A stretch of 64,000 nt of DNA from Brevibacterium sp. (GTDB taxonomy: Bacteria > Actinomycetota > Actinomycetes > Actinomycetales > Brevibacteriaceae): assembly GCF_031179145.1 (NCBI RefSeq), contig NZ_JAPSIB010000004.1, positions 124,001 through 188,000 on the forward strand. Direction: 5' to 3'. Positions 1 through 64,000 of this stretch are shown piece by piece. Under the pieces are notes generated by a model. That model did not search any database, was not told the origin of the DNA, and saw nothing but the letters and a program-made list of their open reading frames with translations. How positions within the stretch are numbered: the stretch's first letter is position 1; each line of letters opens with the position of its first letter. Both the position numbers and the translations under genes were made by a program.

Positions 1-966
1 GCCCGGACCGTTGACGACACAGCCCATGACGGCCACCCGCAGCGGAACCTCCATGCCCTCGAGGCCGGAGGTGACCTTCTCGGCCAGGGTATAGACATCG
101 ACCTGTGCCCTGCCGCAGGAGGGGCAGGAGACGATCTCGAGCTTCCGCGGGCGCAGGTTGAGGCTCTCGAGGATCTGGCTGCCGACCTTGACCTCTTCGA
201 CCGGAGGGGCGGAGAGGGAGACTCGGATCGTGTCGCCGATCCCCTGCGAGAGCAGGGCGCCGAAGGCGGTGGCGGACTTGATCGTGCCCTGGAACGCGGG
301 CCCCGCCTCGGTGACGCCGAGGTGAAGCGGCCAGTCACCGCGCTCGGCGAGCAGTTCGTAGGCGCGGACCATGATCACCGGGTCGTGGTGCTTGACGGAG
401 ATCTTGAAGTCGTGGAAGTCGTGCTCCTCGAACAGGGAGGCCTCCCACACCGCGGATTCCACGAGGGCCTCCGGGGTGGCCTTGCCGAACTTCTCCATGA
501 TGCGCTTGTCGAGCGACCCGGCGTTGACGCCGATGCGGATCGAGGTGCCGGCGTCCTTCGCGGCCTTCGCGATCTCCTTGACCTGGTCGTCGAACTTCCG
601 GATGTTGCCGGGGTTGACGCGCACGGCCGCACAGCCGGCGTCGATCGCGGCGAAGACGTACTTCGGCTGGAAGTGGATGTCGGCGATGACGGGGATCTGC
701 GACTTCGCCGCGATCGCGGGCAGAGCTGCGGCGTCGTCGGCCGAAGGGCAGGCCACACGCACGATGTCGCAGCCCGAGGCGGTGAGCTCGGCGATCTGCT
801 GGAGGGTGGCGTTGATGTCCGTCGTCGGTGTCGTCGTCATCGATTGGACGCTGACGGGGTAGTCGGAACCGACGCCCACCTTGCCGACCTTGATCTGACG
901 CGTCTTCCGCCGAGGCGACAGCACAGGTGGAGGTGGAGCGGGCATTCCGAGGTTCACCGATGTCAC
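1..966 (-). CDS. ispG: 4-hydroxy-3-methylbut-2-enyl diphosphate synthase (partial, C-terminus off the window)
   Basis: Penultimate enzyme of the MEP isoprenoid pathway: a cytosolic [4Fe-4S] protein that reductively opens the cyclic diphosphate MEcPP to HMBPP. The visible 322 codons begin with a Pro-rich leader and then the family start region ([21 protein letters not shown]). The iron-sulfur ligands are visible as CPSCGR (Cys281 and Cys284 of this start) and MGCVVNGPG (Cys316), so only the last few dozen residues are missing. I chose the GTG at 966-964 because an AAGGG lies 9 bases upstream; an in-frame GTG two codons earlier is too close to it. It is downstream of rseP and dxr, so two MEP genes sit in one directional cluster. 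Confidence 0.95.
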
Positions 967-1070
967 GAACACAATCCCTTCGTTTCGGCTGGGGGCCAGC
1001 CTGACTGTTCGAGTCCTCCCTCATTGTAGAACCCCAACCCTGGGCTCACCTGTCCGCCGACGGTGCGATG

Positions 1071-1163
1071 CCTCACGCCACGGGAGTCGCGGCGCTGCCT
1101 CAGCCGCGGGAGTCGCGGGGCTGCCTCACGTCGAGGTGGTCGCGGCGCTGCCTCAGCCGGCGG
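1071..1163. repeat. Tandem 27-bp repeat, about 3.5 copies, at the 3' end of rseP
   Basis: Units start at 1071, 1098, 1124 and 1151 (27, 26, 27 bases and a partial copy). Each opens with CCTCA and ends in GCGGSGCTG; the first two share GGGAGTCGCGG in the middle and the third diverges there. The array lies in the gap between ispG and rseP and its last partial copy runs over the rseP stop codon at 1153-1155. It does not extend a convincing reading frame. Confidence 0.8.
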
Positions 1164-2610
1164 ATCTGAAGATCGCGTCGAGGGTGATCGGCTTGACCAG
1201 GTCGACGTAGACGAGCAGCGCGGTCATACACAGCATCAATCCGATGACGACGTAGGTCAGCGGCAGCAGCTTCGCGGTGTCGAACGGACCGACCACTCCC
1301 CGGCCGCGCCACTGATTGATGCGGCGGCGCGCCCCCTCGTAGAGGGCGACGGCGATGTGACCGCCGTCGAGCGGGAGCAGCGGGATCATGTTGAACGCGA
1401 ACAGGAAGATGTTGAGCGAACCGAGCATGCCGAGGCCCATCTGCGCCTTGTCGACGACCTCGAGGCGGTCCGTGGACACGATCTCGCCGGCCACGCGCCC
1501 GACGCCGACCATTCCGACGAGGCCCTCGGCGTCGCGCTCCTTCTCCCCGACCGCGACCTGCGTGATGTCGACGAGTTTGACGGGCAGAGTCACGATCGCA
1601 TGGAACACTCCGCTGACCTGGTCCCAGACCGCGCCGGGGAACTCGCCCAACGGCAGTGGCATGCGCTCCTGAACCGGGCCGATTCCGAAGAACCCCTCGG
1701 TCTCCGTCTGCGGGCTGCCATCCGGATTGAGAAGTGGCGCTCCCCGCTCGTCCAATCGCGGCCGCTCATGCGCGATGATCGGCACGGTCACCGTCTCGGT
1801 CGAGCCGTCGCGGACGAATTCCACCTGCACGTTCTTCCCGGCCTGATCCTCGATGACGCTCGAGAGGGTCTCCCAGTCCTTGGCCGGGACGCCGGCGACG
1901 GACGTGATCCGGTCACCGGGCTTGATGCCGGCCTCCCACGCGGGGGTGAGCTGGTCACCCGATTGACAGGCCTGACGCTGGTCGGCGGGTCGGGACGCCG
2001 CTTCGCCGGCATCGACCGCGCATTCGACGACGGTGGCGACAGTGGTCGTCGGCGTCATCACGCCGATGCCGAGCAACGAGACCGCCATGATGAGGATTCC
2101 GAGCACGAGGTTGACGAATGGTCCCGCGAACATCACGACCAGTCGCTTGGGCACCGACAGCGCATAGAACGTGCGGTGCTCCTCCCCCGGCTCGATCTCC
2201 TGATTCGAGAAGTCCCGGGCATCAGCCATCGTGGATTCGAACAGCCGCCCCCGCTTCGCTCGACGTGGTCGTCGCGCCGCCTCGACGGTGGGAACAGACC
2301 TCTCGGCGATGGGAGCAGTGCCCTCCCCGGTGGCAGCAGCACCCTCGCCGAGGCGGCGGTCCGTCGCCTCGACCGGCGGGTACATCCCCGGCATCGCGAT
2401 GAAACCGCCCAACGGCAGCGCTTTGACGCCGTACTCCGTCTCACCTCGGCGGAATGAGAACAGGGTCGGGCCGAACCCGACCATGTAATGGGTGACCTTG
2501 ACCCCGAACCTCTTCGCCGGGGTCAGGTGCCCGAGTTCGTGGAGGGCGATCGAGATGGAGATCCCGATGAGGAACAGGAGGACACCGACGATGTAGAGGA
2601 GTGTGACCAT
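1153..2610 (-). CDS. rseP: Site-2 intramembrane zinc metalloprotease, RseP/Rip1 family
   Basis: Membrane protease that cleaves anti-sigma factors and other single-pass proteins within the bilayer. The first membrane segment carries the zinc motif HELGH (residues 24-28). A PDZ domain follows in the middle (AWEAGIKPGDRITSVAGVPA), and the second catalytic motif, LPLDGGH, lies in a late membrane helix. At 485 residues it is longer than many relatives. The extra length is a low-complexity stretch at about residues 75-125, between the MYPP segment and the DAR segment, which includes a RLGEGAA peptide also repeated in trmD. The start lies one base beyond the dxr stop, so the two are probably co-transcribed and coupled. 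The dxr-rseP-ispG order is conserved in actinobacteria. Confidence 0.95.
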   Translation of the reverse strand: MVTLLYIVGVLLFLIGISISIALHELGHLTPAKRFGVKVTHYMVGFGPTLFSFRRGETEYGVKALPLGGFIAMPGMYPPVEATDRRLGEGAAATGEGTAPIAERSVPTVEAARRPRRAKRGRLFESTMADARDFSNQEIEPGEEHRTFYALSVPKRLVVMFAGPFVNLVLGILIMAVSLLGIGVMTPTTTVATVVECAVDAGEAASRPADQRQACQSGDQLTPAWEAGIKPGDRITSVAGVPAKDWETLSSVIEDQAGKNVQVEFVRDGSTETVTVPIIAHERPRLDERGAPLLNPDGSPQTETEGFFGIGPVQERMPLPLGEFPGAVWDQVSGVFHAIVTLPVKLVDITQVAVGEKERDAEGLVGMVGVGRVAGEIVSTDRLEVVDKAQMGLGMLGSLNIFLFAFNMIPLLPLDGGHIAVALYEGARRRINQWRGRGVVGPFDTAKLLPLTYVVIGLMLCMTALLVYVDLVKPITLDAIFRSAG

Positions 2611-2611
2611 G

Positions 2612-3838
2612 TCAGACCCTGCCGACGGGCTCGGGTCGTGCCGCCAGCTGGTCGCGGGTGAACTCGCGGGCCCAGGCGTCGGCGGCGAGCACGGTCTCGA
2701 CCGTGTGCTCGGCGGCGGGTTCGTGGGCCCTCATCGCCGAATCGATGCCCTCGTCGATCGCAGTGAACGGGATCTGCCCGGCCACGAAGGCGTCGACGAG
2801 CACTTCGTTGGCGGCGTTGAAGACGGCGGGGTAGCTGCGGCCTCGGCGGCCCGCGTCGACGGCCAGACCGAGGGCCGGGAACGCGATGTGGTTGACCGGT
2901 TCGAACGACCAGTGCGTCGGCTGCATCCAGTTGTTGCCTTCGGCTCCTGAGCGCAGCCGCCGGGGCTCACCGTTCGGCTCGGTGCCCAGGGCATAGGCGA
3001 TCGGCAGGCGCATGTCCGGAGGTGAGATCTGGGCGATCGTCGAACCGTCCATGTATTCGACCATCGAATGGATCTGGCTCTGCGGGTGGACGACGACTTC
3101 GATCCGGTCGAAGTCGATGTCGAAGAGCAGGTGCGCCTCGATGACCTCGAGGCCCTTGTTGACCAACGTCGCCGAGTTGATGGTGATGACGTCACCCATC
3201 GTCCAGGTGGGATGCTTGAACGCCTGGGCCGGTGTCACCCTGCGCAGAGCGTCGCGGGTCATGCCGCGGAACGGTCCGCCGGAGGCCGTGATGATGAGCT
3301 TGTGCACCTCATCGGCGGTGCCCGAGCGCAGCGCCTGGGCGATCGCCGAATGCTCACTGTCGACGGGGATGAGCCGGGCGCCGGTGCGGGCGGCGGCATC
3401 GAGGACGATCGAGCCGCCGATGATGAGCGACTCCTTGTTCGCCAGGGCCACGTCGGTGCCGCGGTCGAGCGCGGCCAAGGTGGCGCCGAGACCCGCGGCC
3501 CCGGTCACGGCGTTGAGGATGAGGTCGGCAGGGGCCCCGGCAACCGCCTCGGCGGCGTCGTCCCCGATGAGGATTTCGCGCACCGGGCTGCTGATTCCGC
3601 GATCCGCGGCCAACTGATCGAGTCGCTGTCGGATCTCCGCTTCTCCCCCGGCGGGCGGGGTGGTCAGCCCGATGACGGGGGCGGAGAAGTCGAGAGCCTG
3701 AGTCAGCAGAAGCTCGATCTGGGAGCCCGCAGCGAGTCCGATGACTTCGAAATCCGCAGCGTTCGCGGTGAGGACTTCGAGGGCTTGAGTGCCGACCGAG
3801 CCGGTCGAGCCGACTACAATGATTCTACGTTTGCTCAC
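2612..3838 (-). CDS. dxr: 1-deoxy-D-xylulose-5-phosphate reductoisomerase
   Basis: First committed enzyme of the MEP pathway: rearranges and reduces DXP to MEP using NADPH and a divalent metal. The N-terminus carries the Rossmann motif GSTGSVGTQ. The metal and substrate region is visible as PVDSEHSA and TASGGPFRG, and the DMRLPIAYAL segment typical of the catalytic domain follows. The GTG at 3838-3836 gives a 408-residue protein starting just before the Rossmann strand (VSKRRIIVVG), the usual position; a TTG six codons upstream (3856) is possible but lacks a good ribosome site. It ends one base before rseP. Confidence 0.95.
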   Translation of the reverse strand: MSKRRIIVVGSTGSVGTQALEVLTANAADFEVIGLAAGSQIELLLTQALDFSAPVIGLTTPPAGGEAEIRQRLDQLAADRGISSPVREILIGDDAAEAVAGAPADLILNAVTGAAGLGATLAALDRGTDVALANKESLIIGGSIVLDAAARTGARLIPVDSEHSAIAQALRSGTADEVHKLIITASGGPFRGMTRDALRRVTPAQAFKHPTWTMGDVITINSATLVNKGLEVIEAHLLFDIDFDRIEVVVHPQSQIHSMVEYMDGSTIAQISPPDMRLPIAYALGTEPNGEPRRLRSGAEGNNWMQPTHWSFEPVNHIAFPALGLAVDAGRRGRSYPAVFNAANEVLVDAFVAGQIPFTAIDEGIDSAMRAHEPAAEHTVETVLAADAWAREFTRDQLAARPEPVGRV

Positions 3839-3936
3839 GCCTACCGATGATGCCAAAGTTCTCTGGGAAATGTCTTGACCGGCCTCGGTTTCTCTGCGTG
3901 AGTGCGGACACCATTCGACGCCTGAGAGAGGTTTTC

Positions 3937-5136
3937 ATGAGTGCAACGCTGAGCCCCGACGACATCCTGGGACTGGATTCCATCTTCGAGAAGGAAGACC
4001 TCGAATTCGCGTCGATCGTGCGGAAGTGGCTGGACGAGAACGTTCGCGAGCACATCGGCGACTACTACCTCGAGGGTACGATCCCGGCACGGGACCTCGC
4101 GGAGGGCCTGGGAGAGCTCGGCTTGCTCGGCATGCACCTCGAGGGCTACGGCTGCGGCGGGTCGACGGCGACCCAGTACGGCCTGGCCTGTCGTGAGCTC
4201 GAGGCCATCGACTCCGGTCTGCGCTCGCTCGTGTCCGTGCAGGGATCGCTCGCGATGTTCGCCATCCACCACTTCGGCTCCGAGGCGCAGAAGGAGGAAT
4301 GGCTGCCGCGCATGGCCGCGGGCAAGGCGATCGGCTGCTTCGGACTGACCGAGCCCGACGTCGGCTCCGACCCTTCGGGCATGAAGACGACCGCGCGCCG
4401 CGACGGCAGCGACTGGATCCTCAACGGCGCGAAGATGTGGATCACCAACTCGCCGGTCTCCGACGTCATGGTCGTCTGGGCGAAGACCGAGGAGTTCGAC
4501 GACAAGGGCAACCCCGTCATCCGTGGTTTCGTCGTTCCCAGCGACACCGAGGGTGTCCAGACGCCGGAGGTCCACCGCAAGATCTCACTGCGCGCGTCGA
4601 TCACCGGCGAGATCGTGCTCGACAACGTGCGCCTGCCCGAGGACGCGATGCTGCCAAAGGCCAAGGGCCTCAAGGGCCCGTTGAGCTGCCTGTCGGAGGC
4701 GCGGTTCGGGATCGTCTTCGGCGTCACCGGCGCCGCCCGCGATGCGCTGCTCTCCGCGCTCGAGTACACCGGAACGCGCATCCAGTTCCAGCGCCCCATC
4801 TCGTCGTTCCAGATCACGCAGCAGAAGCTGGCCAAGGCATTCGGTCAGTATTCGCAGATCACGCTGCTGGCAGCGCATCTGGGCAGACTCAAGGATTCGG
4901 ACCAGGGTGTGCGTCCGGAGCAGATCAGCCTGGGCAAGATGGTCAACGTCGACTCCGCGATGAACGTGTGCCGTGACCTGCGTGCGCTCTTCGGCGGTTC
5001 GGGCATCACCAGCGAGTACCCGCCGCTGCGTCACGCGGTCAACCTCGAGACCGTGCTCACCTACGAGGGCACACACGAGGTCCACCAGCTGACCCTGGGA
5101 CGGGCGATGACCGGCATCAACGCCTTCGCCAACTGA
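3937..5136 (+). CDS. Acyl-CoA dehydrogenase, glutaryl-CoA dehydrogenase type
   Basis: FAD enzyme that oxidises acyl-CoA thioesters. The protein closely follows glutaryl-CoA dehydrogenase: N-terminal helical domain, FAD-binding CFGLTEPDVGSDPSG and WITNSPVSD segments, and a C-terminal TYEGTHEVHQ motif whose Glu (about residue 377 of 399) matches the catalytic base position of glutaryl-CoA dehydrogenases. The ATG at 3937 follows GAGAGAGG at good spacing. It is divergent from dxr across about 100 bases and stands alone, with no glutarate, lysine or tryptophan catabolic partner in view. Glutaryl-CoA as substrate is inferred from motif similarity; another short-chain acyl-CoA is possible. Confidence 0.88.
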   Translation: MSATLSPDDILGLDSIFEKEDLEFASIVRKWLDENVREHIGDYYLEGTIPARDLAEGLGELGLLGMHLEGYGCGGSTATQYGLACRELEAIDSGLRSLVSVQGSLAMFAIHHFGSEAQKEEWLPRMAAGKAIGCFGLTEPDVGSDPSGMKTTARRDGSDWILNGAKMWITNSPVSDVMVVWAKTEEFDDKGNPVIRGFVVPSDTEGVQTPEVHRKISLRASITGEIVLDNVRLPEDAMLPKAKGLKGPLSCLSEARFGIVFGVTGAARDALLSALEYTGTRIQFQRPISSFQITQQKLAKAFGQYSQITLLAAHLGRLKDSDQGVRPEQISLGKMVNVDSAMNVCRDLRALFGGSGITSEYPPLRHAVNLETVLTYEGTHEVHQLTLGRAMTGINAFAN

Positions 5137-5146
5137 GAAAGCATGG

Positions 5147-5167
5147 CCCGGGCCCGCGCGGCCCGGG
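5147..5167. terminator. GC hairpin between convergent genes
   Basis: Arms CCCGGGCC (5147-5154) and GGCCCGGG (5160-5167) pair perfectly around a five-base loop. It fills the 31-base gap between the dehydrogenase stop and the stop of the minus-strand gene, so it probably ends transcription from both sides. Confidence 0.65.
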
Positions 5168-6004
5168 TCACTCCTTGGTGAGGACCGTGTCCTGGAGCCA
5201 TTCAACACTCGAGGTGGCGTCGATGGTGCCCGAGTCGTCGAGGATCACGGCGGCGTCCGGAGTCAGGGGCGTCACCTCGGCGGATTCGACCCGGGAATCA
5301 CGCATCGCCTGATCGAGGTTCGCGGTCTCCCCCGCGACCGTGATGCCGACCCCCTCGAAGCGTGAGCGCACGACCTTCACCGACGCTCGGCCCGAGTTGG
5401 TCGGCGCGGCGTCGATGGGGTGGAGGAGCACGATCGGACCGGATTCCTGGGGCTCGGCATCGATGAGCCCGGCTTCGGAGGCGATCTCCGCCTCTGCCAT
5501 CCCTGCCCCGGTCGGCACCACGGCGCTCGTGGTGGAACCGCGGTTGTGGGCGGATCGCATATCCACGAGCAGGCCGATCCGCACGGCGGCGAGAATGCTC
5601 AGCGCCCGGGCGATCGGAGGAACAGCCTCGTCGATGATCAGAGTCGCCGGTCCTTCGTCCCTCGCGGTACCTGGCCCCGCGTCCGGGTCCGTCGCGGTCC
5701 CGGGACCGGACGTGGAATCGGCATCGTCGGCGACGAGTCCCATCGCACGCAGGATCCCGCCGAGCTTCGCACTGCGGTCGAGCACCTCGGCGCGGGTGAG
5801 TTCGATCGGCTGCGACAGCGCCTTCACCAGGCGCGGGTCGGAGACCTCCCGGCCGTCGAGCACCGGTCTCTGGGGAGCCGGGCCCGTGAGGATGACGGCG
5901 TCGGACTCCCCCATCGCCACGGGGTGGTCGAGCAGCTCGAACACCGGGTTGAAGGTCCCGGGCGAGGCGTCGGTGGGTTTGGCGAAATAGTGGAGGTCAG
6001 TCAA
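5168..6004 (-). CDS. Unrecognised protein resembling the N-terminal part of an acyl-CoA synthetase, with catalytic motifs absent
   Basis: I do not recognise a named family. The 278 residues open with a FNPVFELLDHPVAM stretch, followed by ELTRAEVLDRSAKLGGILRA and then IARALSILAAVRIGLLVD. These line up by eye with the adenylate-forming (ANL) N-terminal subdomain (LTYAELLERSARLAGGLRAL, ALAALRIGA). The ATP-binding Ser/Thr/Gly-rich loop and the whole C-terminal half of that superfamily are missing, and an acidic low-complexity linker sits near residues 95-120. The start overlaps the end of the upstream DivIVA-domain gene by 8 bases, so translation is probably coupled. It may be a non-catalytic scaffold or a decayed enzyme; function unknown. 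Confidence 0.75.
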   Translation of the reverse strand: MTDLHYFAKPTDASPGTFNPVFELLDHPVAMGESDAVILTGPAPQRPVLDGREVSDPRLVKALSQPIELTRAEVLDRSAKLGGILRAMGLVADDADSTSGPGTATDPDAGPGTARDEGPATLIIDEAVPPIARALSILAAVRIGLLVDMRSAHNRGSTTSAVVPTGAGMAEAEIASEAGLIDAEPQESGPIVLLHPIDAAPTNSGRASVKVVRSRFEGVGITVAGETANLDQAMRDSRVESAEVTPLTPDAAVILDDSGTIDATSSVEWLQDTVLTKE

Positions 6005-6557
6005 CGGAGGCCATCACTTCCACGACCCGGTCGATGAAGGCATCCACCTGATCCTCGTCGTAGGCCTTGTCCCCTTTCGCGGTCCTGAACAGCACGCGCC
6101 GGACCTGGTCGACGCTCATCGCCACACCCTGGGTGAAGTAGGCGTTGACCTTGTCGCACATCTCGTCGACCTGCCCGATGTCGTAGCCGATGACTCCGAC
6201 CGGAGGGTTGTCGAATCGTTCGCCGTGCTCGCGCACGAGGCGTTTGCGCAGGGAGGCGGCGACGCGGGTGAGCTCCTGCACCCAGGCGTCCTGCCCCGAC
6301 TGGGCGATGAGGCGGTCGCGCGCCTGCTTGGCGAACGCATCCTCGAGCCGGTCGAGAGCTGCGTCGACGACGGCGACGTGGTAGCCCTTTCGGACGAGAT
6401 CGAAGCCGACCGTCCGCACCGCCCTCGAGTCCAGGTCACCGGGCAGCGGAGTCTCGCGCTCGAAGGATTCGCGTGCGCGCTTGAAGAAGCTGTCGACCTG
6501 TTTCGGGTCGTAGCCGTTCTTCCAACCGGACATTCGCGGGAAAGTGGTGTCCGCCAT
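5997..6557 (-). CDS. DivIVA-domain protein
   Basis: Small cytosolic protein of 186 residues with two DivIVA-type segments: NGYDPKQVDSFFKRARESFE near the N-terminus, and FRTAKGDKAYDEDQVDAFID at the C-terminus, with a less typical IGYDIGQVDEMCDKV in between. DivIVA/Wag31 proteins sense membrane curvature and organise polar growth and septation. This one is shorter than Wag31 and lacks its long coiled coil, so it belongs to the accessory DivI1A-type proteins common in actinobacteria. A GGAGG ribosome site precedes the ATG. It is first in a two-gene unit with the overlapping downstream gene. Confidence 0.85.
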   Translation of the reverse strand: MADTTFPRMSGWKNGYDPKQVDSFFKRARESFERETPLPGDLDSRAVRTVGFDLVRKGYHVAVVDAALDRLEDAFAKQARDRLIAQSGQDAWVQELTRVAASLRKRLVREHGERFDNPPVGVIGYDIGQVDEMCDKVNAYFTQGVAMSVDQVRRVLFRTAKGDKAYDEDQVDAFIDRVVEVMASVD

Positions 6558-6680
6558 GATTCCTCCAAAAGCGAATCGCCGTAAGTGTCATTTCCACCAT
6601 GATAATTGGCGGACCGGGAAAATTTGCGCCGGCGCCCGGCGCGCAGGCCGGGGCTCGGTGGCAGTTCGCCGAGGGCGGGG

Positions 6681-7982
6681 TCAGTCGGCGGCTGCGAGCT
6701 GACCGCAGGCGCCGTCGATGTCCGACCCACGGGTGTCGCGGATGGTCGTCGGGACGCCGGCGTCGACGAGCCGGCGGACGAATTCGTTCGCGACTTCCGG
6801 CTCCGAGGCGGTCCACACCGATCCGGGGGTCGGGTTGAGCGGGATCGGATTGACGTGCACCCAGCCCCGGCCGCGAGCGTTGAGCTTCTTGGCCAGCAGC
6901 TCTGCTCGCCAGGCGTGATCGTTCATGTCCTTGATCAGCGCGTATTCGATGCTGACCCGGCGACCGGTGACCTGAAAGTAGTTGTAGGCGGCGTCGATCG
7001 CCTCGTCGGCCTTCCAGCGGGTGTTGACCGGGATCATCTCGTCGCGCAGCTCGTCGTCGGGTGCGTGGAGGCTGAGCGCGAAGGTGACAGGGATGTCCTC
7101 GGCGGCGAGCTTGTTGATGCCCGGCACGAGACCGACCGTCGAGATGGTGATGCGGCGGGCCGACATGCCCAGGCCCGCGGGGGCAGGGTCGACGAAGCGG
7201 CGCACCGCGTTCATCACTCGCTTGTAGTTGGCCAGGGGTTCGCCCATGCCCATGAAGACGATGTTGCTCACGCGCTCGGGTCCGCTCGCCGAGGTGCTTC
7301 CCGCACCGCTGCCACCCTCGGGTGCTTCGCCCTGCTCCTCGTCGGCTTCCGCCCCGAGTGCCACCTCGTCGCTCGACGAAGCCTCCCCTGCCGAGGCGGG
7401 CGCCAGTTCCCCTGCCGCGATCACCTGGTTGGCGCGAATGACCTGCTCGACGATCTCGGCCGTGGACATGTTGCGGGTCAGGCCCTGCTGACCCGTGGCG
7501 CAGAACGGACAGTTCATCCCGCAGCCGCACTGACTCGAGACGCAGAGGGTGACGCGGTTGCGGTAGCGCATGAGCACCGACTCGACGAGCGCACCGTCGA
7601 AGAGGCGCCAGAGGAACTTGATCGTGTCGCCGTTCTCGGTCCTCAGCCGTCGCACCTCGGTGAGCAGGGGCGGGAAGAAGCGCTCCCCCAACGGTTCGCG
7701 CAGAGACTTCGGCAGATCGGTCATCGCGTCGACGTCGGTCTGGTAGTGCGTGAAGTAGTGCGTCGAGAGCTGCTTCGCCCGGAACGCGGGCAGACCCATC
7801 TCCTGGACCGCGGCGATGCGCTCGTCCATCGACATGTCGGCCAGATGCTCCTTCGGCTGGCTGACTCGCGGCGATTTGAAATTGAGGAGCGGACGACCAT
7901 CCCGCGTCGGGGTCTTCGAGGTCGTTCCGTCGGCGTGCTCGACGACGGGCCTGACTTGCCTGCTACCTGCTTGAGAACTCAC
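6681..7982 (-). CDS. rlmN: Dual-specificity 23S rRNA A2503 / tRNA A37 C2-methyltransferase
   Basis: Radical-SAM enzyme that methylates C2 of 23S rRNA A2503, in the peptide exit tunnel, and of some tRNAs. The 4Fe-4S motif is visible as CGMNCPFC. N-terminal FRAKQLSTHYF and MTDLPKSLRE, and later FMGMGEPLANY, STVGLVPGI, SLHAPDDE and VNPIPLNP are family hallmarks. The 433 residues exceed the usual ~350-370 because of an N-terminal extension and an acidic Ser/Gly/Ala-rich insertion at about residues 186-237, between IRANQV and VSNIVFMGMGEP. The core motifs are intact, so I expect activity. Confidence 0.95.
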   Translation of the reverse strand: MSSQAGSRQVRPVVEHADGTTSKTPTRDGRPLLNFKSPRVSQPKEHLADMSMDERIAAVQEMGLPAFRAKQLSTHYFTHYQTDVDAMTDLPKSLREPLGERFFPPLLTEVRRLRTENGDTIKFLWRLFDGALVESVLMRYRNRVTLCVSSQCGCGMNCPFCATGQQGLTRNMSTAEIVEQVIRANQVIAAGELAPASAGEASSSDEVALGAEADEEQGEAPEGGSGAGSTSASGPERVSNIVFMGMGEPLANYKRVMNAVRRFVDPAPAGLGMSARRITISTVGLVPGINKLAAEDIPVTFALSLHAPDDELRDEMIPVNTRWKADEAIDAAYNYFQVTGRRVSIEYALIKDMNDHAWRAELLAKKLNARGRGWVHVNPIPLNPTPGSVWTASEPEVANEFVRRLVDAGVPTTIRDTRGSDIDGACGQLAAAD

Positions 7983-8070
7983 CGCTCCATTGTCTCACGA
8001 AGGGCAAGCGGACGAGATGTGCCCGCGGCCACGTGCGCGGGCACGGATCGCGGTAACGGCCGGGAGGCGA

Positions 8071-9519
8071 TCAGAGGTACCCGGGCAGAACCGAGAGCAG
8101 GACGAGCGCGACCGGTGCCGTGGGGAGGATCGAGTCGAGGCGGTCCATGACTCCCCCGTGGCCGGGCAGCAGGGTGCCCATGTCCTTGAGGTCGAGATCG
8201 CGTTTGATCATCGATTCGCTGAAGTCACCGAGGGTCGCGAAGGCCGGGATCACGACGCCGATGACGATGCCCGTCCAGAAGGGAGCGCCGAAGACGACCA
8301 GGGCCAGGATGACGGCGACGGCGGTGGTGAACACCACCGAACCGAGGTAGCCCTCCCAGGACTTCTTCGGAGAGATGCTCGGGGCGATGGGGTGCTTGCC
8401 CCAGACGACTCCGAAGATATAGCCGCCGGTGTCCGAGGCGACGACACAGGCGAGGAACAGAATGACGTAGAGATTCCCGTCGGGCTCGGTCAGCAGATAG
8501 ACGACGAAGCATGCCATCAGCCCGACATAGGTCAGCGCGAACAGCGACATGGACACGTCCTTGACCGCGTTCTTGCGCCGTTCGACCATGGTGAACAGCA
8601 TCACCGCGCCGGCTCCGGCGGCGAAGGTCACCCAGAGCGCTTCGCGTCCTCCGAAGAAGGTGGCCACCACCATGCAGGCGGCCGCCACGACGGTCGGCAC
8701 GCGGGAGACGAGGGAGCCGGAGCGTGAGAGCGCATTGGCCAACTCCCACATCGCGACCACGATGGCGATGAGGATGATGAAGAGGAATGACGTCGGGAAG
8801 ATGAGCAGCGAGGCGAGCACTGCTCCACCGAGCAGCAGTCCCATCCCGATGGCGGCGGGGAGGTTGCGCCCGGCTCTGCCGTAGTCCTTCGTGGGGGCCT
8901 CCGCCTCGGTGCCGGCCTCGTCCGGGGGCTGGGGATTCGAGTAAGGCTCACCGGGAGTGTAGGGCTTGTCCGAGGCTCGCAGGTCCCTGCGGCGAGGGTA
9001 CGCGAGGGCGGTCGGACCGGAGTCCGGGGCCGGTTCGGCATCTGCCGAACCGAAAACGTGCGCTCCACCGCTGGCGGCCGTCGCGTCGTTCGGCTGAGCG
9101 TCGGCCGGCGATTCGTTGCGCTGAGCTTCGGCCGGCGATTCGTTCCGCTGAGCGTCGGCCGGCGATTCGTTCCGCTGAGCGTCGGCCGGCGATTCGTTGC
9201 GCTGAGCTTCGGGCGTGTGGACGTCACCGGCGGTGCTCGGCACCGCTGTGTCGCCTGAGGGGCCCGAGGCGCCTGAGCCATCTGCGCCGCCTGCGGCGTC
9301 TGAGTGGCTTGAAGAACCACCGCGGGACGTGCCCGACGAGTCACCGTCGGATGCCGGATCGTCGTCAGACTGCCCAGAGGCGCCGGCTGAGTCCGGGGTC
9401 TGGCCCTCGACCCCGAGGTGGGAAGTGCGAAGTCCCTCGTTTCGCGTCGAAGTCCCGTCCGGCTCCTCTGCAGGAGCCGGACCGGACGAGGGACTGCTGG
9501 GCCCGGTCAACGCGATCAT
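8071..9519 (-). CDS. cdsA: Phosphatidate cytidylyltransferase with a long repetitive N-terminal extension
   Basis: Integral-membrane enzyme making CDP-diacylglycerol from phosphatidate and CTP, the precursor of phosphatidylinositol, phosphatidylglycerol and cardiolipin. The catalytic signature is near the C-terminus: SPKKSWEGYLGS, then GDFSESMIKRDLDLKDMG and GHGGVMDRLDS. Roughly eight membrane helices occupy residues ~220-482. The first ~215 residues are disordered, rich in Ser, Gly, Asp and Pro, and contain four tandem copies of AQRNESPAD. The ATG overlaps the frr stop by one base (TGATG), which supports coupling and the far-upstream start. Confidence 0.93.
   Translation of the reverse strand: MIALTGPSSPSSGPAPAEEPDGTSTRNEGLRTSHLGVEGQTPDSAGASGQSDDDPASDGDSSGTSRGGSSSHSDAAGGADGSGASGPSGDTAVPSTAGDVHTPEAQRNESPADAQRNESPADAQRNESPAEAQRNESPADAQPNDATAASGGAHVFGSADAEPAPDSGPTALAYPRRRDLRASDKPYTPGEPYSNPQPPDEAGTEAEAPTKDYGRAGRNLPAAIGMGLLLGGAVLASLLIFPTSFLFIILIAIVVAMWELANALSRSGSLVSRVPTVVAAACMVVATFFGGREALWVTFAAGAGAVMLFTMVERRKNAVKDVSMSLFALTYVGLMACFVVYLLTEPDGNLYVILFLACVVASDTGGYIFGVVWGKHPIAPSISPKKSWEGYLGSVVFTTAVAVILALVVFGAPFWTGIVIGVVIPAFATLGDFSESMIKRDLDLKDMGTLLPGHGGVMDRLDSILPTAPVALVLLSVLPGYL
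9094..9201. repeat. 27-bp tandem repeat, four copies, inside cdsA
   Basis: Four exact-length units at 9094-9120, 9121-9147, 9148-9174 and 9175-9201, with a partial fifth from 9202. Each contains GGCCGGCGATTCGTT and differs from the others at only two positions or so. On the minus strand each unit encodes nine residues, AQRNESPAD or AQRNESPAE (residues ~106-142 of CdsA), so copy-number change keeps the frame. Confidence 0.9.
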
Positions 9520-10076
9520 CAGACCTCGAGCAGCTCGGCTTCTTTCTTGGCGAGCAGCTTGTCGATGCTGTCCACCTTGGCCTTCGTCAGCTCGTCGAGC
9601 TCGGAGATGGCTCGGGTGACCTCGTCCTCCCCGGCCTCTCCGTCCTTCTTGATGCGCTCGAGGGTGTCCTTCGAGTGACGACGGATGTTGCGGATGGAGA
9701 CCTTTCCATCCTCGGCCTTGCTCTTGACGATCTTGACGTATTCCTTGCGTCGCTCCTCGGTGAGCTCCGGGAGCACGACGCGGATGACGTTGCCGTCGTT
9801 GGCCGGGTTGGCACCGATGTCCGAGTTGCGCAGTGCGTTCTCGATGTCGCCGAGAGCGCCGCGGTCATAGGGCGTCACGAGAATCGTACGAGCTTCCGGA
9901 GTCTGGAACGAAGCCAGCTGCTGCAGAGGAGTCGGAGCGCCGTAGTACTCGATCTCGATATTGGCGAACAGAGCGGGATTGGCCCGGCCGGTGCGAATCG
10001 ACCCGAAGTCCTCCTGGGTGAACTCCACGGCCTTGTCCATTTTCTCCCTGGCCTCTGCCAGTGTTTCTTCAATCAC
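9519..10076 (-). CDS. frr: Ribosome recycling factor
   Basis: Splits post-termination ribosomes together with EF-G. The 185 residues match the usual length. Hallmarks are [15 protein letters not shown] near the N-terminus, [14 protein letters not shown] in the middle and the long C-terminal three-helix bundle region ending in KEAELLEV. The stop overlaps the cdsA start by one base. Its upstream neighbour is pyrH, the classic pyrH-frr-cdsA order, although 269 bases separate frr from pyrH here. Confidence 0.97.
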
Positions 10077-10345
10077 GACTCACTCTTTCGTCGGTGGGAA
10101 CTTTGGATTCATTCTATGGGTCTTGGGTCACAAATGCCGCAACTCACCCACCCCCGACACCACTTGGCCCGGTCTGAGCGTGGTTCATGCAGGAGTGGAA
10201 GTCGCCGGGCACTACTGATCAGCTGCACGTCGGCATGCCATCACCTCGGCGCAGGCAATACGACAGCAATGCCTGAGCACGGATGGCGTGGGTATTCCGG
10301 CGGGCCGGCTGCACCACGAATTCCGGCAGCTCGGCGGCCGCTCGA
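10077..10345. other. pyrH-frr intergenic gap
   Basis: About 270 bases with no convincing reading frame, RNA gene or strong hairpin. It probably carries an frr promoter on the minus strand, but I could not identify matching -35/-10 elements. Confidence 0.4.
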
Positions 10346-11098
10346 CTACTTGACGACGGTGCCGATCTTCTCCCCCGCGATCGCCTTGCGCAGGTTGCCT
10401 TCGCCTTCCATGCCGAAGACGTGCATCGGAAGCTTGTTGTCCATGCACAGGGAGAACGCTGTGGCGTCGACGACCTTGAGGCCTGAGATCAGCGCCTCCT
10501 CATAGGTGATCTCGTTGATCTTCTCCGCGGTCGGATCGAGGTTCGGGTCGGCGGTGTAAACGCCGTCGACGCCGTTCTTGGCGATGAGCACCTCGTCGGC
10601 GTGGATCTCGAGGGCCCGCTGTGCGGCCACGGTATCCGTGGAGAAGTAGGGCAGGCCGGCGCCGGCGCCGAAGATGACGACGCGGTTCTTCTCCATGTGG
10701 CGCATGGCACGGCGGGGGATGTAGGACTCGGCGACCTGCGACATGGGAATCGCCGTCTGGACTCGGGTGTCGACGCCGAGCTGCTCGAGGAAGTCCTGCA
10801 GGGCCAGGCAGTTCATCACGGTGCCGAGCATGCCCATGTAGTCGGCGCGGGTCCGGTCCATGCCCCGCTGGGAGAGCTCTGCTCCCCGGAAGAAGTTGCC
10901 GCCTCCGACGACGATGCTGACTTCCACCTCGTCGACGATGGGAGCGACTTCTCGAGCCACAGCGGCCACCACGTCGGGATCGACGCCGATCTTCCCGCCT
11001 CCGAACACCTCGCCGGACAGCTTGAGGAGTACGCGGCGACGGTGGGTACGAACCGGTCTGCTGGCATGACTGGATTCGTGAACCGGGGTGGATGTCAT
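10346..11098 (-). CDS. pyrH: UMP kinase
   Basis: Hexameric amino-acid-kinase-fold enzyme converting UMP to UDP. Visible motifs: [12 protein letters not shown] (phosphate loop), [10 protein letters not shown], and the [16 protein letters not shown] segment typical of PyrH, then [16 protein letters not shown] and [10 protein letters not shown] regions. The ATG at 11098 is preceded by AGAAGGA and gives 250 residues; the open frame extends eight codons further upstream without a better signal. It is transcribed after the tsf terminator hairpins and before frr. Confidence 0.96.
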
Positions 11099-11147
11099 TG
11101 AGTCCTTCTTCCGTGCGGGCACGATGGTTGTTGACAGTTTAGCGAAA

Positions 11148-11177
11148 ACGGGGCCGGACCCAATGGTCCGACCCCGT
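11148..11177 (-). terminator. tsf-distal terminator hairpin
   Basis: Thirteen-base arms at 11148-11160 and 11165-11177 pair with one mismatch around a CAAT loop (core GGGGCCGGACC / GGTCCGACCCC). On the minus strand the stem is followed by TTTTCGC. It lies between tsf and pyrH and probably ends the rpsB-tsf transcript. Confidence 0.8.
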
Positions 11178-11224
11178 CACTCGCTTATGAGATCACTCTC
11201 AGGCCGACGACAGCTGATGTGGCG

Positions 11225-11244
11225 ACTTCGCCTGTTGGCGAAGT
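11225..11244 (-). terminator. Small hairpin just after tsf
   Basis: Perfect eight-base arms ACTTCGCC and GGCGAAGT around TGTT, 25 bases beyond the tsf stop. It has no T-run of its own and precedes the stronger hairpin at 11148-11177; it could stabilise the mRNA end. Confidence 0.5.
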
Positions 11245-11268
11245 ACCTGGTCAGCGGTTGAGAAGGCT

Positions 11269-12096
11269 TCAGGATCCGACGCGGAAGCGCAGGAATCCGG
11301 TTGCCTTGACGCCGGCGGCCTCGAGGACCTTGCCCACGGACTGCTTGGGATCCTTGGCGAATGCCTGGTCAAGCAGGCAGTTCTCCTTGAAGAAGCCGTT
11401 GACGCGTCCTTCGATGATCTTCGGCAGAGCCTTCTCGGGCTTTCCTTCGTTCTTCGCGGTGTCCTCGGCGATGCGACGTTCGTTCTCGACGAGGTCGGCG
11501 GGGACCTCTTCGCGCGAGAAGTACTTCGGGCTCATCGCGGCGATATGGACAGCCACATCGTGAGCGACTGCCGAGTCGTCGCCTTCGTAGGCGAGCAGAA
11601 CGCCGACCTGCGGAGGCAGGTCCTTGTTCGTGCGGTGCAGGTACGACTCGATGGCGGAGCCTTCGAGCCGGGCGACACGGCGCAGCGCGACCTTCTCACC
11701 CAGCGTGGCTCCGCTTTCGGTGATGAACTGGGAGACGGGCTTGCCGTCGACCTCGGTCTCGAGGAGTGCCTCGGCGGACTCGGCCTTGTTGGCCACTGCC
11801 AGGTTGAGGACCTCGTCCGCAAGTGCGATGAAGGGGTCCGACTTCGCGACGAAGTCGGTCTCCGAGTTGAGTTCGATCATCGTGCCGACTCCACCGTCGA
11901 CATGAGCGGCCACGAGGCCGTCGCTGGTGGAACGTCCTTCGCGCTTGGTGGCACCCTTGAGGCCCTTGACGCGGAGGATCTCGATGGCCTTCGCCTGGTC
12001 GCCGTCGGCTTCGCCGAGAGCCTTCTTGACGTCCATCATTCCGGCGCCGGTCTTCTCTCGCAGCGACTTGATGTCAGCGGCAGTGTAGTTTGCCAT
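11269..12096 (-). CDS. tsf: Elongation factor Ts
   Basis: Nucleotide-exchange factor that regenerates EF-Tu-GTP. The N-terminal UBA-like domain is clear (DIKSLREKTGAGMMDVKKAL), followed by the TDFVAKSDPF core motif and a dimerisation-domain region ending in FLRFRVG. The 275 residues are normal for actinobacteria. It sits 33 bases after rpsB, forming the standard rpsB-tsf unit. Confidence 0.97.
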   Translation of the reverse strand: MANYTAADIKSLREKTGAGMMDVKKALGEADGDQAKAIEILRVKGLKGATKREGRSTSDGLVAAHVDGGVGTMIELNSETDFVAKSDPFIALADEVLNLAVANKAESAEALLETEVDGKPVSQFITESGATLGEKVALRRVARLEGSAIESYLHRTNKDLPPQVGVLLAYEGDDSAVAHDVAVHIAAMSPKYFSREEVPADLVENERRIAEDTAKNEGKPEKALPKIIEGRVNGFFKENCLLDQAFAKDPKQSVGKVLEAAGVKATGFLRFRVGS

Positions 12097-12129
12097 ACTT
12101 TCTCCTATTGGTGGTGGAGTTGAAGGAAA

Positions 12130-13083
12130 TCAGGACTGTGCGGACTCGGTGGAGTCGGCACCGGCTGCCGCGGGCTCCTGCGCTGCCTCTTCGGTCTCGG
12201 TGGCTCCCGCGGGCTCCTGCGCTGCCTCTTCGGTGGAAGCGGCTTCCTCGGGAGCAGCTTCGCCGGCTTCTGCCGCTTCACCGGCAGGGCCTTCTTCACC
12301 GGCAGGGGCGCTGCCTTCGAGCAGTTCGCGCTCCCACTCCGGCATCGGCTCGACGGCGGAGACGTTCTTCTCGCCGCCCTCGTCCGGGGAGGAGTGACGG
12401 GCGATGAGGCCCTCGGCGACCGCGTCGGCGATCACGCGGGTGAGCAGGGACACCGAGCGGATGGCGTCGTCGTTGCCCGGGATCGGGTAGGTGACGTCAT
12501 CGGGGTCGCAGTTGGTGTCGAGGATCGCGATGACCGGGATGCCCAGCTTCTTCGCTTCGTCGACGGCCAGGTGTTCCTTCTTGGTGTCGACGATCCAGAC
12601 AGCGGACGGAGTGCGCTGCATGTCGCGGATACCACCGAGGGTCTTCTCCAGCTTGTCCTTCTCACGACGGAGAATGAGGAGTTCCTTCTTGGTGTGACCC
12701 GAGCCGGCAACGTCGTCGAAGTCGATCTCTTCGAGTTCCTTCAGGCGAGCCAGACGCAGCGAGATGGTCTGGAAGTTGGTGAGCATGCCGCCGAGCCAAC
12801 GCTGGTTGACGAAGGGCTGGCCGACGCGCTTGGCCTGCTCGGCGATCGATTCCTGTGCCTGCTTCTTGGTGCCGACGAAGAGGATCGAGCCACCGTGGGA
12901 GACGGTTTCCTTGACGAACTCGAAGGCGTTGTCGATGTAGCCCAGCGACTTCTGCAGGTCGATGATGTAGATGCCGTTGCGCTCCGTGAAGATGAAGCGC
13001 TTCATCTTCGGGTTCCAACGACGGGTCTGGTGTCCAAAGTGGACGCCGCTGTCGAGCAGCTGGCGGATGGTGACGACGGCCAT
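12130..13083 (-). CDS. rpsB: 30S ribosomal protein S2
   Basis: Essential protein of the small subunit, needed for S1-type mRNA interactions. The start [20 protein letters not shown] follows AAAGGAG at good spacing; the frame stays open upstream but has no reason to be used. Core motifs include [29 protein letters not shown] and [19 protein letters not shown]. The 317 residues include an acidic Glu/Ala-rich tail of about 65 residues with [12 protein letters not shown] repeats, longer than in most relatives. Confidence 0.97.
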
Positions 13084-13646
13084 GCCGACGCTCCTTTCTC
13101 TTGCGCCTCTCGGGCGCACTGAGTCACGGTTGACGGGCAGCGTTTCGACTGCCGACGACGGTGACGATTTCGGTTGATGCCTGGTATTCGGTCCGCGCAC
13201 CCCACAAGACTGCCCAGATGGACCGCTTGCACCTCGGGGTGGAGAAGAATTCGAATACGCGTAGTCAGAAGACACGCTTCTGCTGAGCCCAGTGTAGCCC
13301 GGCCGACCAAGCGTTTTCCAATCGATGACCCTCATCGCGGAGCTCTTCCGCCCGACTCATGCACTTTCGCTTGTGGATGGCGGGACACAGGCGGGACTCG
13401 TGCCCGAAGGAGCTGGACAACACCTGCACCGCGCCATTCCCACTCGCATCGCGCTGATCGCCGGGTTTCGCCTGCGCGGCGGGGATCGCCCGCGCCGCGG
13501 CGTTCGGACCACTCCCCTGACTCGTGCCCGTCGTACTGTGGTTCGACGCCGCACTCATGCTCGTTTTCCCTGTGGATGCCCCGCGCTCTTCCACAGGGAA
13601 ATTCGGCGCTGGTGACTTCCCTGGCGTGCTGCTCTTCGATGAATCC
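13084..13646. other. Divergent intergenic region upstream of rpsB and the peptidase gene
   Basis: About 560 bases without a supportable gene on either strand. It must contain the rpsB-tsf promoter and leader on the minus strand and the promoter of the peptidase gene on the plus strand; I could not fix either with confidence. The only clear structure is the inverted repeat at 13565-13601. Confidence 0.5.
13565..13601. repeat. Perfect 12-bp inverted repeat with CCTGTGGA core
   Basis: Arms TTTCCCTGTGGA (13565-13576) and TCCACAGGGAAA (13590-13601) are separated by 13 bases. It lies about 45 bases upstream of the chosen peptidase start. The core CCTGTGGA-N13-TCCACAGG recurs with identical spacing at 19754-19782. 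It could be an operator or an mRNA hairpin. Confidence 0.7.
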
Positions 13647-14657
13647 ATGACCCGATTCGACACCAGCCCACCACTGCTCCGGACTCGGTTCTCGTCGGCG
13701 CTGACACCGATCCTTGCGATCCTCGCCCTGATCCTCGCCGAGGCGACCCTCCTCCTTCCCGCGGACCGTGCCGTCGCCGTGGAGAAGCTCACTGCCACTT
13801 GGGTCTCACCGGTCCCGGCGATGGAGATCATCGAAGCCTTCGATCCGCCGGAGGAGAAATGGTCGCGGGGCCACCGTGGCATCGACGTGCTGGCTGTCGG
13901 CGGCGAGCCTCTGCGGGCGCCGGCAGCGGGAGTGATCCGCTTCCGCGGGTCCGTCGCCGGGACGCAGACCGTGAGCATTGAAACCGAATCGGGATTCGTG
14001 GTGTCCTTCCAACCGGCGACCTCCGACCTCAAGATGGGCGAGAGCTTCGCCCCTGGAGCCATGATCGGCGCCGTGGGTGAGGGTTCCCACTGTGACAGGT
14101 CCTGTCTGCATCTCGGGGTCTGGCCGGCGGCCAGCAACCGGAAGTACCTCGATCCCGCGCAGTTCTTCGGCCAGGAGCAGTCCCTCCTCCTGCCACTCTC
14201 GCGCACCCCGGAGGAGGAACCGGCCGGCGATGACACGAGCTCAGGTGCCGGAGCCTGGGGCGGTCACCGGAATGGCCGGATACCGGCCTCGGCTATGTGC
14301 GAGCTCGAGTCTGCTCCCGGGCACATGCTCCGCTGCGACGCGCAGAAGGCCTTCGATCGCCTGTCATATGCGTATCGGGCCCGATTCGGCTCTCCGATCT
14401 CTGTCACGGATTCCTACCGCGACTACGACACTCAAGTCATCCTCAAGCGCCGCAAAGGACGGATGGCGGCCACTCCGGGCCGTTCCAACCACGGCTGGGC
14501 CCTGGCCGTGGACCTGGGTGGTGGGATCAACGCGTTCGGCACGGCACAGCATTCGTGGATGCGGGCAAACGCCCCGACGTTCGGCTGGGTTCATCCCGGC
14601 TGGGCCCGACAGACCGGGTCGCTCCCAGAGGCTTGGCACTGGGAGTACAGGAAATGA
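13647..14657 (+). CDS. Exported M23-like / M15 (VanY-type) peptidase fusion
   Basis: Probable cell-wall hydrolase or its decayed form. An N-terminal hydrophobic segment (about residues 16-38) should export it. Residues ~50-170 resemble M23 endopeptidases: HRGID supplies His76 and Asp80, but the later motif reads CLHLGV, with Cys153 where LytM-type enzymes have the first His of HxH. Residues ~215-336 are a VanY-like M15 carboxypeptidase with SYRDYDTQ, NHGWALAVDL (His282, Asp289) and EAWHWEY (His331, Glu333), all expected zinc or catalytic positions. An M23 gene beside rpsB is usual in actinobacteria; the M15 fusion is less so. The start is uncertain: an open frame extends back to 13524. Confidence 0.82.
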   Translation: MTRFDTSPPLLRTRFSSALTPILAILALILAEATLLLPADRAVAVEKLTATWVSPVPAMEIIEAFDPPEEKWSRGHRGIDVLAVGGEPLRAPAAGVIRFRGSVAGTQTVSIETESGFVVSFQPATSDLKMGESFAPGAMIGAVGEGSHCDRSCLHLGVWPAASNRKYLDPAQFFGQEQSLLLPLSRTPEEEPAGDDTSSGAGAWGGHRNGRIPASAMCELESAPGHMLRCDAQKAFDRLSYAYRARFGSPISVTDSYRDYDTQVILKRRKGRMAATPGRSNHGWALAVDLGGGINAFGTAQHSWMRANAPTFGWVHPGWARQTGSLPEAWHWEYRK

Positions 14658-14684
14658 GGACACTGGTGCGATAGAACTGGAGGC

Positions 14685-15353
14685 ATGCGTATCGCCATTG
14701 TCGGAGGGCACGGACAGATTGCCCTGAAAGCCACTGAACAGCTCATCTCCGCCGGTCACGAAGTGACCTCGATCATCAGAAGACCCGAGCAGGTGAACGA
14801 GATCGAAGCGCTGGGAGCTCAGGCCCAGATCTGCGATATCGCGACCGCAAGCGCTGCCGAGCTGGCCGCCGCCGTCGCCGGGTCCGATGCCTTGGTGTTC
14901 GCCGCCGGCGCCGGACCGGGCTCGACGATCGAGGCCAAGCGCAGCATCGATCTGGGTGGTTCACTCAAGTCGATCGATGCCTGTCTGGAGATCGGGGTCC
15001 GCAGATTCGTCCAGATCTCTTTCATCGGCGTCACCGAGCCCGTACCGGAGGGCACCGATCCGGTCTTCGCCGCGTACTGGGATGCCAAACGGGAAGCGGA
15101 TGAAGCGCTCATCTCCTCGGGCCTCGACTACACGATCGTCAAACCCGGTCGGCTGACGGACGAACCCGCGACCGGCACCGGCGAAGTCGGCACGGGGTCG
15201 CCGCGCGGCGCCTCCACTTCGCGGGCGAACGTGGCGGACTTCATCCGAGTCGTGCTGGACGAGCCGCGTACCATCGGGATGTCGATCGACGTCTGGGACG
15301 GCGACACTCCACTTCGAGATGCTCTGGAGAGCTTCCTGCAGACGCAGCGCTGA
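14685..15353 (+). CDS. NAD(P)-binding Rossmann protein, atypical SDR family
   Basis: A 222-residue protein starting with the nucleotide loop IVGGHGQIALKATE, a variant of the GxxGxxG motif found in atypical short-chain dehydrogenases (NmrA / YwnB-like). Later hallmarks are DALVFAAGAGPGS, RRFVQISFIG, AYWDAKREADEALISSGLDY and KPGRLTDEP. It lacks the classical YxxxK arrangement, as expected for this subgroup, so it may be a redox sensor or an isomerase/reductase with an unknown substrate. GGAGG precedes the ATG. It follows the peptidase fusion closely and is convergent with xerC. Confidence 0.85.
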   Translation: MRIAIVGGHGQIALKATEQLISAGHEVTSIIRRPEQVNEIEALGAQAQICDIATASAAELAAAVAGSDALVFAAGAGPGSTIEAKRSIDLGGSLKSIDACLEIGVRRFVQISFIGVTEPVPEGTDPVFAAYWDAKREADEALISSGLDYTIVKPGRLTDEPATGTGEVGTGSPRGASTSRANVADFIRVVLDEPRTIGMSIDVWDGDTPLRDALESFLQTQR

Positions 15354-15383
15354 CGTCCCGCGGACACGGCCGGCCCGCGATAC

Positions 15384-15405
15384 GGCGGTGCCGGGCTGTG
15401 CCGCC
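15384..15405. terminator. Hairpin between convergent genes
   Basis: GGCGGTGC and GTGCCGCC pair over eight positions, two of them G-T, in the 58-base gap between the Rossmann protein and the xerC stop. Likely a shared terminator. Confidence 0.45.
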
Positions 15406-15411
15406 CGAAAT

Positions 15412-16374
15412 TCAGGCCCGTGGGTGGGCCCGCCGGTAGGTGTCCTGGAGCCTCTGCATCGAAACGTGGGTGTAGATCTGCGTGCTGCTCATGGTCGCAT
15501 GACCGAGCAGCTCCTGGATCTGCCGCAGGTCGGCACCTCTGTCGAGCATGTGAGTCGCTGCCGAATGCCTGAGCCCGTGCGGCCCGATGTCCGGAGCCTC
15601 GGGTTGTCCGACCCCATAGCGGTGGACGAGCTCCCTCACCTGCCGAGCGCCGATCCGCCCTCCGCGCAGGCCGAGGAACAGGGCGTCCCCGCTCCGGTCG
15701 CTCGCGAGGGCGGCCCGCAGCCCCAGCCACCTCTCGAGCGCGTCACGTGCGGGTCCGCCGAAGGGCACCCGACGTTCCTTGCTGCCTTTGCCCAGGACCG
15801 TGATCATCGATTTGTGATGGTCGACGTCCCGGCGGTCCAGACCGCACAGCTCCGAGACTCGGACCGCGGTGGCGTAGAGCATCTCGAGGATCGCCACGTC
15901 CCGGGCCGCTCGTGCGATCTCCACAGGGTCGTTGTCAGCGTCGGGGTCCCCCGCGGTTGTCGGCACGGCCGAGATCAGGTCCGCCGCCTGCTGGGGTTTG
16001 AGCACGGTGGGCAGCCGTGAGTCCTTCTTCGGGGTGCGCAGTCGGGCCGCCGGATTGTTCGTCAGACCCTGGCTGCTCACGCAGTAGGCGAAGAACGACT
16101 TCACCGCGGCGATCTTCCGCGCCACCGTCGACTTCGCCGCACCCGCGTCATCGAGAGCGATCAGCCAGGCGCGCAGATCCTGCAGATCGATGTCGTCCAG
16201 ATTTGGATCGGGCCGCTGCCCGCTGCCCGTGTGGTCGAGGAAATCACCGACATCGGAGAGGTAGGCCTTCGCTGTGTGCGGGGAGACGTTGCGGGACCGC
16301 AGATGGTCCGCGTACCCGGCCACAGCCTCGGCGATGCTCTTCGAAGTCGTCACGCTCCCAGGGTACGCGGTCAC
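15412..16374 (-). CDS. xerC: Tyrosine recombinase XerC
   Basis: Resolves chromosome dimers at dif with XerD. The N-terminal SAM-like core-binding domain is present (SPHTAKAYLSDVGDFL). The catalytic set is visible: Arg in TAVRVSELCGLDRRD, HGLRHSAATHML, and the nucleophile Tyr in STQIYTHVS. I place the start at GTG 16374, which overlaps the dprA stop as GTGA after a GGAAGAAGAGG ribosome site, giving 320 residues. The frame opens nine codons earlier inside dprA. The xerC-dprA-yifB order is an actinobacterial norm. Confidence 0.94.
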   Translation of the reverse strand: MTAYPGSVTTSKSIAEAVAGYADHLRSRNVSPHTAKAYLSDVGDFLDHTGSGQRPDPNLDDIDLQDLRAWLIALDDAGAAKSTVARKIAAVKSFFAYCVSSQGLTNNPAARLRTPKKDSRLPTVLKPQQAADLISAVPTTAGDPDADNDPVEIARAARDVAILEMLYATAVRVSELCGLDRRDVDHHKSMITVLGKGSKERRVPFGGPARDALERWLGLRAALASDRSGDALFLGLRGGRIGARQVRELVHRYGVGQPEAPDIGPHGLRHSAATHMLDRGADLRQIQELLGHATMSSTQIYTHVSMQRLQDTYRRAHPRA

Positions 16375-17612
16375 CTCTTCTTCCGGCGCAGCTTGACCCA
16401 CCCCGCGTCGCGTCGGGCGCTCAGCCCGGTCAGTTCGAGAGCGGCGAGCGCCGACAGCGCTTCGACGATGGTCAGGCCGGCTCGGCTCGCGATGGTGCCG
16501 GGGTCGAGCGCGCGTGTCGTCGAGAGCGCGTTGAGACAGATCTTCTCCCGCTCCGCCAAGTCGTCGACGGGGTCGTCAGCGGGGGCGGCCGCCGTGTCCT
16601 CGAAGAGCGTCGGCTCCGCGAGATCGAGCAGCCCCATGACGTCGTCGCAGCAGGTCACCAATTCCGCCTCGTGAAGGCGGAGAAGGCGATGGCAACCCGT
16701 CGAGGACGCCGAGTACACGGAGCCGGGAAAAGCTCCGACGGCTCGTGAGAGTTCAAGCGCATGCCTGGCCGTGTTGAGCGCACCCGACCTCCAGCCGGCT
16801 TCAACGATGATCGTCGCGACCGACGACGCGGCGATGAGTCGATTGCGCAGCAGGAAGCGGTGGCGCATGGGCGTCATTCCCGGCGCGGTCTCCGAGACGA
16901 TCGCGCCCCCGGGGAGCATCTGTCGAAACAGTTCCGTGTTCGCGGCCGGATAGAACCGATCGACTCCGCCCGCCATGAACGCCACTGTCGGATGGTCGCG
17001 CGCAATCGCTGCGCGGTGAGCTGCCGCGTCGATGCCGAAGGCCCCGCCGGAGACGACTGTGACTCCACGAGCCGAGAGGTCCCAGGCGAGATCGGACGCG
17101 CATTTGGTGCCGTAGCTGCTCGCGGCCCGTGCGCCGACGACCGCGACGGCGCGGAGCAGGACCGACCGCAGCAACGCCTCTCCCCTGACCCACAGCCCCA
17201 AGGGCGCTGCAGGCCCGAGGTCGGACAGAGCTGCGGGCCATTCGGGGTCGGTGGGCAGCACGAGCCGACTGCCCAACCGCTGCATGGAGTCGAGGTCCCG
17301 GCCGCCCGCCGATTCCTCTCCGCGTACTGCCCACCTGGCAAGCGCCTCGGACAGCTGCCCGGCGCCGGCCACGGTGCCGATGGCAGTGGAGACTCCAGCG
17401 GCCGCCTCGTTCGCTGAGGCCTGCCGGGTGGCGACGGCGATGATGAGATCGAGCACAGCTCGCGGACCCATCTCATCGACGAGGCCCTTCATCAGTCCGT
17501 CACCCGGCTCACCGATTCTCAACAGCGCCGCGACTGCCGCTCGAGCATCATCGGACACGTTCCCCCTCGTCGGACCCTGTGCTGGTTCGGTTCCTTCGTC
17601 TGCCCCGTCCAT
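16371..17612 (-). CDS. dprA: DNA-processing protein DprA (Smf)
   Basis: Rossmann-like protein that loads RecA on incoming single-stranded DNA during transformation. Motifs: VVGARAASSYGT, SGGAFGIDAAAHRAAI, GGVDRFYPAAN, RNRLIAASS and VEAGWRSGALNTA. The 413 residues include an N-terminal helical region and a C-terminal winged-helix (ALDPGTIASRAGLTIVEALS). The stop overlaps the xerC start by four bases. Its presence in most actinobacteria does not prove competence; no other com genes are visible apart from yifB. Confidence 0.95.
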   Translation of the reverse strand: MDGADEGTEPAQGPTRGNVSDDARAAVAALLRIGEPGDGLMKGLVDEMGPRAVLDLIIAVATRQASANEAAAGVSTAIGTVAGAGQLSEALARWAVRGEESAGGRDLDSMQRLGSRLVLPTDPEWPAALSDLGPAAPLGLWVRGEALLRSVLLRAVAVVGARAASSYGTKCASDLAWDLSARGVTVVSGGAFGIDAAAHRAAIARDHPTVAFMAGGVDRFYPAANTELFRQMLPGGAIVSETAPGMTPMRHRFLLRNRLIAASSVATIIVEAGWRSGALNTARHALELSRAVGAFPGSVYSASSTGCHRLLRLHEAELVTCCDDVMGLLDLAEPTLFEDTAAAPADDPVDDLAEREKICLNALSTTRALDPGTIASRAGLTIVEALSALAALELTGLSARRDAGWVKLRRKKR

Positions 17613-17693
17613 CTGCCCTTCCCCTTCTCATCCGAGCGCCGACGTGCTTTCACTTACTCGAGTCCGCCGGTTTTCGGCACGCGCCCGCCCCAC

Positions 17694-19244
17694 TTACGTA
17701 TCCTGACTTCGCAGGGCGAGCGCCGTTCTGATTCTGTCCGCGGTGGGGGCCTCAGCCCCTTCGAGATCGGCCAGCGTCGTCGCAACTCGCAGAATCCGGT
17801 CGTACCCGCGCATGGTGATCCTCCCGGTCTCGAGGGCCCGGTCGAGATCGGCGAGTGCCTTCGGGCTGAGTGAGAAGTGCTCGCGAAGCCATGGACCCGG
17901 AGCCGCCGCGTTGAGCTTCCACGGACAGTCGGCGTATCTGGCGGCCTGTCTCTGTCTGGCTGCGAGGACTCTCTCTGTCACTGCTGCGCTCGACTCCTGC
18001 GCACCAGCGAGGCGGATGTCGGCCGGAGAGACCGGGAGCAGCTCGAGCTGCAGGTCGACCCTGTCGAGCAGTGGGCCCGAGAGTCTGCTCCGGTACCTGC
18101 GCTTGTCCATGGGAGTGCATTGACAATGAACCTCCGCGCCCTGCATTCCCGCGCCACACGGACAGGGGTTCGCCGCCATGATCAGCTGGAAGGCTGCCGG
18201 CAGCACCATCGAGCCCCATGCGCGGTGGATCTGCACCTGCCGCGATTCCAGGGGCTGGCGCAGCGCCTCCAACACGTCCCGGGAGAACTCCGGCGCCTCG
18301 TCGAGGAACAGGACTCCTCGGTGGGCGCGGCTGATGATGCCGATCGACCCGGGCTTGCGCCCCCCGACCATTGCCGAGGCGGTGCTGCGATGATGTGGGG
18401 CTTCGAACGGCGGACGGTGGTCGAGGCCCTCACTGCTCTCGAGCTCTCCACGCAGCGATCTCACCGCTGCGACCTCCACCGCCTGCGCATCGTCGAGGGG
18501 CGGCAGGATGCCGGGCAGGCATTGGGCCAGCAGTGTCTTGCCCGCGCCGGGAGTCCCGCGCATGAGCAGATTGTGTCCTCCGGCGGCGGCGACCTCGAGT
18601 CCGAATCGAGCTTCGTCCTGCCCCTGCACTTCGGACAGGTCGTGCAGTTCGGGACGGTGAGTCGATGGCGTCGGCGCTGCGACGACCGCGGGTAGGGGCG
18701 GAACCGCGAGGTCGCCGCCGTAGATGTTGACGAGTTCGGCCAGAGAGGCGACTGCTTTGACCTGTGCCCCGGCCAGCAGAGATGCCTCGTGACAGTTCCC
18801 GACCGGCACGACGAATCGGTCGAAGCCGGACTGCAGTCCGACATGCAGTGTGGGCAGGACTCCGTTGACTGGCCTGATCCGACCGTCGAGTCCCAGCTCC
18901 CCGCAATGGATGATCGATTCCGTTCCGGCGAAGCCGATGACTCCCTGAGCCCTGAGCACGGCCACGGCGATGCCAAGGTCGAAACCGGTGCCGACCTTCG
19001 GCACCGTGCCCGGAGTGAGATTGATCGTCAGGTGCTGCGTGGCGACAGGAATCCCGAGATACGCCAGCGCCGCCCGCAGCCGCTTGCGCGACTCACTCAC
19101 AGATGCGTCGGGCAGACCGACGATGTCGATGCCGGGCAGGCCCGCACTGACGCAGGCTTCGATGGAGACGATCGTACCGGCCAGCCCCCATAGCGCTACG
19201 GCCGAGGATCGTCCGATCACGTTCAGCTTCGCCTCGGAGCCCAT
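17694..19244 (-). CDS. YifB/ComM-family AAA+ ATPase (Mg-chelatase-like)
   Basis: Hexameric DNA helicase-type ATPase; in Vibrio the homologue ComM promotes branch migration during transformation. The N-terminal lon-protease-like fold is recognisable (VSAGLPGIDIVGLPDASVSE), then Walker A GTPGAGKTLLA, Walker B VLFLDEAPEF, and a Cys-rich segment ANPCPCG with CQC that marks the family, followed by SRLSGPLLDRVDL. Length, 516 residues, is normal. The start overlaps the yraN stop by one base. Confidence 0.94.
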   Translation of the reverse strand: MGSEAKLNVIGRSSAVALWGLAGTIVSIEACVSAGLPGIDIVGLPDASVSESRKRLRAALAYLGIPVATQHLTINLTPGTVPKVGTGFDLGIAVAVLRAQGVIGFAGTESIIHCGELGLDGRIRPVNGVLPTLHVGLQSGFDRFVVPVGNCHEASLLAGAQVKAVASLAELVNIYGGDLAVPPLPAVVAAPTPSTHRPELHDLSEVQGQDEARFGLEVAAAGGHNLLMRGTPGAGKTLLAQCLPGILPPLDDAQAVEVAAVRSLRGELESSEGLDHRPPFEAPHHRSTASAMVGGRKPGSIGIISRAHRGVLFLDEAPEFSRDVLEALRQPLESRQVQIHRAWGSMVLPAAFQLIMAANPCPCGAGMQGAEVHCQCTPMDKRRYRSRLSGPLLDRVDLQLELLPVSPADIRLAGAQESSAAVTERVLAARQRQAARYADCPWKLNAAAPGPWLREHFSLSPKALADLDRALETGRITMRGYDRILRVATTLADLEGAEAPTADRIRTALALRSQDT

Positions 19245-19747
19245 CAGTCGGCCTGCAGGTTCTCAACGTGGAAGTACTGCGGTTCGGGGCTCATGACGAT
19301 ACCGAGACCGTCGATGCGGATGGCGGCGATGAACTCGGTCTGCCGGCTGAGCCAGATGCCGACCAGCCTCCTGATCCGCACGAGTTTGACCGGGGTGATG
19401 GCCTCCAGCGGTGAACCCAGCCTCAGGCTCCGGCGAGTCTTCACCTCGACGAAGACCAGTTCATCGCCGTCGCGGGCGATGATGTCGATCTCTCCGCGAG
19501 GGCATCTGAAGTTGCGTTCGACGATCGTCATCCCGCGGCCTTCGAGATAGGCGGCAGCCAGGTCCTCACCGGCACGACCGAGGCTCAGCTGCCGGTCACC
19601 TCGGCTGGGCGAGCGGAGGATGCGCGGCTCAGCGGCGCGAGGCCGATCGCCTTTGCCTTCCGGGGTCGGTCTCCCGCTCCGGTTCGCGTCTGAATGTCCC
19701 ATGCGGCACAGCCCACCACGAGGGGCGAGGAATCCGAAAGGGCGCAC
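19244..19747 (-). CDS. yraN: YraN-family (UPF0102) nuclease-like protein
   Basis: Small restriction-endonuclease-fold protein of uncertain role in DNA metabolism. The core is intact: [33 protein letters not shown] and [12 protein letters not shown], giving the Asp, Glu and Lys of the predicted nuclease site. The open frame starts with GTG at 19747, right beside a strong inverted repeat; an ATG at 19702 would remove 15 residues that are not conserved. I cannot decide between them. It overlaps yifB by one base. Confidence 0.9.
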
Positions 19748-19748
19748 G

Positions 19749-19787
19749 TACGGCCTGTGGATTCACTTTGATCATCCACAGGCCGTA
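19749..19787. repeat. Perfect 14-bp inverted repeat upstream of yraN
   Basis: Arms TACGGCCTGTGGAT (19749-19762) and ATCCACAGGCCGTA (19774-19787) flank an 11-base loop. It lies between the DUF2469 gene and yraN. On the minus strand no T-run follows, so it is a poor rho-independent terminator. The internal core CCTGTGGA-N13-TCCACAGG matches the element at 13565-13601. Confidence 0.75.
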
Positions 19788-19864
19788 CCCGCGCAAGTCG
19801 GCAGGCCGTCCACAGTCCGCCATGATCGAGTCGGACTCGCTGCCGTCCGACCGAGCCTGTGTCC

Positions 19865-20182
19865 CTACCGTCCGATCGAGGTCGGCGGTTCGAGTTCGCT
19901 CTTGGCGATCTCCTCGATGTTGACGTCCTTGAACGTGAGCACATGCACGGTCTTGATGAACCGGGCGGAACGGTAGCTGTCCCACACCCAGGCATCACGC
20001 AGCGTCAGTTCGAAGTAGACGTCACCGGCGTCGTTGTGCGCTTTGAGGTCGACGTGGTTGGCGAGGTAGAAGCGTCGCTCCGTCTCCACCACGTAGGCGA
20101 ACAGCCCCACGACGTCCCGGTACTCCTTGTACAGCTGAAGCTCCAACTGTGCTTCGTAGTCGTCCAGATCATCTGTGCTCAT
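19865..20182 (-). CDS. DUF2469-family protein
   Basis: A conserved actinobacterial protein of 105 residues with no assigned function. It is highly charged and starts with an acidic MSTDDLDDYEAQLELQLYKE helix, followed by VVGLFAYVVETERRFYLANH and VYFELTLRDAWVWD. The position after rnhB is conserved (M. tuberculosis has the same pair). Its start overlaps the rnhB stop by four bases, so the two are co-translated. Confidence 0.92.
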   Translation of the reverse strand: MSTDDLDDYEAQLELQLYKEYRDVVGLFAYVVETERRFYLANHVDLKAHNDAGDVYFELTLRDAWVWDSYRSARFIKTVHVLTFKDVNIEEIAKSELEPPTSIGR

Positions 20183-20889
20183 GCCAACAATTCCTCAGTC
20201 GTGTGTAAGCGGAAACTCTTCCGATGATGAACGCTCGCACCGTGTTCGGCGATGCCCTGACGATGCCTGAGCGTCCCGTATCCAACGTTCGACTCCCAAC
20301 CATACTGCGGGTGCGCCTCGGCGAGTTCGATCATCTCCTCGTCGCGGGCCACCTTGGCCACGATGCTCGCCGCTGCGATCACCGGGATCCTGCCGTCGCC
20401 TTTGATCACTGTCCGCACGGGCGGTATCAGCAGGTCGGCGGCGGGGCCGAACATCCCCAGGCAGTCGAGCGTGAGTGGGGCCGAGAGCCAGTCGTGTTTG
20501 CCGTCGAGGAGCACCAGGGTCCGGCGCGGGATCGCGTCGGACCCGAACACCTCGGCGAGAGCCCTCCTGCCGGCCAGGTTGAGTGCCATCGTCATTCCGA
20601 GGACGTCGATCTCGGTCGGACTCGCCGAGGCCACCGCGGTGGCCCGTGCCCACCCCTGGACCCGCTCGGTGGCGGCCCGGCGGGCAGCGCAGGAAAGCTG
20701 CTTGGAGTCGTGGATGCCCTCGGGCACCGTGGTGCGGATCAGTTCGGACAGTTCGAACACCGCGACGCCGACGCTGACGGGACCTGCCAGGGCGCCGCGT
20801 CCGACTTCGTCGACTCCGATCACGAAGTCGAAGCCCTCGGCGAGAAGTGCGCGTTCGAGACTGAGATCAGTCAGACCGGTGATCGTCAT
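20179..20889 (-). CDS. rnhB: Ribonuclease HII
   Basis: Removes RNA from RNA-DNA hybrids and misincorporated ribonucleotides. The active-site segment GVDEVGRGALAGPV carries the first Asp-Glu pair; LLDGKHDWLS and KGDGRIPVIAAASIVAKVARD supply the later acidic and Lys residues. The C-terminal GYGTLRHRQGIAEHGASVHHRKSF region is typical. The 236 residues are normal. It overlaps both neighbours: lepB by one base and the DUF2469 gene by four. Confidence 0.95.
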   Translation of the reverse strand: MTITGLTDLSLERALLAEGFDFVIGVDEVGRGALAGPVSVGVAVFELSELIRTTVPEGIHDSKQLSCAARRAATERVQGWARATAVASASPTEIDVLGMTMALNLAGRRALAEVFGSDAIPRRTLVLLDGKHDWLSAPLTLDCLGMFGPAADLLIPPVRTVIKGDGRIPVIAAASIVAKVARDEEMIELAEAHPQYGWESNVGYGTLRHRQGIAEHGASVHHRKSFRLHTTEELLA

Positions 20890-21587
20890 CAGCTGCCGGT
20901 GATTCCTTCCGGCTCGGGAACATGGGCGAAGACGTCAGCCGGCGTACTCATCCACGTCAACCGGTTCAGGGGCCAGTTGACGAGGAACACCGTGCCCACT
21001 ACGTTCTCGGCCGGGACGAAGGGATGGGTGTCCTGATGGAAGCGGGAGTCGGCGGAGTTGCTGCGGTTGTCGCCCATCACCCAGTAGTCGCCTTCGGGCA
21101 CGGTGACTGAGAAGTCCATCTCGGAGGGAGCCATTCCCGGTTCCAGATAGGTCTCATCGATCGGTTCGCCGTTGACGAGCAGCCGACCCTGAGCATCACA
21201 GCACTCCACAGTGTCACCGCCCTTGCCGATCACGCGCTTGATCAGCTGATTGCCCGCATCCGAGGGCGCCAGTCCGAGGAATTCGAGGACCGGGTTGGGT
21301 TCGTACGACGACGCCTGGTCGTCGGAGAGCCAGTCGCCGGGATCATCGAAGACGATGATGTCCCCACGGTCAGGGGGATCGAAACGGGGAGCGAGCTGAT
21401 TGACGAGCACGCGGTCGTCGATCTGCAGGGTCTGCTCCATGGAGCCGGACGGGATGTAGAACGACCGCATCACCCAGGCCCGCAGCGCCGTCGAGATGAG
21501 CACGGCGACGACGATGATCGCCACGACTTCGAGCAGACCGCGGACGAACTTCCGGGAGGAGGGAGGGGAGGCTTCTGAGGAGGGCAT
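20889..21587 (-). CDS. lepB: Signal peptidase I, copy 1
   Basis: Membrane-anchored serine-lysine protease that releases exported proteins. One N-terminal membrane segment (about residues 16-38) precedes the catalytic Ser in SGSMEQTL. The catalytic Lys is in LIKRVIGKGGDTVEC, and the family box GDNRSNSADSR follows. At 232 residues it is a typical gram-positive type. A second, diverged copy lies immediately upstream, separated by a tandem-repeat array. Confidence 0.94.
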   Translation of the reverse strand: MPSSEASPPSSRKFVRGLLEVVAIIVVAVLISTALRAWVMRSFYIPSGSMEQTLQIDDRVLVNQLAPRFDPPDRGDIIVFDDPGDWLSDDQASSYEPNPVLEFLGLAPSDAGNQLIKRVIGKGGDTVECCDAQGRLLVNGEPIDETYLEPGMAPSEMDFSVTVPEGDYWVMGDNRSNSADSRFHQDTHPFVPAENVVGTVFLVNWPLNRLTWMSTPADVFAHVPEPEGITGS

Positions 21588-21706
21588 TCGTTCGCTTTCT
21601 TCGACCAGGCCACGCGCGGCAGGACTCGACTGAGCGTATCAGCCGATCCCCGGCGCAATCCTCAGAATGATCGGAGGCAGACAGTGCTGTTCGCGACTGC
21701 CGGTCG

Positions 21707-21786
21707 CAGCTGTTCAGTCGATCACAGCCGCCCGTCGACAGCTGTTCAGTCGATCACAGCTGCCCGTCGACAGCTGTTCAGTCGAC
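21707..21786. repeat. 32-bp tandem repeat, 2.5 copies, between the two lepB genes
   Basis: Units at 21707-21738 and 21739-21770 differ by one base; a half copy runs 21771-21786. Each starts CAGCTGTTCAGTCGA. The half copy contains the stop codon of the upstream lepB (21778-21780), so the array appears to have grown from the 3' end of that gene into the gap. Confidence 0.88.
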
Positions 21787-22413
21787 CGACGAGCCATGCC
21801 CGATGACGGGCCCCACGACTCGATCGATGGGAATGAAACCCCCGCCGGGTCGACCGAGCAGCGAACGGGAATCGGCCGAGTCGTTCCGGTTGTCGCCCAT
21901 CACCCACATGGTGCCCGCGGGGACCTGCACCGAGAACTCGGTCGCCGAGGCGGGCAGCGATGTGTAGTCCTCGTCGAGGGGTTCGCCGTTGAGGAGGAGC
22001 CGGCCTTCGGGGTCGCAGCATTTCACTGTGTCCCCGCCGACGCCGATCACGCGCTTGACGTAGTAGACGTCCCGGCTGCCGAGCCCGACCCAGGAACCGA
22101 ACTTCTGCAACGGGGTCGGCAGAGCGGCGTCGACGAAGGACCCGCGGCCGTCGAAGACGACGATGTCGCCGCGGTTGATGTCCCCGCGGAGGGCATCGGG
22201 TCGCCAGACGGTGATCTCGTCACCGACCTGGAGGGTGGGTTGCATCGACTCGCTGGGGATCGTGAACCTCTGGACGATGAAGCCGCGCACCGCCGCCCCG
22301 AGGAGGACGATGACGACGGCGAGGACCAGAACGGTCTTCCACCACCTCGGAGAGATGCGAAAACGCGACCCGTAGGTCGCGTTTTCGTGATCACTCGGCG
22401 CAGCGCCGGGCAA
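21778..22413 (-). CDS. lepB: Signal peptidase I, copy 2
   Basis: Second type I signal peptidase, 211 residues. One membrane segment (about residues 26-44) precedes the catalytic Ser in SESMQPTL; the Lys is in YVKRVIGVGGDTVKC and the GDNRNDSADSR box is intact. It differs from copy 1 in the residue before the nucleophile region (SES rather than SGS) and in the middle domain, so the two may have different substrates. The only good start is TTG at 22413, four bases after the rplS stop with AAAAGG upstream; a strong hairpin covers codons ~9-19. Confidence 0.92.
   Translation of the reverse strand: MPGAAPSDHENATYGSRFRISPRWWKTVLVLAVVIVLLGAAVRGFIVQRFTIPSESMQPTLQVGDEITVWRPDALRGDINRGDIVVFDGRGSFVDAALPTPLQKFGSWVGLGSRDVYYVKRVIGVGGDTVKCCDPEGRLLLNGEPLDEDYTSLPASATEFSVQVPAGTMWVMGDNRNDSADSRSLLGRPGGGFIPIDRVVGPVIGHGSSVD
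22358..22387 (-). terminator. Strong hairpin inside the first codons of lepB copy 2
   Basis: Arms CGAAAACGCGACC (22358-22370) and GGTCGCGTTTTCG (22375-22387) pair perfectly over 13 bases around CGTA. It begins 30 bases after the rplS stop, where a terminator would be expected, but lies within the lepB reading frame. It may attenuate transcription from rplS into lepB or mask the lepB start region. Confidence 0.65.
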
Positions 22414-22416
22414 GTA

Positions 22417-22758
22417 TCAGGCCTTTTCGCGGATGCGTGCGGCCTTACCGCGCAGCTTGCGGAGGTAGTACAGCTTCGCACGGCGAACGTCACCGCGGCT
22501 GAGCACCTCGATCTTCTCGACGATGGGCGAGTGCACCGGGAAGGTGCGCTCGACGCCGACGCCGAAGCTGATCTTACGAGCGGTGAAGGTCTCGCGGACA
22601 CCGTCGCCCTGGCGACGGATGACGATACCCTTGAAGACCTGGATACGCGAGCGGGTGCCCTCGACCACGCGAACGTGGACGTTGAGGGTGTCACCGGCGC
22701 GGAATTCAGGCACGTCGGACTTCAGCGAGGCTGCATCGACAACATCAAGCTTCTGCAT
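22417..22758 (-). CDS. rplS: 50S ribosomal protein L19
   Basis: Large-subunit protein at the 30S-50S interface. The whole 113-residue sequence is typical: [40 protein letters not shown], and the C-terminal [17 protein letters not shown]. It lies downstream of trmD as in most bacteria, with a 173-base gap in which I saw no clear structure. Confidence 0.97.
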
Positions 22759-22931
22759 AGTGATTCTCCTGTGTCTTCCGCTTCAGGACGAGGACACGCT
22801 TTTCAGACCGGTTTGTCCGGTGAGTGGATCGTCTGCCGGGATTGCTCCCCGATTCCCGCCGAGATGACCTCGGCGAACAGTGCTGGGCACCCATCCCCCT
22901 GAAGCAGGTGAATGCCAACAAACGCGACGCC

Positions 22932-23813
22932 CTATTCTGTCACGGTTCGCCCATCCGACTCAAACCGGTCCAAGGCGGCGCGATCCCGGGCGTCGAGATC
23001 GCTCAGCTTCGCCAGCAGATCGGGTCGGACCTCGGCGGTGCGCTCGAGCCGTCGGTCCCGTCGCCATCTCGCAATCGCCTGGTGGTTGCCGCTGAGGAGG
23101 ACCTCGGGCACCGCGTGGCCGCGCCAGTTCGCCGGCTTCGTGTAGATCGGGTATTCGAGGAGGCCGTCCTCGTGGCTCTCCTCCGTCAGCGACTCGGGAT
23201 TGCCGATGACTCCGGGGATGAGCCGGCTGATCGCTTCGATCATCACCATCGACGCCACTTCTCCCCCGTTGAGGACATAGTCGCCGATGCTCATCGGACG
23301 CAGGTCGAAACGGTCTCCCGCCCAGTCGAGCACCCGCTGGTCGATGCCCTCATAGCGCCCGCACGCGAACACCAGTTGGTCGGTGCCGGCCAGTTCCTCT
23401 GCGGTGCGCTGATTGAACACGGGCCCCGCGGGGCTCGGCACGATGAGCACCGGCTTCGCCGCCGACGGGTTCTCCCCGCCGAGGTCGTCGTCCGTCGTCG
23501 CGCCACCCTCGCCGAGGCGGTTGTCCGTCGTCGCGGCACCCTCGCCGAGGCGGTTGTCCGTCGTCACGGCACCCTCGCCGAGGATGTGCTCGAGAGCCAG
23601 CGCCCACGGCTCCGCCTTCATCACCATGCCGGCGCCCCCGCCATAGGGAGAGTCGTCGACGGTCCGGTGACGGTCGAATGTGAAGTCGCGCAGATCGTGG
23701 ATGGTGAGATCGAGCAGCCCCTGCTCCACCGCCTTGCCGATCAGCGACAGCTTCAACCCGGCCAGATAGTCGGGGAAGATGGAGACGACATCGATTCTCA
23801 TGGTCGGGCTCAT
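22932..23813 (-). CDS. trmD: tRNA (guanine-37-N1)-methyltransferase
   Basis: SAM-dependent knotted-fold enzyme making m1G37, which prevents +1 frameshifting. Motifs: [12 protein letters not shown] at the N-terminus, [36 protein letters not shown], and the C-terminal HYTRP-like [13 protein letters not shown]. An 11-residue repeat ([11 protein letters not shown]) expanded at about residues 76-113 is inserted between the GMVMK and VFNQRTAEE segments. The first ATG (23813) overlaps the rimM stop as ATGA; an internal ATG at 23801 is the alternative. Confidence 0.95.
23504..23586. repeat. 33-bp tandem repeat inside trmD
   Basis: Two nearly identical 33-base units at 23504-23536 and 23537-23569, a partial third from 23570, and a diverged copy before 23504. 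The core is CACCCTCGCCGAGGCGG. On the minus strand each unit encodes [12 protein letters not shown] 31-base segment of this unit recurs in rseP at 2336-2366 with three mismatches and in the same translated frame. Confidence 0.88.
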
Positions 23814-24310
23814 TCGGCGTCGAACAGTCCGGCCGGAGGGGTGACAGTGATTCTGCCGGCGTCCAGGTCGACGTCGGGAACGATCTGCTCGACGAAGGGA
23901 ATGAGCACTTCGTGCCCATCGACGTGCTCCATGTGCAGCAGATCCTGCGCCACTCCGTTCGTGACATCGGTGACTGTGCCGACCTTGGCATCGCCTTCAA
24001 ACACGTCGAGGCCGATGAGATCGTCGAGGTACCAGGCGTTGTCCTCTTCCTCCTCCTCGGCGATCTCACCAAGGATCAGGGTGTTGCGCACCTCCTCGGC
24101 GCGGGAGCGATCTGAGATCTCCTCGAAGCTGAGCAGCAGCCGGTCGCGGTGCCACCGAGCTGTCTTCAGAGTCAGCGGTCCGATGTCCGGGTCGGTGGAG
24201 TACGACTGACCCGGCACCAGCCGCTCGTCCGGGCGATCGGTGCGCACCTCGACGGTGAATTCCCCTTTGATGCCGTGCGGTTTACCCAACCGGGCGAACA
24301 CCGTGTCCAT
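23810..24310 (-). CDS. rimM: Ribosome maturation factor RimM
   Basis: Assists 30S head assembly by binding S19. The N-terminal RimM barrel begins [21 protein letters not shown]; the C-terminal PRC-barrel holds [21 protein letters not shown] and the [20 protein letters not shown] motif. The 166 residues are normal. It overlaps trmD by four bases and is separated from the KH-protein gene by a 300-base gap containing two inverted repeats. Confidence 0.95.
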
Positions 24311-24399
24311 GCTGCTCCTTCTTGTTCTCTGCTGCCGAATGGCGAGTCACATCCTCGCGATCAGAGCACAGTCTAACCGCGGAAGGCTCGGCGGATTCA

Positions 24400-24481
24400 G
24401 TTGAAAGCGCGCACGAACCCGGCTTCTGATCGATTTCGACCTCGATATCGACCACTACCCGGGGTTGTGCGCACTTTCAAC
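24400..24481. repeat. Imperfect 23-bp inverted repeat
   Basis: Arms at 24400-24422 and 24459-24481 match at 20 of 23 positions (GTTGAAAG-GCGCAC-CCCGG) around a 36-base loop. Too long and loose for a simple terminator; it may be a small dispersed palindromic element or a regulatory mRNA structure upstream of rimM. Confidence 0.65.
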
Positions 24482-24566
24482 TTCTTTTCGGTATCCCGGG
24501 GCCGGTTCGAGCGCTCACGGCGACGGCTTGGCGTCGCTGCCCTGCGCCACACCGGCCTGTGAATGC

Positions 24567-24603
24567 ACTTGAGGGGCGCGGCAAGCAGCCACGCCCCTCA
24601 AGT
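24567..24603 (-). terminator. Terminator hairpin after the KH-protein gene
   Basis: Perfect 12-base arms ACTTGAGGGGCG (24567-24578) and CGCCCCTCAAGT (24592-24603) around 13 bases, starting 11 bases beyond the KH gene stop. It probably ends the rpsP-KH transcript. Confidence 0.75.
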
Positions 24604-24613
24604 TCGCCGATGA

Positions 24614-24844
24614 TCACGCCTCGATGAGGTCCACCCGCACCGACTCGCGGTCGGCAAGTGAGTTGATCACGGTGCGCAGGGCCTTTGCGGTTCTGCCCGC
24701 ACGGCCGATGACGCGTCCGAGATCATCCGGATGAACCCGAACCTCAAGCGTGGTCCCCCGTTGGGACGACCTGGACCGCACTGACACATCGTCGGGATTG
24801 TCGACGATGCCACGGACCAGGTGTTCGAGCGATTCAGCCAACAT
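24614..24844 (-). CDS. khpA: KH-domain RNA-binding protein (KhpA type)
   Basis: A 76-residue single KH-domain protein (VRGIVDNPDDVSV, VHPDDLGRVIGRAGRTAKALR). The GRAG loop is the RNA-contacting GxxG motif. In Streptococcus the homologue acts with KhpB in cell elongation and RNA regulation; the partner is not in this window. The start lies one base after the rpsP stop, as in most actinobacteria. Confidence 0.93.
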   Translation of the reverse strand: MLAESLEHLVRGIVDNPDDVSVRSRSSQRGTTLEVRVHPDDLGRVIGRAGRTAKALRTVINSLADRESVRVDLIEA

Positions 24845-24845
24845 C

Positions 24846-25253
24846 TCAGGCTTCAGCGCTTTCTGCAGCAGGCTCTTCAGCCGCTTCCTCGGTCTTGCCC
24901 TTGCGAGTGATCGCTTCGCGGATCACCGATTCGGCGGAGGGAGCGACGTAAGGGGTCTTCTCGACCTGAGGCTTCACAGTGTTCACTGCTTCACCCTCGC
25001 CGGTGAACTTCTGCCAGTCACCGGTCAGCTTGAGCAGGTTGCGCACCTGGTCGGTGGGCTGGGCGCCCACGGAGAGCCAGTGCTGTGCGCGCTCGGAATC
25101 GATCTCGATGACCGAGGGCTCACGGGTCGGGTGGTAGATGCCGATCTGTTCGATGGCCTTACCGTCCCGACGGGTACGCGAATCAGCGACGACGACGCGG
25201 TAGAAGGGTGCACGGATCTTGCCCATGCGGGTCAAGCGAATTTTGACTGCCAC
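24846..25253 (-). CDS. rpsP: 30S ribosomal protein S16
   Basis: Small-subunit assembly protein. The first ~80 residues are typical ([34 protein letters not shown]). The 135 residues include a C-terminal Glu/Ala-rich tail ending [10 protein letters not shown], common in actinobacterial S16. It heads a short unit with the KH-protein gene. Confidence 0.96.
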
Positions 25254-25409
25254 TTTAGTGGTGTCTCCTTTTGTCTTTTTTGTTGCACAGAGGTTCCACA
25301 GAGCGTGGGGTTGATCTGTTGGAATCTGTGACCTGGACTATCACTCCGAAGCGGAAGAGAGGGCCCTCTTCGAAAGCAAAAGTACAAGAGTCAATTGTGC
25401 CAGAAAGCC

Positions 25410-27008
25410 CTATTTCTTGCCACCTGAGAACATCCCGCCGAAGCCCTTGGGCAAGTTGTTCAGGTCGAACTCCTCGTCCCCGCCGAGATCGACGCCGCCG
25501 AATGCGGAGCCGACCGGGTCCTGGGTCTTCCCGGTCTTCTTCTCCTGCGCCTGCTGTGCGCGCTTGGCAGGATTGCCCGACTGGCCGCCCTTGCGGCCCT
25601 TCTTCTTCCCGACCGCCTTCTTCTTGCGGTTCGGCGCGCCACCGGGCATGCCGGCCATTCCCGGCATTCCCGGACCGCCGGCGCCGGGCATCCCCGGCAT
25701 TCCGCCGCCCTTGCTGAGTCCGCGCATCATCTTCTGCGCCTGGGTGAACCGCTCCATCAGCTGGTTGACCGCGGTCACCGTGGTTCCGGCGCCCTTGGCG
25801 ATGCGGGCCCGGCGGGAGCCGTTGAGGATCTTCGGATTGCTGCGCTCGGCCGGTGTCATCGATCTCACGATGGCCTCGACGCGGTCGACCTCGCGGTCGT
25901 CGAAGGCTTCGATGGCGTCCTTGTACTGACTCATGCCGGGCATCATCGTCAGCATCTTCTTCATCGAGCCCATCTTCTTCAGGCTCGCCATCTGCGTCAG
26001 GAAGTCGTTGAGGTCGAAGTCCTCCCCGGACTCGACCTTCTTCTTGAGCTTCTCGGTCTCCTTCTCGTCGAAGGTCTTCTCGGCCTGCTCGATGAGGGTG
26101 AGGATGTCGCCCATGTCGAGGATTCGGTCAGCCATCCGGTCGGGATGGAACTGCTCGAAGTCCTTCATGGACTCACCGGTCGAGGCGAACATGATCGGCT
26201 TGCCGGTCACCTCGGCGACGGACAGCGCAGCACCGCCGCGCGAATCACCGTCGAGCTTCGAGAGCACGACGCCCGTGAAGTCGACGCCTTCGAGGAAGGC
26301 CTCGGCGGTCTTCACCGCGTCCTGTCCGATCATCGCGTCGATGACGAACAGGACCTCGTCCGGGTTGACCGCGGAGCGGATGTCCGAGGCCTGCTGCATG
26401 AGCTCTTCGTCGATTCCCAGACGTCCCGCGGTGTCGACGATGACGACGTCGTGGAGCTTGGACTTCGCGACGTCGATCGAGTCCTTGGCCACCTGGACCG
26501 GGTCGCCCACGCCGTTGCCGGGTTCGGGGGCGTAGACGAACGCGCCGGCCCGCTCACCGACGATCTGCAACTGGTTGACCGCATTGGGTCGCTGGAGGTC
26601 GGCGGCGACGAGCATCGGCCGGTGACCTTCGGACTTCAGCCAGTGGGCGAGCTTGCCCGCCAGGGTGGTCTTACCTGCACCCTGCAGGCCGGCGAGCATG
26701 ATGACCGTCGGCGGTCGCTTGGCGAACTCCAGCCGGCGGGTCTGACCGCCGAGGATGCCGACGAGTTCGTCATTGACGATCTTGACGACCTGCTGGCCCG
26801 GATTGAGCGCGCCGGAGACCTCCTCGGACAGCGCCCGGTCACGGATCCGACCGGTGAAGGCGCGGACGACTGGCAGGGCCACGTCGGCGTCGAGAAGAGC
26901 ACGACGGATCTCACGGATGGTCGCGTCCACGTCGGCTTCGGACAGCCGTCCTTTGCCCCGCAGATTCTTGAATGTCGCGGTGAGCCTGTCGGAAAGAGTA
27001 TTGAACAC
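25410..27008 (-). CDS. ffh: Signal recognition particle protein Ffh
   Basis: SRP54 GTPase that binds 4.5S RNA and signal sequences and docks with FtsY. Domains in order: N (LSDRLTATFKNLRGKGRLSE), G with GLQGAGKTT, VDTAGRLG and SKLDGDSRGG, then the Met-rich M domain (MGSMKKMLTMMPGM, GSRRARIAKGAGTT). A Gly-Met-Pro-rich and Lys-rich tail follows. I chose GTG at 27008, preceded by GAAGAAGG, giving 532 residues; the frame runs upstream to 27098 without family similarity. FtsY is encoded nearby. Confidence 0.96.
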   Translation of the reverse strand: MFNTLSDRLTATFKNLRGKGRLSEADVDATIREIRRALLDADVALPVVRAFTGRIRDRALSEEVSGALNPGQQVVKIVNDELVGILGGQTRRLEFAKRPPTVIMLAGLQGAGKTTLAGKLAHWLKSEGHRPMLVAADLQRPNAVNQLQIVGERAGAFVYAPEPGNGVGDPVQVAKDSIDVAKSKLHDVVIVDTAGRLGIDEELMQQASDIRSAVNPDEVLFVIDAMIGQDAVKTAEAFLEGVDFTGVVLSKLDGDSRGGAALSVAEVTGKPIMFASTGESMKDFEQFHPDRMADRILDMGDILTLIEQAEKTFDEKETEKLKKKVESGEDFDLNDFLTQMASLKKMGSMKKMLTMMPGMSQYKDAIEAFDDREVDRVEAIVRSMTPAERSNPKILNGSRRARIAKGAGTTVTAVNQLMERFTQAQKMMRGLSKGGGMPGMPGAGGPGMPGMAGMPGGAPNRKKKAVGKKKGRKGGQSGNPAKRAQQAQEKKTGKTQDPVGSAFGGVDLGGDEEFDLNNLPKGFGGMFSGGKK

Positions 27009-27102
27009 CTGCAAGCCTTCTTCACGATGAATTGGTCGACTCTCTAGACTAGCAAGTTCCCCGGCCTCGACCGAAACGCCGGACCCGTGAATGTGCATGG
27101 AA

Positions 27103-27155
27103 CCCCCGGTCCCGCCCCGGTCACTTCCCGCCGAGGTGGTGTCCGGGACCGGGGG
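27103..27155. repeat. Perfect 12-bp inverted repeat, first of a pair
   Basis: Arms CCCCCGGTCCCG (27103-27114) and CGGGACCGGGGG (27144-27155) with a 29-base loop holding GCCGAGGTGG (27130-27139). It abuts the second hairpin at 27156. The pair occupies the gap between amt and ffh; it may terminate amt transcription although no T-run follows. Confidence 0.7.
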
Positions 27156-27194
27156 GCACGCTCCCCTGCCGAGGTGGCCGGCGAGGGAGCGTGC
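27156..27194. repeat. Perfect 10-bp inverted repeat, second of a pair
   Basis: Arms GCACGCTCCC (27156-27165) and GGGAGCGTGC (27185-27194) flank a 19-base loop that again holds GCCGAGGTGG (27168-27177). The arms differ completely from those of the adjacent repeat but the loop decamer is shared, about 45 bases downstream of the amt stop. Confidence 0.7.
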
Positions 27195-27237
27195 GAGTCG
27201 TGCAGGCGCTCGGCGCCCCCAACCCTCAGCGCAACCC

Positions 27238-28485
27238 TCAGCGCAGCGAGTTCGCCCGGTCGGTGTGCTCGAACGAGTAGGCCTGCTCCGCGTGCTCGGA
27301 GGCGTCGATTCCCCGCATCTCCTGGCGGTGGTCGATCCGCAGCCCCATCGTCCGGCGCAGGACGACAGCGATCAGCCAGGTGACGACTCCGGCGAACACG
27401 ATGGCCACCACGGTGGCGACGATCTGGGCGATGAGCAGGCTCAGCCCTCCGCCATAGAACAGTCCGCCGACCGAGCCCTCAGAGGGGACGGCGAAGAGCC
27501 CGATGAGCACAGTCCCGATGACCCCGGCGACGAGATGGACCCCGACGACGTCGAGGGCGTCGTCGTAGCGGAGCCGGTTCTTCACCTCGACGGCCAGGGC
27601 GGCGCCGGCACCGGCGGCGATGCCGATGATGATGGCGGCATAGGGTTCGACATCGGCGCAGGCGGGGGTGATGGCGACGAGCCCGGCGATGGCACCGGAG
27701 ACGCAGCCGATGCTGCTCGGGCGGTGCGAGCGGATCCGCTCGACCACGATCCAGGTGATCATTCCGGCCGCCGGCGCGACCAGGGTGTTGATCCAGATCA
27801 GTCCGGCCTGCTCGACGGTCGACGCCGCTCCCCCGTTGAATCCGAACCAGCCGAACCACAGCAGGGCAGCGCCGACCACGGTGATCGGGATGTTGTGGGG
27901 ACGGTGCGGGGTCGAGTAGCGGGCCCGCCGCCCCATCACGATGACGAGGACGAGCGCGGAGACGCCGGCGTTGATGTGGACCACCGTACCGCCCGCGAAA
28001 TCGATCGCCGGGCCGAAGAACTCCCAGATCTCTCCGTCTTCGCTGAGCAGTCCCCCGCCCCACACCATGAAGGCGAGCGGACAGTACACCAGGGTCACCC
28101 AGATGGCCGAGAAGACGAGCCAGGTGGAGAACTTCGCCCGGTCGGCGACCGCTCCGGCGATGAGGGCGATGGCGATCATTGCGAAGGTCGCCGAATAGCC
28201 GATGGAGATCAGCGTCTCAGGGCTCTGCGCCACCGCCTCGGCGAGGCCGATCTGTGAGAGCGGGCTGCCGAACACACCCGCGACCGAGTCCCCGGAGGAC
28301 ATCCCGTAGCCGTAGAGCACCCACACCAGTCCGGCCACCGCCATGGCCGAGAAGACCATCATCATCATGTTGATGCTCGAGGTGATCCGCGTCATCCCAC
28401 CATAGAAGAACGCCACCCCAGGGGTCATGAGCAGGACGAGACCTGCCGCGACCATCATCCACACATTCGCTGCGTCGAGTTCCAT
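27238..28485 (-). CDS. amt: Ammonium transporter Amt
   Basis: Trimeric ammonium channel with 11 membrane helices. Landmarks are FFYGGMTR in helix 1, the twin pore histidines in VVHINAGVSALV and VVGVHLVAGVIG, and WFGWFGFNGG in the middle. The ATG at 28485 gives 415 residues starting MELDAANVWMM; an open frame extends 15 codons upstream. In M. tuberculosis and others amt is followed by glnB and glnD before ffh; both are missing here, so PII control, if present, must be encoded elsewhere. Confidence 0.95.
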   Translation of the reverse strand: MELDAANVWMMVAAGLVLLMTPGVAFFYGGMTRITSSINMMMMVFSAMAVAGLVWVLYGYGMSSGDSVAGVFGSPLSQIGLAEAVAQSPETLISIGYSATFAMIAIALIAGAVADRAKFSTWLVFSAIWVTLVYCPLAFMVWGGGLLSEDGEIWEFFGPAIDFAGGTVVHINAGVSALVLVIVMGRRARYSTPHRPHNIPITVVGAALLWFGWFGFNGGAASTVEQAGLIWINTLVAPAAGMITWIVVERIRSHRPSSIGCVSGAIAGLVAITPACADVEPYAAIIIGIAAGAGAALAVEVKNRLRYDDALDVVGVHLVAGVIGTVLIGLFAVPSEGSVGGLFYGGGLSLLIAQIVATVVAIVFAGVVTWLIAVVLRRTMGLRIDHRQEMRGIDASEHAEQAYSFEHTDRANSLR

Positions 28486-28594
28486 GTCATCACTTTCGCG
28501 TCCGTGCGGCTCCCCGTCGGAGCCGACCACTGACAGTGTCCATGACGGATGTCACAGCCGCGGGTCGGGAATGTTTCGGGTATGTGAAGCAGCC

Positions 28595-29740
28595 TCACTC
28601 GAGGAGTGCGTCGACGAACCCCTCCGCGGTGAAGGGCGCGAGGTCGTCAGCGCCTTCGCCCAGGCCGATGAGCTTGACGGGGACGCCGAGTTCCCTCTGG
28701 ACGGCGACGACGATTCCGCCTTTGGCGGTGCCGTCGAGCTTGGTGAGCACGATTCCGGTGATGTTGACGGCCTCGGCGAAGACCTTCGCCTGCTGCATCC
28801 CGTTCTGGCCGGTGGTGGCGTCGAGGACGAGGAGCACCTCGTCGATGTCATGACCGTCGCCCAGCGGCCGGGTCGCGACTCGCTTGACCTTGCCGAGCTC
28901 GTCCATCAGCCCGACCTTGTTCTGGAGGCGCCCGGCGGTGTCGATGAGGACGACGTCGGTGCCCTCGACCTTGCCCTGTTCGACGGCGGAGTAGGCGACG
29001 GAGGCGGGGTCGGCACCCTCGTGGCTGCGCACGGTCTCGACGCCGACTCGCGCGCCCCAGGTGGTCAGCTGTTCGGCCGCGGCGGCGCGGAAGGTGTCGG
29101 CGGCGCCGAGGAGGACGGTCTTGCCCTCGGCCACGAGCACCCGGGCGATCTTGCCCACGGTGGTGGTCTTGCCGGCACCGTTGACGCCGACGACGAGCAT
29201 CACGGCCGGTTCGTCCGCGGTGCGCGAGGTCGCGAGGCTGCGGTCCATGGTCGGATCGACGAGGTTGATGAGCTCCTCGCGCAGCAGCTGACGGACCACC
29301 TCGGGGTCGCGGGTGCCGAGCACCTTGACGCGATCGCGCAGCTTGTCGACGAGCTCGGTGGTGGGCTCGACTCCGACGTCGGCGAGGATCAGGGTGTCCT
29401 CGATCTCCTCCCACGCCGATTCGTCGAGGTTGTCACGGGAGAGCAGATTGAGCAGTCCGCGACCGAGGCCGGAGTTCGACTTCGCCAGGCGCTCCCGCAG
29501 CCGGACCAGGCGGTTCGCGGGTTCGGTCGGCACCTCGGTGCCCTTGACGGCGGCCTTCTCCTCGACGACGGATTCGGGAGTCTCCTCGATCGTCGCGGTG
29601 TCTCCGGTGACATCGGCGTCGATGCTCCGCTTCCGGCGCAGGTCCTTCTGCTTGGCGTTGACTCGCAGGCCGATGCCGAGTCCCACCACCAGGATGAACA
29701 CGATGCCAACGACGACGAGCAGTACGATCGGCTGATCCAT
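28595..29740 (-). CDS. ftsY: Signal recognition particle receptor FtsY
   Basis: SRP receptor GTPase. Unlike E. coli FtsY it begins with a membrane anchor (QPIVLLVVVGIVFILVVGLG), as in other actinobacteria, followed by a short basic/acidic linker, the N domain and the G domain with GVNGAGKTTTVGK, DTAGRLQNK and TKLDGTAKGG. The 381 residues and intact GTPase motifs indicate function. AAGGAGG precedes the ATG. It lies downstream of smc and a small membrane-protein gene. Confidence 0.96.
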   Translation of the reverse strand: MDQPIVLLVVVGIVFILVVGLGIGLRVNAKQKDLRRKRSIDADVTGDTATIEETPESVVEEKAAVKGTEVPTEPANRLVRLRERLAKSNSGLGRGLLNLLSRDNLDESAWEEIEDTLILADVGVEPTTELVDKLRDRVKVLGTRDPEVVRQLLREELINLVDPTMDRSLATSRTADEPAVMLVVGVNGAGKTTTVGKIARVLVAEGKTVLLGAADTFRAAAAEQLTTWGARVGVETVRSHEGADPASVAYSAVEQGKVEGTDVVLIDTAGRLQNKVGLMDELGKVKRVATRPLGDGHDIDEVLLVLDATTGQNGMQQAKVFAEAVNITGIVLTKLDGTAKGGIVVAVQRELGVPVKLIGLGEGADDLAPFTAEGFVDALLE

Positions 29741-29757
29741 GGACGTCCGTCCTCCTT

Positions 29758-29805
29758 ATTGCCTTGGGGAGTGATTGCCTCGGGGAGTGGTTGCTGCGGG
29801 GAGTG
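29758..29805. repeat. 16-bp tandem repeat, three copies, just upstream of ftsY
   Basis: Units at 29758-29773, 29774-29789 and 29790-29805, consensus RTTGCYKYGGGGAGTG. They sit between the small membrane-protein gene and the ftsY ribosome site, so they fall in the ftsY 5' leader or spacer. Confidence 0.8.
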
Positions 29806-29835
29806 TGCCTGGAAGGGTGTCCTGGAAAGTGGCGC

Positions 29836-30237
29836 TCAGGACTCGCGCGCGCCGAACAGCAGTCCTGCTGTCGTCCGCCATCCCGTTCCCGATTCGGGGA
29901 TCTTCCAGTGGCGGGTGCGGGGGCGGAACGTCAGCAGTGAGGGCGCGGCGTGCCGACGCGGCTGCGGCCGCAGTACATAGGAGTGGTCGCGGATCGCGGT
30001 GACGGCGGCCTGCTCGCGGGTGGCCAGGTGCGACGTCCCATCGTCATGGCCGAAGAATTCGTGGACCTCGTCGTCGTATCCGGTCCATTCCCGCGGCAAC
30101 CGGAATCGTTGGACCTCGGAGGAGTAGCGGAGCCGGCCTTCGGCCCGCAGACCGGGCAGGGCGACGAGGAGGACGACGACAAGGGCAAGGGCGAAGGAGA
30201 CGGCGAGTCCGAGGATGACGACAAGTACAGCATTCAT
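29836..30237 (-). CDS. Small single-pass membrane protein of unknown function
   Basis: I do not recognise a family. The 133 residues open with one long membrane segment (about residues 3-28, VLVVILGLAVSFALALVVVL), followed by a basic cytosolic or periplasmic part rich in Arg, His and Pro (LRPQPRRHAAPS, TFRPRTRHWKIPE). No enzyme motif is visible. It lies between smc and ftsY in the same direction with gaps on both sides; the coding potential is supported by the clean membrane helix, but it has not been checked against relatives. Confidence 0.65.
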   Translation of the reverse strand: MNAVLVVILGLAVSFALALVVVLLVALPGLRAEGRLRYSSEVQRFRLPREWTGYDDEVHEFFGHDDGTSHLATREQAAVTAIRDHSYVLRPQPRRHAAPSLLTFRPRTRHWKIPESGTGWRTTAGLLFGARES

Positions 30238-30486
30238 GCCCTCGAACCACCTCGCGGTGCAGCCGCTAAGGACATGGACGACTCGCTCCTCATACCGACA
30301 ACACTTCTGCAGACAACATTACCCAAGGCCCAAGTCTATAGTCCTCGCCGAGGCCGGTCGTCCGCAGGCTCGCATCGGGTCTGGGGAATTCCCTGAGACT
30401 CCCCTGGATTTCCCATCACTCCCGTAGTGGCTCTGTCGTGACTCCGGAGTCCCCCGGCGCTGCCTCGAAGGGTATCGCGTCGTGAC

Positions 30487-33400
30487 TCACTCCTGCTCGG
30501 ACCGTGGGATGCGCTGGGAGATGACCTTGGAGACTCCGTCGCCGTGCATCGTCACGCCGTAGAGGGCATCGGCGATCTCCATCGTCCGCTTCTGATGGGT
30601 GATGACGATGAGCTGCGAGGAGTCCTGCAGCTCCCTGAACACGGTGAGCAGGCGGGAGAGATTGAGGTCGTCGAGGGCGGCTTCGACCTCGTCCATGACG
30701 TAGAAGGGACTGGGCCGGGCCTTGAAGATCGCGACCAGCATCGCCACCGCCACGAGCGAGCGCTCCCCGCCGGAGAGCAGGGACAGGCGCTTGACCTTCT
30801 TCCCCGCCGGACGGGCGTGGACATCGACGCCGGTGGTGAGCATGTCGTCAGGGTCGGTGAGGCTCAGGGACCCCTCCCCGCCCGGGAACAGCCGGGAGAA
30901 GATGTCCTCGAACTCTCGTGCGGTGTCCGCGTATGCCTCGGCGAAGACCTGTTCGACGTGTCGGTCGACCTCCTCGACGAGCTTCATCAGGTCCCGGCGG
31001 GACGCCTCGATGTCGGCGATCTGCTTCTCGAGGAACTGGTGCCGCTCCTTGAGCGCCTCATATTCCTCGAGCGCGAGCGGGTTGACGGTGCCGATCCGCT
31101 TGAGGGCGGCGGCCGACTGCTTCTGCCGCTTCTCGACCTCGGCGCGGACGAAGGGCCGTTCCTCCTCCCCCTCGTCGAAGCCGGGGACAGGGGTGTCGGG
31201 GCCGTAGAGCTCGACCAGCCGCTCGAGTCCGAGGCCGGTCTCCTCCTCGGCCCGGTGTTCGATCTCTTCGAGACGCAGGCGGTGCCGTTCGCGGGCGAGT
31301 TCGGCCTCCTGGGCCGCGTCCTTGAGCTTCTGCAGTTGGGTGACGGTCGCCTTGAGCTCCTCGCCGAGGCGGCTCCTCTCCTCTTTCAACCCGCCGCGTT
31401 CGTCGACGAGGATCCGGACCTGGTCGGCGAGTTCGCCGACGGTGGTCTCGGCGGTGGCAGCCGCGGCGGTCGCGGTGTCGGAGATGACCTGCGCCGAGGC
31501 GGCCGCGCGCTTCTTCCGCGCGATCGTCCTCTGGGTCTGCTCCCGCGCGGCTTCCTCGGCGGAGGCGGAGCGGAGCAGGGACTGCACGCGGTCGTTGAGG
31601 AACCGGGCACGGTCGGTCGCGGCCTTGTGGGCGATCCGGGTTTCGATGACCTCTTCGGAGGACTGGGAGACCTGAGCGCTCAGGGCATCACGACGGCTGG
31701 TGTCGACGACCTCCTCGACCTCGCCTGCGCCGGCGAGCGCGGAATCCGCGGCCAGTGCCTCTCGTTCGGCGGCTTCGAGGCGGGAGGCCAGCTCTGCGTC
31801 GTTCTCGTGGGCCCGGTTCAGACGGGTCCTCGCCGCGTCGATGTCCCCGGCGATGCGGGAGACCTCCTCCGCGGCGGCCATGATCGCGGCGTCGGAGGCG
31901 TGCAGCGCCTCAAGCGCGGTGCTCGTGCGTGCTTGCGCCTGCTTGAGTGCGGGCTCGAGCCGGTCGAGCTCGACGTCGAAGCCGGAGAGCGTCTCCTCGA
32001 GTTCGGTGATCGTGGTGCGGGTGTCCTCGAGGGCCGTCTTCGACGCGAGCCGGGTTCCAGTCGAGGTCCGGGCCCGGCTGACGCGGGTCGGAGTGACGAT
32101 CTCGCCGGTCACCGTGACGGCGGTGAGATCGGGGTGATCGTCGATGACGGCCAGAGCCTGCTTCGCATCGTCGGTGCAGACGACCGAGCGCAGGGCCGCC
32201 TTGAGCAGCCGGTCGAGTTCGGGGATGTCGCTGTCGACGAGCTCGCCCAGCCAGCGCGCGGACTCGGCATGCGGCGAACGGAGATCGACTCGATCGCCCG
32301 CCCCGTCGGCGCCGGGCCCCGTTCCATTGCCGTTGGCGCCCGTCCCGTTGATGCCCGGGCTCGCGGACTGCGCACCCGCCCCATTGACTCCCGCGGGGAT
32401 CGTCAGGGTCACGTTCGTGTCCTCGCCGAGGTGGTCGAGCACTTCGAGGGCCACGTGTCCCGAGTCGACGAGGACGCCGCTGACCGTGTTCGACAGGGCT
32501 GCGGCGACCGCCATCTCGAATCCCTGGGCAACGCTGAGCCGTTCGGTCACGGCCGTGCCGACTCCGGGCAGATTCGCGTTGACGATGTCCTCGAGGTCGG
32601 CCTCGAGCGCGGTGCCCAGCGCCAGGGCCTCCGCCCGGGCCTGCGCCGAGGCGAGCCGGGAGGTCGCTTCCGCCTTCGCCTCCCTCACCCGCTCGAGGGC
32701 CTCTTCGATCTCGGTCTGAGCCGCCTTCGCCCGTTCGTACTCCTCGTCGAGTTCGCTCTCCCCCCGCTCGACGTCCTCAACCGCGGCCTCGGCTGCCTGC
32801 AGCTGTGCCTCACGTTCGGCGATCCGGGTGGACACGGAGTCGATCTCTGCCCGATTGGCTGTGAGGCGAGCGGTGAGGTCGGCGATCCTGTCCTTGGCGT
32901 GCGCCCGCTTCGATTCGAGGGAGGATCGGTTCTTCACGGCCTCGGTGACGGCGATCTGAGCGGCCTTGACCTCGGCTTCCGCGGCGCGCAGTTCGGCGGT
33001 GAGGTCCTCTTTCCGCTGCACAGCGGTCTCGAGCGCGGACGCCGAGGCGTCGACCTCCTGCTCGGCGGTGGCGAGCTCGGCCTGGAGCGTCTGCGCCTGC
33101 GCCCGCAGTTCGTCCGGTGACTTGGAGGGCCGGTTCGCGAGGCTGCTGACCTCTGACAGGAGGTGGGAGTGCTTGTCCGCGGCACGCTGTGCGATCCCCT
33201 GCGCCCGGACCATCTGGGTCTGGGTCCGCGATTCCGCGCTGCGCAGAGCCTCGAGCTCGGTCTCGACGGTGCTCAGCCGGGCTTCGATCTCACTGCGCCT
33301 GGCCTCCGTCCGCCCTCGTCTCTGCTCGAGTTCGGCGATCCGGTCCTGCTGGTCGCCGCCACCGTTCGTGGCGGCGAACAGCGACGCCTGCAGCCGCACC

Positions 33401-34101
33401 GCGTCGTCGGCGAGGAGCCGAGCGGTGGCGTCGCGGAGTTTGGCCTGGACCGTCGCGGCTTTCTGCGCCGCCTGAGCCTGCCGCCCCAGGGGTCCCAGCT
33501 GACGGTTGAGTTCGGTCCGCAAGTCGCCGAGGCGGTCGAGATTCGTCTGCAGACCGGTGAGCTTGCGCACGGCCTTGTCCTTGCGCCGCCGGTGCTTGAG
33601 GACGCCCGCGGCCTCTTCGATGAAGCTGCGGCGCTCGAGGGGGTCGGCGTGGAGGATCGCGTCGAGTCGTCCCTGCCCGACGATGACGTGCATCTCCTTG
33701 CCCAGACCCGAGTCGTTGAGGAGCTCCTGGATGTCGAGGAGCCGGGCAGGCGCGCCGTTGACGGCGTACTCGCTGCCGCCGCTGCGGAACAGCGTGCGCG
33801 AGATCGTCACCTCGGTGTAGTCGACGGGGATGGCCCCGTCGGTGTTGTCGATCGTCAGGGTCACCTCGGCGCGGCCGAGGGCCTGACGCTTGGAGGTGCC
33901 GGCGAAGATGACGTCGTCCATCTTCCCGCCGCGCAGGTTCTTCGCCCCCTGCTCCCCCATCACCCAGGACAGCGCGTCGACGACATTGGACTTGCCGGAG
34001 CCGTTGGGGCCGACGACGCAGGTGATGCCCGGCTCGAACTTGAGGGTGGTGGCCGAGGCAAAGGACTTGAATCCTCGCAGGGTCAGGCTTTTCAGATGCA
34101 T
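30487..34101 (-). CDS. smc: Chromosome segregation ATPase SMC
   Basis: Condensin ATPase of about 1,204 residues. N-terminal head with GPNGSGKSNVVDALSWVMGE, long coiled coils, a central hinge, and C-terminal head with LLSGGERSLVAVAML and DEVEAALDD. The hinge region near residues 569-602 carries a Gly/Asn/Ala-rich insertion (NGTGANGNGTGPGADGAG). I chose ATG 34101 (MHLKSLTLRGFKSF), the standard family start; an ATG five codons earlier exists. ScpA/ScpB are not in the window. It is divergent from an ABC exporter operon. Confidence 0.96.
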   Translation of the reverse strand: MHLKSLTLRGFKSFASATTLKFEPGITCVVGPNGSGKSNVVDALSWVMGEQGAKNLRGGKMDDVIFAGTSKRQALGRAEVTLTIDNTDGAIPVDYTEVTISRTLFRSGGSEYAVNGAPARLLDIQELLNDSGLGKEMHVIVGQGRLDAILHADPLERRSFIEEAAGVLKHRRRKDKAVRKLTGLQTNLDRLGDLRTELNRQLGPLGRQAQAAQKAATVQAKLRDATARLLADDAVRLQASLFAATNGGGDQQDRIAELEQRRGRTEARRSEIEARLSTVETELEALRSAESRTQTQMVRAQGIAQRAADKHSHLLSEVSSLANRPSKSPDELRAQAQTLQAELATAEQEVDASASALETAVQRKEDLTAELRAAEAEVKAAQIAVTEAVKNRSSLESKRAHAKDRIADLTARLTANRAEIDSVSTRIAEREAQLQAAEAAVEDVERGESELDEEYERAKAAQTEIEEALERVREAKAEATSRLASAQARAEALALGTALEADLEDIVNANLPGVGTAVTERLSVAQGFEMAVAAALSNTVSGVLVDSGHVALEVLDHLGEDTNVTLTIPAGVNGAGAQSASPGINGTGANGNGTGPGADGAGDRVDLRSPHAESARWLGELVDSDIPELDRLLKAALRSVVCTDDAKQALAVIDDHPDLTAVTVTGEIVTPTRVSRARTSTGTRLASKTALEDTRTTITELEETLSGFDVELDRLEPALKQAQARTSTALEALHASDAAIMAAAEEVSRIAGDIDAARTRLNRAHENDAELASRLEAAEREALAADSALAGAGEVEEVVDTSRRDALSAQVSQSSEEVIETRIAHKAATDRARFLNDRVQSLLRSASAEEAAREQTQRTIARKKRAAASAQVISDTATAAAATAETTVGELADQVRILVDERGGLKEERSRLGEELKATVTQLQKLKDAAQEAELARERHRLRLEEIEHRAEEETGLGLERLVELYGPDTPVPGFDEGEEERPFVRAEVEKRQKQSAAALKRIGTVNPLALEEYEALKERHQFLEKQIADIEASRRDLMKLVEEVDRHVEQVFAEAYADTAREFEDIFSRLFPGGEGSLSLTDPDDMLTTGVDVHARPAGKKVKRLSLLSGGERSLVAVAMLVAIFKARPSPFYVMDEVEAALDDLNLSRLLTVFRELQDSSQLIVITHQKRTMEIADALYGVTMHGDGVSKVISQRIPRSEQE

Positions 34102-34193
34102 CGTGCGTCCCAGCATATCGGCCCCCGCGCGGATGCGGCACGGGCCAAGCGCGGGTGTGGCCCTCACGACCGGCGAGGAGGATCATTCATCCT

Positions 34194-34919
34194 ATGAATA
34201 CCGAACCGTCATCCCCGGCGATCCGCATCGATGACCTGGTCGTCGAGCGCGGCCACACCACGGTCCTCGACCACCTCAGCCTCAGCGTCGAGGCGGGCTC
34301 CATCACCGGACTGCTGGGTCCATCGGGGTCGGGCAAGACCACGCTGATGCGGGCGATCGTCGGGACGCAGAAGCTCACGAGCGGCAGCGTCACCGTGCTC
34401 GGCCATGCGGCCGGGGACAAGAGGCTGCGCACCCGCTTGGCCTACGTCACCCAATCGGCGAGCGTCTACGACGACCTGAGCGTGTGGGACAATCTCAGGT
34501 ACTTCGCCGCTATCCTCGGGGCCGAGGACGACATCGACGGAGTTCTGGCCGCGACCGACCTCGCCGATCTCGCGCGGCGCCGGGTGGGGGCGCTCTCAGG
34601 CGGGCAGAGGTCGCGGGTGTCCTTGGCGGCGGCCCTCCTCGGCGGACCCGACGTGCTTGTCCTCGATGAGCCGACGGTCGGCCTCGACCCGATCCTGCGT
34701 GCCTCCCTGTGGGATCTCTTCCACCGTCTCGCAGACGGCGGCGCCACACTCCTCGTGTCCAGCCATGTCATGGATGAGGCGACCCGCTGCGACGATCTGC
34801 TCCTGCTCTCCTCGGGTCGGCTCCTGGCCCAGGGCACGCCCGCCGGCCTCATCGAACGCACCGGGACGGACTCGATCGAAGCGGCCTTCATCAGCTGCGC
34901 CCGGGGAGGACAGTCATGA
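34194..34919 (+). CDS. ABC exporter ATP-binding protein (DrrA/CcmA-like)
   Basis: ATPase subunit of an ABC-2 exporter. Walker A GPSGSGKTT, Q-loop YVTQSAS, signature LSGGQRSRVS, Walker B VLVLDEPTVGLD, and the switch His in VSSHVMDE are all present. The ATG at 34194 follows GAGGAGG. At 241 residues it lacks the long C-terminal extension of drug exporters. It overlaps the permease gene by four bases. The substrate is unknown; drug, lipid or polysaccharide export are all possible for this class. Confidence 0.92.
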   Translation: MNTEPSSPAIRIDDLVVERGHTTVLDHLSLSVEAGSITGLLGPSGSGKTTLMRAIVGTQKLTSGSVTVLGHAAGDKRLRTRLAYVTQSASVYDDLSVWDNLRYFAAILGAEDDIDGVLAATDLADLARRRVGALSGGQRSRVSLAAALLGGPDVLVLDEPTVGLDPILRASLWDLFHRLADGGATLLVSSHVMDEATRCDDLLLLSSGRLLAQGTPAGLIERTGTDSIEAAFISCARGGQS

Positions 34920-35644
34920 ACCGCACCATCGCCACCACCCGCCGCGTGCTCACCCAGATCGCCCACGACAAGCGAACGCTGGGACTGCTCCTCGTCGTCC
35001 CCGCGCTGCTCATCGGCCTCGTCGCCTGGATCTTCTCCGAGACGCCGGTCTTCGACCACATCGCAGGGCAGTTGATCGCGATGTTCCCGTTCGTCACGAT
35101 GTTCCTCGTCACCTCGATCGCCACGCTGCGTGAGCGGCGGTCGGGCACCCTCGAACGTCTGCTCACCATGCCGGTGTCGAGGGCCGACTTCATCTTCGGC
35201 TACGCGATCGCCTTCGGCCTCCTCGCTCTCGCCCAGTCCATCATCTGCGTCAGCTGGGCAGTCTTCGTCTGCGGGTTCGACCCCGGCGATCATGTCGCCG
35301 TCTTCGTCGCCACCACGATGCTCAACGGGATCCTCGGCACGGCCTTCGGACTCTTCGCGAGTGCTTTCGCCGCCACCGAGTTCCAGGCCGTCCAATTCAT
35401 GCCGGCGCTCGTCTTCCCGCAGATCCTGCTCGCCGGACTGTTCCTGCCCACCGATCAGCTCCCGCGGGCGCTCGAGTTCGTCGCTCACCTGCTGCCGATG
35501 ACCTACGCCTTCGACGCCCTCACCGAGGTGACCGTCGCGAACCCCGACATGAGTGCCGTCGCGTTCGACAACGCCGTCCTCGGCGGATTCGTCGTGGTGC
35601 TCCTGACCTTGGGCTCTCTGTCGCTGCGCCGCCGGACCCGGTGA
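34916..35644 (+). CDS. ABC-2 type transporter permease
   Basis: Membrane partner of the preceding ATPase. Six hydrophobic segments are visible, starting LGLLLVVPALLIGLVAWIF, with the ABC-2 loop RERRSGTLERLLTMPVSRAD characteristic of DrrB/NodJ-like permeases and FPQILLAGLFLP later. The ATG overlaps the ATPase stop as ATGA, so the subunits are made in step. Substrate not predictable. Confidence 0.92.
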   Translation: MNRTIATTRRVLTQIAHDKRTLGLLLVVPALLIGLVAWIFSETPVFDHIAGQLIAMFPFVTMFLVTSIATLRERRSGTLERLLTMPVSRADFIFGYAIAFGLLALAQSIICVSWAVFVCGFDPGDHVAVFVATTMLNGILGTAFGLFASAFAATEFQAVQFMPALVFPQILLAGLFLPTDQLPRALEFVAHLLPMTYAFDALTEVTVANPDMSAVAFDNAVLGGFVVVLLTLGSLSLRRRTR

Positions 35645-35746
35645 ATCCCGGCAGCCGGAGCCGGTCCCGACGACGACTGAGCGGGTGGACCACGGCACCG
35701 CGATCTTTTGGTACGATGGTCTCTCGTGCGCTGGCAGCAGCGTTCG

Positions 35747-35819
35747 TCCTCCGTAGCTCAGTTGGCAGAGCATTCGACTGTTAATCGAAGGGTCGCTGGT
35801 TCGAGCCCAGCCGGGGGAG
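35747..35819 (+). tRNA. tRNA-Asn (GTT)
   Basis: Full cloverleaf of 73 bases. The acceptor stem TCCTCCG (35747-35753) pairs with CGGGGGA (35812-35818) with one G-T. The anticodon loop reads CTGTTAA with anticodon GTT at 35780-35782. The T arm is GCTGG-TTCGAGC-CCAGC and the discriminator is G. No CCA is encoded. Confidence 0.97.
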
Positions 35820-35827
35820 CTGGAGTT

Positions 35828-35853
35828 GGCCCCGTCGCATCTGCGGCGGGGCC
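35828..35853 (+). terminator. tRNA-Asn terminator
   Basis: Eleven-base arms GGCCCCGTCGC (35828-35838) and GCGGCGGGGCC (35843-35853), with one G-T, around ATCT, nine bases beyond the tRNA and followed by TTCGTC. Confidence 0.8.
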
Positions 35854-36096
35854 TTCGTCATCCCCCTGTCCGGTGCCGAACCTCGTGCGTCACCACGACG
35901 AACTGCGGTCGGTCCCGCGCGGAACTGTGTTGCCGCAGATTGCGATTCCGAAATTCCGCACGATTCGAAGTCCTCAGATTGCGGCGCAAATACGTGAGCT
36001 GGGTTACCTTTGAATTCTGGCCAAGGGCGTCCAGTCACCGGAAGGAGCGCCGAGCGCGGAAATCAACCTTGGCTTCGCCGCTTCGGCCCACAACTC

Positions 36097-38055
36097 ATGA
36101 ACAAAGAACAGGACAAAACTCGAGAGCTCATAGAGTTCCTCAAGAACCCCACCACGAAGCTGCGGCCGTTTCGGCCCAAAGGCCTCGACCCGATCGTCTT
36201 CGGAGTCTCTGCAGTCCTCGCGGTCGCATTCGTCGCCTGGGGCTTCATCTCCCCCGAAGGACTGGGTGCGGTCGCGGGCTCTGCACTGACCAATGTCATG
36301 GACAACTTCGGATGGCTCTTCGTCATCGCCGCGACGATCTTCACGGTCTTCGTCATCGTTGTCGCAGTGAGCAAGTTCGGGCGGATTCCCCTGGGCAAGG
36401 ACGACGAGGTGCCCGAATTCAGGACGTCCTCGTGGATCGCAATGATGTTCGCCACCGGCATGGGAATCGGGCTCGTGTTCTACGGCGTCGGCGAACCGCT
36501 CTTCTTCTACATGTCTCCGCCACCCGGCACGGTCGAGGGGTCGAGTCCCGAGGCGTTGGACGTAGCCATGGGCACCACCCTGTTCCACTGGACCCTCTAC
36601 CCGTGGGCGATGTACGCCATTGTCGGACTCGGAGTCGCCTACGGAACCTTCCGCCTCGGTCGCTCCCAGCTCTTCTCGTCCATGTTCACCTCGATCTTCG
36701 GCGAACGCGCCGTCCACGGTGCGGGCGGGAAGGTCATCAACATCCTCGCGATCCTCGCCACCCTGTTCGGCTCGGCCTGCTCACTCGGCCTCGGTGCGAT
36801 CCAGATCGGCGGTGGAATCGAATCAGCGGGATTCCTCGACAACGTCACCTCTCCCGTTCTCGTCATCATCATCGCGATCCTCACCGCAGCCTTCGTCGCC
36901 TCGGCGGTGTCGGGAATCGAGAAGGGCATCCAGTGGCTGTCGAACATCAACATGGTGCTCGCAATCATCATCGCCCTCATCGTCTTCATCGGCGGGCCGA
37001 CGCTGTTCATCCTCAACGTCGTCCCCTCGGCGGTCGGCTCTCTCATCAGCGACCTCCCGGCCATGGCTTCTCGCACAGCCGCTGACGGCGGGCAGACCGT
37101 CTCCGATTGGCTCTCGAGCTGGACAGTCTTCTACTGGGCGTGGTGGATATCCTGGTCGCCCTTCGTCGGTCTCTTCATCGCCCGCATCTCCCGTGGACGC
37201 ACGATCCGCCAGTTCGTCACCGGCGTCCTCGTCGTGCCGTCGGTCATCTCGCTCATCTGGTTCGCGATCTTCGGCGGTGGCGCCATCGGCATGCAGGAGA
37301 GAGCCGAACGCGGCCAGGGCACGGTCGAGCAGCTCGCGAGCATCGTCGACGGAGCGCCCGACATCAACTTCGACCTCATCCTGTTCGACGTGCTGCGGGC
37401 TCTGCCTCTCCCGAGCATCATCTCCATCATCCTCATGATCGTCACCGTCGTCCTCATCGGAATCTTCTTCGTCACGGGCGCGGATTCCGCGTCGATCGTC
37501 ATGGGTGGGCTGAGCGAGAACGGTGCGGTCGAGCCGCGCAAGAAGACCGTGATCTTCTGGGGCGTGGCCACCGGTGCGGTCGCGGCGGTGATGCTGCTGG
37601 CAGGCGGCGAGGACCCAGCCGCGGCGCTCAACGGGCTGAAGAACATCACGATCGTGTCAGCTCTGCCGTTCGTCATCGTCATGCTCCTGCTCTGCGTCGC
37701 ACTGTGGCGGGACCTGCGCCATGATCCGCTCATCATCAAACGGGAGCTCGCCACCCACCTGCTCGACGACACGGTCGCGACCGCCGTTGACGAGTACAAC
37801 GGTGAGCTGTTCGGTCTGAGCACGCAGGAGATGTCCGTGATCACGGAGGAAGACCTCGCCAAGGCCGGCCGTACGACCCCGATCAACGACGTCAGGCCGG
37901 CGTCCGACCGTCTGGGGACAGCGGACGACCGTCTGGGGACCGCCGACAGCCTGCGGACAGCCGACAGCCTGGGGACCGCCGACGATGCGGCGACCGGCGT
38001 CGGATCGAAGTCCTCGGCTCCCGCTGAGCCCGTCGTCAAGGACCCGCTGCCCTGA
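36097..38055 (+). CDS. BCCT-family osmolyte (betaine/choline/carnitine-type) transporter
   Basis: Sodium- or proton-coupled carrier for trimethylammonium compatible solutes. About 12 membrane helices; the Trp-rich BCCT signature FYWAWWISWSPFVGLFIARI and GMGIGLVFYGVGEP are clear. The N-terminal basic segment and a ~120-residue cytosolic C-terminus suggest osmosensing as in BetP. The C-terminus ends in tandem DRLGTAD / SLGTAD repeats (residues ~604-629). The start is uncertain: ATG 36097 lacks a close ribosome site, and GGAAGGAG lies about 50 bases upstream; a TTG at 36010 would extend it by 29 residues. Confidence 0.92.
   Translation: MNKEQDKTRELIEFLKNPTTKLRPFRPKGLDPIVFGVSAVLAVAFVAWGFISPEGLGAVAGSALTNVMDNFGWLFVIAATIFTVFVIVVAVSKFGRIPLGKDDEVPEFRTSSWIAMMFATGMGIGLVFYGVGEPLFFYMSPPPGTVEGSSPEALDVAMGTTLFHWTLYPWAMYAIVGLGVAYGTFRLGRSQLFSSMFTSIFGERAVHGAGGKVINILAILATLFGSACSLGLGAIQIGGGIESAGFLDNVTSPVLVIIIAILTAAFVASAVSGIEKGIQWLSNINMVLAIIIALIVFIGGPTLFILNVVPSAVGSLISDLPAMASRTAADGGQTVSDWLSSWTVFYWAWWISWSPFVGLFIARISRGRTIRQFVTGVLVVPSVISLIWFAIFGGGAIGMQERAERGQGTVEQLASIVDGAPDINFDLILFDVLRALPLPSIISIILMIVTVVLIGIFFVTGADSASIVMGGLSENGAVEPRKKTVIFWGVATGAVAAVMLLAGGEDPAAALNGLKNITIVSALPFVIVMLLLCVALWRDLRHDPLIIKRELATHLLDDTVATAVDEYNGELFGLSTQEMSVITEEDLAKAGRTTPINDVRPASDRLGTADDRLGTADSLRTADSLGTADDAATGVGSKSSAPAEPVVKDPLP
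37906..37983. repeat. In-frame short tandem repeat at the BCCT C-terminus
   Basis: Two 21-base units (37906-37926 and 37927-37947) encode DRLGTAD; two 18-base units (37948-37965 and 37966-37983) encode SLRTAD and SLGTAD. All keep the reading frame. Confidence 0.8.
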
Positions 38056-38063
38056 CGCACGGC

Positions 38064-38082
38064 CCGGCTCCCGCGGAGCCGG
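38064..38082 (+). terminator. BCCT gene terminator
   Basis: Perfect eight-base arms CCGGCTCC (38064-38071) and GGAGCCGG (38075-38082) around CGC, nine bases after the BCCT stop. No strong T-run follows. Confidence 0.6.
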
Positions 38083-38109
38083 AAAGTTCGGGACCCTCTG
38101 CCAAAACGC

Positions 38110-38156
38110 ACAGCTGCGACCTGCAGGTGAACATGTCACCCGCAGGTCGCGGCTGT
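38110..38156. terminator. Long hairpin between the BCCT gene and the mutM fragment
   Basis: Arms at 38110-38130 and 38136-38156 match at 19 of 21 positions (ACAGCYGCGACCTGCRGGTGA) around ACATG. On the minus strand the stem is followed by GCGTTTTGG, so it could terminate transcription coming from the mutM fragment; it may also act for the plus strand. Confidence 0.7.
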
Positions 38157-38170
38157 CTGCGGCACCGCTG

Positions 38171-38329
38171 TCAGCGGTACCGCGGTGCCTTCTGGCAGCT
38201 CGGACAGAAGTGCGAGGAACGGCCGCCGATGACGAGGCGACGGATCTCGGTCCCGCACCGCACACACTCCTGGCCACCGCGCCCATAGACGAGCAGCGCG
38301 CGGTCCCGTGCGCTCGAAACTCCCGCCAC
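38171..38329 (-). pseudogene. Isolated C-terminal zinc-finger fragment of MutM/Fpg
   Basis: Reading from a GTG at 38329 gives 52 residues that are a near copy of the end of the intact MutM at 47128: DRALLVYGRGGQECVRCG, then GGRSSHFCPSCQKAPRYR and stop. By my count 34 of 44 aligned residues are identical, including all four zinc Cys (two CxxC pairs). The catalytic N-terminus and helix-two-turn-helix domain are absent. The intact gene lies about 9 kb away in the same orientation. It may be the displaced original 3' end of mutM, or the remnant of a second Fpg/Nei paralogue; expression as a tiny zinc-finger protein cannot be excluded. Confidence 0.85.
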
Positions 38330-38356
38330 GCGCGAGTGACGATCTAGGCTCGACTC

Positions 38357-38617
38357 ATGGCCGATCAGCAGACAGGGCGGGCGGAGATCGTTCCGAATCC
38401 GACGATGCCGAACGTCGACGCCTCGATTGCCGAGCAGTTCTCCTCGGTCTTCTCATGGATGAGCTCTCTTTCTCCTGCCGAGCGAGAAGCGTGCGCGGAG
38501 GACCTCGCATCAGCGGCGGGAACCGAGTCGTTGGTTTCCGAACTGAGGTCGTGGAAGGAAACCGCTGCGGCCGTTGCAGCCGGGTCCCGCGCGGTCGAAC
38601 TCGAGTGGCTCGACTAG
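38357..38617 (+). CDS. Small hypothetical protein
   Basis: An 86-residue, mostly helical, acidic protein (IAEQFSSVFSWMSSLSPAER, CAEDLASAAGTE, LRSWKETAAAVAAGS). I do not recognise the family. Composition and the amphipathic helices make a real gene plausible, and a strong terminator on the same strand follows at 38671-38712. The ribosome site is weak. It starts right after the mutM fragment on the opposite strand, so it may be part of the inserted segment. Confidence 0.6.
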   Translation: MADQQTGRAEIVPNPTMPNVDASIAEQFSSVFSWMSSLSPAEREACAEDLASAAGTESLVSELRSWKETAAAVAAGSRAVELEWLD

Positions 38618-38670
38618 GACGGCGGCCCTGCGTCGTCAGACCGGCCTCGAGCTATGCTCGTGCCATCACG

Positions 38671-38712
38671 ATCAGCCCGTGGCCGCAAAGGCGCGGGCTG
38701 ATTTTCTTCTTC
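38671..38712 (+). terminator. Rho-independent terminator
   Basis: Arms ATCAGCCCG (38671-38679) and CGGGCTGAT (38694-38702) followed by TTTTCTTCTT. It lies after the small plus-strand gene and before the convergent hydrolase gene. Confidence 0.85.
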
Positions 38713-38757
38713 CAGGGAGGACCACGGGTCGATCGACGACCTGGTCGACCTCGCGCG

Positions 38758-39927
38758 TCACTTCAGGTTCTCGAAGAAGAACGTCTCGATACGATCAAAC
38801 GGGATCCGGCCCTTGCGGTCATAGAGGTCGACGTGGTCGGCCTCGGGAACGATCACGAGCTCGGTGTCCGTCGGTGAGTCCTTGTGGACGTCCTCGGAGT
38901 AATAGCGGGAGTGAGCGTTCGCTCCGGCCGCGAGCAGGACCGGGCACGAGAGCCGGTCGAGGTGGGCCATGAGCGGGAAGCCGAAGAACGATGCAGGTGT
39001 CGTCGCAGTCCAGGCGGTGTTGGAGTTGATAGACCGCTTGTGATAACCCCGGTCAGTGCGGTAATAGTCGAAGAAGCTCGCAGTGACCGGATCGGCGTCC
39101 TCGGGAAGCGTCTCCGGCAGCACTCTGTCGCCGGTGACGATGTTGCCGTGCTCGTCGAAGGGCACTTCATGCAATCCACGGGCGGGAGTGCCGTTCTCAG
39201 CGTCGACCCACCGCTGCCGACTGTAGTAGTCCGCGACGGCGCGCTGCTGCTCAGGAGTGTAGTAGTCCTGGTGGCCGCGGGAGATGCTGCGCGACATGTC
39301 GTACATCGACGTAGTGGCGACGGCCTTGATCCGGCTGTCGGAAGTCGCTGCGGTGATCGCCATGCCGCTCAACCCACAGATGGCCTGTAGGCCGATTCGC
39401 TCACGATCGACTCGGCGCTGCAGCCCGAGGAAGTCCACGGTCGCACTGAAGTCCTCGGTGAAGATATCGGGGGACGCGACGTCGCGGACATCTCCGCCGC
39501 TCTGGCCGGTGAATGAGGGGTCGAAAGCGAGTGCGACGAACCCGCGGCTGGCGAGCTCATTGGCGTACAGGCCGGATGACTGTTCCTTCACCGCACCGAA
39601 CGGGCCGCTCACCGCCAGTGCAGGAAGCTTGCCGGACGCGTCCTTCGGAACGTACAGGTCGCCGACGATCTCGATGCCGAAGCGGTTCCGGTAGCGCACC
39701 GGGGTGCGCCGCACCCGGTCGCTCAGCTCGAAGGTGTAGCCTCCTCGCCCCGTGGCCGCCGGCGAACCGCCGTCGGGAGCCGCCGACACCGGCGAGGCGG
39801 TCAGCGCGCTGGTCGCACCAATGACGCCGAGGGCCGTCCCCGCCCCCACGGCCTTCAGCACTCTGCGTCGTTCCATCGTGTGAGGCTGCGAGGTGCCGTT
39901 CTCAATGTTGGTCGATTCCATGTCCAC
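38758..39927 (-). CDS. Tat-exported alpha/beta hydrolase
   Basis: A 389-residue protein with a twin-arginine signal (ERRRVLKAVGAG followed by a hydrophobic stretch and ASPVSAA), so it is exported folded. The mature part is an alpha/beta hydrolase of the dienelactone-hydrolase/YcjY kind: LPALAVSGPFGAVKEQ, GFVALAFDPSFTGQSGG, a nucleophile elbow in ICGLSGMAI (Cys or Ser; I cannot decide which acts), and a likely catalytic His in EADHVDLYD. Substrate unknown. It may start at GTG 39927 or ATG 39921. It is divergent from the DUF6152 gene across a 270-base gap carrying a 13-bp inverted repeat. Confidence 0.88.
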   Translation of the reverse strand: MDMESTNIENGTSQPHTMERRRVLKAVGAGTALGVIGATSALTASPVSAAPDGGSPAATGRGGYTFELSDRVRRTPVRYRNRFGIEIVGDLYVPKDASGKLPALAVSGPFGAVKEQSSGLYANELASRGFVALAFDPSFTGQSGGDVRDVASPDIFTEDFSATVDFLGLQRRVDRERIGLQAICGLSGMAITAATSDSRIKAVATTSMYDMSRSISRGHQDYYTPEQQRAVADYYSRQRWVDAENGTPARGLHEVPFDEHGNIVTGDRVLPETLPEDADPVTASFFDYYRTDRGYHKRSINSNTAWTATTPASFFGFPLMAHLDRLSCPVLLAAGANAHSRYYSEDVHKDSPTDTELVIVPEADHVDLYDRKGRIPFDRIETFFFENLK

Positions 39928-40027
39928 GGTTTCCTAACTGTTGCGTTCACTTTCGGCGGTGACGCCGTCACTCCCGGGCGGCAGCGTCGTCTCGCTCGTA
40001 CGGCCAACGCTATGCACGGCGTGGCCG

Positions 40028-40073
40028 GCGTGGGAGTCCCTTTCGGTACCTGCCCCGGCCGGGACTCCCACGC
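40028..40073. promoter_or_regulatory. Perfect 13-bp inverted repeat in a divergent promoter region
   Basis: Arms GCGTGGGAGTCCC (40028-40040) and GGGACTCCCACGC (40061-40073) flank 20 bases, midway between the divergent hydrolase and DUF6152 genes. Position suits an operator controlling both; a transcript hairpin is the alternative. Confidence 0.55.
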
Positions 40074-40196
40074 GTCTGCCTGCGGTGGTGGAGTGGGTGG
40101 AGACAGAGCAGACCGGCGTCATGTCGCCCGCAGAATGCTGAATCCCGATCCCAGGCTCAGCAGACGAAAGTCGCGTCGCCCCATCAGAGAGGACCG

Positions 40197-40967
40197 ATGA
40201 CAATGACCACCTCCACGCGTACCGTCCAACCACTGTGGCGCAGCCTCGTGGCCACGGCGGCGCTCCTCGCCGTGGCAGCGACCGCGCTGCTCCCGGCATC
40301 GCCGGCCGCCGCGCATCACGGCTGGGACGGCTTCGAGACCAACGAGCTCGTCTACATCGCCGGCACCGTCTCCTCCGAGGGAAGCTGGGGCGACCCGCAT
40401 TCGCACTTCGACGTGACCCTGGATGCCGAGCTCCCCGCCGACACGCCAGAACTGACGATCCCCGAAGAGCTCTCGGGCCCTGAGGACCGCGTCCGAGTCG
40501 AGGCCGCTCTCGCCTATGGCGGCCGTCATGACGACCTCGAGATCGTCATCGCTCCGCCGTGGTGGTCGAGCAGCAATGGTCTGGACCGCTCGCTGGAGGT
40601 CGGAGAACGCTTCCACGGCGTCGGATACATCAACAGCACCGATGATGGCCTCTTCCGGCCGGTCGCATTCTGGTACGGAGACGACAATGCGCCCGTCAAC
40701 CAGGTGATCGGCAACTCGCTCCCGATCAGGGCACCTTTGCCGGGCGATGCGGAAGCCGGCAATGAACCTGCAGGTGATCCGTCTGAAGCGGACGATCCCA
40801 TGGAGATGACCGCTCCGGCAGAGGAGGCCGGGACCGCAACAGACGGCGGCTCCCAGCCGTGGACCGTCTGGGCGGTATTCGGTGCTGTTGTCCTCGTGGT
40901 CCTTGCGGGCGGAATCGTCTATGTGCGCCGCCGCACCCGTCATCTTGAGCGGAACTCTGATGCCTGA
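40197..40967 (+). CDS. DUF6152-like exported protein with C-terminal membrane anchor
   Basis: A 256-residue protein with an N-terminal signal peptide ending ASPAAAHHG, so the mature protein begins with the His-His-Gly-Trp motif seen in DUF6152 proteins, followed by VYIAGTVSSEGSWGDPHSHFDV. The middle has APPWWSSSNGL and ERFHGVGYINSTDDGLFRPVAF. An acidic linker leads to one C-terminal membrane helix (WAVFGAVVLVVLAGGIVYV) and a basic tail. The N-terminal His pair and DPHSHF suggest metal binding, which is inference only. It overlaps the next gene by 8 bases. Confidence 0.82.
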   Translation: MTMTTSTRTVQPLWRSLVATAALLAVAATALLPASPAAAHHGWDGFETNELVYIAGTVSSEGSWGDPHSHFDVTLDAELPADTPELTIPEELSGPEDRVRVEAALAYGGRHDDLEIVIAPPWWSSSNGLDRSLEVGERFHGVGYINSTDDGLFRPVAFWYGDDNAPVNQVIGNSLPIRAPLPGDAEAGNEPAGDPSEADDPMEMTAPAEEAGTATDGGSQPWTVWAVFGAVVLVVLAGGIVYVRRRTRHLERNSDA

Positions 40968-41454
40968 CTGGCTCGAACAGGTTCTGCATCTGCTGCAGGA
41001 ATCGCCGCTTGGCGAGGCCGTGCGTTCCACTCCCTTCATGTATCCGACGCTCGAGAGCCTCCACATCCTCGGGATCGCCGTGCTCGTCGGTCCGGCCTTC
41101 GCGTTCGACCTCCGGCTGCTGGGCATCGGGCACAATCTGGTGCCTGTCACGGAGGCCGCACGCTATCTCCTTCCCGTTTCTCACTTCGGACTGGGCATCG
41201 CCGTCGTCACCGGCGTGCTGCTGCTCAGTTCGCAGGCCGTCGGTGTCGCCGGCTCCGGCGCTGCCCCGTGGAAGCTCGGCCTCCTGCTCCTGGCCGGGCT
41301 CAACGCCCTCGTATTCCACCGCGGTGTCTACCGGAGAGTCTTCCAGTGGGCGGACACCGATGCCACGTCGATTGCGGCCCGCGTCTCGGCGGTCGTCTCC
41401 ATGATGACGTGGACGGGTGTGATCTTCGCAGGACGGTTCCTGGCCTACGTCTGA
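40960..41454 (+). CDS. DUF6644-like multi-pass membrane protein
   Basis: A 164-residue protein with four or five membrane helices (LHILGIAVLVGPAFAFDLRL, FGLGIAVVTGVLLLSS, LGLLLLAGLNALVFH, VSMMTWTGVIFAGRFLAYV). The N-terminal SPLGEAVRSTPFMYPTLESL stretch is typical of a family often found beside DUF6152 genes. The ATG at 40960 lies inside the end of the upstream gene, so the two are translationally coupled. Function unknown; conserved His and Arg in and near the helices could bind haem or metal, but I cannot show it. Confidence 0.8.
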   Translation: MPDWLEQVLHLLQESPLGEAVRSTPFMYPTLESLHILGIAVLVGPAFAFDLRLLGIGHNLVPVTEAARYLLPVSHFGLGIAVVTGVLLLSSQAVGVAGSGAAPWKLGLLLLAGLNALVFHRGVYRRVFQWADTDATSIAARVSAVVSMMTWTGVIFAGRFLAYV

Positions 41455-41516
41455 AGGTCCGCGACCGGCGGCTCCCGCTTCATCATCGACACTCACCCCT
41501 GTAAGGAGAACCCGAC

Positions 41517-42890
41517 ATGACCGAGATCACGAGGCGTGGTCGCATGGATCGTGGGCATCGCCGCGGCGTCCGCTCCGACCGAGACATCGACGCCGAGTCT
41601 GCCCCCGCATCCCGTTACCCGTCCGAAGGATCCCGCCCCGTCATGCCCCAAGCAGCCGCAAGAGCCGCCGCCGGAACCGCCCGGCTGCCGCTGTTGATCT
41701 ACGTCCTCGCCATCGGGGTGTTCCTGATGGGCACCACCGAGTTCATCGTCGCGGGCATCCTCCCCGAGATCGCGACCGACCTCGGCGTCGGCGTCGCCGA
41801 CGCCGGCCTGATGATCACCGTCTTCGCGATCGGCATGATCATCGGCACGCCGCTGATGGCGATCGCCACGCTCAAGCTCCAGCGCCGCCTCGCGCTCTCC
41901 CTCGCCCTGGTCGTGTTCGCGATCGGCCACGTCGTCGTCGCCCTCACCTCCAGCTTTCCGCTCATCCTCGGCATGCGCTTCGTGACCGCACTGGCCACCG
42001 GCGCGTTCTGGGCCGTCTCCGCCGTCGTCGCCGCGAAGGCCGTGGGCCCGCGGCTCAGCTCGAAGGCGCTCGGCATCGTGCTCGGCGGCGGGATGCTCGC
42101 CAACGTCATCGGCGTGCCGCTGGGCGCATTCGCCGGGCAGGCGATCGGGTGGCGCGGCCCGTTCTGGGCCCTTGCCCTCCTCGCTCTGATCGCCGTGCTC
42201 CCGATCCTCAAGCAGGTTCCCGTCGACCCGGCGGAAGGCCCGGTCCCCTCGGTCCACGCCGAGATCGCCGGCCTGCGCGACCTGCGCATCTGGCTCGTCC
42301 TCGGCGGCGCGGCCATCGTCTGCGGCTCGTCGCTGGCCGCCTACAGCTTCATCTCCCCGCTGCTGACCGAGAACACCGGCATGGCCGCCTCGACCGTCCC
42401 GCTTGTGCTGCTGGCCTACGGCCTCGGCGCGCTGATCGGCTCCAACCTCGGCGGCGCGCTGGGCACCCACCGTCCCTACGGCGTGCTGTTCACCGCCGCC
42501 GCCGTGACGCTCTTGGTCCTCGTCGGCCTCGCCCTCTTCTCCCACTCGGTGTTCGCCACTGTGGCCCTGGTGTTCCTGCTGGGCCTGTTCGGCATGGCCA
42601 CCAATCCGATCCTCATCGGCAAGGCCGTCGGGTACGCCGACGAAGCGCCCACGCTGGCCTCCGCCCTCGCCACCTCCGCGTTCAACGTGGGCACCGCCGT
42701 CGGCTCCTGGGTCGCCGGGTTCGCCCTCGAGTCCGCGCTCGGAGCGACTGGACCGGTCGTCGTCGGAGCGGCCATCGCGGCGCTGTACTTCCTCCCGCTC
42801 AGCGCCCTGGTCGTCAAGGACCGCCGCGCCGAGCGCCGGATCCTGAAGGACACTCGGCCGGACGGCGAGCCCATCGTGGTCGAGGCCTGA
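41517..42890 (+). CDS. MFS exporter, AraJ/Cmx-like DHA1 family
   Basis: Twelve-helix proton-coupled exporter. The first helix ends MGTTEFIVAGILPEIATDLG, the mark of the AraJ/chloramphenicol-efflux-type subgroup, and the loop 2-3 region follows normally. A ~50-residue basic N-terminal extension precedes helix 1. AAGGAG lies before the ATG. Substrate unknown: sugar, arabinoside or drug efflux are known in the subgroup. It is followed by a terminator and then by the MmyB regulator gene, which might control it. Confidence 0.9.
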   Translation: MTEITRRGRMDRGHRRGVRSDRDIDAESAPASRYPSEGSRPVMPQAAARAAAGTARLPLLIYVLAIGVFLMGTTEFIVAGILPEIATDLGVGVADAGLMITVFAIGMIIGTPLMAIATLKLQRRLALSLALVVFAIGHVVVALTSSFPLILGMRFVTALATGAFWAVSAVVAAKAVGPRLSSKALGIVLGGGMLANVIGVPLGAFAGQAIGWRGPFWALALLALIAVLPILKQVPVDPAEGPVPSVHAEIAGLRDLRIWLVLGGAAIVCGSSLAAYSFISPLLTENTGMAASTVPLVLLAYGLGALIGSNLGGALGTHRPYGVLFTAAAVTLLVLVGLALFSHSVFATVALVFLLGLFGMATNPILIGKAVGYADEAPTLASALATSAFNVGTAVGSWVAGFALESALGATGPVVVGAAIAALYFLPLSALVVKDRRAERRILKDTRPDGEPIVVEA

Positions 42891-42912
42891 CCGCTCCGGC
42901 CGGAACGAAGGG

Positions 42913-42946
42913 ACGCCCCGGACTCGCGAGAGGCGAGGCGGGGCGT
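42913..42946 (+). terminator. MFS gene terminator
   Basis: Arms ACGCCCCG (42913-42920) and CGGGGCGT (42939-42946) with a smaller CTCGC stem in the loop, followed by TCTCTCGTCTC, 23 bases beyond the MFS stop. Confidence 0.7.
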
Positions 42947-43056
42947 TCTCTCGTCTCCAGCGACCTACAGCGGTCGGTCCTGTGGACGCCGCCCTAAGTG
43001 ATGGGGGTACCGCGAGTGACTCCCTTGGACGCCGCGTCCGGTCTACCGTTTAATGC

Positions 43057-43977
43057 ATGGACAACAAGGCGGAAGTGCGCGAGTTCCTGATCTCCCGCCG
43101 CGGGAGAGTGGAGCCGAAGGACGTCGGCCTGCCCGCTGGCACGAACCGCCGCGTGGCGGGCCTGCGGCGCAGCGAGGTCGCGACCCTGGCCGGGGTCAGC
43201 GTGGAGTACTACACCAAGCTGGAGCGCGGCGCGATCCGGGGCGCGTCCCCGGAGGTGCTGCACGCGATCGCGAAGGCGCTGCTGCTGGACGACGCCGAGC
43301 GAGCGCACCTGTTCAACCTGGCCCAGGCCGCCAGCCCGGTCGCCCGTCAGCCGCGGAGGCGCAATTCGAAGTGCTGGACGCCGCACCCGAGCCTGCAGTG
43401 GACGCTGGACGCGGTCACCGCGGGCCCGGCGTTCGTGCGCAACGGACGGATGGACCTGCTGGCGGCGAACGCGCTGGGCCGGGCGTTCTACAAGGAGGCC
43501 TACGACATGCCCGGCCAGCCTCCGAACATCGCCCGTTTCACCTTCCTGGACGAGCGCGCGTACGACTTCTACCCGGACTGGGATTCCTTCGCCGAGATCA
43601 CGGTGTCGATCCTGCGGACTGAGGCGGGCCGCGACCCGCACAACAAGGAACTGCACGACCTGATCGGGGAGCTCTCCACCCGAAGCGTGGAGTTCCGCCG
43701 ACTGTGGGGCGCGCACGACGTGCGCCACCACGGCACCGGGTTCAAGACCTTCCACCACTCGGTCGTCGGAGAAATGACCCTGGCCTACGAGGGCATGGAG
43801 ATGGAGGCCGAGCACGGCCTGACCCTCACCATCTACTGCGCCGAGCCGGGATCGGACTCTGCAGAGCGCATGCGGCTGCTCGCCTCCTGGGCAGCCAGCG
43901 AGGATCGCGATGCCGCAACCGCCCGCGAACAGTCACATGCGGCCGTCGACGCAGAGCCGTCCAAGTGGCGCGACTGA
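43057..43977 (+). CDS. XRE-type regulator with MmyB ligand-sensing domain
   Basis: Transcription factor of 306 residues. The N-terminal helix-turn-helix is clear (RVAGLRRSEVATLAGVSVEYYTKLERGA), followed by the PAS-like MmyB domain (FVRNGRMDLLAANALGRAFY, FHHSVVGEMTLAYEGMEM) that binds fatty-acid-like ligands in the crystal structure known for the family. Such regulators are abundant in actinobacteria and usually control an adjacent oxidoreductase or efflux gene. Here the cyclophilin-like, alcohol dehydrogenase and SDR genes follow in the same direction, with the MFS gene upstream. Confidence 0.92.
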   Translation: MDNKAEVREFLISRRGRVEPKDVGLPAGTNRRVAGLRRSEVATLAGVSVEYYTKLERGAIRGASPEVLHAIAKALLLDDAERAHLFNLAQAASPVARQPRRRNSKCWTPHPSLQWTLDAVTAGPAFVRNGRMDLLAANALGRAFYKEAYDMPGQPPNIARFTFLDERAYDFYPDWDSFAEITVSILRTEAGRDPHNKELHDLIGELSTRSVEFRRLWGAHDVRHHGTGFKTFHHSVVGEMTLAYEGMEMEAEHGLTLTIYCAEPGSDSAERMRLLASWAASEDRDAATAREQSHAAVDAEPSKWRD

Positions 43978-44013
43978 CGCCCACCCGCTTCCGAGAAAGG
44001 AGCCTCCGGACGC

Positions 44014-44391
44014 ATGAAGATCACCTTGCACCTCGGCGACGACCTGGTCGCCGGTGAGCTCTACGACAACCCGGTCGCCGACCAGGTCGCCGAGCTGCTG
44101 CCCCTCAAGGCAGCCTTCGACGACTTCCACGACCAGGAGAAGCTGCCGCGGCTCCCCCGCGCCCTCGACGTGAGCGGCGTCCCGCGCGCCGACGCGCCGC
44201 GGCCGCGCGAGATCGGCTACTACGCGCCGGGCTCGTCGCTGGTGCTGTACCACGCCAGCCCAGGCCGGTGGCCCGGACTCGTCCGCATCGGCCGATTCAG
44301 CCACCCGCTCGTCCGGCTTCGTGCCCTGCCCGACGGCGCGCGGATCACGATCGCCGTGGCCGAGCAGGCGACGACGGGGACGAGCCCCTGA
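44014..44391 (+). CDS. Cyclophilin-like fold protein
   Basis: A 125-residue protein of the cyclophilin-like (Cyclophil_like) group: ITLHLGDDLVAGELYDNPVA, LLPLKAAFDDFHDQEK, then IGYYAPGSSLVLYHAS and VRIGRF. It lacks the Arg/Phe proline-isomerase site of true cyclophilins, so isomerase activity is unlikely. It follows the regulator by 36 bases with GAAAGGAG before its ATG. Often found with oxidoreductases; role unknown. Confidence 0.8.
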   Translation: MKITLHLGDDLVAGELYDNPVADQVAELLPLKAAFDDFHDQEKLPRLPRALDVSGVPRADAPRPREIGYYAPGSSLVLYHASPGRWPGLVRIGRFSHPLVRLRALPDGARITIAVAEQATTGTSP

Positions 44392-44395
44392 CCCG

Positions 44396-44424
44396 GGTGG
44401 GAGGCCCTGACAGAGACTCCCACC
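44396..44424. terminator. Hairpin after the cyclophilin-like gene
   Basis: Arms GGTGGGAG (44396-44403) and CTCCCACC (44417-44424) around 13 bases, five bases beyond the stop. No T-run; it may separate this gene from the dehydrogenase genes. Confidence 0.5.
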
Positions 44425-44488
44425 ACGAGGCCGAGCATGGTCTGGTTGAAGAGCAGCAGCCGTATCAAGGACCATGAGGAGAACGACT

Positions 44489-45511
44489 ATGCGCGCAGTC
44501 GTCATGCACGCCCCCGGAGACGTCCGCACCGACGAGGTCGAGAAGGCCACGATCGTCGAGCCCACCGACGCGGTCATCCGCGTCACCGCCGCCTGCATCT
44601 GCGGCTCCGATCTCTGGCCGTACCGTGGCATCGAAGAGGTCAACCAGCCGACCCCGATGGGCCACGAGTACATCGGCGTCGTCGAGGAGGTCGGCAATGA
44701 CGTGAAAGACATCAAGGTCGGCGACTTCGTCGTCGGTTCCTTCGTCGCCTCCGACAACACCTGCGAGATCTGCCAGGCAGGGTTCCAGTCCCGCTGCGTC
44801 CACCAAGTCATGATGGGCTCGGTCGGGACCCAAGCCGACTACGCCCGCATCCCCCTGGCCGACGGCACCCTCGTCAAGGTCGACGGCGAGCCTACAGAGG
44901 CCCAGACCAAGAGCCTGCTCGCCGCCTCCGACGTGCTCGGCACCGGCTGGTTCGCCGCCGTCGCGGCCGAGGCCGGCCCCGGCAAGACAGTCGCCGTCGT
45001 CGGCGACGGAGCCGTCGGGCTGCTCGCGATCCTCGCTGCCAAGCGCCTCGGCGCGCAGCGGATCATCGCCATGTCCCGACACGCGGACCGGCAGGCGATG
45101 GCGAAGAAGTTCGGAGCGACCGACATCGTCGAGGAGCGCGGCGACGAGGGCGTGGCCAGGATCAAAGAGCTCACGAACGGATATGGCGCTCACTCCACCG
45201 TGGAGGCCGTCGGCACCCAGGAATCGATGATGCAGGCTATTCACGCCACCCGTCCCGGCGGGCACGTCGGCTACGTCGGCGTCTCCCACGGCGTCGAACT
45301 GGACGGTCTCGACCTGTTCTTCTCCACCGTCAGCCTGCTCGGCGGACCCGCGCCCGTGCGCAGGTTCCTGCCCGAGCTGGTCGACCTCATCATGACCGAC
45401 CAGATCGACCCTGGCGTCGTCTTCGACCTCGAACTGCCCATCGAGCAAGCGGCCGAGGGGTATACGGCGATGGACGAGCGCCGCGCCACCAAGGTCCTGC
45501 TCACTCTGTGA
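44489..45511 (+). CDS. Zinc-dependent medium-chain alcohol dehydrogenase
   Basis: NAD(P)-dependent MDR enzyme, 340 residues. Catalytic zinc ligands are visible in ACICGSDLWPYRG (Cys) and GHEYIGVVEEVG (His-Glu). The structural-zinc lobe is reduced to CEICQAGFQSRC with fewer Cys than usual. The Rossmann loop is VAVVGDGAVGLLAI. AGGAGA precedes the ATG at 44489. It is followed 47 bases later by an SDR, suggesting a two-step alcohol/aldehyde or ketone pathway; substrate unknown. Confidence 0.9.
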   Translation: MRAVVMHAPGDVRTDEVEKATIVEPTDAVIRVTAACICGSDLWPYRGIEEVNQPTPMGHEYIGVVEEVGNDVKDIKVGDFVVGSFVASDNTCEICQAGFQSRCVHQVMMGSVGTQADYARIPLADGTLVKVDGEPTEAQTKSLLAASDVLGTGWFAAVAAEAGPGKTVAVVGDGAVGLLAILAAKRLGAQRIIAMSRHADRQAMAKKFGATDIVEERGDEGVARIKELTNGYGAHSTVEAVGTQESMMQAIHATRPGGHVGYVGVSHGVELDGLDLFFSTVSLLGGPAPVRRFLPELVDLIMTDQIDPGVVFDLELPIEQAAEGYTAMDERRATKVLLTL

Positions 45512-45558
45512 TCGAACGGGCGCAGGAATCACCACCACGACGACACAGGAGAAGCAAC

Positions 45559-46329
45559 ATGCCGACCACTTTCGACTTCACCGGCAAGACCGTGTTCATC
45601 ACCGGAGCCGGCAGCGGAATCGGGCGTGCGACCGCGGAGGCCTTCGCCGCGGCCGGTGCCGATGTCACGGTCACCGGCACCGAGGAAGCACCGCTGCGCG
45701 AGACCGCGAAACTCGTCGAGGCCCAAGGGCGGAGGGCGCACGTCGCCATCTGCGACGTCACCGACAGCAAGAACGTCGCAGACGCTGTGGCCTCGGCCGT
45801 CCAGACGCTCGGCCCGATCAGCATCGGCGTCAACAACGCCGGCATCGAGCAGCCTCCCAAGCCGCTGGCCGAGACGAGCGACGAGGAGTTCGACGGTCTC
45901 ATCGCGGTCGACCTGCGCGGCGTGTTCGTCGCCATGAAGTACGAGATCCTCGCGATGGGCGAGTCCGGCGGCTCGATCGTCAACATCTCCTCCGGGGCCG
46001 GCGTCATCGGCATCAAGGGCCAGGCCGCCTACGCCGCGGCCAAGCACGGCATCCTCGGCCTGACCAAGTGCGCGGCGCTCGACTACGCCGACCAGGGCAT
46101 CCAGATCAACGCCATCTGCCCCGGCATCGTCGAGACCCCCATGATGAGCCGGTTCTCCGGCGGCACCCCCGAGGGCCGCGCCCGTGTCATCGCCCAGGAG
46201 CCGATCGGCCGCATGGGCACGCCCGAGGAGATCGCCTCCGCAGTGCTGTGGATGTGCTCCGACCTCGGCGGGTTCACCATCGGCCACGCGCTGGTCGTCG
46301 ACGGCGGCCAGACCGTCGGCATCAGCTAG
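45559..46329 (+). CDS. Short-chain dehydrogenase/reductase
   Basis: Classical SDR of 256 residues: TGAGSGIGRATAEAF cofactor loop, NNAGIEQPP, the Ser in NISSGAGVIG, and the catalytic YAAAK. The C-terminal IGHALVVDGGQTVGIS is typical. AGGAG lies before the ATG at 45559; an in-frame TTG-type extension upstream has no support. It closes the regulator/cyclophilin-like/ADH/SDR series. Confidence 0.92.
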   Translation: MPTTFDFTGKTVFITGAGSGIGRATAEAFAAAGADVTVTGTEEAPLRETAKLVEAQGRRAHVAICDVTDSKNVADAVASAVQTLGPISIGVNNAGIEQPPKPLAETSDEEFDGLIAVDLRGVFVAMKYEILAMGESGGSIVNISSGAGVIGIKGQAAYAAAKHGILGLTKCAALDYADQGIQINAICPGIVETPMMSRFSGGTPEGRARVIAQEPIGRMGTPEEIASAVLWMCSDLGGFTIGHALVVDGGQTVGIS

Positions 46330-46403
46330 AACCCCGCGTCCGATCGAACTCCGCATCGACGACTGCATCCCGCCCCAGCGCCAGAATGCCCGGCGGGGTC
46401 CTC

Positions 46404-46942
46404 CTAGTAGTTGAGGCAGCGGGAGACGTCGACGCTTGCAGGGCAGACCTCGTCGAACACGACGTCGCCGACAAAGTCGCTGAGATCGACGAGCCAGTCC
46501 TCCCGCACCACGACCGTCGGTTCGAGATGAACTCGGTACAGGCAGAACTGGTTGCCGCGGTCGGCCTGGTCGCGCATCCGCCTCGGCCTGTCGTCAACCG
46601 CGCGCTCGTACGTGCCGACGTGGAGCGCCTTCGCCCGCTGCCGGTCGACCCACCCGGCGACCCACTCATCGCGACCCATCATCATGCGGGTCTCACACGT
46701 GAGGTCCGCTGCCGGGTCGAAATCCCACGTCGGCCAGTCCTGCTGCGTGCTTGTATGGAACCAGCAGAACTGAGCGACCCGGTCGTCGTCGAGCGCGGAG
46801 TCGTCGGGATCCACAGTCACCCGGGGCGCAGCCCCTTGCTCGCAGGTCAGGTCGCAGTCGGCGCACTTCTCCCGCTCTGCTCCCAGCGGTCGAACCAGTC
46901 CAGGTCGACGACGAACTCATGCCCGCAGCCGCCGCACTGCAT
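46404..46942 (-). pseudogene. Frameshifted zinc-ribbon protein gene
   Basis: From ATG 46942 the sequence reads MQCGGCGHEFVVDLDWFDRW, then must change frame near 46872 to continue REKCADCDLTCEQGAAP, VAQFCWFHTSTQQDWPTWDF and LYRVHLEPTVVVREDWLVDL. The two CxxC pairs would form a zinc ribbon only if the frames are joined. The second frame stops at 46404; another frame beyond that continues with plausible protein (ILALGRDAVVDAEFD), hinting at a second shift. Either a sequencing error or, more likely, a decaying gene. No family name recognised. Confidence 0.6.
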
Positions 46943-47072
46943 GCGCCGATCGCGCCAGAAGACGATCCGTCGTTCCGTGCCTCCAGAAGCACACGTTCGA
47001 CGTCGGCTTCTTCTGGCCCACCAGCACGGCGACATCATCGAACTCGGTGGCCGGTCTGATGACGATATCCAT
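46917..47072 (-). pseudogene. N-terminal fragment of a GNAT acetyltransferase
   Basis: ATG 47072 begins MDIVIRPATEFDDVAVLVGQ and KKPTSNVCF, which resembles the start of a common actinobacterial GNAT protein (RPAT.FDDV..LVGPK.P..NVC). After about 30 residues similarity ends and the frame closes at 46917. The remaining acetyltransferase core is absent, replaced by the zinc-ribbon sequence. It lies 55 bases beyond the mutM stop. Confidence 0.6.
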
Positions 47073-47127
47073 ACCTCGAGTACGGTCCGCCGAGGTGGAG
47101 GAGGGACCCCGATGGCCGTTGACACCG

Positions 47128-48078
47128 TCATCGATATCTCGGCGACTTCTGGCAGTTCGGGCAGAAGTGGGTGCCTCGACCGCCGACCGTAATCCTGACG
47201 ATCTCGGTGCTGCAACGCACACACTCCTGACCGCCCCGTCCGTAAGCGAGCAGCGCCCTGTCGAAGTACCCGGATTCACCATTGACATTGACGTAGAGGG
47301 AGTCGAAGCTCGTCCCACCCACCTGCAGGGCATCGTGCATGACGAGGATCGCCGATTCCAGCACCGAGGCGAGCCGTGACCGTCTGGTCCGGGACGGGTT
47401 CGCCAGGGGGTGGACGCCTGCCCGGAACAGGGCCTCATCGGCATAGATATTGCCGATTCCGCTGACGAGGCTCTGATCGAGCAGCGCAGACTTGAGGGCG
47501 GTGTTCTTGGCGGTCAGACGATCGACGACGGCCTCGAAGTCGAAAGCCGGTTCCAATGGATCGGCGGCGATATGGGTAGTGCTGGCAGGCACGAAACGCC
47601 CGTGCGACCAGGCCAGAGGCTGCACGCCGAGGTGACCAAAGATCCGTTGGTCGACGAAGCGCATCTCGAAGCGCTCGGGGCCTCTGCCCGCATCTCCGAC
47701 GCCCGCCGAGCCGCTTCCGGTGAAATCCGAGCCGAGCTCGCGTTCGAGGTGAAAGATCGCCCGAGTGTGCTTGTGCATCTCATCGGCAGCGGTCTGCACG
47801 CGAAACTGCCCGCTCATGCCCAGATGTACGAGCAGGCTCAGCGCCGGATCGCTCTCCCCCAACGTCAGCCACATGAACTTGCCCCGCCGTTCGGCGGAGA
47901 CGATGCGCAATCCGGCAAGACTCCGGCTGAAGGTCTCCTCCGCACCGACAGCGATGCGCCGCTGGGAGGTGGTGCCCAGGATCCGCGGGTCGATCACCTC
48001 GGCGCGGGTGATGGTCGCACCCGCGGTCCATTCGTGGACGCCGCGGCGGACGCTTTCGACCTCGGGCAGTTCAGGCAT
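47128..48078 (-). CDS. mutM: Formamidopyrimidine-DNA glycosylase
   Basis: Base-excision repair enzyme removing 8-oxoguanine and FaPy lesions. The start MPELPEVESVRRGV gives the catalytic Pro2 and Glu3; the conserved Lys is in RRGKFMWLTL, the helix-two-turn-helix in LLDQSLVSGIGNIYADEALF, and the C-terminal zinc finger in GGQECVRCS and HFCPNCQKS. At 316 residues it has a small Gly-rich insertion before ERFEMRFVD. It sits 39 bases after rnc, the usual rnc-mutM order. A partial copy of its last ~45 codons lies at 38171-38329. Confidence 0.96.
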   Translation of the reverse strand: MPELPEVESVRRGVHEWTAGATITRAEVIDPRILGTTSQRRIAVGAEETFSRSLAGLRIVSAERRGKFMWLTLGESDPALSLLVHLGMSGQFRVQTAADEMHKHTRAIFHLERELGSDFTGSGSAGVGDAGRGPERFEMRFVDQRIFGHLGVQPLAWSHGRFVPASTTHIAADPLEPAFDFEAVVDRLTAKNTALKSALLDQSLVSGIGNIYADEALFRAGVHPLANPSRTRRSRLASVLESAILVMHDALQVGGTSFDSLYVNVNGESGYFDRALLAYGRGGQECVRCSTEIVRITVGGRGTHFCPNCQKSPRYR

Positions 48079-48117
48079 CGCAGACCTCCGGGTGAGTCGG
48101 GCTCGCCACCCGCGGCC

Positions 48118-48822
48118 TCAGCGCCGGTAGTCGGGGTAGAGCATGCGGATCGCCTTGACGGCGACTTCCGCGGCTGCCGCCTCGGCGGCCTTCTTCGAGG
48201 AGCCATCGCCGGTGCCCCAGCCATTTTCACCGAGCAGGGCGGTCGCGGTGAAGACCATGGCATGGTCGGGACCCGACGACGTGATCTCGTAGCTGACAGC
48301 GCCGAGTCCCAGGTCCGCGGCCGCTTCCTGCAGCGTCGTCTTGTAGTCCATCCCCGCGCCGAGGCGGACGGCGTCGATGAGCATGTCGTCGATGAGACGG
48401 TGGACGAAGGCGAACGCCGCTTCGCGTCCGGAGGAGACGTAGGTGGCGCCGATGAGGGCTTCGACGGTGTCGGCGAGGATCGAGTCCTTGTCGCGGCCTC
48501 CGGTGAGCTCCTCGCCCCGACCGAGCAGGATGTGCCGGCCGATGTCGTGACGACGGGCGATCGACGCCAGCGCCCGGGTGTTGACGACGGCGGAGCGCAT
48601 CTTCGCCAGCTGTCCCTCGGGCAGGTCGGGATTGTCGTAGTAGAGCGATTCGGTCGCGACGAGCCCCAGTACGGAGTCGCCGAGGAACTCGAGGCGCTCG
48701 TTGGTGGGGATGCCTCCGGCCTCGAAGGCGAAGGAGCGGTGAGTCAGGGCAAGACGAAGAGTCTCGGGATCGATATCGATCCCGAGACTCTTCGTCAAGG
48801 CTGCTGTGGTATCAGTCTCCAC
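48118..48822 (-). CDS. rnc: Ribonuclease III
   Basis: Double-stranded-RNA endonuclease for rRNA processing and mRNA control. Catalytic signature [17 protein letters not shown], second acidic site [16 protein letters not shown], and a C-terminal dsRNA-binding domain ([35 protein letters not shown]). The 234 residues are normal. Codons ~10-24 ([15 protein letters not shown]) lie within a 44-bp perfect palindrome. The start is three bases after rpmF, with yceD-rpmF upstream, the widespread yceD-rpmF-rnc arrangement. Confidence 0.97.
48753..48796. promoter_or_regulatory. 44-bp perfect palindrome inside rnc
   Basis: Positions 48753-48774 and 48775-48796 are exact reverse complements of each other with no spacer; the centre is CGAT/ATCG. 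In RNA this gives a stem of about 20 base pairs with a four-base loop, placed within the first ~25 codons of the RNase III mRNA. Both DNA strands translate to the same peptide [11 protein letters not shown]. Proposed role as an RNase III self-cleavage site is inference. Confidence 0.9.
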
Positions 48823-48825
48823 AGC

Positions 48826-49029
48826 TCAGACGTCAGCGACCTTGCGTCCCTTGTACTCGAGGTACAGCGGGGTGCCGGCTGAGTCTTCGACAACTTTGGC
48901 CTGGTGAGGGCGCGAGTACACAACGCGACCGTTCTCCACAGTCTTGACCAGGTTGGGCGCCTGCGCCTTCCACTGCGAACGACGGTGGCGGGTGTTGCTG
49001 CGCGACATCTTACGCTTGGGAACAGCCAC
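48826..49029 (-). CDS. rpmF: 50S ribosomal protein L32, zinc-free form
   Basis: The 67 residues start [20 protein letters not shown], typical of actinobacterial L32. No Cys is present, so this is the C-minus paralogue type that does not need zinc. It lies two bases after yceD and three before rnc. Actinobacteria can carry a second, zinc-containing L32; none is in the window. Confidence 0.97.
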
Positions 49030-49031
49030 GT

Positions 49032-49550
49032 CTAGCTCTCTTTCTTCTCATCCAATAGGTCCTTCAGTGCTGCGAACGGCGATTCTTCCTCGCCGACCTC
49101 ATCGTCCGGGTCTTCACCCAGAGTGAAGCTGAACTCCTCGCTGTCGTCCGCAACCGGACTGAACGGAAGAGCCATCACCACAGCATCTCTGATCGCGGGC
49201 TCGAGGTCGAGCTGATCACGGTCGATGACATAGGAGTCCTCGTCGCCATCGGCCTGCTCATAGACGTACATCTCATTGATGTCGACATCTATAGGCAGCT
49301 CGATTTCGTCGAGCGTCCGCACATCTTCGCCGCGGGCCACAGCCGAGACACTGCCCGACACGTAGATCCCCTCCGACACACTCTCGAACATCAGCTCGAG
49401 CGCCAGTGGGGAGCCTTCGGCGACCCCGATCACTTCGATCTTCAGATCCGCGGGAGCAGGCAGGGTCGTGTTGACCCTCTCCCATTCACCTGGTCGACCG
49501 AGCAATCCCATGGACCTGAGATCGTAAACGAACTCTGATCGCTTCTTCAT
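49032..49550 (-). CDS. yceD: YceD/DUF177 protein lacking its Cys motif
   Basis: Conserved protein encoded with rpmF and linked to 23S rRNA/L32 assembly. The fold is recognisable ([69 protein letters not shown]). Where the family normally has a Cys cluster (CxxxCxGLCPxCG) this one reads [19 protein letters not shown]; the protein has no Cys at all. The ATG at 49550 follows GAGGAGG. The C-terminus is acidic and ends [14 protein letters not shown], as in relatives. Confidence 0.93.
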
Positions 49551-49666
49551 GCTCGTCCTCCTCACGTGAAATAGGAAGCTGCTCCAGCTTCACACGCGAC
49601 TCACCATTCTAGTCATGAAGACCGGTCAATACCAACTGCCGCCGAGGTGGTCGAGTGTGCTCCTCA

Positions 49667-50854
49667 TCACCATCTTTCATATCGGTGGCGCCACGTCACC
49701 GAACCGGCGAGGACGAGCAGGGCCCCGGAGATCGTGAACACGATGCCCGATCCGGCGACGAGGGTGAGCAGCGACGCCGCCGAGGGGATCGCCACCTGGC
49801 TGAGCCGATTGCCGGCCAGGCGGATGGAGAGCACCGCGGCCCGGTTCGCGGGGTCCGACAGGGTCGAGACCCACGTCATCGTCAGCGGCTGGGTCAGCCC
49901 GAAGCAGAACCCCGCGACCAGCAGCAGGATCGCCAGGGCCCACGGTTCGATGAGGAACGGGATCGCGATGACGCAGATCCCCGCCACCACCGAGGCGGTC
50001 CACAGCAGCGACAGATTGTGCCAGTGACGCGTGAGGACTCCGATGAACAGGCGCGAGACCACGGAGGCCAGGGTCCGCAGGGTCAGCAGCCAGGTCACGG
50101 TGGTCACCGACAGACCGTTCTGCTCGCCGATGAGCGGCAGGTAGGCGGTCAGCAGGTCGACGGCGGCGAGCGTGGTCATCGAGGCGAGGATCGCAGGCTT
50201 CATCCCCCGCATCGAGAGCAGGGACCAGGGCGTGCGGACGCCCTTGGCCGCCTCGGCGCGGGAGACGTGCGGGGTCCGCCCGCGCAGCATGATCACGAGG
50301 CAGGCAAGGAGGGTCAGCGACGAGATCCCGGTCATGAACCACAGCGCCGTCGAGATCTGCGGGGCTCCGGCCGTGGCGTCGGCGACGAGCCCGGCGATGG
50401 GCAGGCCGATCGTCTGTCCGATCGAGACGCCGAGGGTGAGGTGGCCGAACTTCGCCGTCAGCCGTGAGGGCGGATAGCTCTGCGGGATCAGCGCCTGGGA
50501 GGCGACCGTGGTCAGCAGCTGTCCCAGGCCCAGACTCATCGTGGCGATGAGGAGCACGCCGAGGTTGCCGGCGACGGCGGCGAGGGCGACCGGGGCGATG
50601 GACAGGGCCGTGCCGGTCCACAGCACCGCGGTGGCATAGCCGCGGTCGACGAGGCGTCCGACGAAGAGCGCGGTCAGCAGCGGCACGAGGGAGTAGCACG
50701 CGGTGAGCAGACCGAGGACGAGCCCCGAGCCGCCGAGCTCCAGAGTGCGGTAGGAGATGAGGACGCGGGCCCCGTTGTAGGTCGCATGGGCGAGAACGGT
50801 GTGGGTGACGAGACCGGCGAACCAGTGCCGGGACTGCGGGAGGGCTGCGCTCAT
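49667..50854 (-). CDS. MFS transporter
   Basis: A 395-residue, 12-helix major facilitator. Loop 2-3 reads GRLVDRGYATAVLW and helix 4-5 has LGLGQLLTTVASQ. The centre holds a basic loop (RGRTPHVSRAEAAKGVRTPW) and the second half VVSRLFIGVLTRHW. Substrate unknown. Its start is four bases after the coaD stop, so it shares that transcript. A decamer GCCGAGGTGG lies just beyond its stop. Confidence 0.88.
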   Translation of the reverse strand: MSAALPQSRHWFAGLVTHTVLAHATYNGARVLISYRTLELGGSGLVLGLLTACYSLVPLLTALFVGRLVDRGYATAVLWTGTALSIAPVALAAVAGNLGVLLIATMSLGLGQLLTTVASQALIPQSYPPSRLTAKFGHLTLGVSIGQTIGLPIAGLVADATAGAPQISTALWFMTGISSLTLLACLVIMLRGRTPHVSRAEAAKGVRTPWSLLSMRGMKPAILASMTTLAAVDLLTAYLPLIGEQNGLSVTTVTWLLTLRTLASVVSRLFIGVLTRHWHNLSLLWTASVVAGICVIAIPFLIEPWALAILLLVAGFCFGLTQPLTMTWVSTLSDPANRAAVLSIRLAGNRLSQVAIPSAASLLTLVAGSGIVFTISGALLVLAGSVTWRHRYERW

Positions 50855-50857
50855 CGA

Positions 50858-51352
50858 CTACGCGGCACCCGGCGCCCCGAGGGCTGCGAGGACGACGTCG
50901 GGCACGAGCCCGCTGATGTCCCCTCCCCCGGCGTGGACTTCTTTGACCAGGGAGGAGGAGACGTGTTCGAACTCGGGACTGCCGGGGACGAAGATGGTCT
51001 CCAGGCTGCTCAGGTGTTTGTTCATCAGCGCCATCGGCAGTTCGTAGGCGAAGTCGGTGCCCGAGCGCAGACCCTTGACCACGGCCGGAGCCCCCACGTG
51101 CGCGCAGTAGTCGACGAGGAGTCCCCCGGCGACGGTGTCGATCGAGATGTTGTCGGCCTCGCGAGTGCGCTCATCCGCGGCCAGGCTCGCCTCGATGAGC
51201 TCGGCGCGCTGCTCCGGGGCGAAGCGCCCCGACTTCGCGGGGTTGTGGACGACGGCCACGACCACCTCGGTGAACAGCCGCGCGCTGCGGGCGATGACGT
51301 CGAGATGACCCATGGTGATCGGGTCATAGGAACCGGGGCAGACGACCTTCAT
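50858..51352 (-). CDS. coaD: Phosphopantetheine adenylyltransferase
   Basis: Makes dephospho-CoA from 4'-phosphopantetheine and ATP. Nucleotidyltransferase motif GSYDPITMGHLDVIARSA at the N-terminus, then KGLRSGTDFAYELPMALMN and SSSLVKEVHAGGGDISGLVP. The 164 residues are normal. It is usually next to rsmD and recG; here a four-gene ABC transporter operon has come between them. Confidence 0.96.
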   Translation of the reverse strand: MKVVCPGSYDPITMGHLDVIARSARLFTEVVVAVVHNPAKSGRFAPEQRAELIEASLAADERTREADNISIDTVAGGLLVDYCAHVGAPAVVKGLRSGTDFAYELPMALMNKHLSSLETIFVPGSPEFEHVSSSLVKEVHAGGGDISGLVPDVVLAALGAPGAA

Positions 51353-51505
51353 GGCTTCATCGTATCCCCCGTCCGCGACCAGAATTCCACGGACACGATT
51401 GGATAACGATGTCGGACAATGCGGCTTGCGAGGACTGTGACCCTCCAGTGTTGGATGAGAGGTGCGTCACACATACGTGCCGATGCCCAACCGAAAGGGA
51501 AAGCA

Positions 51506-52387
51506 ATGAAAGCCACGAAGAGGCTCGCCGCGGCGACTTCGGCCCTCGCCCTCACCTTCACCCTGGGTGCCTGCGGCGGCAGCGACTCCGATAAGAGCAC
51601 GCTCCAGAAGGCCATCGACGAAGGCAAGGTCACTGTCGGCTTCGCCGGCGAGGCACCCTACAGCTTCGAGGAGAAGGGAGAGCTGACAGGTGCTTCCGTC
51701 GCCTTGGCGAAGGAGATCTTCACGCGCCTCGACGTCAAGGAGGTCGACGGGGTCAACACGGAGTTCGGCTCCCTCATTCCTGGTCTCAACGCCGAACGCT
51801 TCGATGTCATCTCCGCGGGCATGTCGATCCTGCCCGAGCGGTGCGAGCAGGCGTCCTTCGGGAATCCGGAGTTCATGTACACGACCGCCCTGATGACCAA
51901 GAAGGGGAAGGGCGAGGGGCTGAAGAGCCTCGACGACGTGAAGGCGAAGGGCCTCAAGCTCGCCACCATGACCGGCGCCATCGAATCCGACTACGCGAAG
52001 TCGCTGGGCATCGAAGCCCAGCAGGTCGGCACCCCGCAGGACGGCATGGACGCCGTCACCACGGGTCGCGCGGATGCCTTCGCCCTGACCGGCATCTCGC
52101 TCAACTGGATGGCGAAGAACAATCCGGACGCCGATGTCGAGGTCACCGAGTCCTTCGTCCAGGAGATCGACGGAGTGCCGCAGGTCGGTGCCGGCGCCAC
52201 CGTCTTCCGCAGCGACGACAAGGAGCTCGTGGACGCGTGGAACGCCGAGCTCGACAAGCTCGTGTCCAGCGAGGAGGAGTATCTCAAGATCGTCGGAGAC
52301 TTCGGCTTCACCGCCGAAGAGCGTCCCGACGGGTCGATCACCACCGAGCAGCTTTGTGCAGGAGACCTGCCTGGGGCGCAGTCGTAG
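51506..52387 (+). CDS. ehuB: Ectoine/amino-acid ABC transporter substrate-binding lipoprotein (EhuB-like)
   Basis: Extracytoplasmic solute receptor of 293 residues. The signal ends in the lipobox LGACGGS, so Cys is lipidated. The periplasmic-binding fold follows (VTVGFAGEAPYSFEEKGEL, GMSILPERCEQASFGNPEF, TMTGAIESDYAKSLGIEAQQ). EhuB-type features are the ERCEQASF and PYSFEE segments; ectoine or hydroxyectoine is the most likely ligand. Polar amino acids are the alternative. GAAAGGGA precedes the ATG at 51506. Confidence 0.85.
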   Translation: MKATKRLAAATSALALTFTLGACGGSDSDKSTLQKAIDEGKVTVGFAGEAPYSFEEKGELTGASVALAKEIFTRLDVKEVDGVNTEFGSLIPGLNAERFDVISAGMSILPERCEQASFGNPEFMYTTALMTKKGKGEGLKSLDDVKAKGLKLATMTGAIESDYAKSLGIEAQQVGTPQDGMDAVTTGRADAFALTGISLNWMAKNNPDADVEVTESFVQEIDGVPQVGAGATVFRSDDKELVDAWNAELDKLVSSEEEYLKIVGDFGFTAEERPDGSITTEQLCAGDLPGAQS

Positions 52388-52407
52388 TCCGGCGCCGAGC
52401 ACAGACC

Positions 52408-53241
52408 ATGACCGAGAATCTCACATCGGTCCTGGATTTCCTCCCGCAGCTGTGGGAGGGAATCCAGGTCACGCTCATCCTCACCCTCGCCGGTGCGCTC
52501 GGCGCGATGATCATCGCCCTCGTGCTCGGGCTGTCGATGACGTCGAACCACGCCTGGCTGCGGATCCCTGCCCGGATCATCGTCGAGTTCTTCCGCGGCA
52601 CCTCGCTGCTCGTGCAGCTGTTCTGGCTCTTCTACGTCCTACCGCTGCTCGGAGTGGAGCTCGATCCGATGTCATGCGGAATCGGTGCGCTGGCGCTCAA
52701 CTACGGGGCCTATTCCGCCGAGGTGGTCCGCTCCTCCATCCTCACCGTCGCCCGCGGGCAGTGGGAGGCCGCGATCGCCCTCAGCCTGTCCCCGGCCCGG
52801 AGGATGATCCGCATCATCTTCCCTCAGGCGTGGGCGCTGATGATCCCGTCGTTGGCGACTCTGCTCATCCAGCTCCTCAAGGGAACAGCGGTCGTCTCCT
52901 TCATCACCCTCCAGGACCTCACCGACAAGATCAATCAGCTGCGCATGTCGACCAACGACACTTTCTTCTCCTTCACGGTGGGTCTGATCATCTACTTCGT
53001 CATCGCCTGGATCCTCCAGGAGTCGATGAACCTCCTCGAACGCCGGGCCACCGCGCGTCTGGGCCGCACCCGGCCGAACTCGCGCACCGAGAGACGTCTG
53101 GCGCGCAGGCTCGCCCGCGGCGAAGGCGGGCGGCATGACGCCGAGACCGCCGGAACCGATCCGAACGGCGCCGGCGGGCCGGGCAGCTCGGGCGGTCCGA
53201 CCGGTGGGCCACATGGTGCCGGCCGCGGGGTGAGCCCATGA
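52408..53241 (+). CDS. ehuC: Ectoine/amino-acid ABC transporter permease (EhuC-like)
   Basis: HisM-type permease, 277 residues. Five membrane helices and the EAA loop QWEAAIALSLSPARRMIRII, with EFFRGTSLLVQLFWLFYVLP typical of polar-solute systems. The C-terminus is a long Arg/Gly-rich hydrophilic tail (~60 residues, GAGGPGSSGGPTGG) not usual in the family. The next gene overlaps by four bases. Confidence 0.85.
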   Translation: MTENLTSVLDFLPQLWEGIQVTLILTLAGALGAMIIALVLGLSMTSNHAWLRIPARIIVEFFRGTSLLVQLFWLFYVLPLLGVELDPMSCGIGALALNYGAYSAEVVRSSILTVARGQWEAAIALSLSPARRMIRIIFPQAWALMIPSLATLLIQLLKGTAVVSFITLQDLTDKINQLRMSTNDTFFSFTVGLIIYFVIAWILQESMNLLERRATARLGRTRPNSRTERRLARRLARGEGGRHDAETAGTDPNGAGGPGSSGGPTGGPHGAGRGVSP

Positions 53242-53897
53242 TCTGGAACTGGGAATTCGCCGCCGAGGCTCTTCCGCTGCTGCTGCGCGGCTTCGGCAAC
53301 ACCCTGATCGCCACCGTCGCCGGCACGGTCATCGCCGCCATCCTCGGTCTGGTCATCGCCGTCGCCATCCGCGGGCTGCCCCGGTCGGTGAACTGGATCG
53401 TGAGGCTGCTGCAGGCGTTCATCCGCAACACTCCCCTGGTCGTCCAGCTGCTGTTCATCTACTACCTGTTCGCGGGCATCCCCGGGCTCGTCGATGTGCC
53501 GGCACTGGTCATCGGCATCATCGTCATCGGCGTCCACTACGCCACCTACATGTCGGAGAGCTACCGGGCCGGCATCGACGCGGTGCCGCAGGGCCAGCGG
53601 GAGGCGGCCATCGCCCTGTCGCTGCCGCCCGTGCGCACCTTCCGGGACGTCATCCTCCCGCAAGCTCTGCGGGCGACGATTCCGTCGCTGGGCAACTACG
53701 CGGTGGCGATGTTCAAGGACACCCCGTTCCTGTTCGCCATCTCCGTGATCGAGCTCGTCACCACGGCCCAGCAGTTCGGTGCCGCTAAGTTCGCGTACAC
53801 GGAGGCCTTCACCCTGGCCGGTCTCATCTTCCTGGCCGCCAGCTACCCGACATCCCTGCTCATCCAGAGATTGGAGCGGCGCCTTGCCACCTACTGA
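53238..53897 (+). CDS. ehuD: Ectoine/amino-acid ABC transporter permease (EhuD-like)
   Basis: Second HisM-type permease, 219 residues. It starts MIWNWEFAAEALPLLLRGF, close to EhuD N-termini, and has FIRNTPLVVQLLFIYYLF and the EAA loop GQREAAIALSLPPVRTFRDV. ATGA overlap with ehuC, and a 14-base overlap with the ATPase gene. Confidence 0.85.
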   Translation: MIWNWEFAAEALPLLLRGFGNTLIATVAGTVIAAILGLVIAVAIRGLPRSVNWIVRLLQAFIRNTPLVVQLLFIYYLFAGIPGLVDVPALVIGIIVIGVHYATYMSESYRAGIDAVPQGQREAAIALSLPPVRTFRDVILPQALRATIPSLGNYAVAMFKDTPFLFAISVIELVTTAQQFGAAKFAYTEAFTLAGLIFLAASYPTSLLIQRLERRLATY

Positions 53898-54663
53898 GAA
53901 CACGCCTGCCATCGAGTTCAAGGACGTCGAGAAGAGGTTCGGGACCACCACCGTGCTCAAGAACCTCAACTTCACGATCAGTCCCGGCGAGCGCGTCACG
54001 CTCATCGGTCCCAGCGGTTCCGGGAAGACGACGATCCTGCGGCTGATCATGACCCTGGAGGAACTCACCGGCGGATACATCTTCATCGACGGGCAGCCGC
54101 TGACGCATACGGAGAGGAACGGGAAGCGGGTCGAGCTGCCATCGAAGACCACCCGTGCCATGACGACCCGCATCGGCATGGTGTTCCAGCAGTTCAACCT
54201 CTTCCCCAACATGACGGTGCTCGAGAACATCATCGAGGCGCCCATCCATGTGCTGAAGAAGTCGAAGGACCAGGCGGTGTCGGACGCGCGCGAACTCCTC
54301 GCCAAGGTCGGCCTGGCGGAGAAGGCGGACGAGCACCCCTCCCGGCTCTCTGGAGGTCAGCAGCAGCGCGTGGCGATCGCCCGCGCGCTGGCGATGAGTC
54401 CCGAGATCCTCCTGCTCGACGAGGTGACCTCGGCGCTGGACCCGGAGCTCGTCGGCGACGTCCTCTCCGTGCTGCGGACGATCGCGGAGACGACTGACAT
54501 CACGATGCTGCTGGTCACCCACGAGATGCAGTTCGCCCGGGAGGTCTCAGACCGGGTGATGATGTTCGACGGCGGTCAGGTCCTTGAGGAGGGTCCCCCG
54601 AGCCAGATCTTCTCCTCACCGCGGCACGACCGGACCCGGTCATTCCTCTCCAGCGTCCAGTAG
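53884..54663 (+). CDS. ehuA: Ectoine/amino-acid ABC transporter ATP-binding protein (EhuA-like)
   Basis: ATPase of the uptake system, 259 residues. GPSGSGKTT, QQFNLFPNMTVLENI, LSGGQQQRVAIARAL, ILLLDEVTSALDPELVG and VTHEMQFAREVSD are all present. The start is TTG 53884 inside the end of ehuD, preceded by GGAG. Gene order ehuB-C-D-A matches actinobacterial ectoine uptake operons. No ectoine synthesis genes are in the window. Confidence 0.86.
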   Translation: MPPTENTPAIEFKDVEKRFGTTTVLKNLNFTISPGERVTLIGPSGSGKTTILRLIMTLEELTGGYIFIDGQPLTHTERNGKRVELPSKTTRAMTTRIGMVFQQFNLFPNMTVLENIIEAPIHVLKKSKDQAVSDARELLAKVGLAEKADEHPSRLSGGQQQRVAIARALAMSPEILLLDEVTSALDPELVGDVLSVLRTIAETTDITMLLVTHEMQFAREVSDRVMMFDGGQVLEEGPPSQIFSSPRHDRTRSFLSSVQ

Positions 54664-54699
54664 CCTCAGGAGGACTGATCCGCACGGCCCGGGATGTCG

Positions 54700-54745
54700 A
54701 TTGCCAGGGAGGCAATGGTCGAATTGCGGCGGTGAAACCGACCAT
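54700..54745. terminator. Small stacked hairpins between convergent genes
   Basis: ATTGCC/GGCAAT (54700-54705, 54711-54716) and ATGGTCG/CGACCAT (54715-54721, 54739-54745) lie in the 134-base gap between ehuA and the rsmD stop. Individually weak; together a plausible bidirectional terminator. Confidence 0.45.
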
Positions 54746-54797
54746 CTGCTACCGGAAAAACCCGGTCGTCAGCTCTGATGGCGGCTGCCGGTCGGGC

Positions 54798-55412
54798 TCA
54801 GGACGCCTCTTCGAGCTGGACGAAGTGGACGGCGGTTTCGCCGAAGGTCTTCGAGCGGAAGACCTCCAGCCCGGCGGGCATCGTCGGCTCGGGTGAGCGG
54901 GTGGAGCGTTCGACCACGATGATGGATTCCTTGTCGATGACCCCGGCGAGGAGTCCGAGGATCTGCGTCACCGCATCCTCGCCCAGGGGGTAGGGCGGAT
55001 CCATGAAGACGAGGTCGAACACCCGATCGCGCGCCCCCGGCTGACCGCGCCCTTCCGTCCGCTCGGGCACTCCCGCCCGACCGCGCAGGCCGGCGAGGAA
55101 CGTCACCACGTCGACGGTGTGGATGCGCACCGAGTGTGCGATGCCCATCTTCTGCGCGTTCGCAGCGATCGCTCGCGCCGATGCGGAAGCCGAATCGACG
55201 AAGTCGGACTCGGCGGCGCCGCGCGACATCGCCTCGAGCCCGAGCCCGCCGGAGCCGGCGAAGAGGTCGAGCACGTTCGCGGCCCTCACCACGCCGTAGC
55301 CCTCGAGCATCGAGAACAGGGACTCCTTGACCCGGTCCGAGGTCGGTCGAGTGTTCGCCCCGCCCGGCGTGACCAGTCGGCACCCTTTGTGCGCTCCTGC
55401 GATGATCCTCAT
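54798..55412 (-). CDS. rsmD: 16S rRNA (guanine-966-N2)-methyltransferase
   Basis: SAM-dependent methyltransferase for 16S m2G966. MRIIAGAHKGCRLVTPGG, PTSDRVKESLFSML, LDLFAGSGGLGLEAMSRGA and the catalytic DPPY motif (VFMDPPYPLG) are intact. A short Arg/Gly-rich insertion (PERTEGRGQPGAR) precedes the DPPY strand. It follows recG by six bases. Confidence 0.95.
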   Translation of the reverse strand: MRIIAGAHKGCRLVTPGGANTRPTSDRVKESLFSMLEGYGVVRAANVLDLFAGSGGLGLEAMSRGAAESDFVDSASASARAIAANAQKMGIAHSVRIHTVDVVTFLAGLRGRAGVPERTEGRGQPGARDRVFDLVFMDPPYPLGEDAVTQILGLLAGVIDKESIIVVERSTRSPEPTMPAGLEVFRSKTFGETAVHFVQLEEAS

Positions 55413-55418
55413 TGTTCC

Positions 55419-57578
55419 TCAGCTCGCCTCGATGAAATGTGCCGCCTCGGCGGGCAGGATCCGTCGGATCAGCCTCCGCAGCGCCGGCAGCGACGACAGG
55501 TCCGGATCGACCTCGACGATCTTCTCCGCGAATGACCGGGCATGCTCGATGACCGCGGCATCGCGCAGCACCGACAGATGCCGCAGCGATGAGCCGCCCC
55601 ACTGGGATGCCCCGAGGACGTCGCCCTCTCCCCTGCTGTCGAGGTCGTATTCGGCGAGGACGAACCCGTCGAGGGTGCCGGCCACCGCCTGGATGCGTTC
55701 GAAGCCCGGTTCCTCCTCGGGCCGGTTGGTGAGCAGGAAGCAGGTCGCGGCACGTCCGTCACGTCCGACCCTGCCTCGCAGCTGATGCAGTTGGGCGACT
55801 CCGAAGCGATCGGCTTCGTGGATGATCATCATCGTCGCCCGCGGCACGTCGATGCCCACCTCGATGACGGTGGTGGCGACGAGCACATCGAGTTCACCGG
55901 TGAGGAAGTCGTTCATCACCCGGTCCTTCTCCGCCATCGGCATCTTCCCGTGCATGAGCCCGATGGACAGTCCGGCCAGTTCGGGGGCGCGGGTCATCCG
56001 CTCCCGGATCTCCTCCACCCCGATGAACTGCTCGACCCGCCCGCTCTCCAGGTCCTCGACCTCGGTGTTCTCGATCCGCGGTGCCACGACGAAGCCACCC
56101 TCGCCCCGTCGCACGGTGTCGGCGAGGAGCTGATGGATGCGGGAGAGCCAGGCCGGGTGGTCGGCCAGGGACACCGCATGGGTGGTGACGTCCTTGGGCC
56201 CGGCCGGCATTTCGTCCAGGGTGCTGACGTCGAGGTCGGCGAACACGGTCATCGCCACGGTCCGCGGGATCGGCGTCGCCGACATCACGAGCGTGTGGGG
56301 GACGGTCAGCCCCGCCTTCGACCGCAGCGCCTCACGCTGCTCGACCCCGAAGCGGTGCTGTTCGTCGACGACGATGAGTCCGAGTTCGGCGAACATCGTC
56401 GTCTCCGACATCAGGGCGTGGGTGCCGACGACGATGTCGATCTGCCCGGCGGCCAGGTCGAGGGCCAGCTGGCGGCGTTCCCGGGCGGGCATCGATCCCG
56501 TCATCAGGGCCACCCGCACCTGATCGTCCTCGGCCAGCAGCGGACTCAGCGCCATCTGCTCGCCGAGGAGCCCCTCGATCGAGCGGAAATGCTGAGTCGC
56601 GAGCACCTCGGTGGGGGCGAGCATCGCCGCCTGCGCACCCGAGTCGACAGCGGTGAGCATCGCCCGCAGGGCCACCACCGTCTTTCCCGAGCCCACGTCG
56701 CCGTGGAGGAGTCGGTGCATCGCGGTGCTGCGGGCGAGGTCGCGGGAGATCTCCTCCCCGACCCTCACCTGTGAGGCGGTGAGCGCGAAGGGAAGGTTCG
56801 CCTCGAAGCGTCTGCTCCGCGCACCGACGTCGAACAGCGGGGTGGCCGAGAGCTGTTCGTAGTCGGCCTTGCGGGAGACGAGTTCGGTCTGCAGGGCCAG
56901 CGCCTCCTCCCACTTCCAACGCTGCTGCGCCCGCTCCATGTCCGCCTGGGTTCGTGGCCGGTGCATGTCGCCCAGCGCGGTCCGCAGATCCGGGAGGTCG
57001 AGCTGTTCGCGCATCCCGGTGGGCAGCGGGTCCTCGAACTCCACCGGATCGGCGACGTCGAGGAGCACCTTGATCGCCTTCCACAGCCGCGACTGGGCGA
57101 TGCCCTTGACCCGCGAGTAGACGGGGAAGGGCGAGCTGAGGTCCTCCGGGGTCCAGGTCTCATCGTGCTCGTCGCGATTGAGCCATACGGGGGACTTGAG
57201 GGTCAGCTGTCCGCGGAACTCCTCGACGGTGCCGGCGAAGACCACGACGAGTCCCGGCGTCAGCTGCTGCTGCAGCCATTGCTGGTTGAAGAACGCGATC
57301 TTCATCGTCATCGCACCGTCGTTGATGAGCACCGTGGTCAGGCTCGGCGGCCGCTTCTGCCCCGTCCGGCGCTCGAGCATCCGGGTGTCCACGGACAGCA
57401 CCTCGGCCTGGACGATCGCGGTCTCCCCGATGGGCAGCCCGCCGAAGGGGGTCTTCTCCCCCGGGACCAGGAACCGGCGCGGGAAGAAGTGCAAGAGGTC
57501 ACCGACGGATTCGATTCCCCGCTTCCGCAGGAAACCGAGGTCGCGTTTGGTGAAGTAGTCGTCGAGGCGCGCGCTCAT
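55419..57578 (-). CDS. recG: ATP-dependent DNA helicase RecG
   Basis: Fork-remodelling helicase of 719 residues. N-terminal wedge/OB region (SVGDLLHFFPRRFLVPGE), then helicase motifs: GDVGSGKTVVALRA, APTEVLATQHF, DEQHRFGVEQRE, VMSATPIPRTVAMT, then VATTVIEVGIDVPRA and QLRGRVGRDGRAA, ending with the SRGEGDVLGASQWG segment. The ATG at 57578 overlaps the preceding stop as ATGA. Confidence 0.96.
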   Translation of the reverse strand: MSARLDDYFTKRDLGFLRKRGIESVGDLLHFFPRRFLVPGEKTPFGGLPIGETAIVQAEVLSVDTRMLERRTGQKRPPSLTTVLINDGAMTMKIAFFNQQWLQQQLTPGLVVVFAGTVEEFRGQLTLKSPVWLNRDEHDETWTPEDLSSPFPVYSRVKGIAQSRLWKAIKVLLDVADPVEFEDPLPTGMREQLDLPDLRTALGDMHRPRTQADMERAQQRWKWEEALALQTELVSRKADYEQLSATPLFDVGARSRRFEANLPFALTASQVRVGEEISRDLARSTAMHRLLHGDVGSGKTVVALRAMLTAVDSGAQAAMLAPTEVLATQHFRSIEGLLGEQMALSPLLAEDDQVRVALMTGSMPARERRQLALDLAAGQIDIVVGTHALMSETTMFAELGLIVVDEQHRFGVEQREALRSKAGLTVPHTLVMSATPIPRTVAMTVFADLDVSTLDEMPAGPKDVTTHAVSLADHPAWLSRIHQLLADTVRRGEGGFVVAPRIENTEVEDLESGRVEQFIGVEEIRERMTRAPELAGLSIGLMHGKMPMAEKDRVMNDFLTGELDVLVATTVIEVGIDVPRATMMIIHEADRFGVAQLHQLRGRVGRDGRAATCFLLTNRPEEEPGFERIQAVAGTLDGFVLAEYDLDSRGEGDVLGASQWGGSSLRHLSVLRDAAVIEHARSFAEKIVEVDPDLSSLPALRRLIRRILPAEAAHFIEAS

Positions 57579-59164
57579 TCGACTCCCATGGTCAGCAGCG
57601 TCGACCGATCGCGCGCGTCGATCTCCTGCAGCCTCACCTGCGCATGGGACTTGCGCAGCCACCTGCGCAGATGCGCGAGCACACCGGGAGGGCAGTCGAG
57701 CCCGGTGATGACCGTGAGGAGCTCGCCGCCGGCGCCGAGGAGGCGCTCGGCCAGCTTCTCGACGAGAGTCTCCAGCTCCGTGCTCTGGGACTTCGGCTTG
57801 CCCTCGATGAGGACCCGATAGAACCGCGAGGGGTGGTGCTGCTCGGCCTCGAGCATCTGTGCATCGATGAGCGGAAGCGCTCCCGTCGGCGGATTCGCCG
57901 CCAGCTGCTCGGCGGACACGATCGTCCCCACCCGGGTCGAACTGGCGGCCTCGGTCATATCGGCGAAGATCTCGTCGGCCGGGGCGAAGGGATCGTAGAC
58001 GGCCAGGGCGGAGAGCAGGGTCGCGACGTTGCGGGAACGTACAACTCGGGCCCCCGACACTCCGGTCAGCGACTTCAGCCTGGTCGTCGAGCTGGGGACG
58101 ACGATGACGTTGCGGTCCTCGGTGGCGACGATCTCGGCCACCGCCTCGGCGAGGTCACCGGCACCGGGCACCAGGGCCGTGGCGCCGTTGAGGGCGCAGT
58201 GCATGAGCAGGCCGGTTCCCGCGACGACCGCCACGAGGCGGGTCTCGCCCTCCTCCTCGTGCAGGCGCAGGTCCTCCATGTCCAGGCGAAGGATGCCGCG
58301 GGAGGCGAGGACGTCGAGGATCTCGGCAGCGCCCGCTTCGTCCTCGATGTGCACATGGACCTTGGGCCCGTTGACGACGATCGAGGTCCCGCCGAGAGCG
58401 TCGAGCTCCTCGCCCAGCGAACTGTCGCACTCGGCGGTGAGGATCGCGACGATCTCGAGTTCATCCGCCCGCGCCTGGTGGATGACACGGGGGGACTTTG
58501 CGACCTCGACGAGCATCGAGTCCTGCGGAGTGCGCCCGGTGACCGTGGCGTAGAGGAGGTCGAAGAGTTCGACGACACCGGTGGAGCCGGCATCGACGAC
58601 ATCGGCTTCGCTGAGCACGTTCAGCTGCGACGTGGTCTCCCGCAGTGCCGCGCGGGAGCGGAGGCGAACGGCGGAGACGAGTTCGACGAGGTCAGCCCCG
58701 GCATCGGCCTTCTCGCGGGCCTCGGCGGCCATCGCGTCGAGGACGGTGAGCATGGTTCCGTCGACCGGACGGGCCACCGCCTGCCGGGCGCGGACCGAGG
58801 CGAGTTCGAGGGCATCGGCCATGGATTCAGTATCGGCGACGGTGACGCCTTCGAGCGCATCGGCGACCCCGCGCAGGGCCACCGACAGGATCAGGCCCGA
58901 GTTGCCCCGCGCGCCACGGCTCGCCCCGGTGGCGACTGCGGCGACCACGTCGGGCAGGGTGACGGGGCCCGTGAGCTCCTCGACGGCGAGGTAGGCGCTG
59001 CGCAGGGTGTGGTACATGTTCGTGCCGGTGTCGCCGTCGGGAACGGGAAAGACATTGAGCTCGTCGATCTCCGCGCGTTCGCGGCGCAGGCGATCGACGG
59101 CGCGCCGCGCCCATCTGGCCGCGAGGCGCCCGTTGAGTCCGACCGCGAGATTGGATCCGTTCAT
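57575..59164 (-). CDS. DhaL/DegV-linked fatty-acid-kinase-like protein (FakA family)
   Basis: A 529-residue protein. The N-terminal DhaL kinase domain is clear: ELNVFPVPDGDTGTNMYHTL, then SRGARGNSGLILS and VVDAGSTGVVELFD. The C-terminal half matches the FakA/YloV extension (VVPSSTTRLKS). With a FakB fatty-acid-binding partner this would phosphorylate exogenous fatty acids; no fakB is in the window. Position between recG and thiL is conserved in actinobacteria. It overlaps recG by four bases and begins one base after thiL. Confidence 0.92.
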   Translation of the reverse strand: MNGSNLAVGLNGRLAARWARRAVDRLRRERAEIDELNVFPVPDGDTGTNMYHTLRSAYLAVEELTGPVTLPDVVAAVATGASRGARGNSGLILSVALRGVADALEGVTVADTESMADALELASVRARQAVARPVDGTMLTVLDAMAAEAREKADAGADLVELVSAVRLRSRAALRETTSQLNVLSEADVVDAGSTGVVELFDLLYATVTGRTPQDSMLVEVAKSPRVIHQARADELEIVAILTAECDSSLGEELDALGGTSIVVNGPKVHVHIEDEAGAAEILDVLASRGILRLDMEDLRLHEEEGETRLVAVVAGTGLLMHCALNGATALVPGAGDLAEAVAEIVATEDRNVIVVPSSTTRLKSLTGVSGARVVRSRNVATLLSALAVYDPFAPADEIFADMTEAASSTRVGTIVSAEQLAANPPTGALPLIDAQMLEAEQHHPSRFYRVLIEGKPKSQSTELETLVEKLAERLLGAGGELLTVITGLDCPPGVLAHLRRWLRKSHAQVRLQEIDARDRSTLLTMGVE

Positions 59165-59165
59165 G

Positions 59166-60242
59166 TCACTTCCCGAAATGGCTGAAGCCGCTCGTCGGCA
59201 CCTCTTCGCCGTCGAGGCTGACGCCGCTGCCGGCCGTCACTTCTCCGATTCTCCGCCAGCCTACCGGAGGAGCAGCCGAGGCCGGCGCCGCCGCGAGGAA
59301 GCCGTGGTCCTCTCCCCCGCCGAGCACCCATTTGAGGGCCAGCGCCTCGGCGTCGCCGGTCTCCCGGAGCGCGAGCAGTCGTCGGGCGGCGGGCAGCAGG
59401 TCGTCGATGAGCGGCTGCAGGCGCTCGCGTTCGATGCGGATGTGGACGGAGGAGGCCTCGGCGACGCGGCGCAGGTCCGTGCTCAAGCCGTCGGAGACGT
59501 CGATCATCGCCGAGGCGACCGGCCGGATCGCGGGAATCGCGGAGTAGTCCGGCTGCGGGGACAGCTGGGTGCGGATGAGCGAGGCGAGAGCCTCATCATC
59601 GCGTTCACCGGCGAAGAGCAGGTCGAGACCCGCCGCTGCCCGACCGACGGTGCCGGCCAGGTACACGAGATCGCCAGGCTCCGCGCCAGCCCGGGTGACC
59701 GCCCCTCCGGTAGTCCGCGTCGCCTCAGTGCCCGGCGCGCTTGCTTCGGCGACCCTCGTCGCCCCAGTGCCGGACTCGCCCGCCTCGGTGTCCGCGGTGA
59801 CCGTGCCCAGGGCGGTGATCGCGACGACGATGAGCTCCGACGACGAGAGGTCTCCCCCGATGATCGGGACTTCGCAGCCGAGTTCGTCACCGGCGCGGGT
59901 GGCCTCGGTGACGATGCCGGAGAACAGAGCTTCGAGATCGGCGATCTCGGTCGCATCCGGCACGGCCAGAGAGACGAGCAGTCCGTGGGGTTCGGCTCCC
60001 ATCGCGCAGACGTCGGCGAGGTTCTGGGCGGCGGCCTTGATGCCCAGACGGTTCCAGTCCAGCCAGTCGCGGGTGAAGTCCTGGTTCTCGACGAGCATGT
60101 CCGCCGTCGACACGAGATTCCCGCGCATCGCGGTGACTGCGGCGTCGTCTCCTGGTCCGACGATCACCTGTGCTCCGCTGCGGTTGTGCCTGAGTATGCG
60201 GGAGAGAACGTGTGATTCGCCAAGTTCGGACAGTCGGGTCAT
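59166..60242 (-). CDS. thiL: Thiamine-monophosphate kinase
   Basis: Phosphorylates thiamine monophosphate to thiamine pyrophosphate. GPGDDAAV, STADMLVENQDFTRDW, GIKAAAQNLADVCAMGAEP and IDVSDGLSTDL are family marks. A low-complexity Ala/Thr/Gly insertion at about residues 147-184 (GATRVAEASAPGTEATRT) separates ITALGTV from GDLVYLAGTVGRA. First in a tight thiL-fakA-like-recG-rsmD unit, divergent from the DUF3515 gene. Confidence 0.95.
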   Translation of the reverse strand: MTRLSELGESHVLSRILRHNRSGAQVIVGPGDDAAVTAMRGNLVSTADMLVENQDFTRDWLDWNRLGIKAAAQNLADVCAMGAEPHGLLVSLAVPDATEIADLEALFSGIVTEATRAGDELGCEVPIIGGDLSSSELIVVAITALGTVTADTEAGESGTGATRVAEASAPGTEATRTTGGAVTRAGAEPGDLVYLAGTVGRAAAGLDLLFAGERDDEALASLIRTQLSPQPDYSAIPAIRPVASAMIDVSDGLSTDLRRVAEASSVHIRIERERLQPLIDDLLPAARRLLALRETGDAEALALKWVLGGGEDHGFLAAAPASAAPPVGWRRIGEVTAGSGVSLDGEEVPTSGFSHFGK

Positions 60243-60275
60243 GGTCCAAGGTTATCCGGGAGATACGGTAGTTCC

Positions 60276-60791
60276 ATGACTTCACGCCGTGTCCTCGCCG
60301 CCTCTTCGTCCCGGCGCCGTTCGGCTCCGATCGCCGCGGGCGCCGTCGTCTTTGCGTTGGCAGGGCTGAGCTTGGCAGGCTGCGCCTCGACGGTCATCGT
60401 GGAGGCGGCTCCCGACGCACAGAACCCCAAGTGCGCGGAGATCATGCTCCGCCTGCCCGATGAGGTGTCCGGGGAGAAGGAGCGCCAGACCTCCTCTCAG
60501 GGCACGGAGGCGTGGGGCGATCCGAGCATCGCGGTGCTGCGCTGCGGGGTGACTCCCCCGGGGCCCACCACGGATCCCTGCGTGAGCGTCGGAAACGTCG
60601 ACTGGATCTCCCGGCCTTCGGAGGAGGGCGACACCTGGCGCTTCACCAGCTACGGTCGCACCCCTGCCGTCGAGGTCCTCGTCAACCGCAAGTCCGAATC
60701 GGGTGCGAACGTGCTCGCTGCCGTGTCCCCGGCCCTCGAGCCGATGCCCGCCGAGGCGAAGTGCGTGGGCGCCGAGGACGTCAACGGCTAG
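60276..60791 (+). CDS. DUF3515-family lipoprotein
   Basis: A 171-residue exported lipoprotein. A basic N-terminus, hydrophobic stretch and the lipobox LAGCAS are present. The mature part has CAEIMLRLPDEVSGEKER, AVLRCGVTPPGPT, CVSVGNVDWI and a final C, in line with DUF3515. Function unknown; conserved next to thiL and ddl in actinobacteria. The stop overlaps the convergent ddl stop by four bases. Confidence 0.9.
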   Translation: MTSRRVLAASSSRRRSAPIAAGAVVFALAGLSLAGCASTVIVEAAPDAQNPKCAEIMLRLPDEVSGEKERQTSSQGTEAWGDPSIAVLRCGVTPPGPTTDPCVSVGNVDWISRPSEEGDTWRFTSYGRTPAVEVLVNRKSESGANVLAAVSPALEPMPAEAKCVGAEDVNG

Positions 60792-61927
60792 CCGACGGCT
60801 CCACCCACCGCCGACCGGGAGCGCGCGTGGTCGCTCAGGGCGATGCCGATGAGTTCGCTGATCAGGTCCGTGTAGTCGAGCCCAGTGTTGGCCCACATGA
60901 ATGGATATGCCGAGGTCGGGGTGAAACCGGGCAGCGTGTTGATCTCGTTGATGAGCACCTCGCCCGACTCCGTGACGAAGGTGTCGACCCGGGACAGTCC
61001 GGTGCAGTCGAAGAGCCGGAACACCTGCGCCGAGAGCTCCCGGATGCGTGCGGTCGTGGCCTCGTCGACACGCGCCGGGCAGGTGAGCTCGGCATCGGCG
61101 AGGTCGAGGTACTTCGCCTCGAAGTCGTAGAAGTCGTGATCTCCGGAGACTTCGATCTCCCCCGGCAGCGAGGTGCGCAGCTCGGCGTCGTGGAGGGACC
61201 CGAGCACGGCGCACTCGATCTCCCGGCCGTAGACCTGGGGTTCGACGATGACCTTCGCATCGTGTTCGAAGGCCGCCCGCAACGCCGCGTCCAGTCCGGC
61301 TGCGGACTCGACGCGGCTGACGCCCATCGATGAGCCTGCCCGGGCGGGTTTGACGAAGACGGGGAAGCCCAGGCCCGCGATCCGCGCCTCGGCGTCGGCC
61401 CGATCGGCGACCCACATCGGCTCCGTCACGAGCTCCCAGGGGCAGGTCGGGATCCCCGCCTGGGCCATGAGCGATTTGGTGTAGTGCTTGTCCATGCTCG
61501 CCGCCGAGGCGAACACCCCGGAACCGACGAACGCGGTGTCGCTGAGCTCGAACAGACCCTGGATCGTCCCGTCCTCACCGTACTGACCGTGCAGCAGCGG
61601 GAAGAACACGTCGACGGAGTCGAGTTCGGTCACGGCACCGGTTTCGTCGCGCTGCAGCAGCGGCGCCCCCGTGGCGGAGACGGTCGGGATCACCTCGGTG
61701 CCGTTGTCAACGACTTCGGGCATGTCGGCCGGGTCGAAGTGCATGCTCGCCCAGTCCTCGACGATGCGCCAGACACCGGTCCTCGTGATGCCGATCGGCA
61801 GCACCCGGTATGCCGTCTCGTCGATGGCCCTGATCACTCCGGCGGCGGTGACGCAGCTGACGGAGTGTTCGCTGGATCGTCCTCCGAAGAGAACTGCGAC
61901 GAGTGGCCGGGGATCAGTGTCTGGCAT
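60788..61927 (-). CDS. ddl: D-alanine--D-alanine ligase
   Basis: ATP-grasp enzyme making the peptidoglycan terminal dipeptide. N-terminal LFGGRSSEHSVSC, PLLHGQYGEDGTIQGLFE, the KPARAGSSMGVSRV ATP-binding segment, and the metal site GEVLINEINTLPGFTPTSAYP. The 379 residues are normal. It is divergent from nothing nearby and is followed on the same strand upstream by the PEBP gene. Confidence 0.96.
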   Translation of the reverse strand: MPDTDPRPLVAVLFGGRSSEHSVSCVTAAGVIRAIDETAYRVLPIGITRTGVWRIVEDWASMHFDPADMPEVVDNGTEVIPTVSATGAPLLQRDETGAVTELDSVDVFFPLLHGQYGEDGTIQGLFELSDTAFVGSGVFASAASMDKHYTKSLMAQAGIPTCPWELVTEPMWVADRADAEARIAGLGFPVFVKPARAGSSMGVSRVESAAGLDAALRAAFEHDAKVIVEPQVYGREIECAVLGSLHDAELRTSLPGEIEVSGDHDFYDFEAKYLDLADAELTCPARVDEATTARIRELSAQVFRLFDCTGLSRVDTFVTESGEVLINEINTLPGFTPTSAYPFMWANTGLDYTDLISELIGIALSDHARSRSAVGGAVG

Positions 61928-61985
61928 ATCTGTCCTTGATCGTGTGCGAGCCCGCGCTCGTGTGCGCGGACTCGAAAACCTTAGC

Positions 61986-62519
61986 TCACGAAGCTTCGTA
62001 CGTGCACTCCACCCACGCCCGGCCGATGCCCTTGAAGAACATGTTGAAGCCGGCGTAGGCGGGAGAGGCGGACTCGTCGAGCCCCAGCTTCTCCGACAGG
62101 GCGGTGACGATGAAGAAGTAACGGTGCGGTCCGTGTCCGGCCGGCGGGGCGGCGCCGATGAAGCGCGGTTCGCCGGCGTCGTTGCGCAGGGTCACGGTTC
62201 CCGGCGGCAGCAAGTCGGCCGCGGGGTTGCCCGCGTCCGTGGGCAACGACGTGGTGGAGACGTCGAGGTCGGTGACGACCCAGTGCCAGAAGCCTGATCC
62301 CGTGGGTGCGTCGGGGTCGTAGCAGGTCACAGCGAAGGCCTGCGTCTCCTCCGGGAAGCCGGACCACGACAGCTGCGGCGACTTGTCCTCACCGCCCTCG
62401 ACTCCCATCATCCCCGAGCGCTGCGGTGCGGGCACTTCGCCACCGTTCTCAAGGTCGGTGCTCGTGACGGTGAAGGTGGGAAGTTCCGGGAGGTTGTAGA
62501 ACGGTGAGTTGGCACTCAT
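61986..62519 (-). CDS. PEBP/YbhB-family protein
   Basis: Phosphatidylethanolamine-binding-protein fold (Raf-kinase-inhibitor-like), 177 residues. PQLSWSGFPEETQAFAVTCYDPDAPTGSGFWHWVV is the family core with the CYDPDAP motif and the pocket His; PPAGHGPHRYFF follows. Bacterial members have no settled function. Eleven bases separate it from gpsA upstream. Confidence 0.92.
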   Translation of the reverse strand: MSANSPFYNLPELPTFTVTSTDLENGGEVPAPQRSGMMGVEGGEDKSPQLSWSGFPEETQAFAVTCYDPDAPTGSGFWHWVVTDLDVSTTSLPTDAGNPAADLLPPGTVTLRNDAGEPRFIGAAPPAGHGPHRYFFIVTALSEKLGLDESASPAYAGFNMFFKGIGRAWVECTYEAS

Positions 62520-62530
62520 GGATTGACTCC

Positions 62531-63544
62531 TTAGGCGGTGGGTCCTTCGTGCTTACGCTTCCGAGACAACAGCAAAGCGGAGAGTTCGTCAACCCTGAGC
62601 TTTCCGGCCAGCACCGCGCACACCGCCTCGGTGATCGGCAGGTCCACGCCGTACTTCTTCCCCAGAGCAAGGACGGCGGGAGCCGATTTCACCCCTTCCG
62701 CGGTCTGTGAAGTGTGGGCGATGACGTCCTCCAGGCTCATCCCCTCGCCGAGGTGACGGCCGAAGGTCCGGTTCCGCGACAGCGGTGAGGCGCAGGTGGC
62801 CACCAGATCGCCGAGACCGGCGAGCCCCGAGAGTGTGTGGGCCTCGGCCCCCATCGCCACCGCCAGCCGGGATGTCTCGGCGAGTCCGCGGGTGATGATC
62901 GAGGCTTTCGAATTGTCGCCGAGGCGCTGTCCGTCGGCGATCCCCACCGACAGTGCGATGACGTTCTTCACGGCTCCGCCCATCTCGACGCCGACGACGT
63001 CGGTGTTCGTATAGGGACGGAAGTAGGCGTTGGCGGACAGCTCGGCGACCACCTCGGCGGTCTCGATGCTCTCGGAGGCCACGACGGTGGCCGTGGGCTG
63101 CTGGTCGGCGATCTCCCGGGCGAGGTTGGGCCCGGAGACGACGGCGATCTGCGTGGTCTCGACCTGGGCGACCTCGGCGATGACCTCGGACATACGTTTG
63201 CCGGTCTCGACCTCGATGCCCTTCATCAGGCTGACGAGACGGACGCCGGGGCGGAGGTGCGGGCGCCACCGGCTGAGATTGGCACGCAGGGTCTGCGCGG
63301 GCACGGCGAGGACGATCACCTCGGCGTCGGTGACGGCGGCGATGTCGTCACTCGTGGCAGTCAGCAGCTCGGGCAGCCGGCGCTCACCGAGGTAGCGGGA
63401 GTTGGTGTGGGCGGTGTTGATCTCCTCGGCGACCTCGGAGCGCCTGGCCCAGAGGGTGACGGGGAATCCGGCGTCAGCGATGACGGCGGCGTACGTGGTG
63501 CCCCACGATCCTGCGCCCAGCACTGCGGTCTTCTTCACGGTCAC
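62531..63544 (-). CDS. gpsA: Glycerol-3-phosphate dehydrogenase [NAD(P)+]
   Basis: Makes sn-glycerol-3-phosphate for phospholipid synthesis. GAGSWGTTYAAVIAD cofactor loop, LMKGIEVETGKRMSE, VVSGPNLAREIADQQPTA, the catalytic Lys in EMGGAVKNVIALSVG, and LAGLGDLVATCASPLSRN. The 337 residues are normal. The start overlaps the plsC stop by four bases, pairing two early phospholipid steps. Confidence 0.96.
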   Translation of the reverse strand: MTVKKTAVLGAGSWGTTYAAVIADAGFPVTLWARRSEVAEEINTAHTNSRYLGERRLPELLTATSDDIAAVTDAEVIVLAVPAQTLRANLSRWRPHLRPGVRLVSLMKGIEVETGKRMSEVIAEVAQVETTQIAVVSGPNLAREIADQQPTATVVASESIETAEVVAELSANAYFRPYTNTDVVGVEMGGAVKNVIALSVGIADGQRLGDNSKASIITRGLAETSRLAVAMGAEAHTLSGLAGLGDLVATCASPLSRNRTFGRHLGEGMSLEDVIAHTSQTAEGVKSAPAVLALGKKYGVDLPITEAVCAVLAGKLRVDELSALLLSRKRKHEGPTA

Positions 63545-64000
63545 TCGCCTACCTCCTCGGTCATGAATCTGTGTGGGACGTCGCGACCGGAGAGGTCGCC
63601 GACCATCGTGGCGATGGTGTTGGCCAACCGGCGGGTGAGAATCGTCTTCGACTTGTTCTCCTCACGTGCCTGCCACAGGTCGTGGTACTCGATCGGCTCA
63701 CCGAAGCGCACCACCGAGGTGTGTCGCAGCGGTCGCAGGCGCGGCACCTTCGTGCCCCGGGGTTTGACGTCCTCGAGGCCCCAGTGGGCGACCGGGATGA
63801 TCGGAGCCGCGGTCTCGAGTGCGAGCCGAGCCGTGCCGGTCTTGAAGTGCTGGGGCCAGAAGCCCTCGTCCTTCGTCAGCGTGCCCTCGGGGTAGATGAC
63901 GACGACCTCTCCGCGGCGCAGCGCCTCCTTGGCGTATTCGAGGGAGTCCCCCGCCTGCGCCGAGGCACGCAGCACCGGGATCTGGCCGAGGCCTTTGAGG
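63541..64000 (-). CDS. plsC: 1-acyl-sn-glycerol-3-phosphate acyltransferase (partial, N-terminus off the window)
   Basis: Last 153 codons of a PlsC-type membrane acyltransferase that turns lysophosphatidate into phosphatidate, the CdsA substrate. Visible motifs: IPVLRAS, VVIYPEGTLTKDEGFWPQ (the EGT motif) and TAAPIIPVAHWGLED. The HX4D motif and membrane start lie beyond position 64000. Other lysophospholipid substrates are possible. Coupled to gpsA by a four-base overlap. Confidence 0.9.
   Translation of the reverse strand, partial: LKGLGQIPVLRASAQAGDSLEYAKEALRRGEVVVIYPEGTLTKDEGFWPQHFKTGTARLALETAAPIIPVAHWGLEDVKPRGTKVPRLRPLRHTSVVRFGEPIEYHDLWQAREENKSKTILTRRLANTIATMVGDLSGRDVPHRFMTEEVGE

Follow-up and report, generated by a model that had tools for sequence, protein, structure and literature searches.

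A conserved RNA hairpin in the first codons of rnc in Brevibacterium and other actinomycetes, a candidate RNase III self-cleavage element

The message of rnc, the gene encoding ribonuclease III, carries a conserved RNA structure at codons 9–24 in Brevibacterium. We read it as a hairpin in the coding region that RNase III would cleave in its own mRNA, providing negative feedback, and assign this reading a probability of about 0.65; the structure itself comes from the comparison of genomes, and from it we infer the cleavage. The hairpin was noticed in a 64,000-nt stretch of the genome of Brevibacterium sp. (contig NZ_JAPSIB010000004.1, positions 124,001 to 188,000; hereafter, the window).

In the window, rnc (48118..48822, minus strand, GTG start at 48822–48820) encodes a protein of 234 aa in which the RNase III domains and the dsRBD are both present (Pfam PF14622, PF00636, PF00035; TIGR02191 above cut-off). 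It is located 3 nt downstream of rpmF, encoding ribosomal protein L32 (48826..49029, minus strand; PF01783), and rpmF is preceded by a yceD-like gene (49032..49565, minus strand; PF02620), the first gene of a presumed yceD–rpmF–rnc transcription unit suggested by gene spacing. Downstream of rnc lies mutM (Fpg; 47128..48078, minus strand; PF01149, PF06831, PF06827). A perfect palindrome of 44 bp (48753..48796, minus strand) starts 26 nt behind the GTG codon and covers nt 27–70 of the rnc coding sequence; its arms (48753–48774 and 48775–48796, 22 nt each) are 100% complementary and have no spacer between them. These are exactly the coordinates given in the first-pass annotation, which also anticipated a stem of about 20 bp just behind the rnc start. 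In agreement with that, the palindrome taken as RNA is predicted to fold into a 20-bp stem with the 5' arm at 48777..48796, a 4-nt apical loop at 48773..48776 and the 3' arm at 48753..48772 (all on the minus strand). The predicted folding energy of the 151-nt region is –75.5 kcal/mol, compared to –47.9 ± 3.95 for shuffled sequences (z = –6.99).

The next-longest perfect palindrome of the window, at approximately 12987–13008 (centre 12998), has arms of 11 nt only. The 44-bp palindrome occupies one locus in the 3.83-Mb genome, the second match being its own reverse complement. A mobile or repeated palindromic element (REP-like) was rejected, given this single locus and the presence of these codons in relatives, which likewise leaves the origin by insertion, proposed as one option in the initial annotation, unsupported. 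The Rfam scan of 47000–50000 yielded no family at the gathering score, the only matches being two microRNA hairpins at 19.9 and 19.7 bits, far under the gathering scores. The peptide at these codons is conserved, as had been stated, and it is indeed encoded by both strands, the plus-strand open frame 47410–48882 reading it too; any palindrome placed in that reading phase would have this property, which therefore adds nothing further. The latter frame (490 aa, antisense to rnc and mutM) is most likely a side effect of GC-rich codon usage. One more predicted hairpin, of 7 bp (GCTGTGG/CCACAGC, 48803–48825, minus strand), surrounds the GTG start codon; its CTGTGG..CCACAG core is kept in 35 of the 36 rows L003–L038, and shows no variation by which the pairing could be tested.

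Among the genomes compared, the perfect palindrome is peculiar to the source genome, and it is the stem that is conserved. rnc is present in 56 of the 57 genomes of the genus. Absence or lack of pairing of the palindrome in close relatives had been named beforehand as evidence against an RNA element: the perfect form occurs in none of the 55 other rnc copies of the genus, yet the stem is kept. For the inner 14 pairs in the 56 genomes, 721 of 784 cells are Watson–Crick, 61 are G–U, one is A–C and one is another mismatch. Two main versions of the stem are observed in the genus, AGTCTCGGGATC/GATCCCGAGACT and CGTCTCGGGGTC/GACCCCGAGACG, with a few mixtures; in L053 the pairing segments are GGCGTC/GACGCC, with Pro replaced by Ala. 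The stem is also kept in three genomes from other genera of the family, one of them having GGTGTC/GACACC with Pro replaced by Thr. At least 16 contiguous pairs are found in 52 of 54 genus genomes, with just 16–17 in 47 of the 54, as mismatches break the outer pairs. L058 (G049) has rnc as two separate reading frames, and in L055 (G034) the frame is shifted close to the 5' end; each may be a sequencing error or a real frameshift.

For the covariation analysis, 57 distinct sequences from this family and two others were aligned without gaps, and the window hairpin served as the reference. The inner 15 pairs are Watson–Crick or G–U in 844 of 855 cells. Over all 20 pairs, 89.3% of 1140 cells are paired, compared to 80.1 ± 0.6% after shuffling and at most 51.5% when the arms are slid; the outermost four pairs are the weakest, being unpaired in 15 to 38 of the 57 sequences. 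The number of cells changed on both sides is 116 vs. 41.5 in shuffled data, the covariation score is 0.331 vs. 0.160 (slid, at most 0.097), and both-side changes are seen in 11 of the 20 pairs (shuffled mean 8.3; 11 attained in four of 500 shuffles). As the alignment cells are not independent, changes were also counted by parsimony on a tree built from the remainder of rnc. For the inner 15 pairs (pairs 6–20) we obtained 21 double changes from one Watson–Crick pair to another, 17 single changes to G–U (plus one double), five changes from G–U to Watson–Crick, five changes to A–C and six to other mismatches; these counts are approximate, since the tree is based on a single gene, separates f6 from f1 and intersperses f8 with genomes that have no stem.

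The clearest case of covariation links codons 14 and 19: the free third base of the Gly14 codon is the complement of the first base of codon 19, be the latter Pro, Ala, Thr or Ser. The complementarity holds in 56/58, 6/7 (and one G–U) and 10/10 sequences of the three families, and in 15/43 (and five G–U) and 20/68 (and seven G–U) in the remaining samples.

Within rnc of the genus, the folding signal is specific to this place. Folding of codon-shuffled genes from 54 genomes of the genus yields a mean z of –4.19 at the scanning window containing the stem, the other 17 scanning windows listed being at –0.9 or weaker, and the stem position has p ≤ 0.01 in 51 of the 54. The minimum of synonymous diversity falls in the same place: in the 14-codon segment at residue 10 its ratio to the expected value is 0.35, compared to 0.74 gene-wide, the lowest of 212 segments. 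Thus, the low synonymous diversity and the compensatory changes, which the first-pass annotation had suggested looking for in relatives, are both seen, and together with the excess of G–U over A–C pairs they strongly support the RNA-structure half of its reading. A second minimum of synonymous diversity (ratio 0.44–0.49) is observed in the genus at residues 110–127. In scans of about 1.1 kb against dinucleotide-shuffled sequences, the stem position has a mean z of –7.5, and no other scanning window is under –1.5 in 22 genomes of the family (picked from 59) or under –1.3 in eight Streptomyces-like genomes.

The occurrence of the element in other actinomycetes was assessed by comparing the folding of the segment with that in 100 codon-shuffled versions of each rnc (about two matches per hundred at p ≤ 0.01 are expected by chance). 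At this threshold, the order sample of 60 genomes contains the structure in all seven members of family f6, in eight of ten members of f8 and in four of the 43 others; one f8 member, L079, has p of 0.3, that is, no excess over codon shuffles. In the class sample, it is found in seven of eight Streptomyces-like genomes and in eight of 60 others. Hence, among the sampled genomes that belong neither to the three families nor to Streptomyces, just 12 of 103 have the hairpin at p ≤ 0.01, and therefore the element is not universal. The stem is missing (p > 0.02) from 90 of the 128 actinomycete genomes sampled beyond the family, and 18 of these 90 have another scanning window with z < –3. In L130, L132 and L142 from family f32, the fifth scanning window of rnc, approximately 150–210 nt past the start of the tested segment, folds better than its codon shuffles (z of –4.7, –3.1 and –4.0, respectively); the element may have moved there in a lineage that lacks the stem.

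In Streptomyces the same rnc codons stand out: in eight genomes their mean z is –7.5, the next scanning window being at –1.3. The Streptomyces set was compiled from 80 named loci, mostly Streptomyces, which yielded 54 distinct 60-mers; S. coelicolor is not among them. Of the sampled genomes, L165 from family f31 encodes a product that matches the S. flaveolus and S. phaeofaciens proteins at all 220 residues compared. The consensus hairpin at these codons consists of 12 bp, a bulged base and 5 bp, and out of 918 cells 739 are Watson–Crick, 172 are G–U, four are A–C and three are other mismatches.

The proposed function is as follows. RNase III would bind and cut the hairpin in its own mRNA and so limit its own level. 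The 5' piece would retain the ribosome start and encode no enzyme, and the 3' piece, bearing a 5' monophosphate, would be degraded; a role of RNase J in this is suggested for S. venezuelae in the part of PMC12096830 available. The rpmF message upstream would be either spared or trimmed. A self-cleavage element is expected to be a long, mostly uninterrupted hairpin, and here 20 bp are predicted in the window. The initial annotation suggested that such a cut would directly destroy the message, which is plausible, with precedents in S. aureus and S. coelicolor (PMC3386247, PMC10126417, as far as the sections available describe them). Several points count against self-cleavage: the 16–17 contiguous pairs of most Brevibacterium stems (47/54) fall short of the length of about 20 bp that binding in vivo requires according to the excerpted text of PMC5775266, many other actinomycetes sampled have no such stem, and translating ribosomes would open the hairpin.

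An alternative that we consider unlikely is that the conserved RNA element acts on translation, slowing the first ribosomes or tuning the rpmF–rnc coupling, and is not read by RNase III. It agrees with the 3-nt gap between rpmF and rnc and with the position of the stem, 26 nt behind GTG or ATG in 44 of 55 genus rows listed. However, the spacing between the stem and the closest in-frame ATG or GTG varies: it is 11 to 44 nt for the listed loci of the family, f6, f8 and L111, and 71 to 89 nt for the three listed Streptomyces-like ones, and L053 and L067 have no such codon there; moreover, the stem is outside the normal initiation footprint. Long duplexes are a substrate of RNase III.

Still less probable is a processing site at which the rpmF message is released from that of rnc, making L32 synthesis independent of RNase III and the feedback on rnc a by-product. 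The gene order yceD–rpmF–rnc is in line with it, as is the cutting of the polycistronic rnc transcript of S. coelicolor by RNase III both upstream of rnc and inside it, described in the accessible part of PMC10126417. At the same time, a cut within the rnc frame, and not in the 3-nt gap, necessarily costs rnc. The 22 family genomes were also searched for an additional upstream structure such as that of S. coelicolor, and no scanning window from –880 to the stem has a mean z < –1.5.

A role of the palindrome as DNA, that is, as a binding site of a dimeric protein, a cruciform, or a product of template-switch correction of an imperfect palindrome, is very improbable. The 44 bp are perfect in this genome, template switching can produce paired changes without selection on RNA, and folding energies of the sense and antisense strands are alike: for the 60-nt segment, the sense strand is more stable in just 34 of 75 cases, yielding no strand difference. 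On the other hand, the palindrome occupies one place in the genome, and the pairing stays while the letters change, unlike an operator. The type of deviations is also informative, as selection on the rnc-sense RNA predicts G–U and not A–C, and neither DNA pairing nor template switching predicts such a bias. We observe 42 G–U vs. five A–C cells in the 57 distinct sequences, or 17 vs. five as inferred events (binomial p = 0.017). This excess points to the rnc-sense RNA and disfavors both an operator and template switching; together, covariation, folding and the G–U data place the selected structure in the sense RNA, with the energies of the two strands being alike.

Finally, the origin of the palindrome as a chance product of the peptide and codon bias has practically no weight, and is rejected by recodings, codon-shuffle folding and covariation: with amino acids fixed and codons sampled by the usage of eight genes of the window, 200,000 recodings have 12.3 ± 1.6 Watson–Crick pairs of 22, showing how much the peptide alone already contributes, but the maximum is 20 and none reaches the observed 22, and the stem is conserved with compensation.

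If the hairpin is indeed a self-cleavage site, it may have left a trace in the protein. We consider it an even bet that in actinomycetes changes of residues 12, 15 and 19 co-evolved with synonymous changes on the other arm, keeping the self-cleavage hairpin, so that the N-terminal sequence of the enzyme would be partly shaped by its own substrate, with the same codons used in a different geometry in Streptomyces. The hairpin is also a clean case of an RNA structure constraining the choice of codons and even of amino acids, as the Gly wobble base follows the Pro/Ala/Thr/Ser replacement five codons away. RNase III autoregulation has been known in single model species, the site differing in each; comparative genomics adds one whose covariation can be measured within a conserved coding segment, and its presence and absence across actinomycetes allow one to test when such feedback is gained, relocated and lost. 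In-gene cleavage is also predicted from it for Streptomyces, where antibiotic production is under RNase III control.

Self-cleavage of RNase III messages within rnc is already known as a kind. In the literature on RNase III autoregulation covered here, we found no description of this hairpin or its covariation, the 2008 map of S. coelicolor lying outside the comparison. In E. coli, RNase III cuts the rncO stem-loop in the leader near the 5' end and destabilizes its own message (PMC3386247 and PMC8708148, in the sections available); by contrast, the hairpin described here is made of codons and is in the coding region, not in the 5' untranslated leader. In S. aureus, the feedback operates by a cut at U+296 within the rnc reading frame, and the site is said to vary between bacteria (PMC3386247, same sections). 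This hairpin, like ours, is in the coding region, but the S. aureus site, as described there, is about 230 nt further downstream, in an irregular helix, and belongs to another phylum.

The closest system is that of S. coelicolor, where autoregulation of RNase III (AbsB) was reported by Xu, Huang and Cohen (2008), known to us via the portions available of PMC10126417, PMC5775266 and PMC2936110. There, rnc is in a three-gene operon with L32 (PMC5775266), and RNase III makes two cuts in its own polycistronic rnc transcript, one upstream and one at a stem-loop within the rnc cistron; the account in PMC10126417 places both in the loops of stem-loops and not in the stems, and its text at that point gives no coordinate. 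In S. venezuelae, a figure legend in PMC12096830 shows a predicted internal site, and the corresponding text states that the 3' half of rnc accumulates without RNase J; this accumulation would also fit a cut further downstream. As reported in these excerpts, the "loop" and "3' half" details make the link to our hairpin weaker. The systems also differ in that a second cut is described upstream in S. coelicolor, whereas here no upstream structure stood out, and in that the stem of Streptomyces differs in its letters and its centre and contains a bulge; hence, either the stem has slid or the two have originated independently. The likeness is in the arrangement: the stem-loop is here, too, inside the rnc of an rpmF–rnc unit, as seen from the gene order and the consensus hairpin, and Streptomyces rnc has a single outstanding predicted structure near the gene start, at the same codons as in Brevibacterium.
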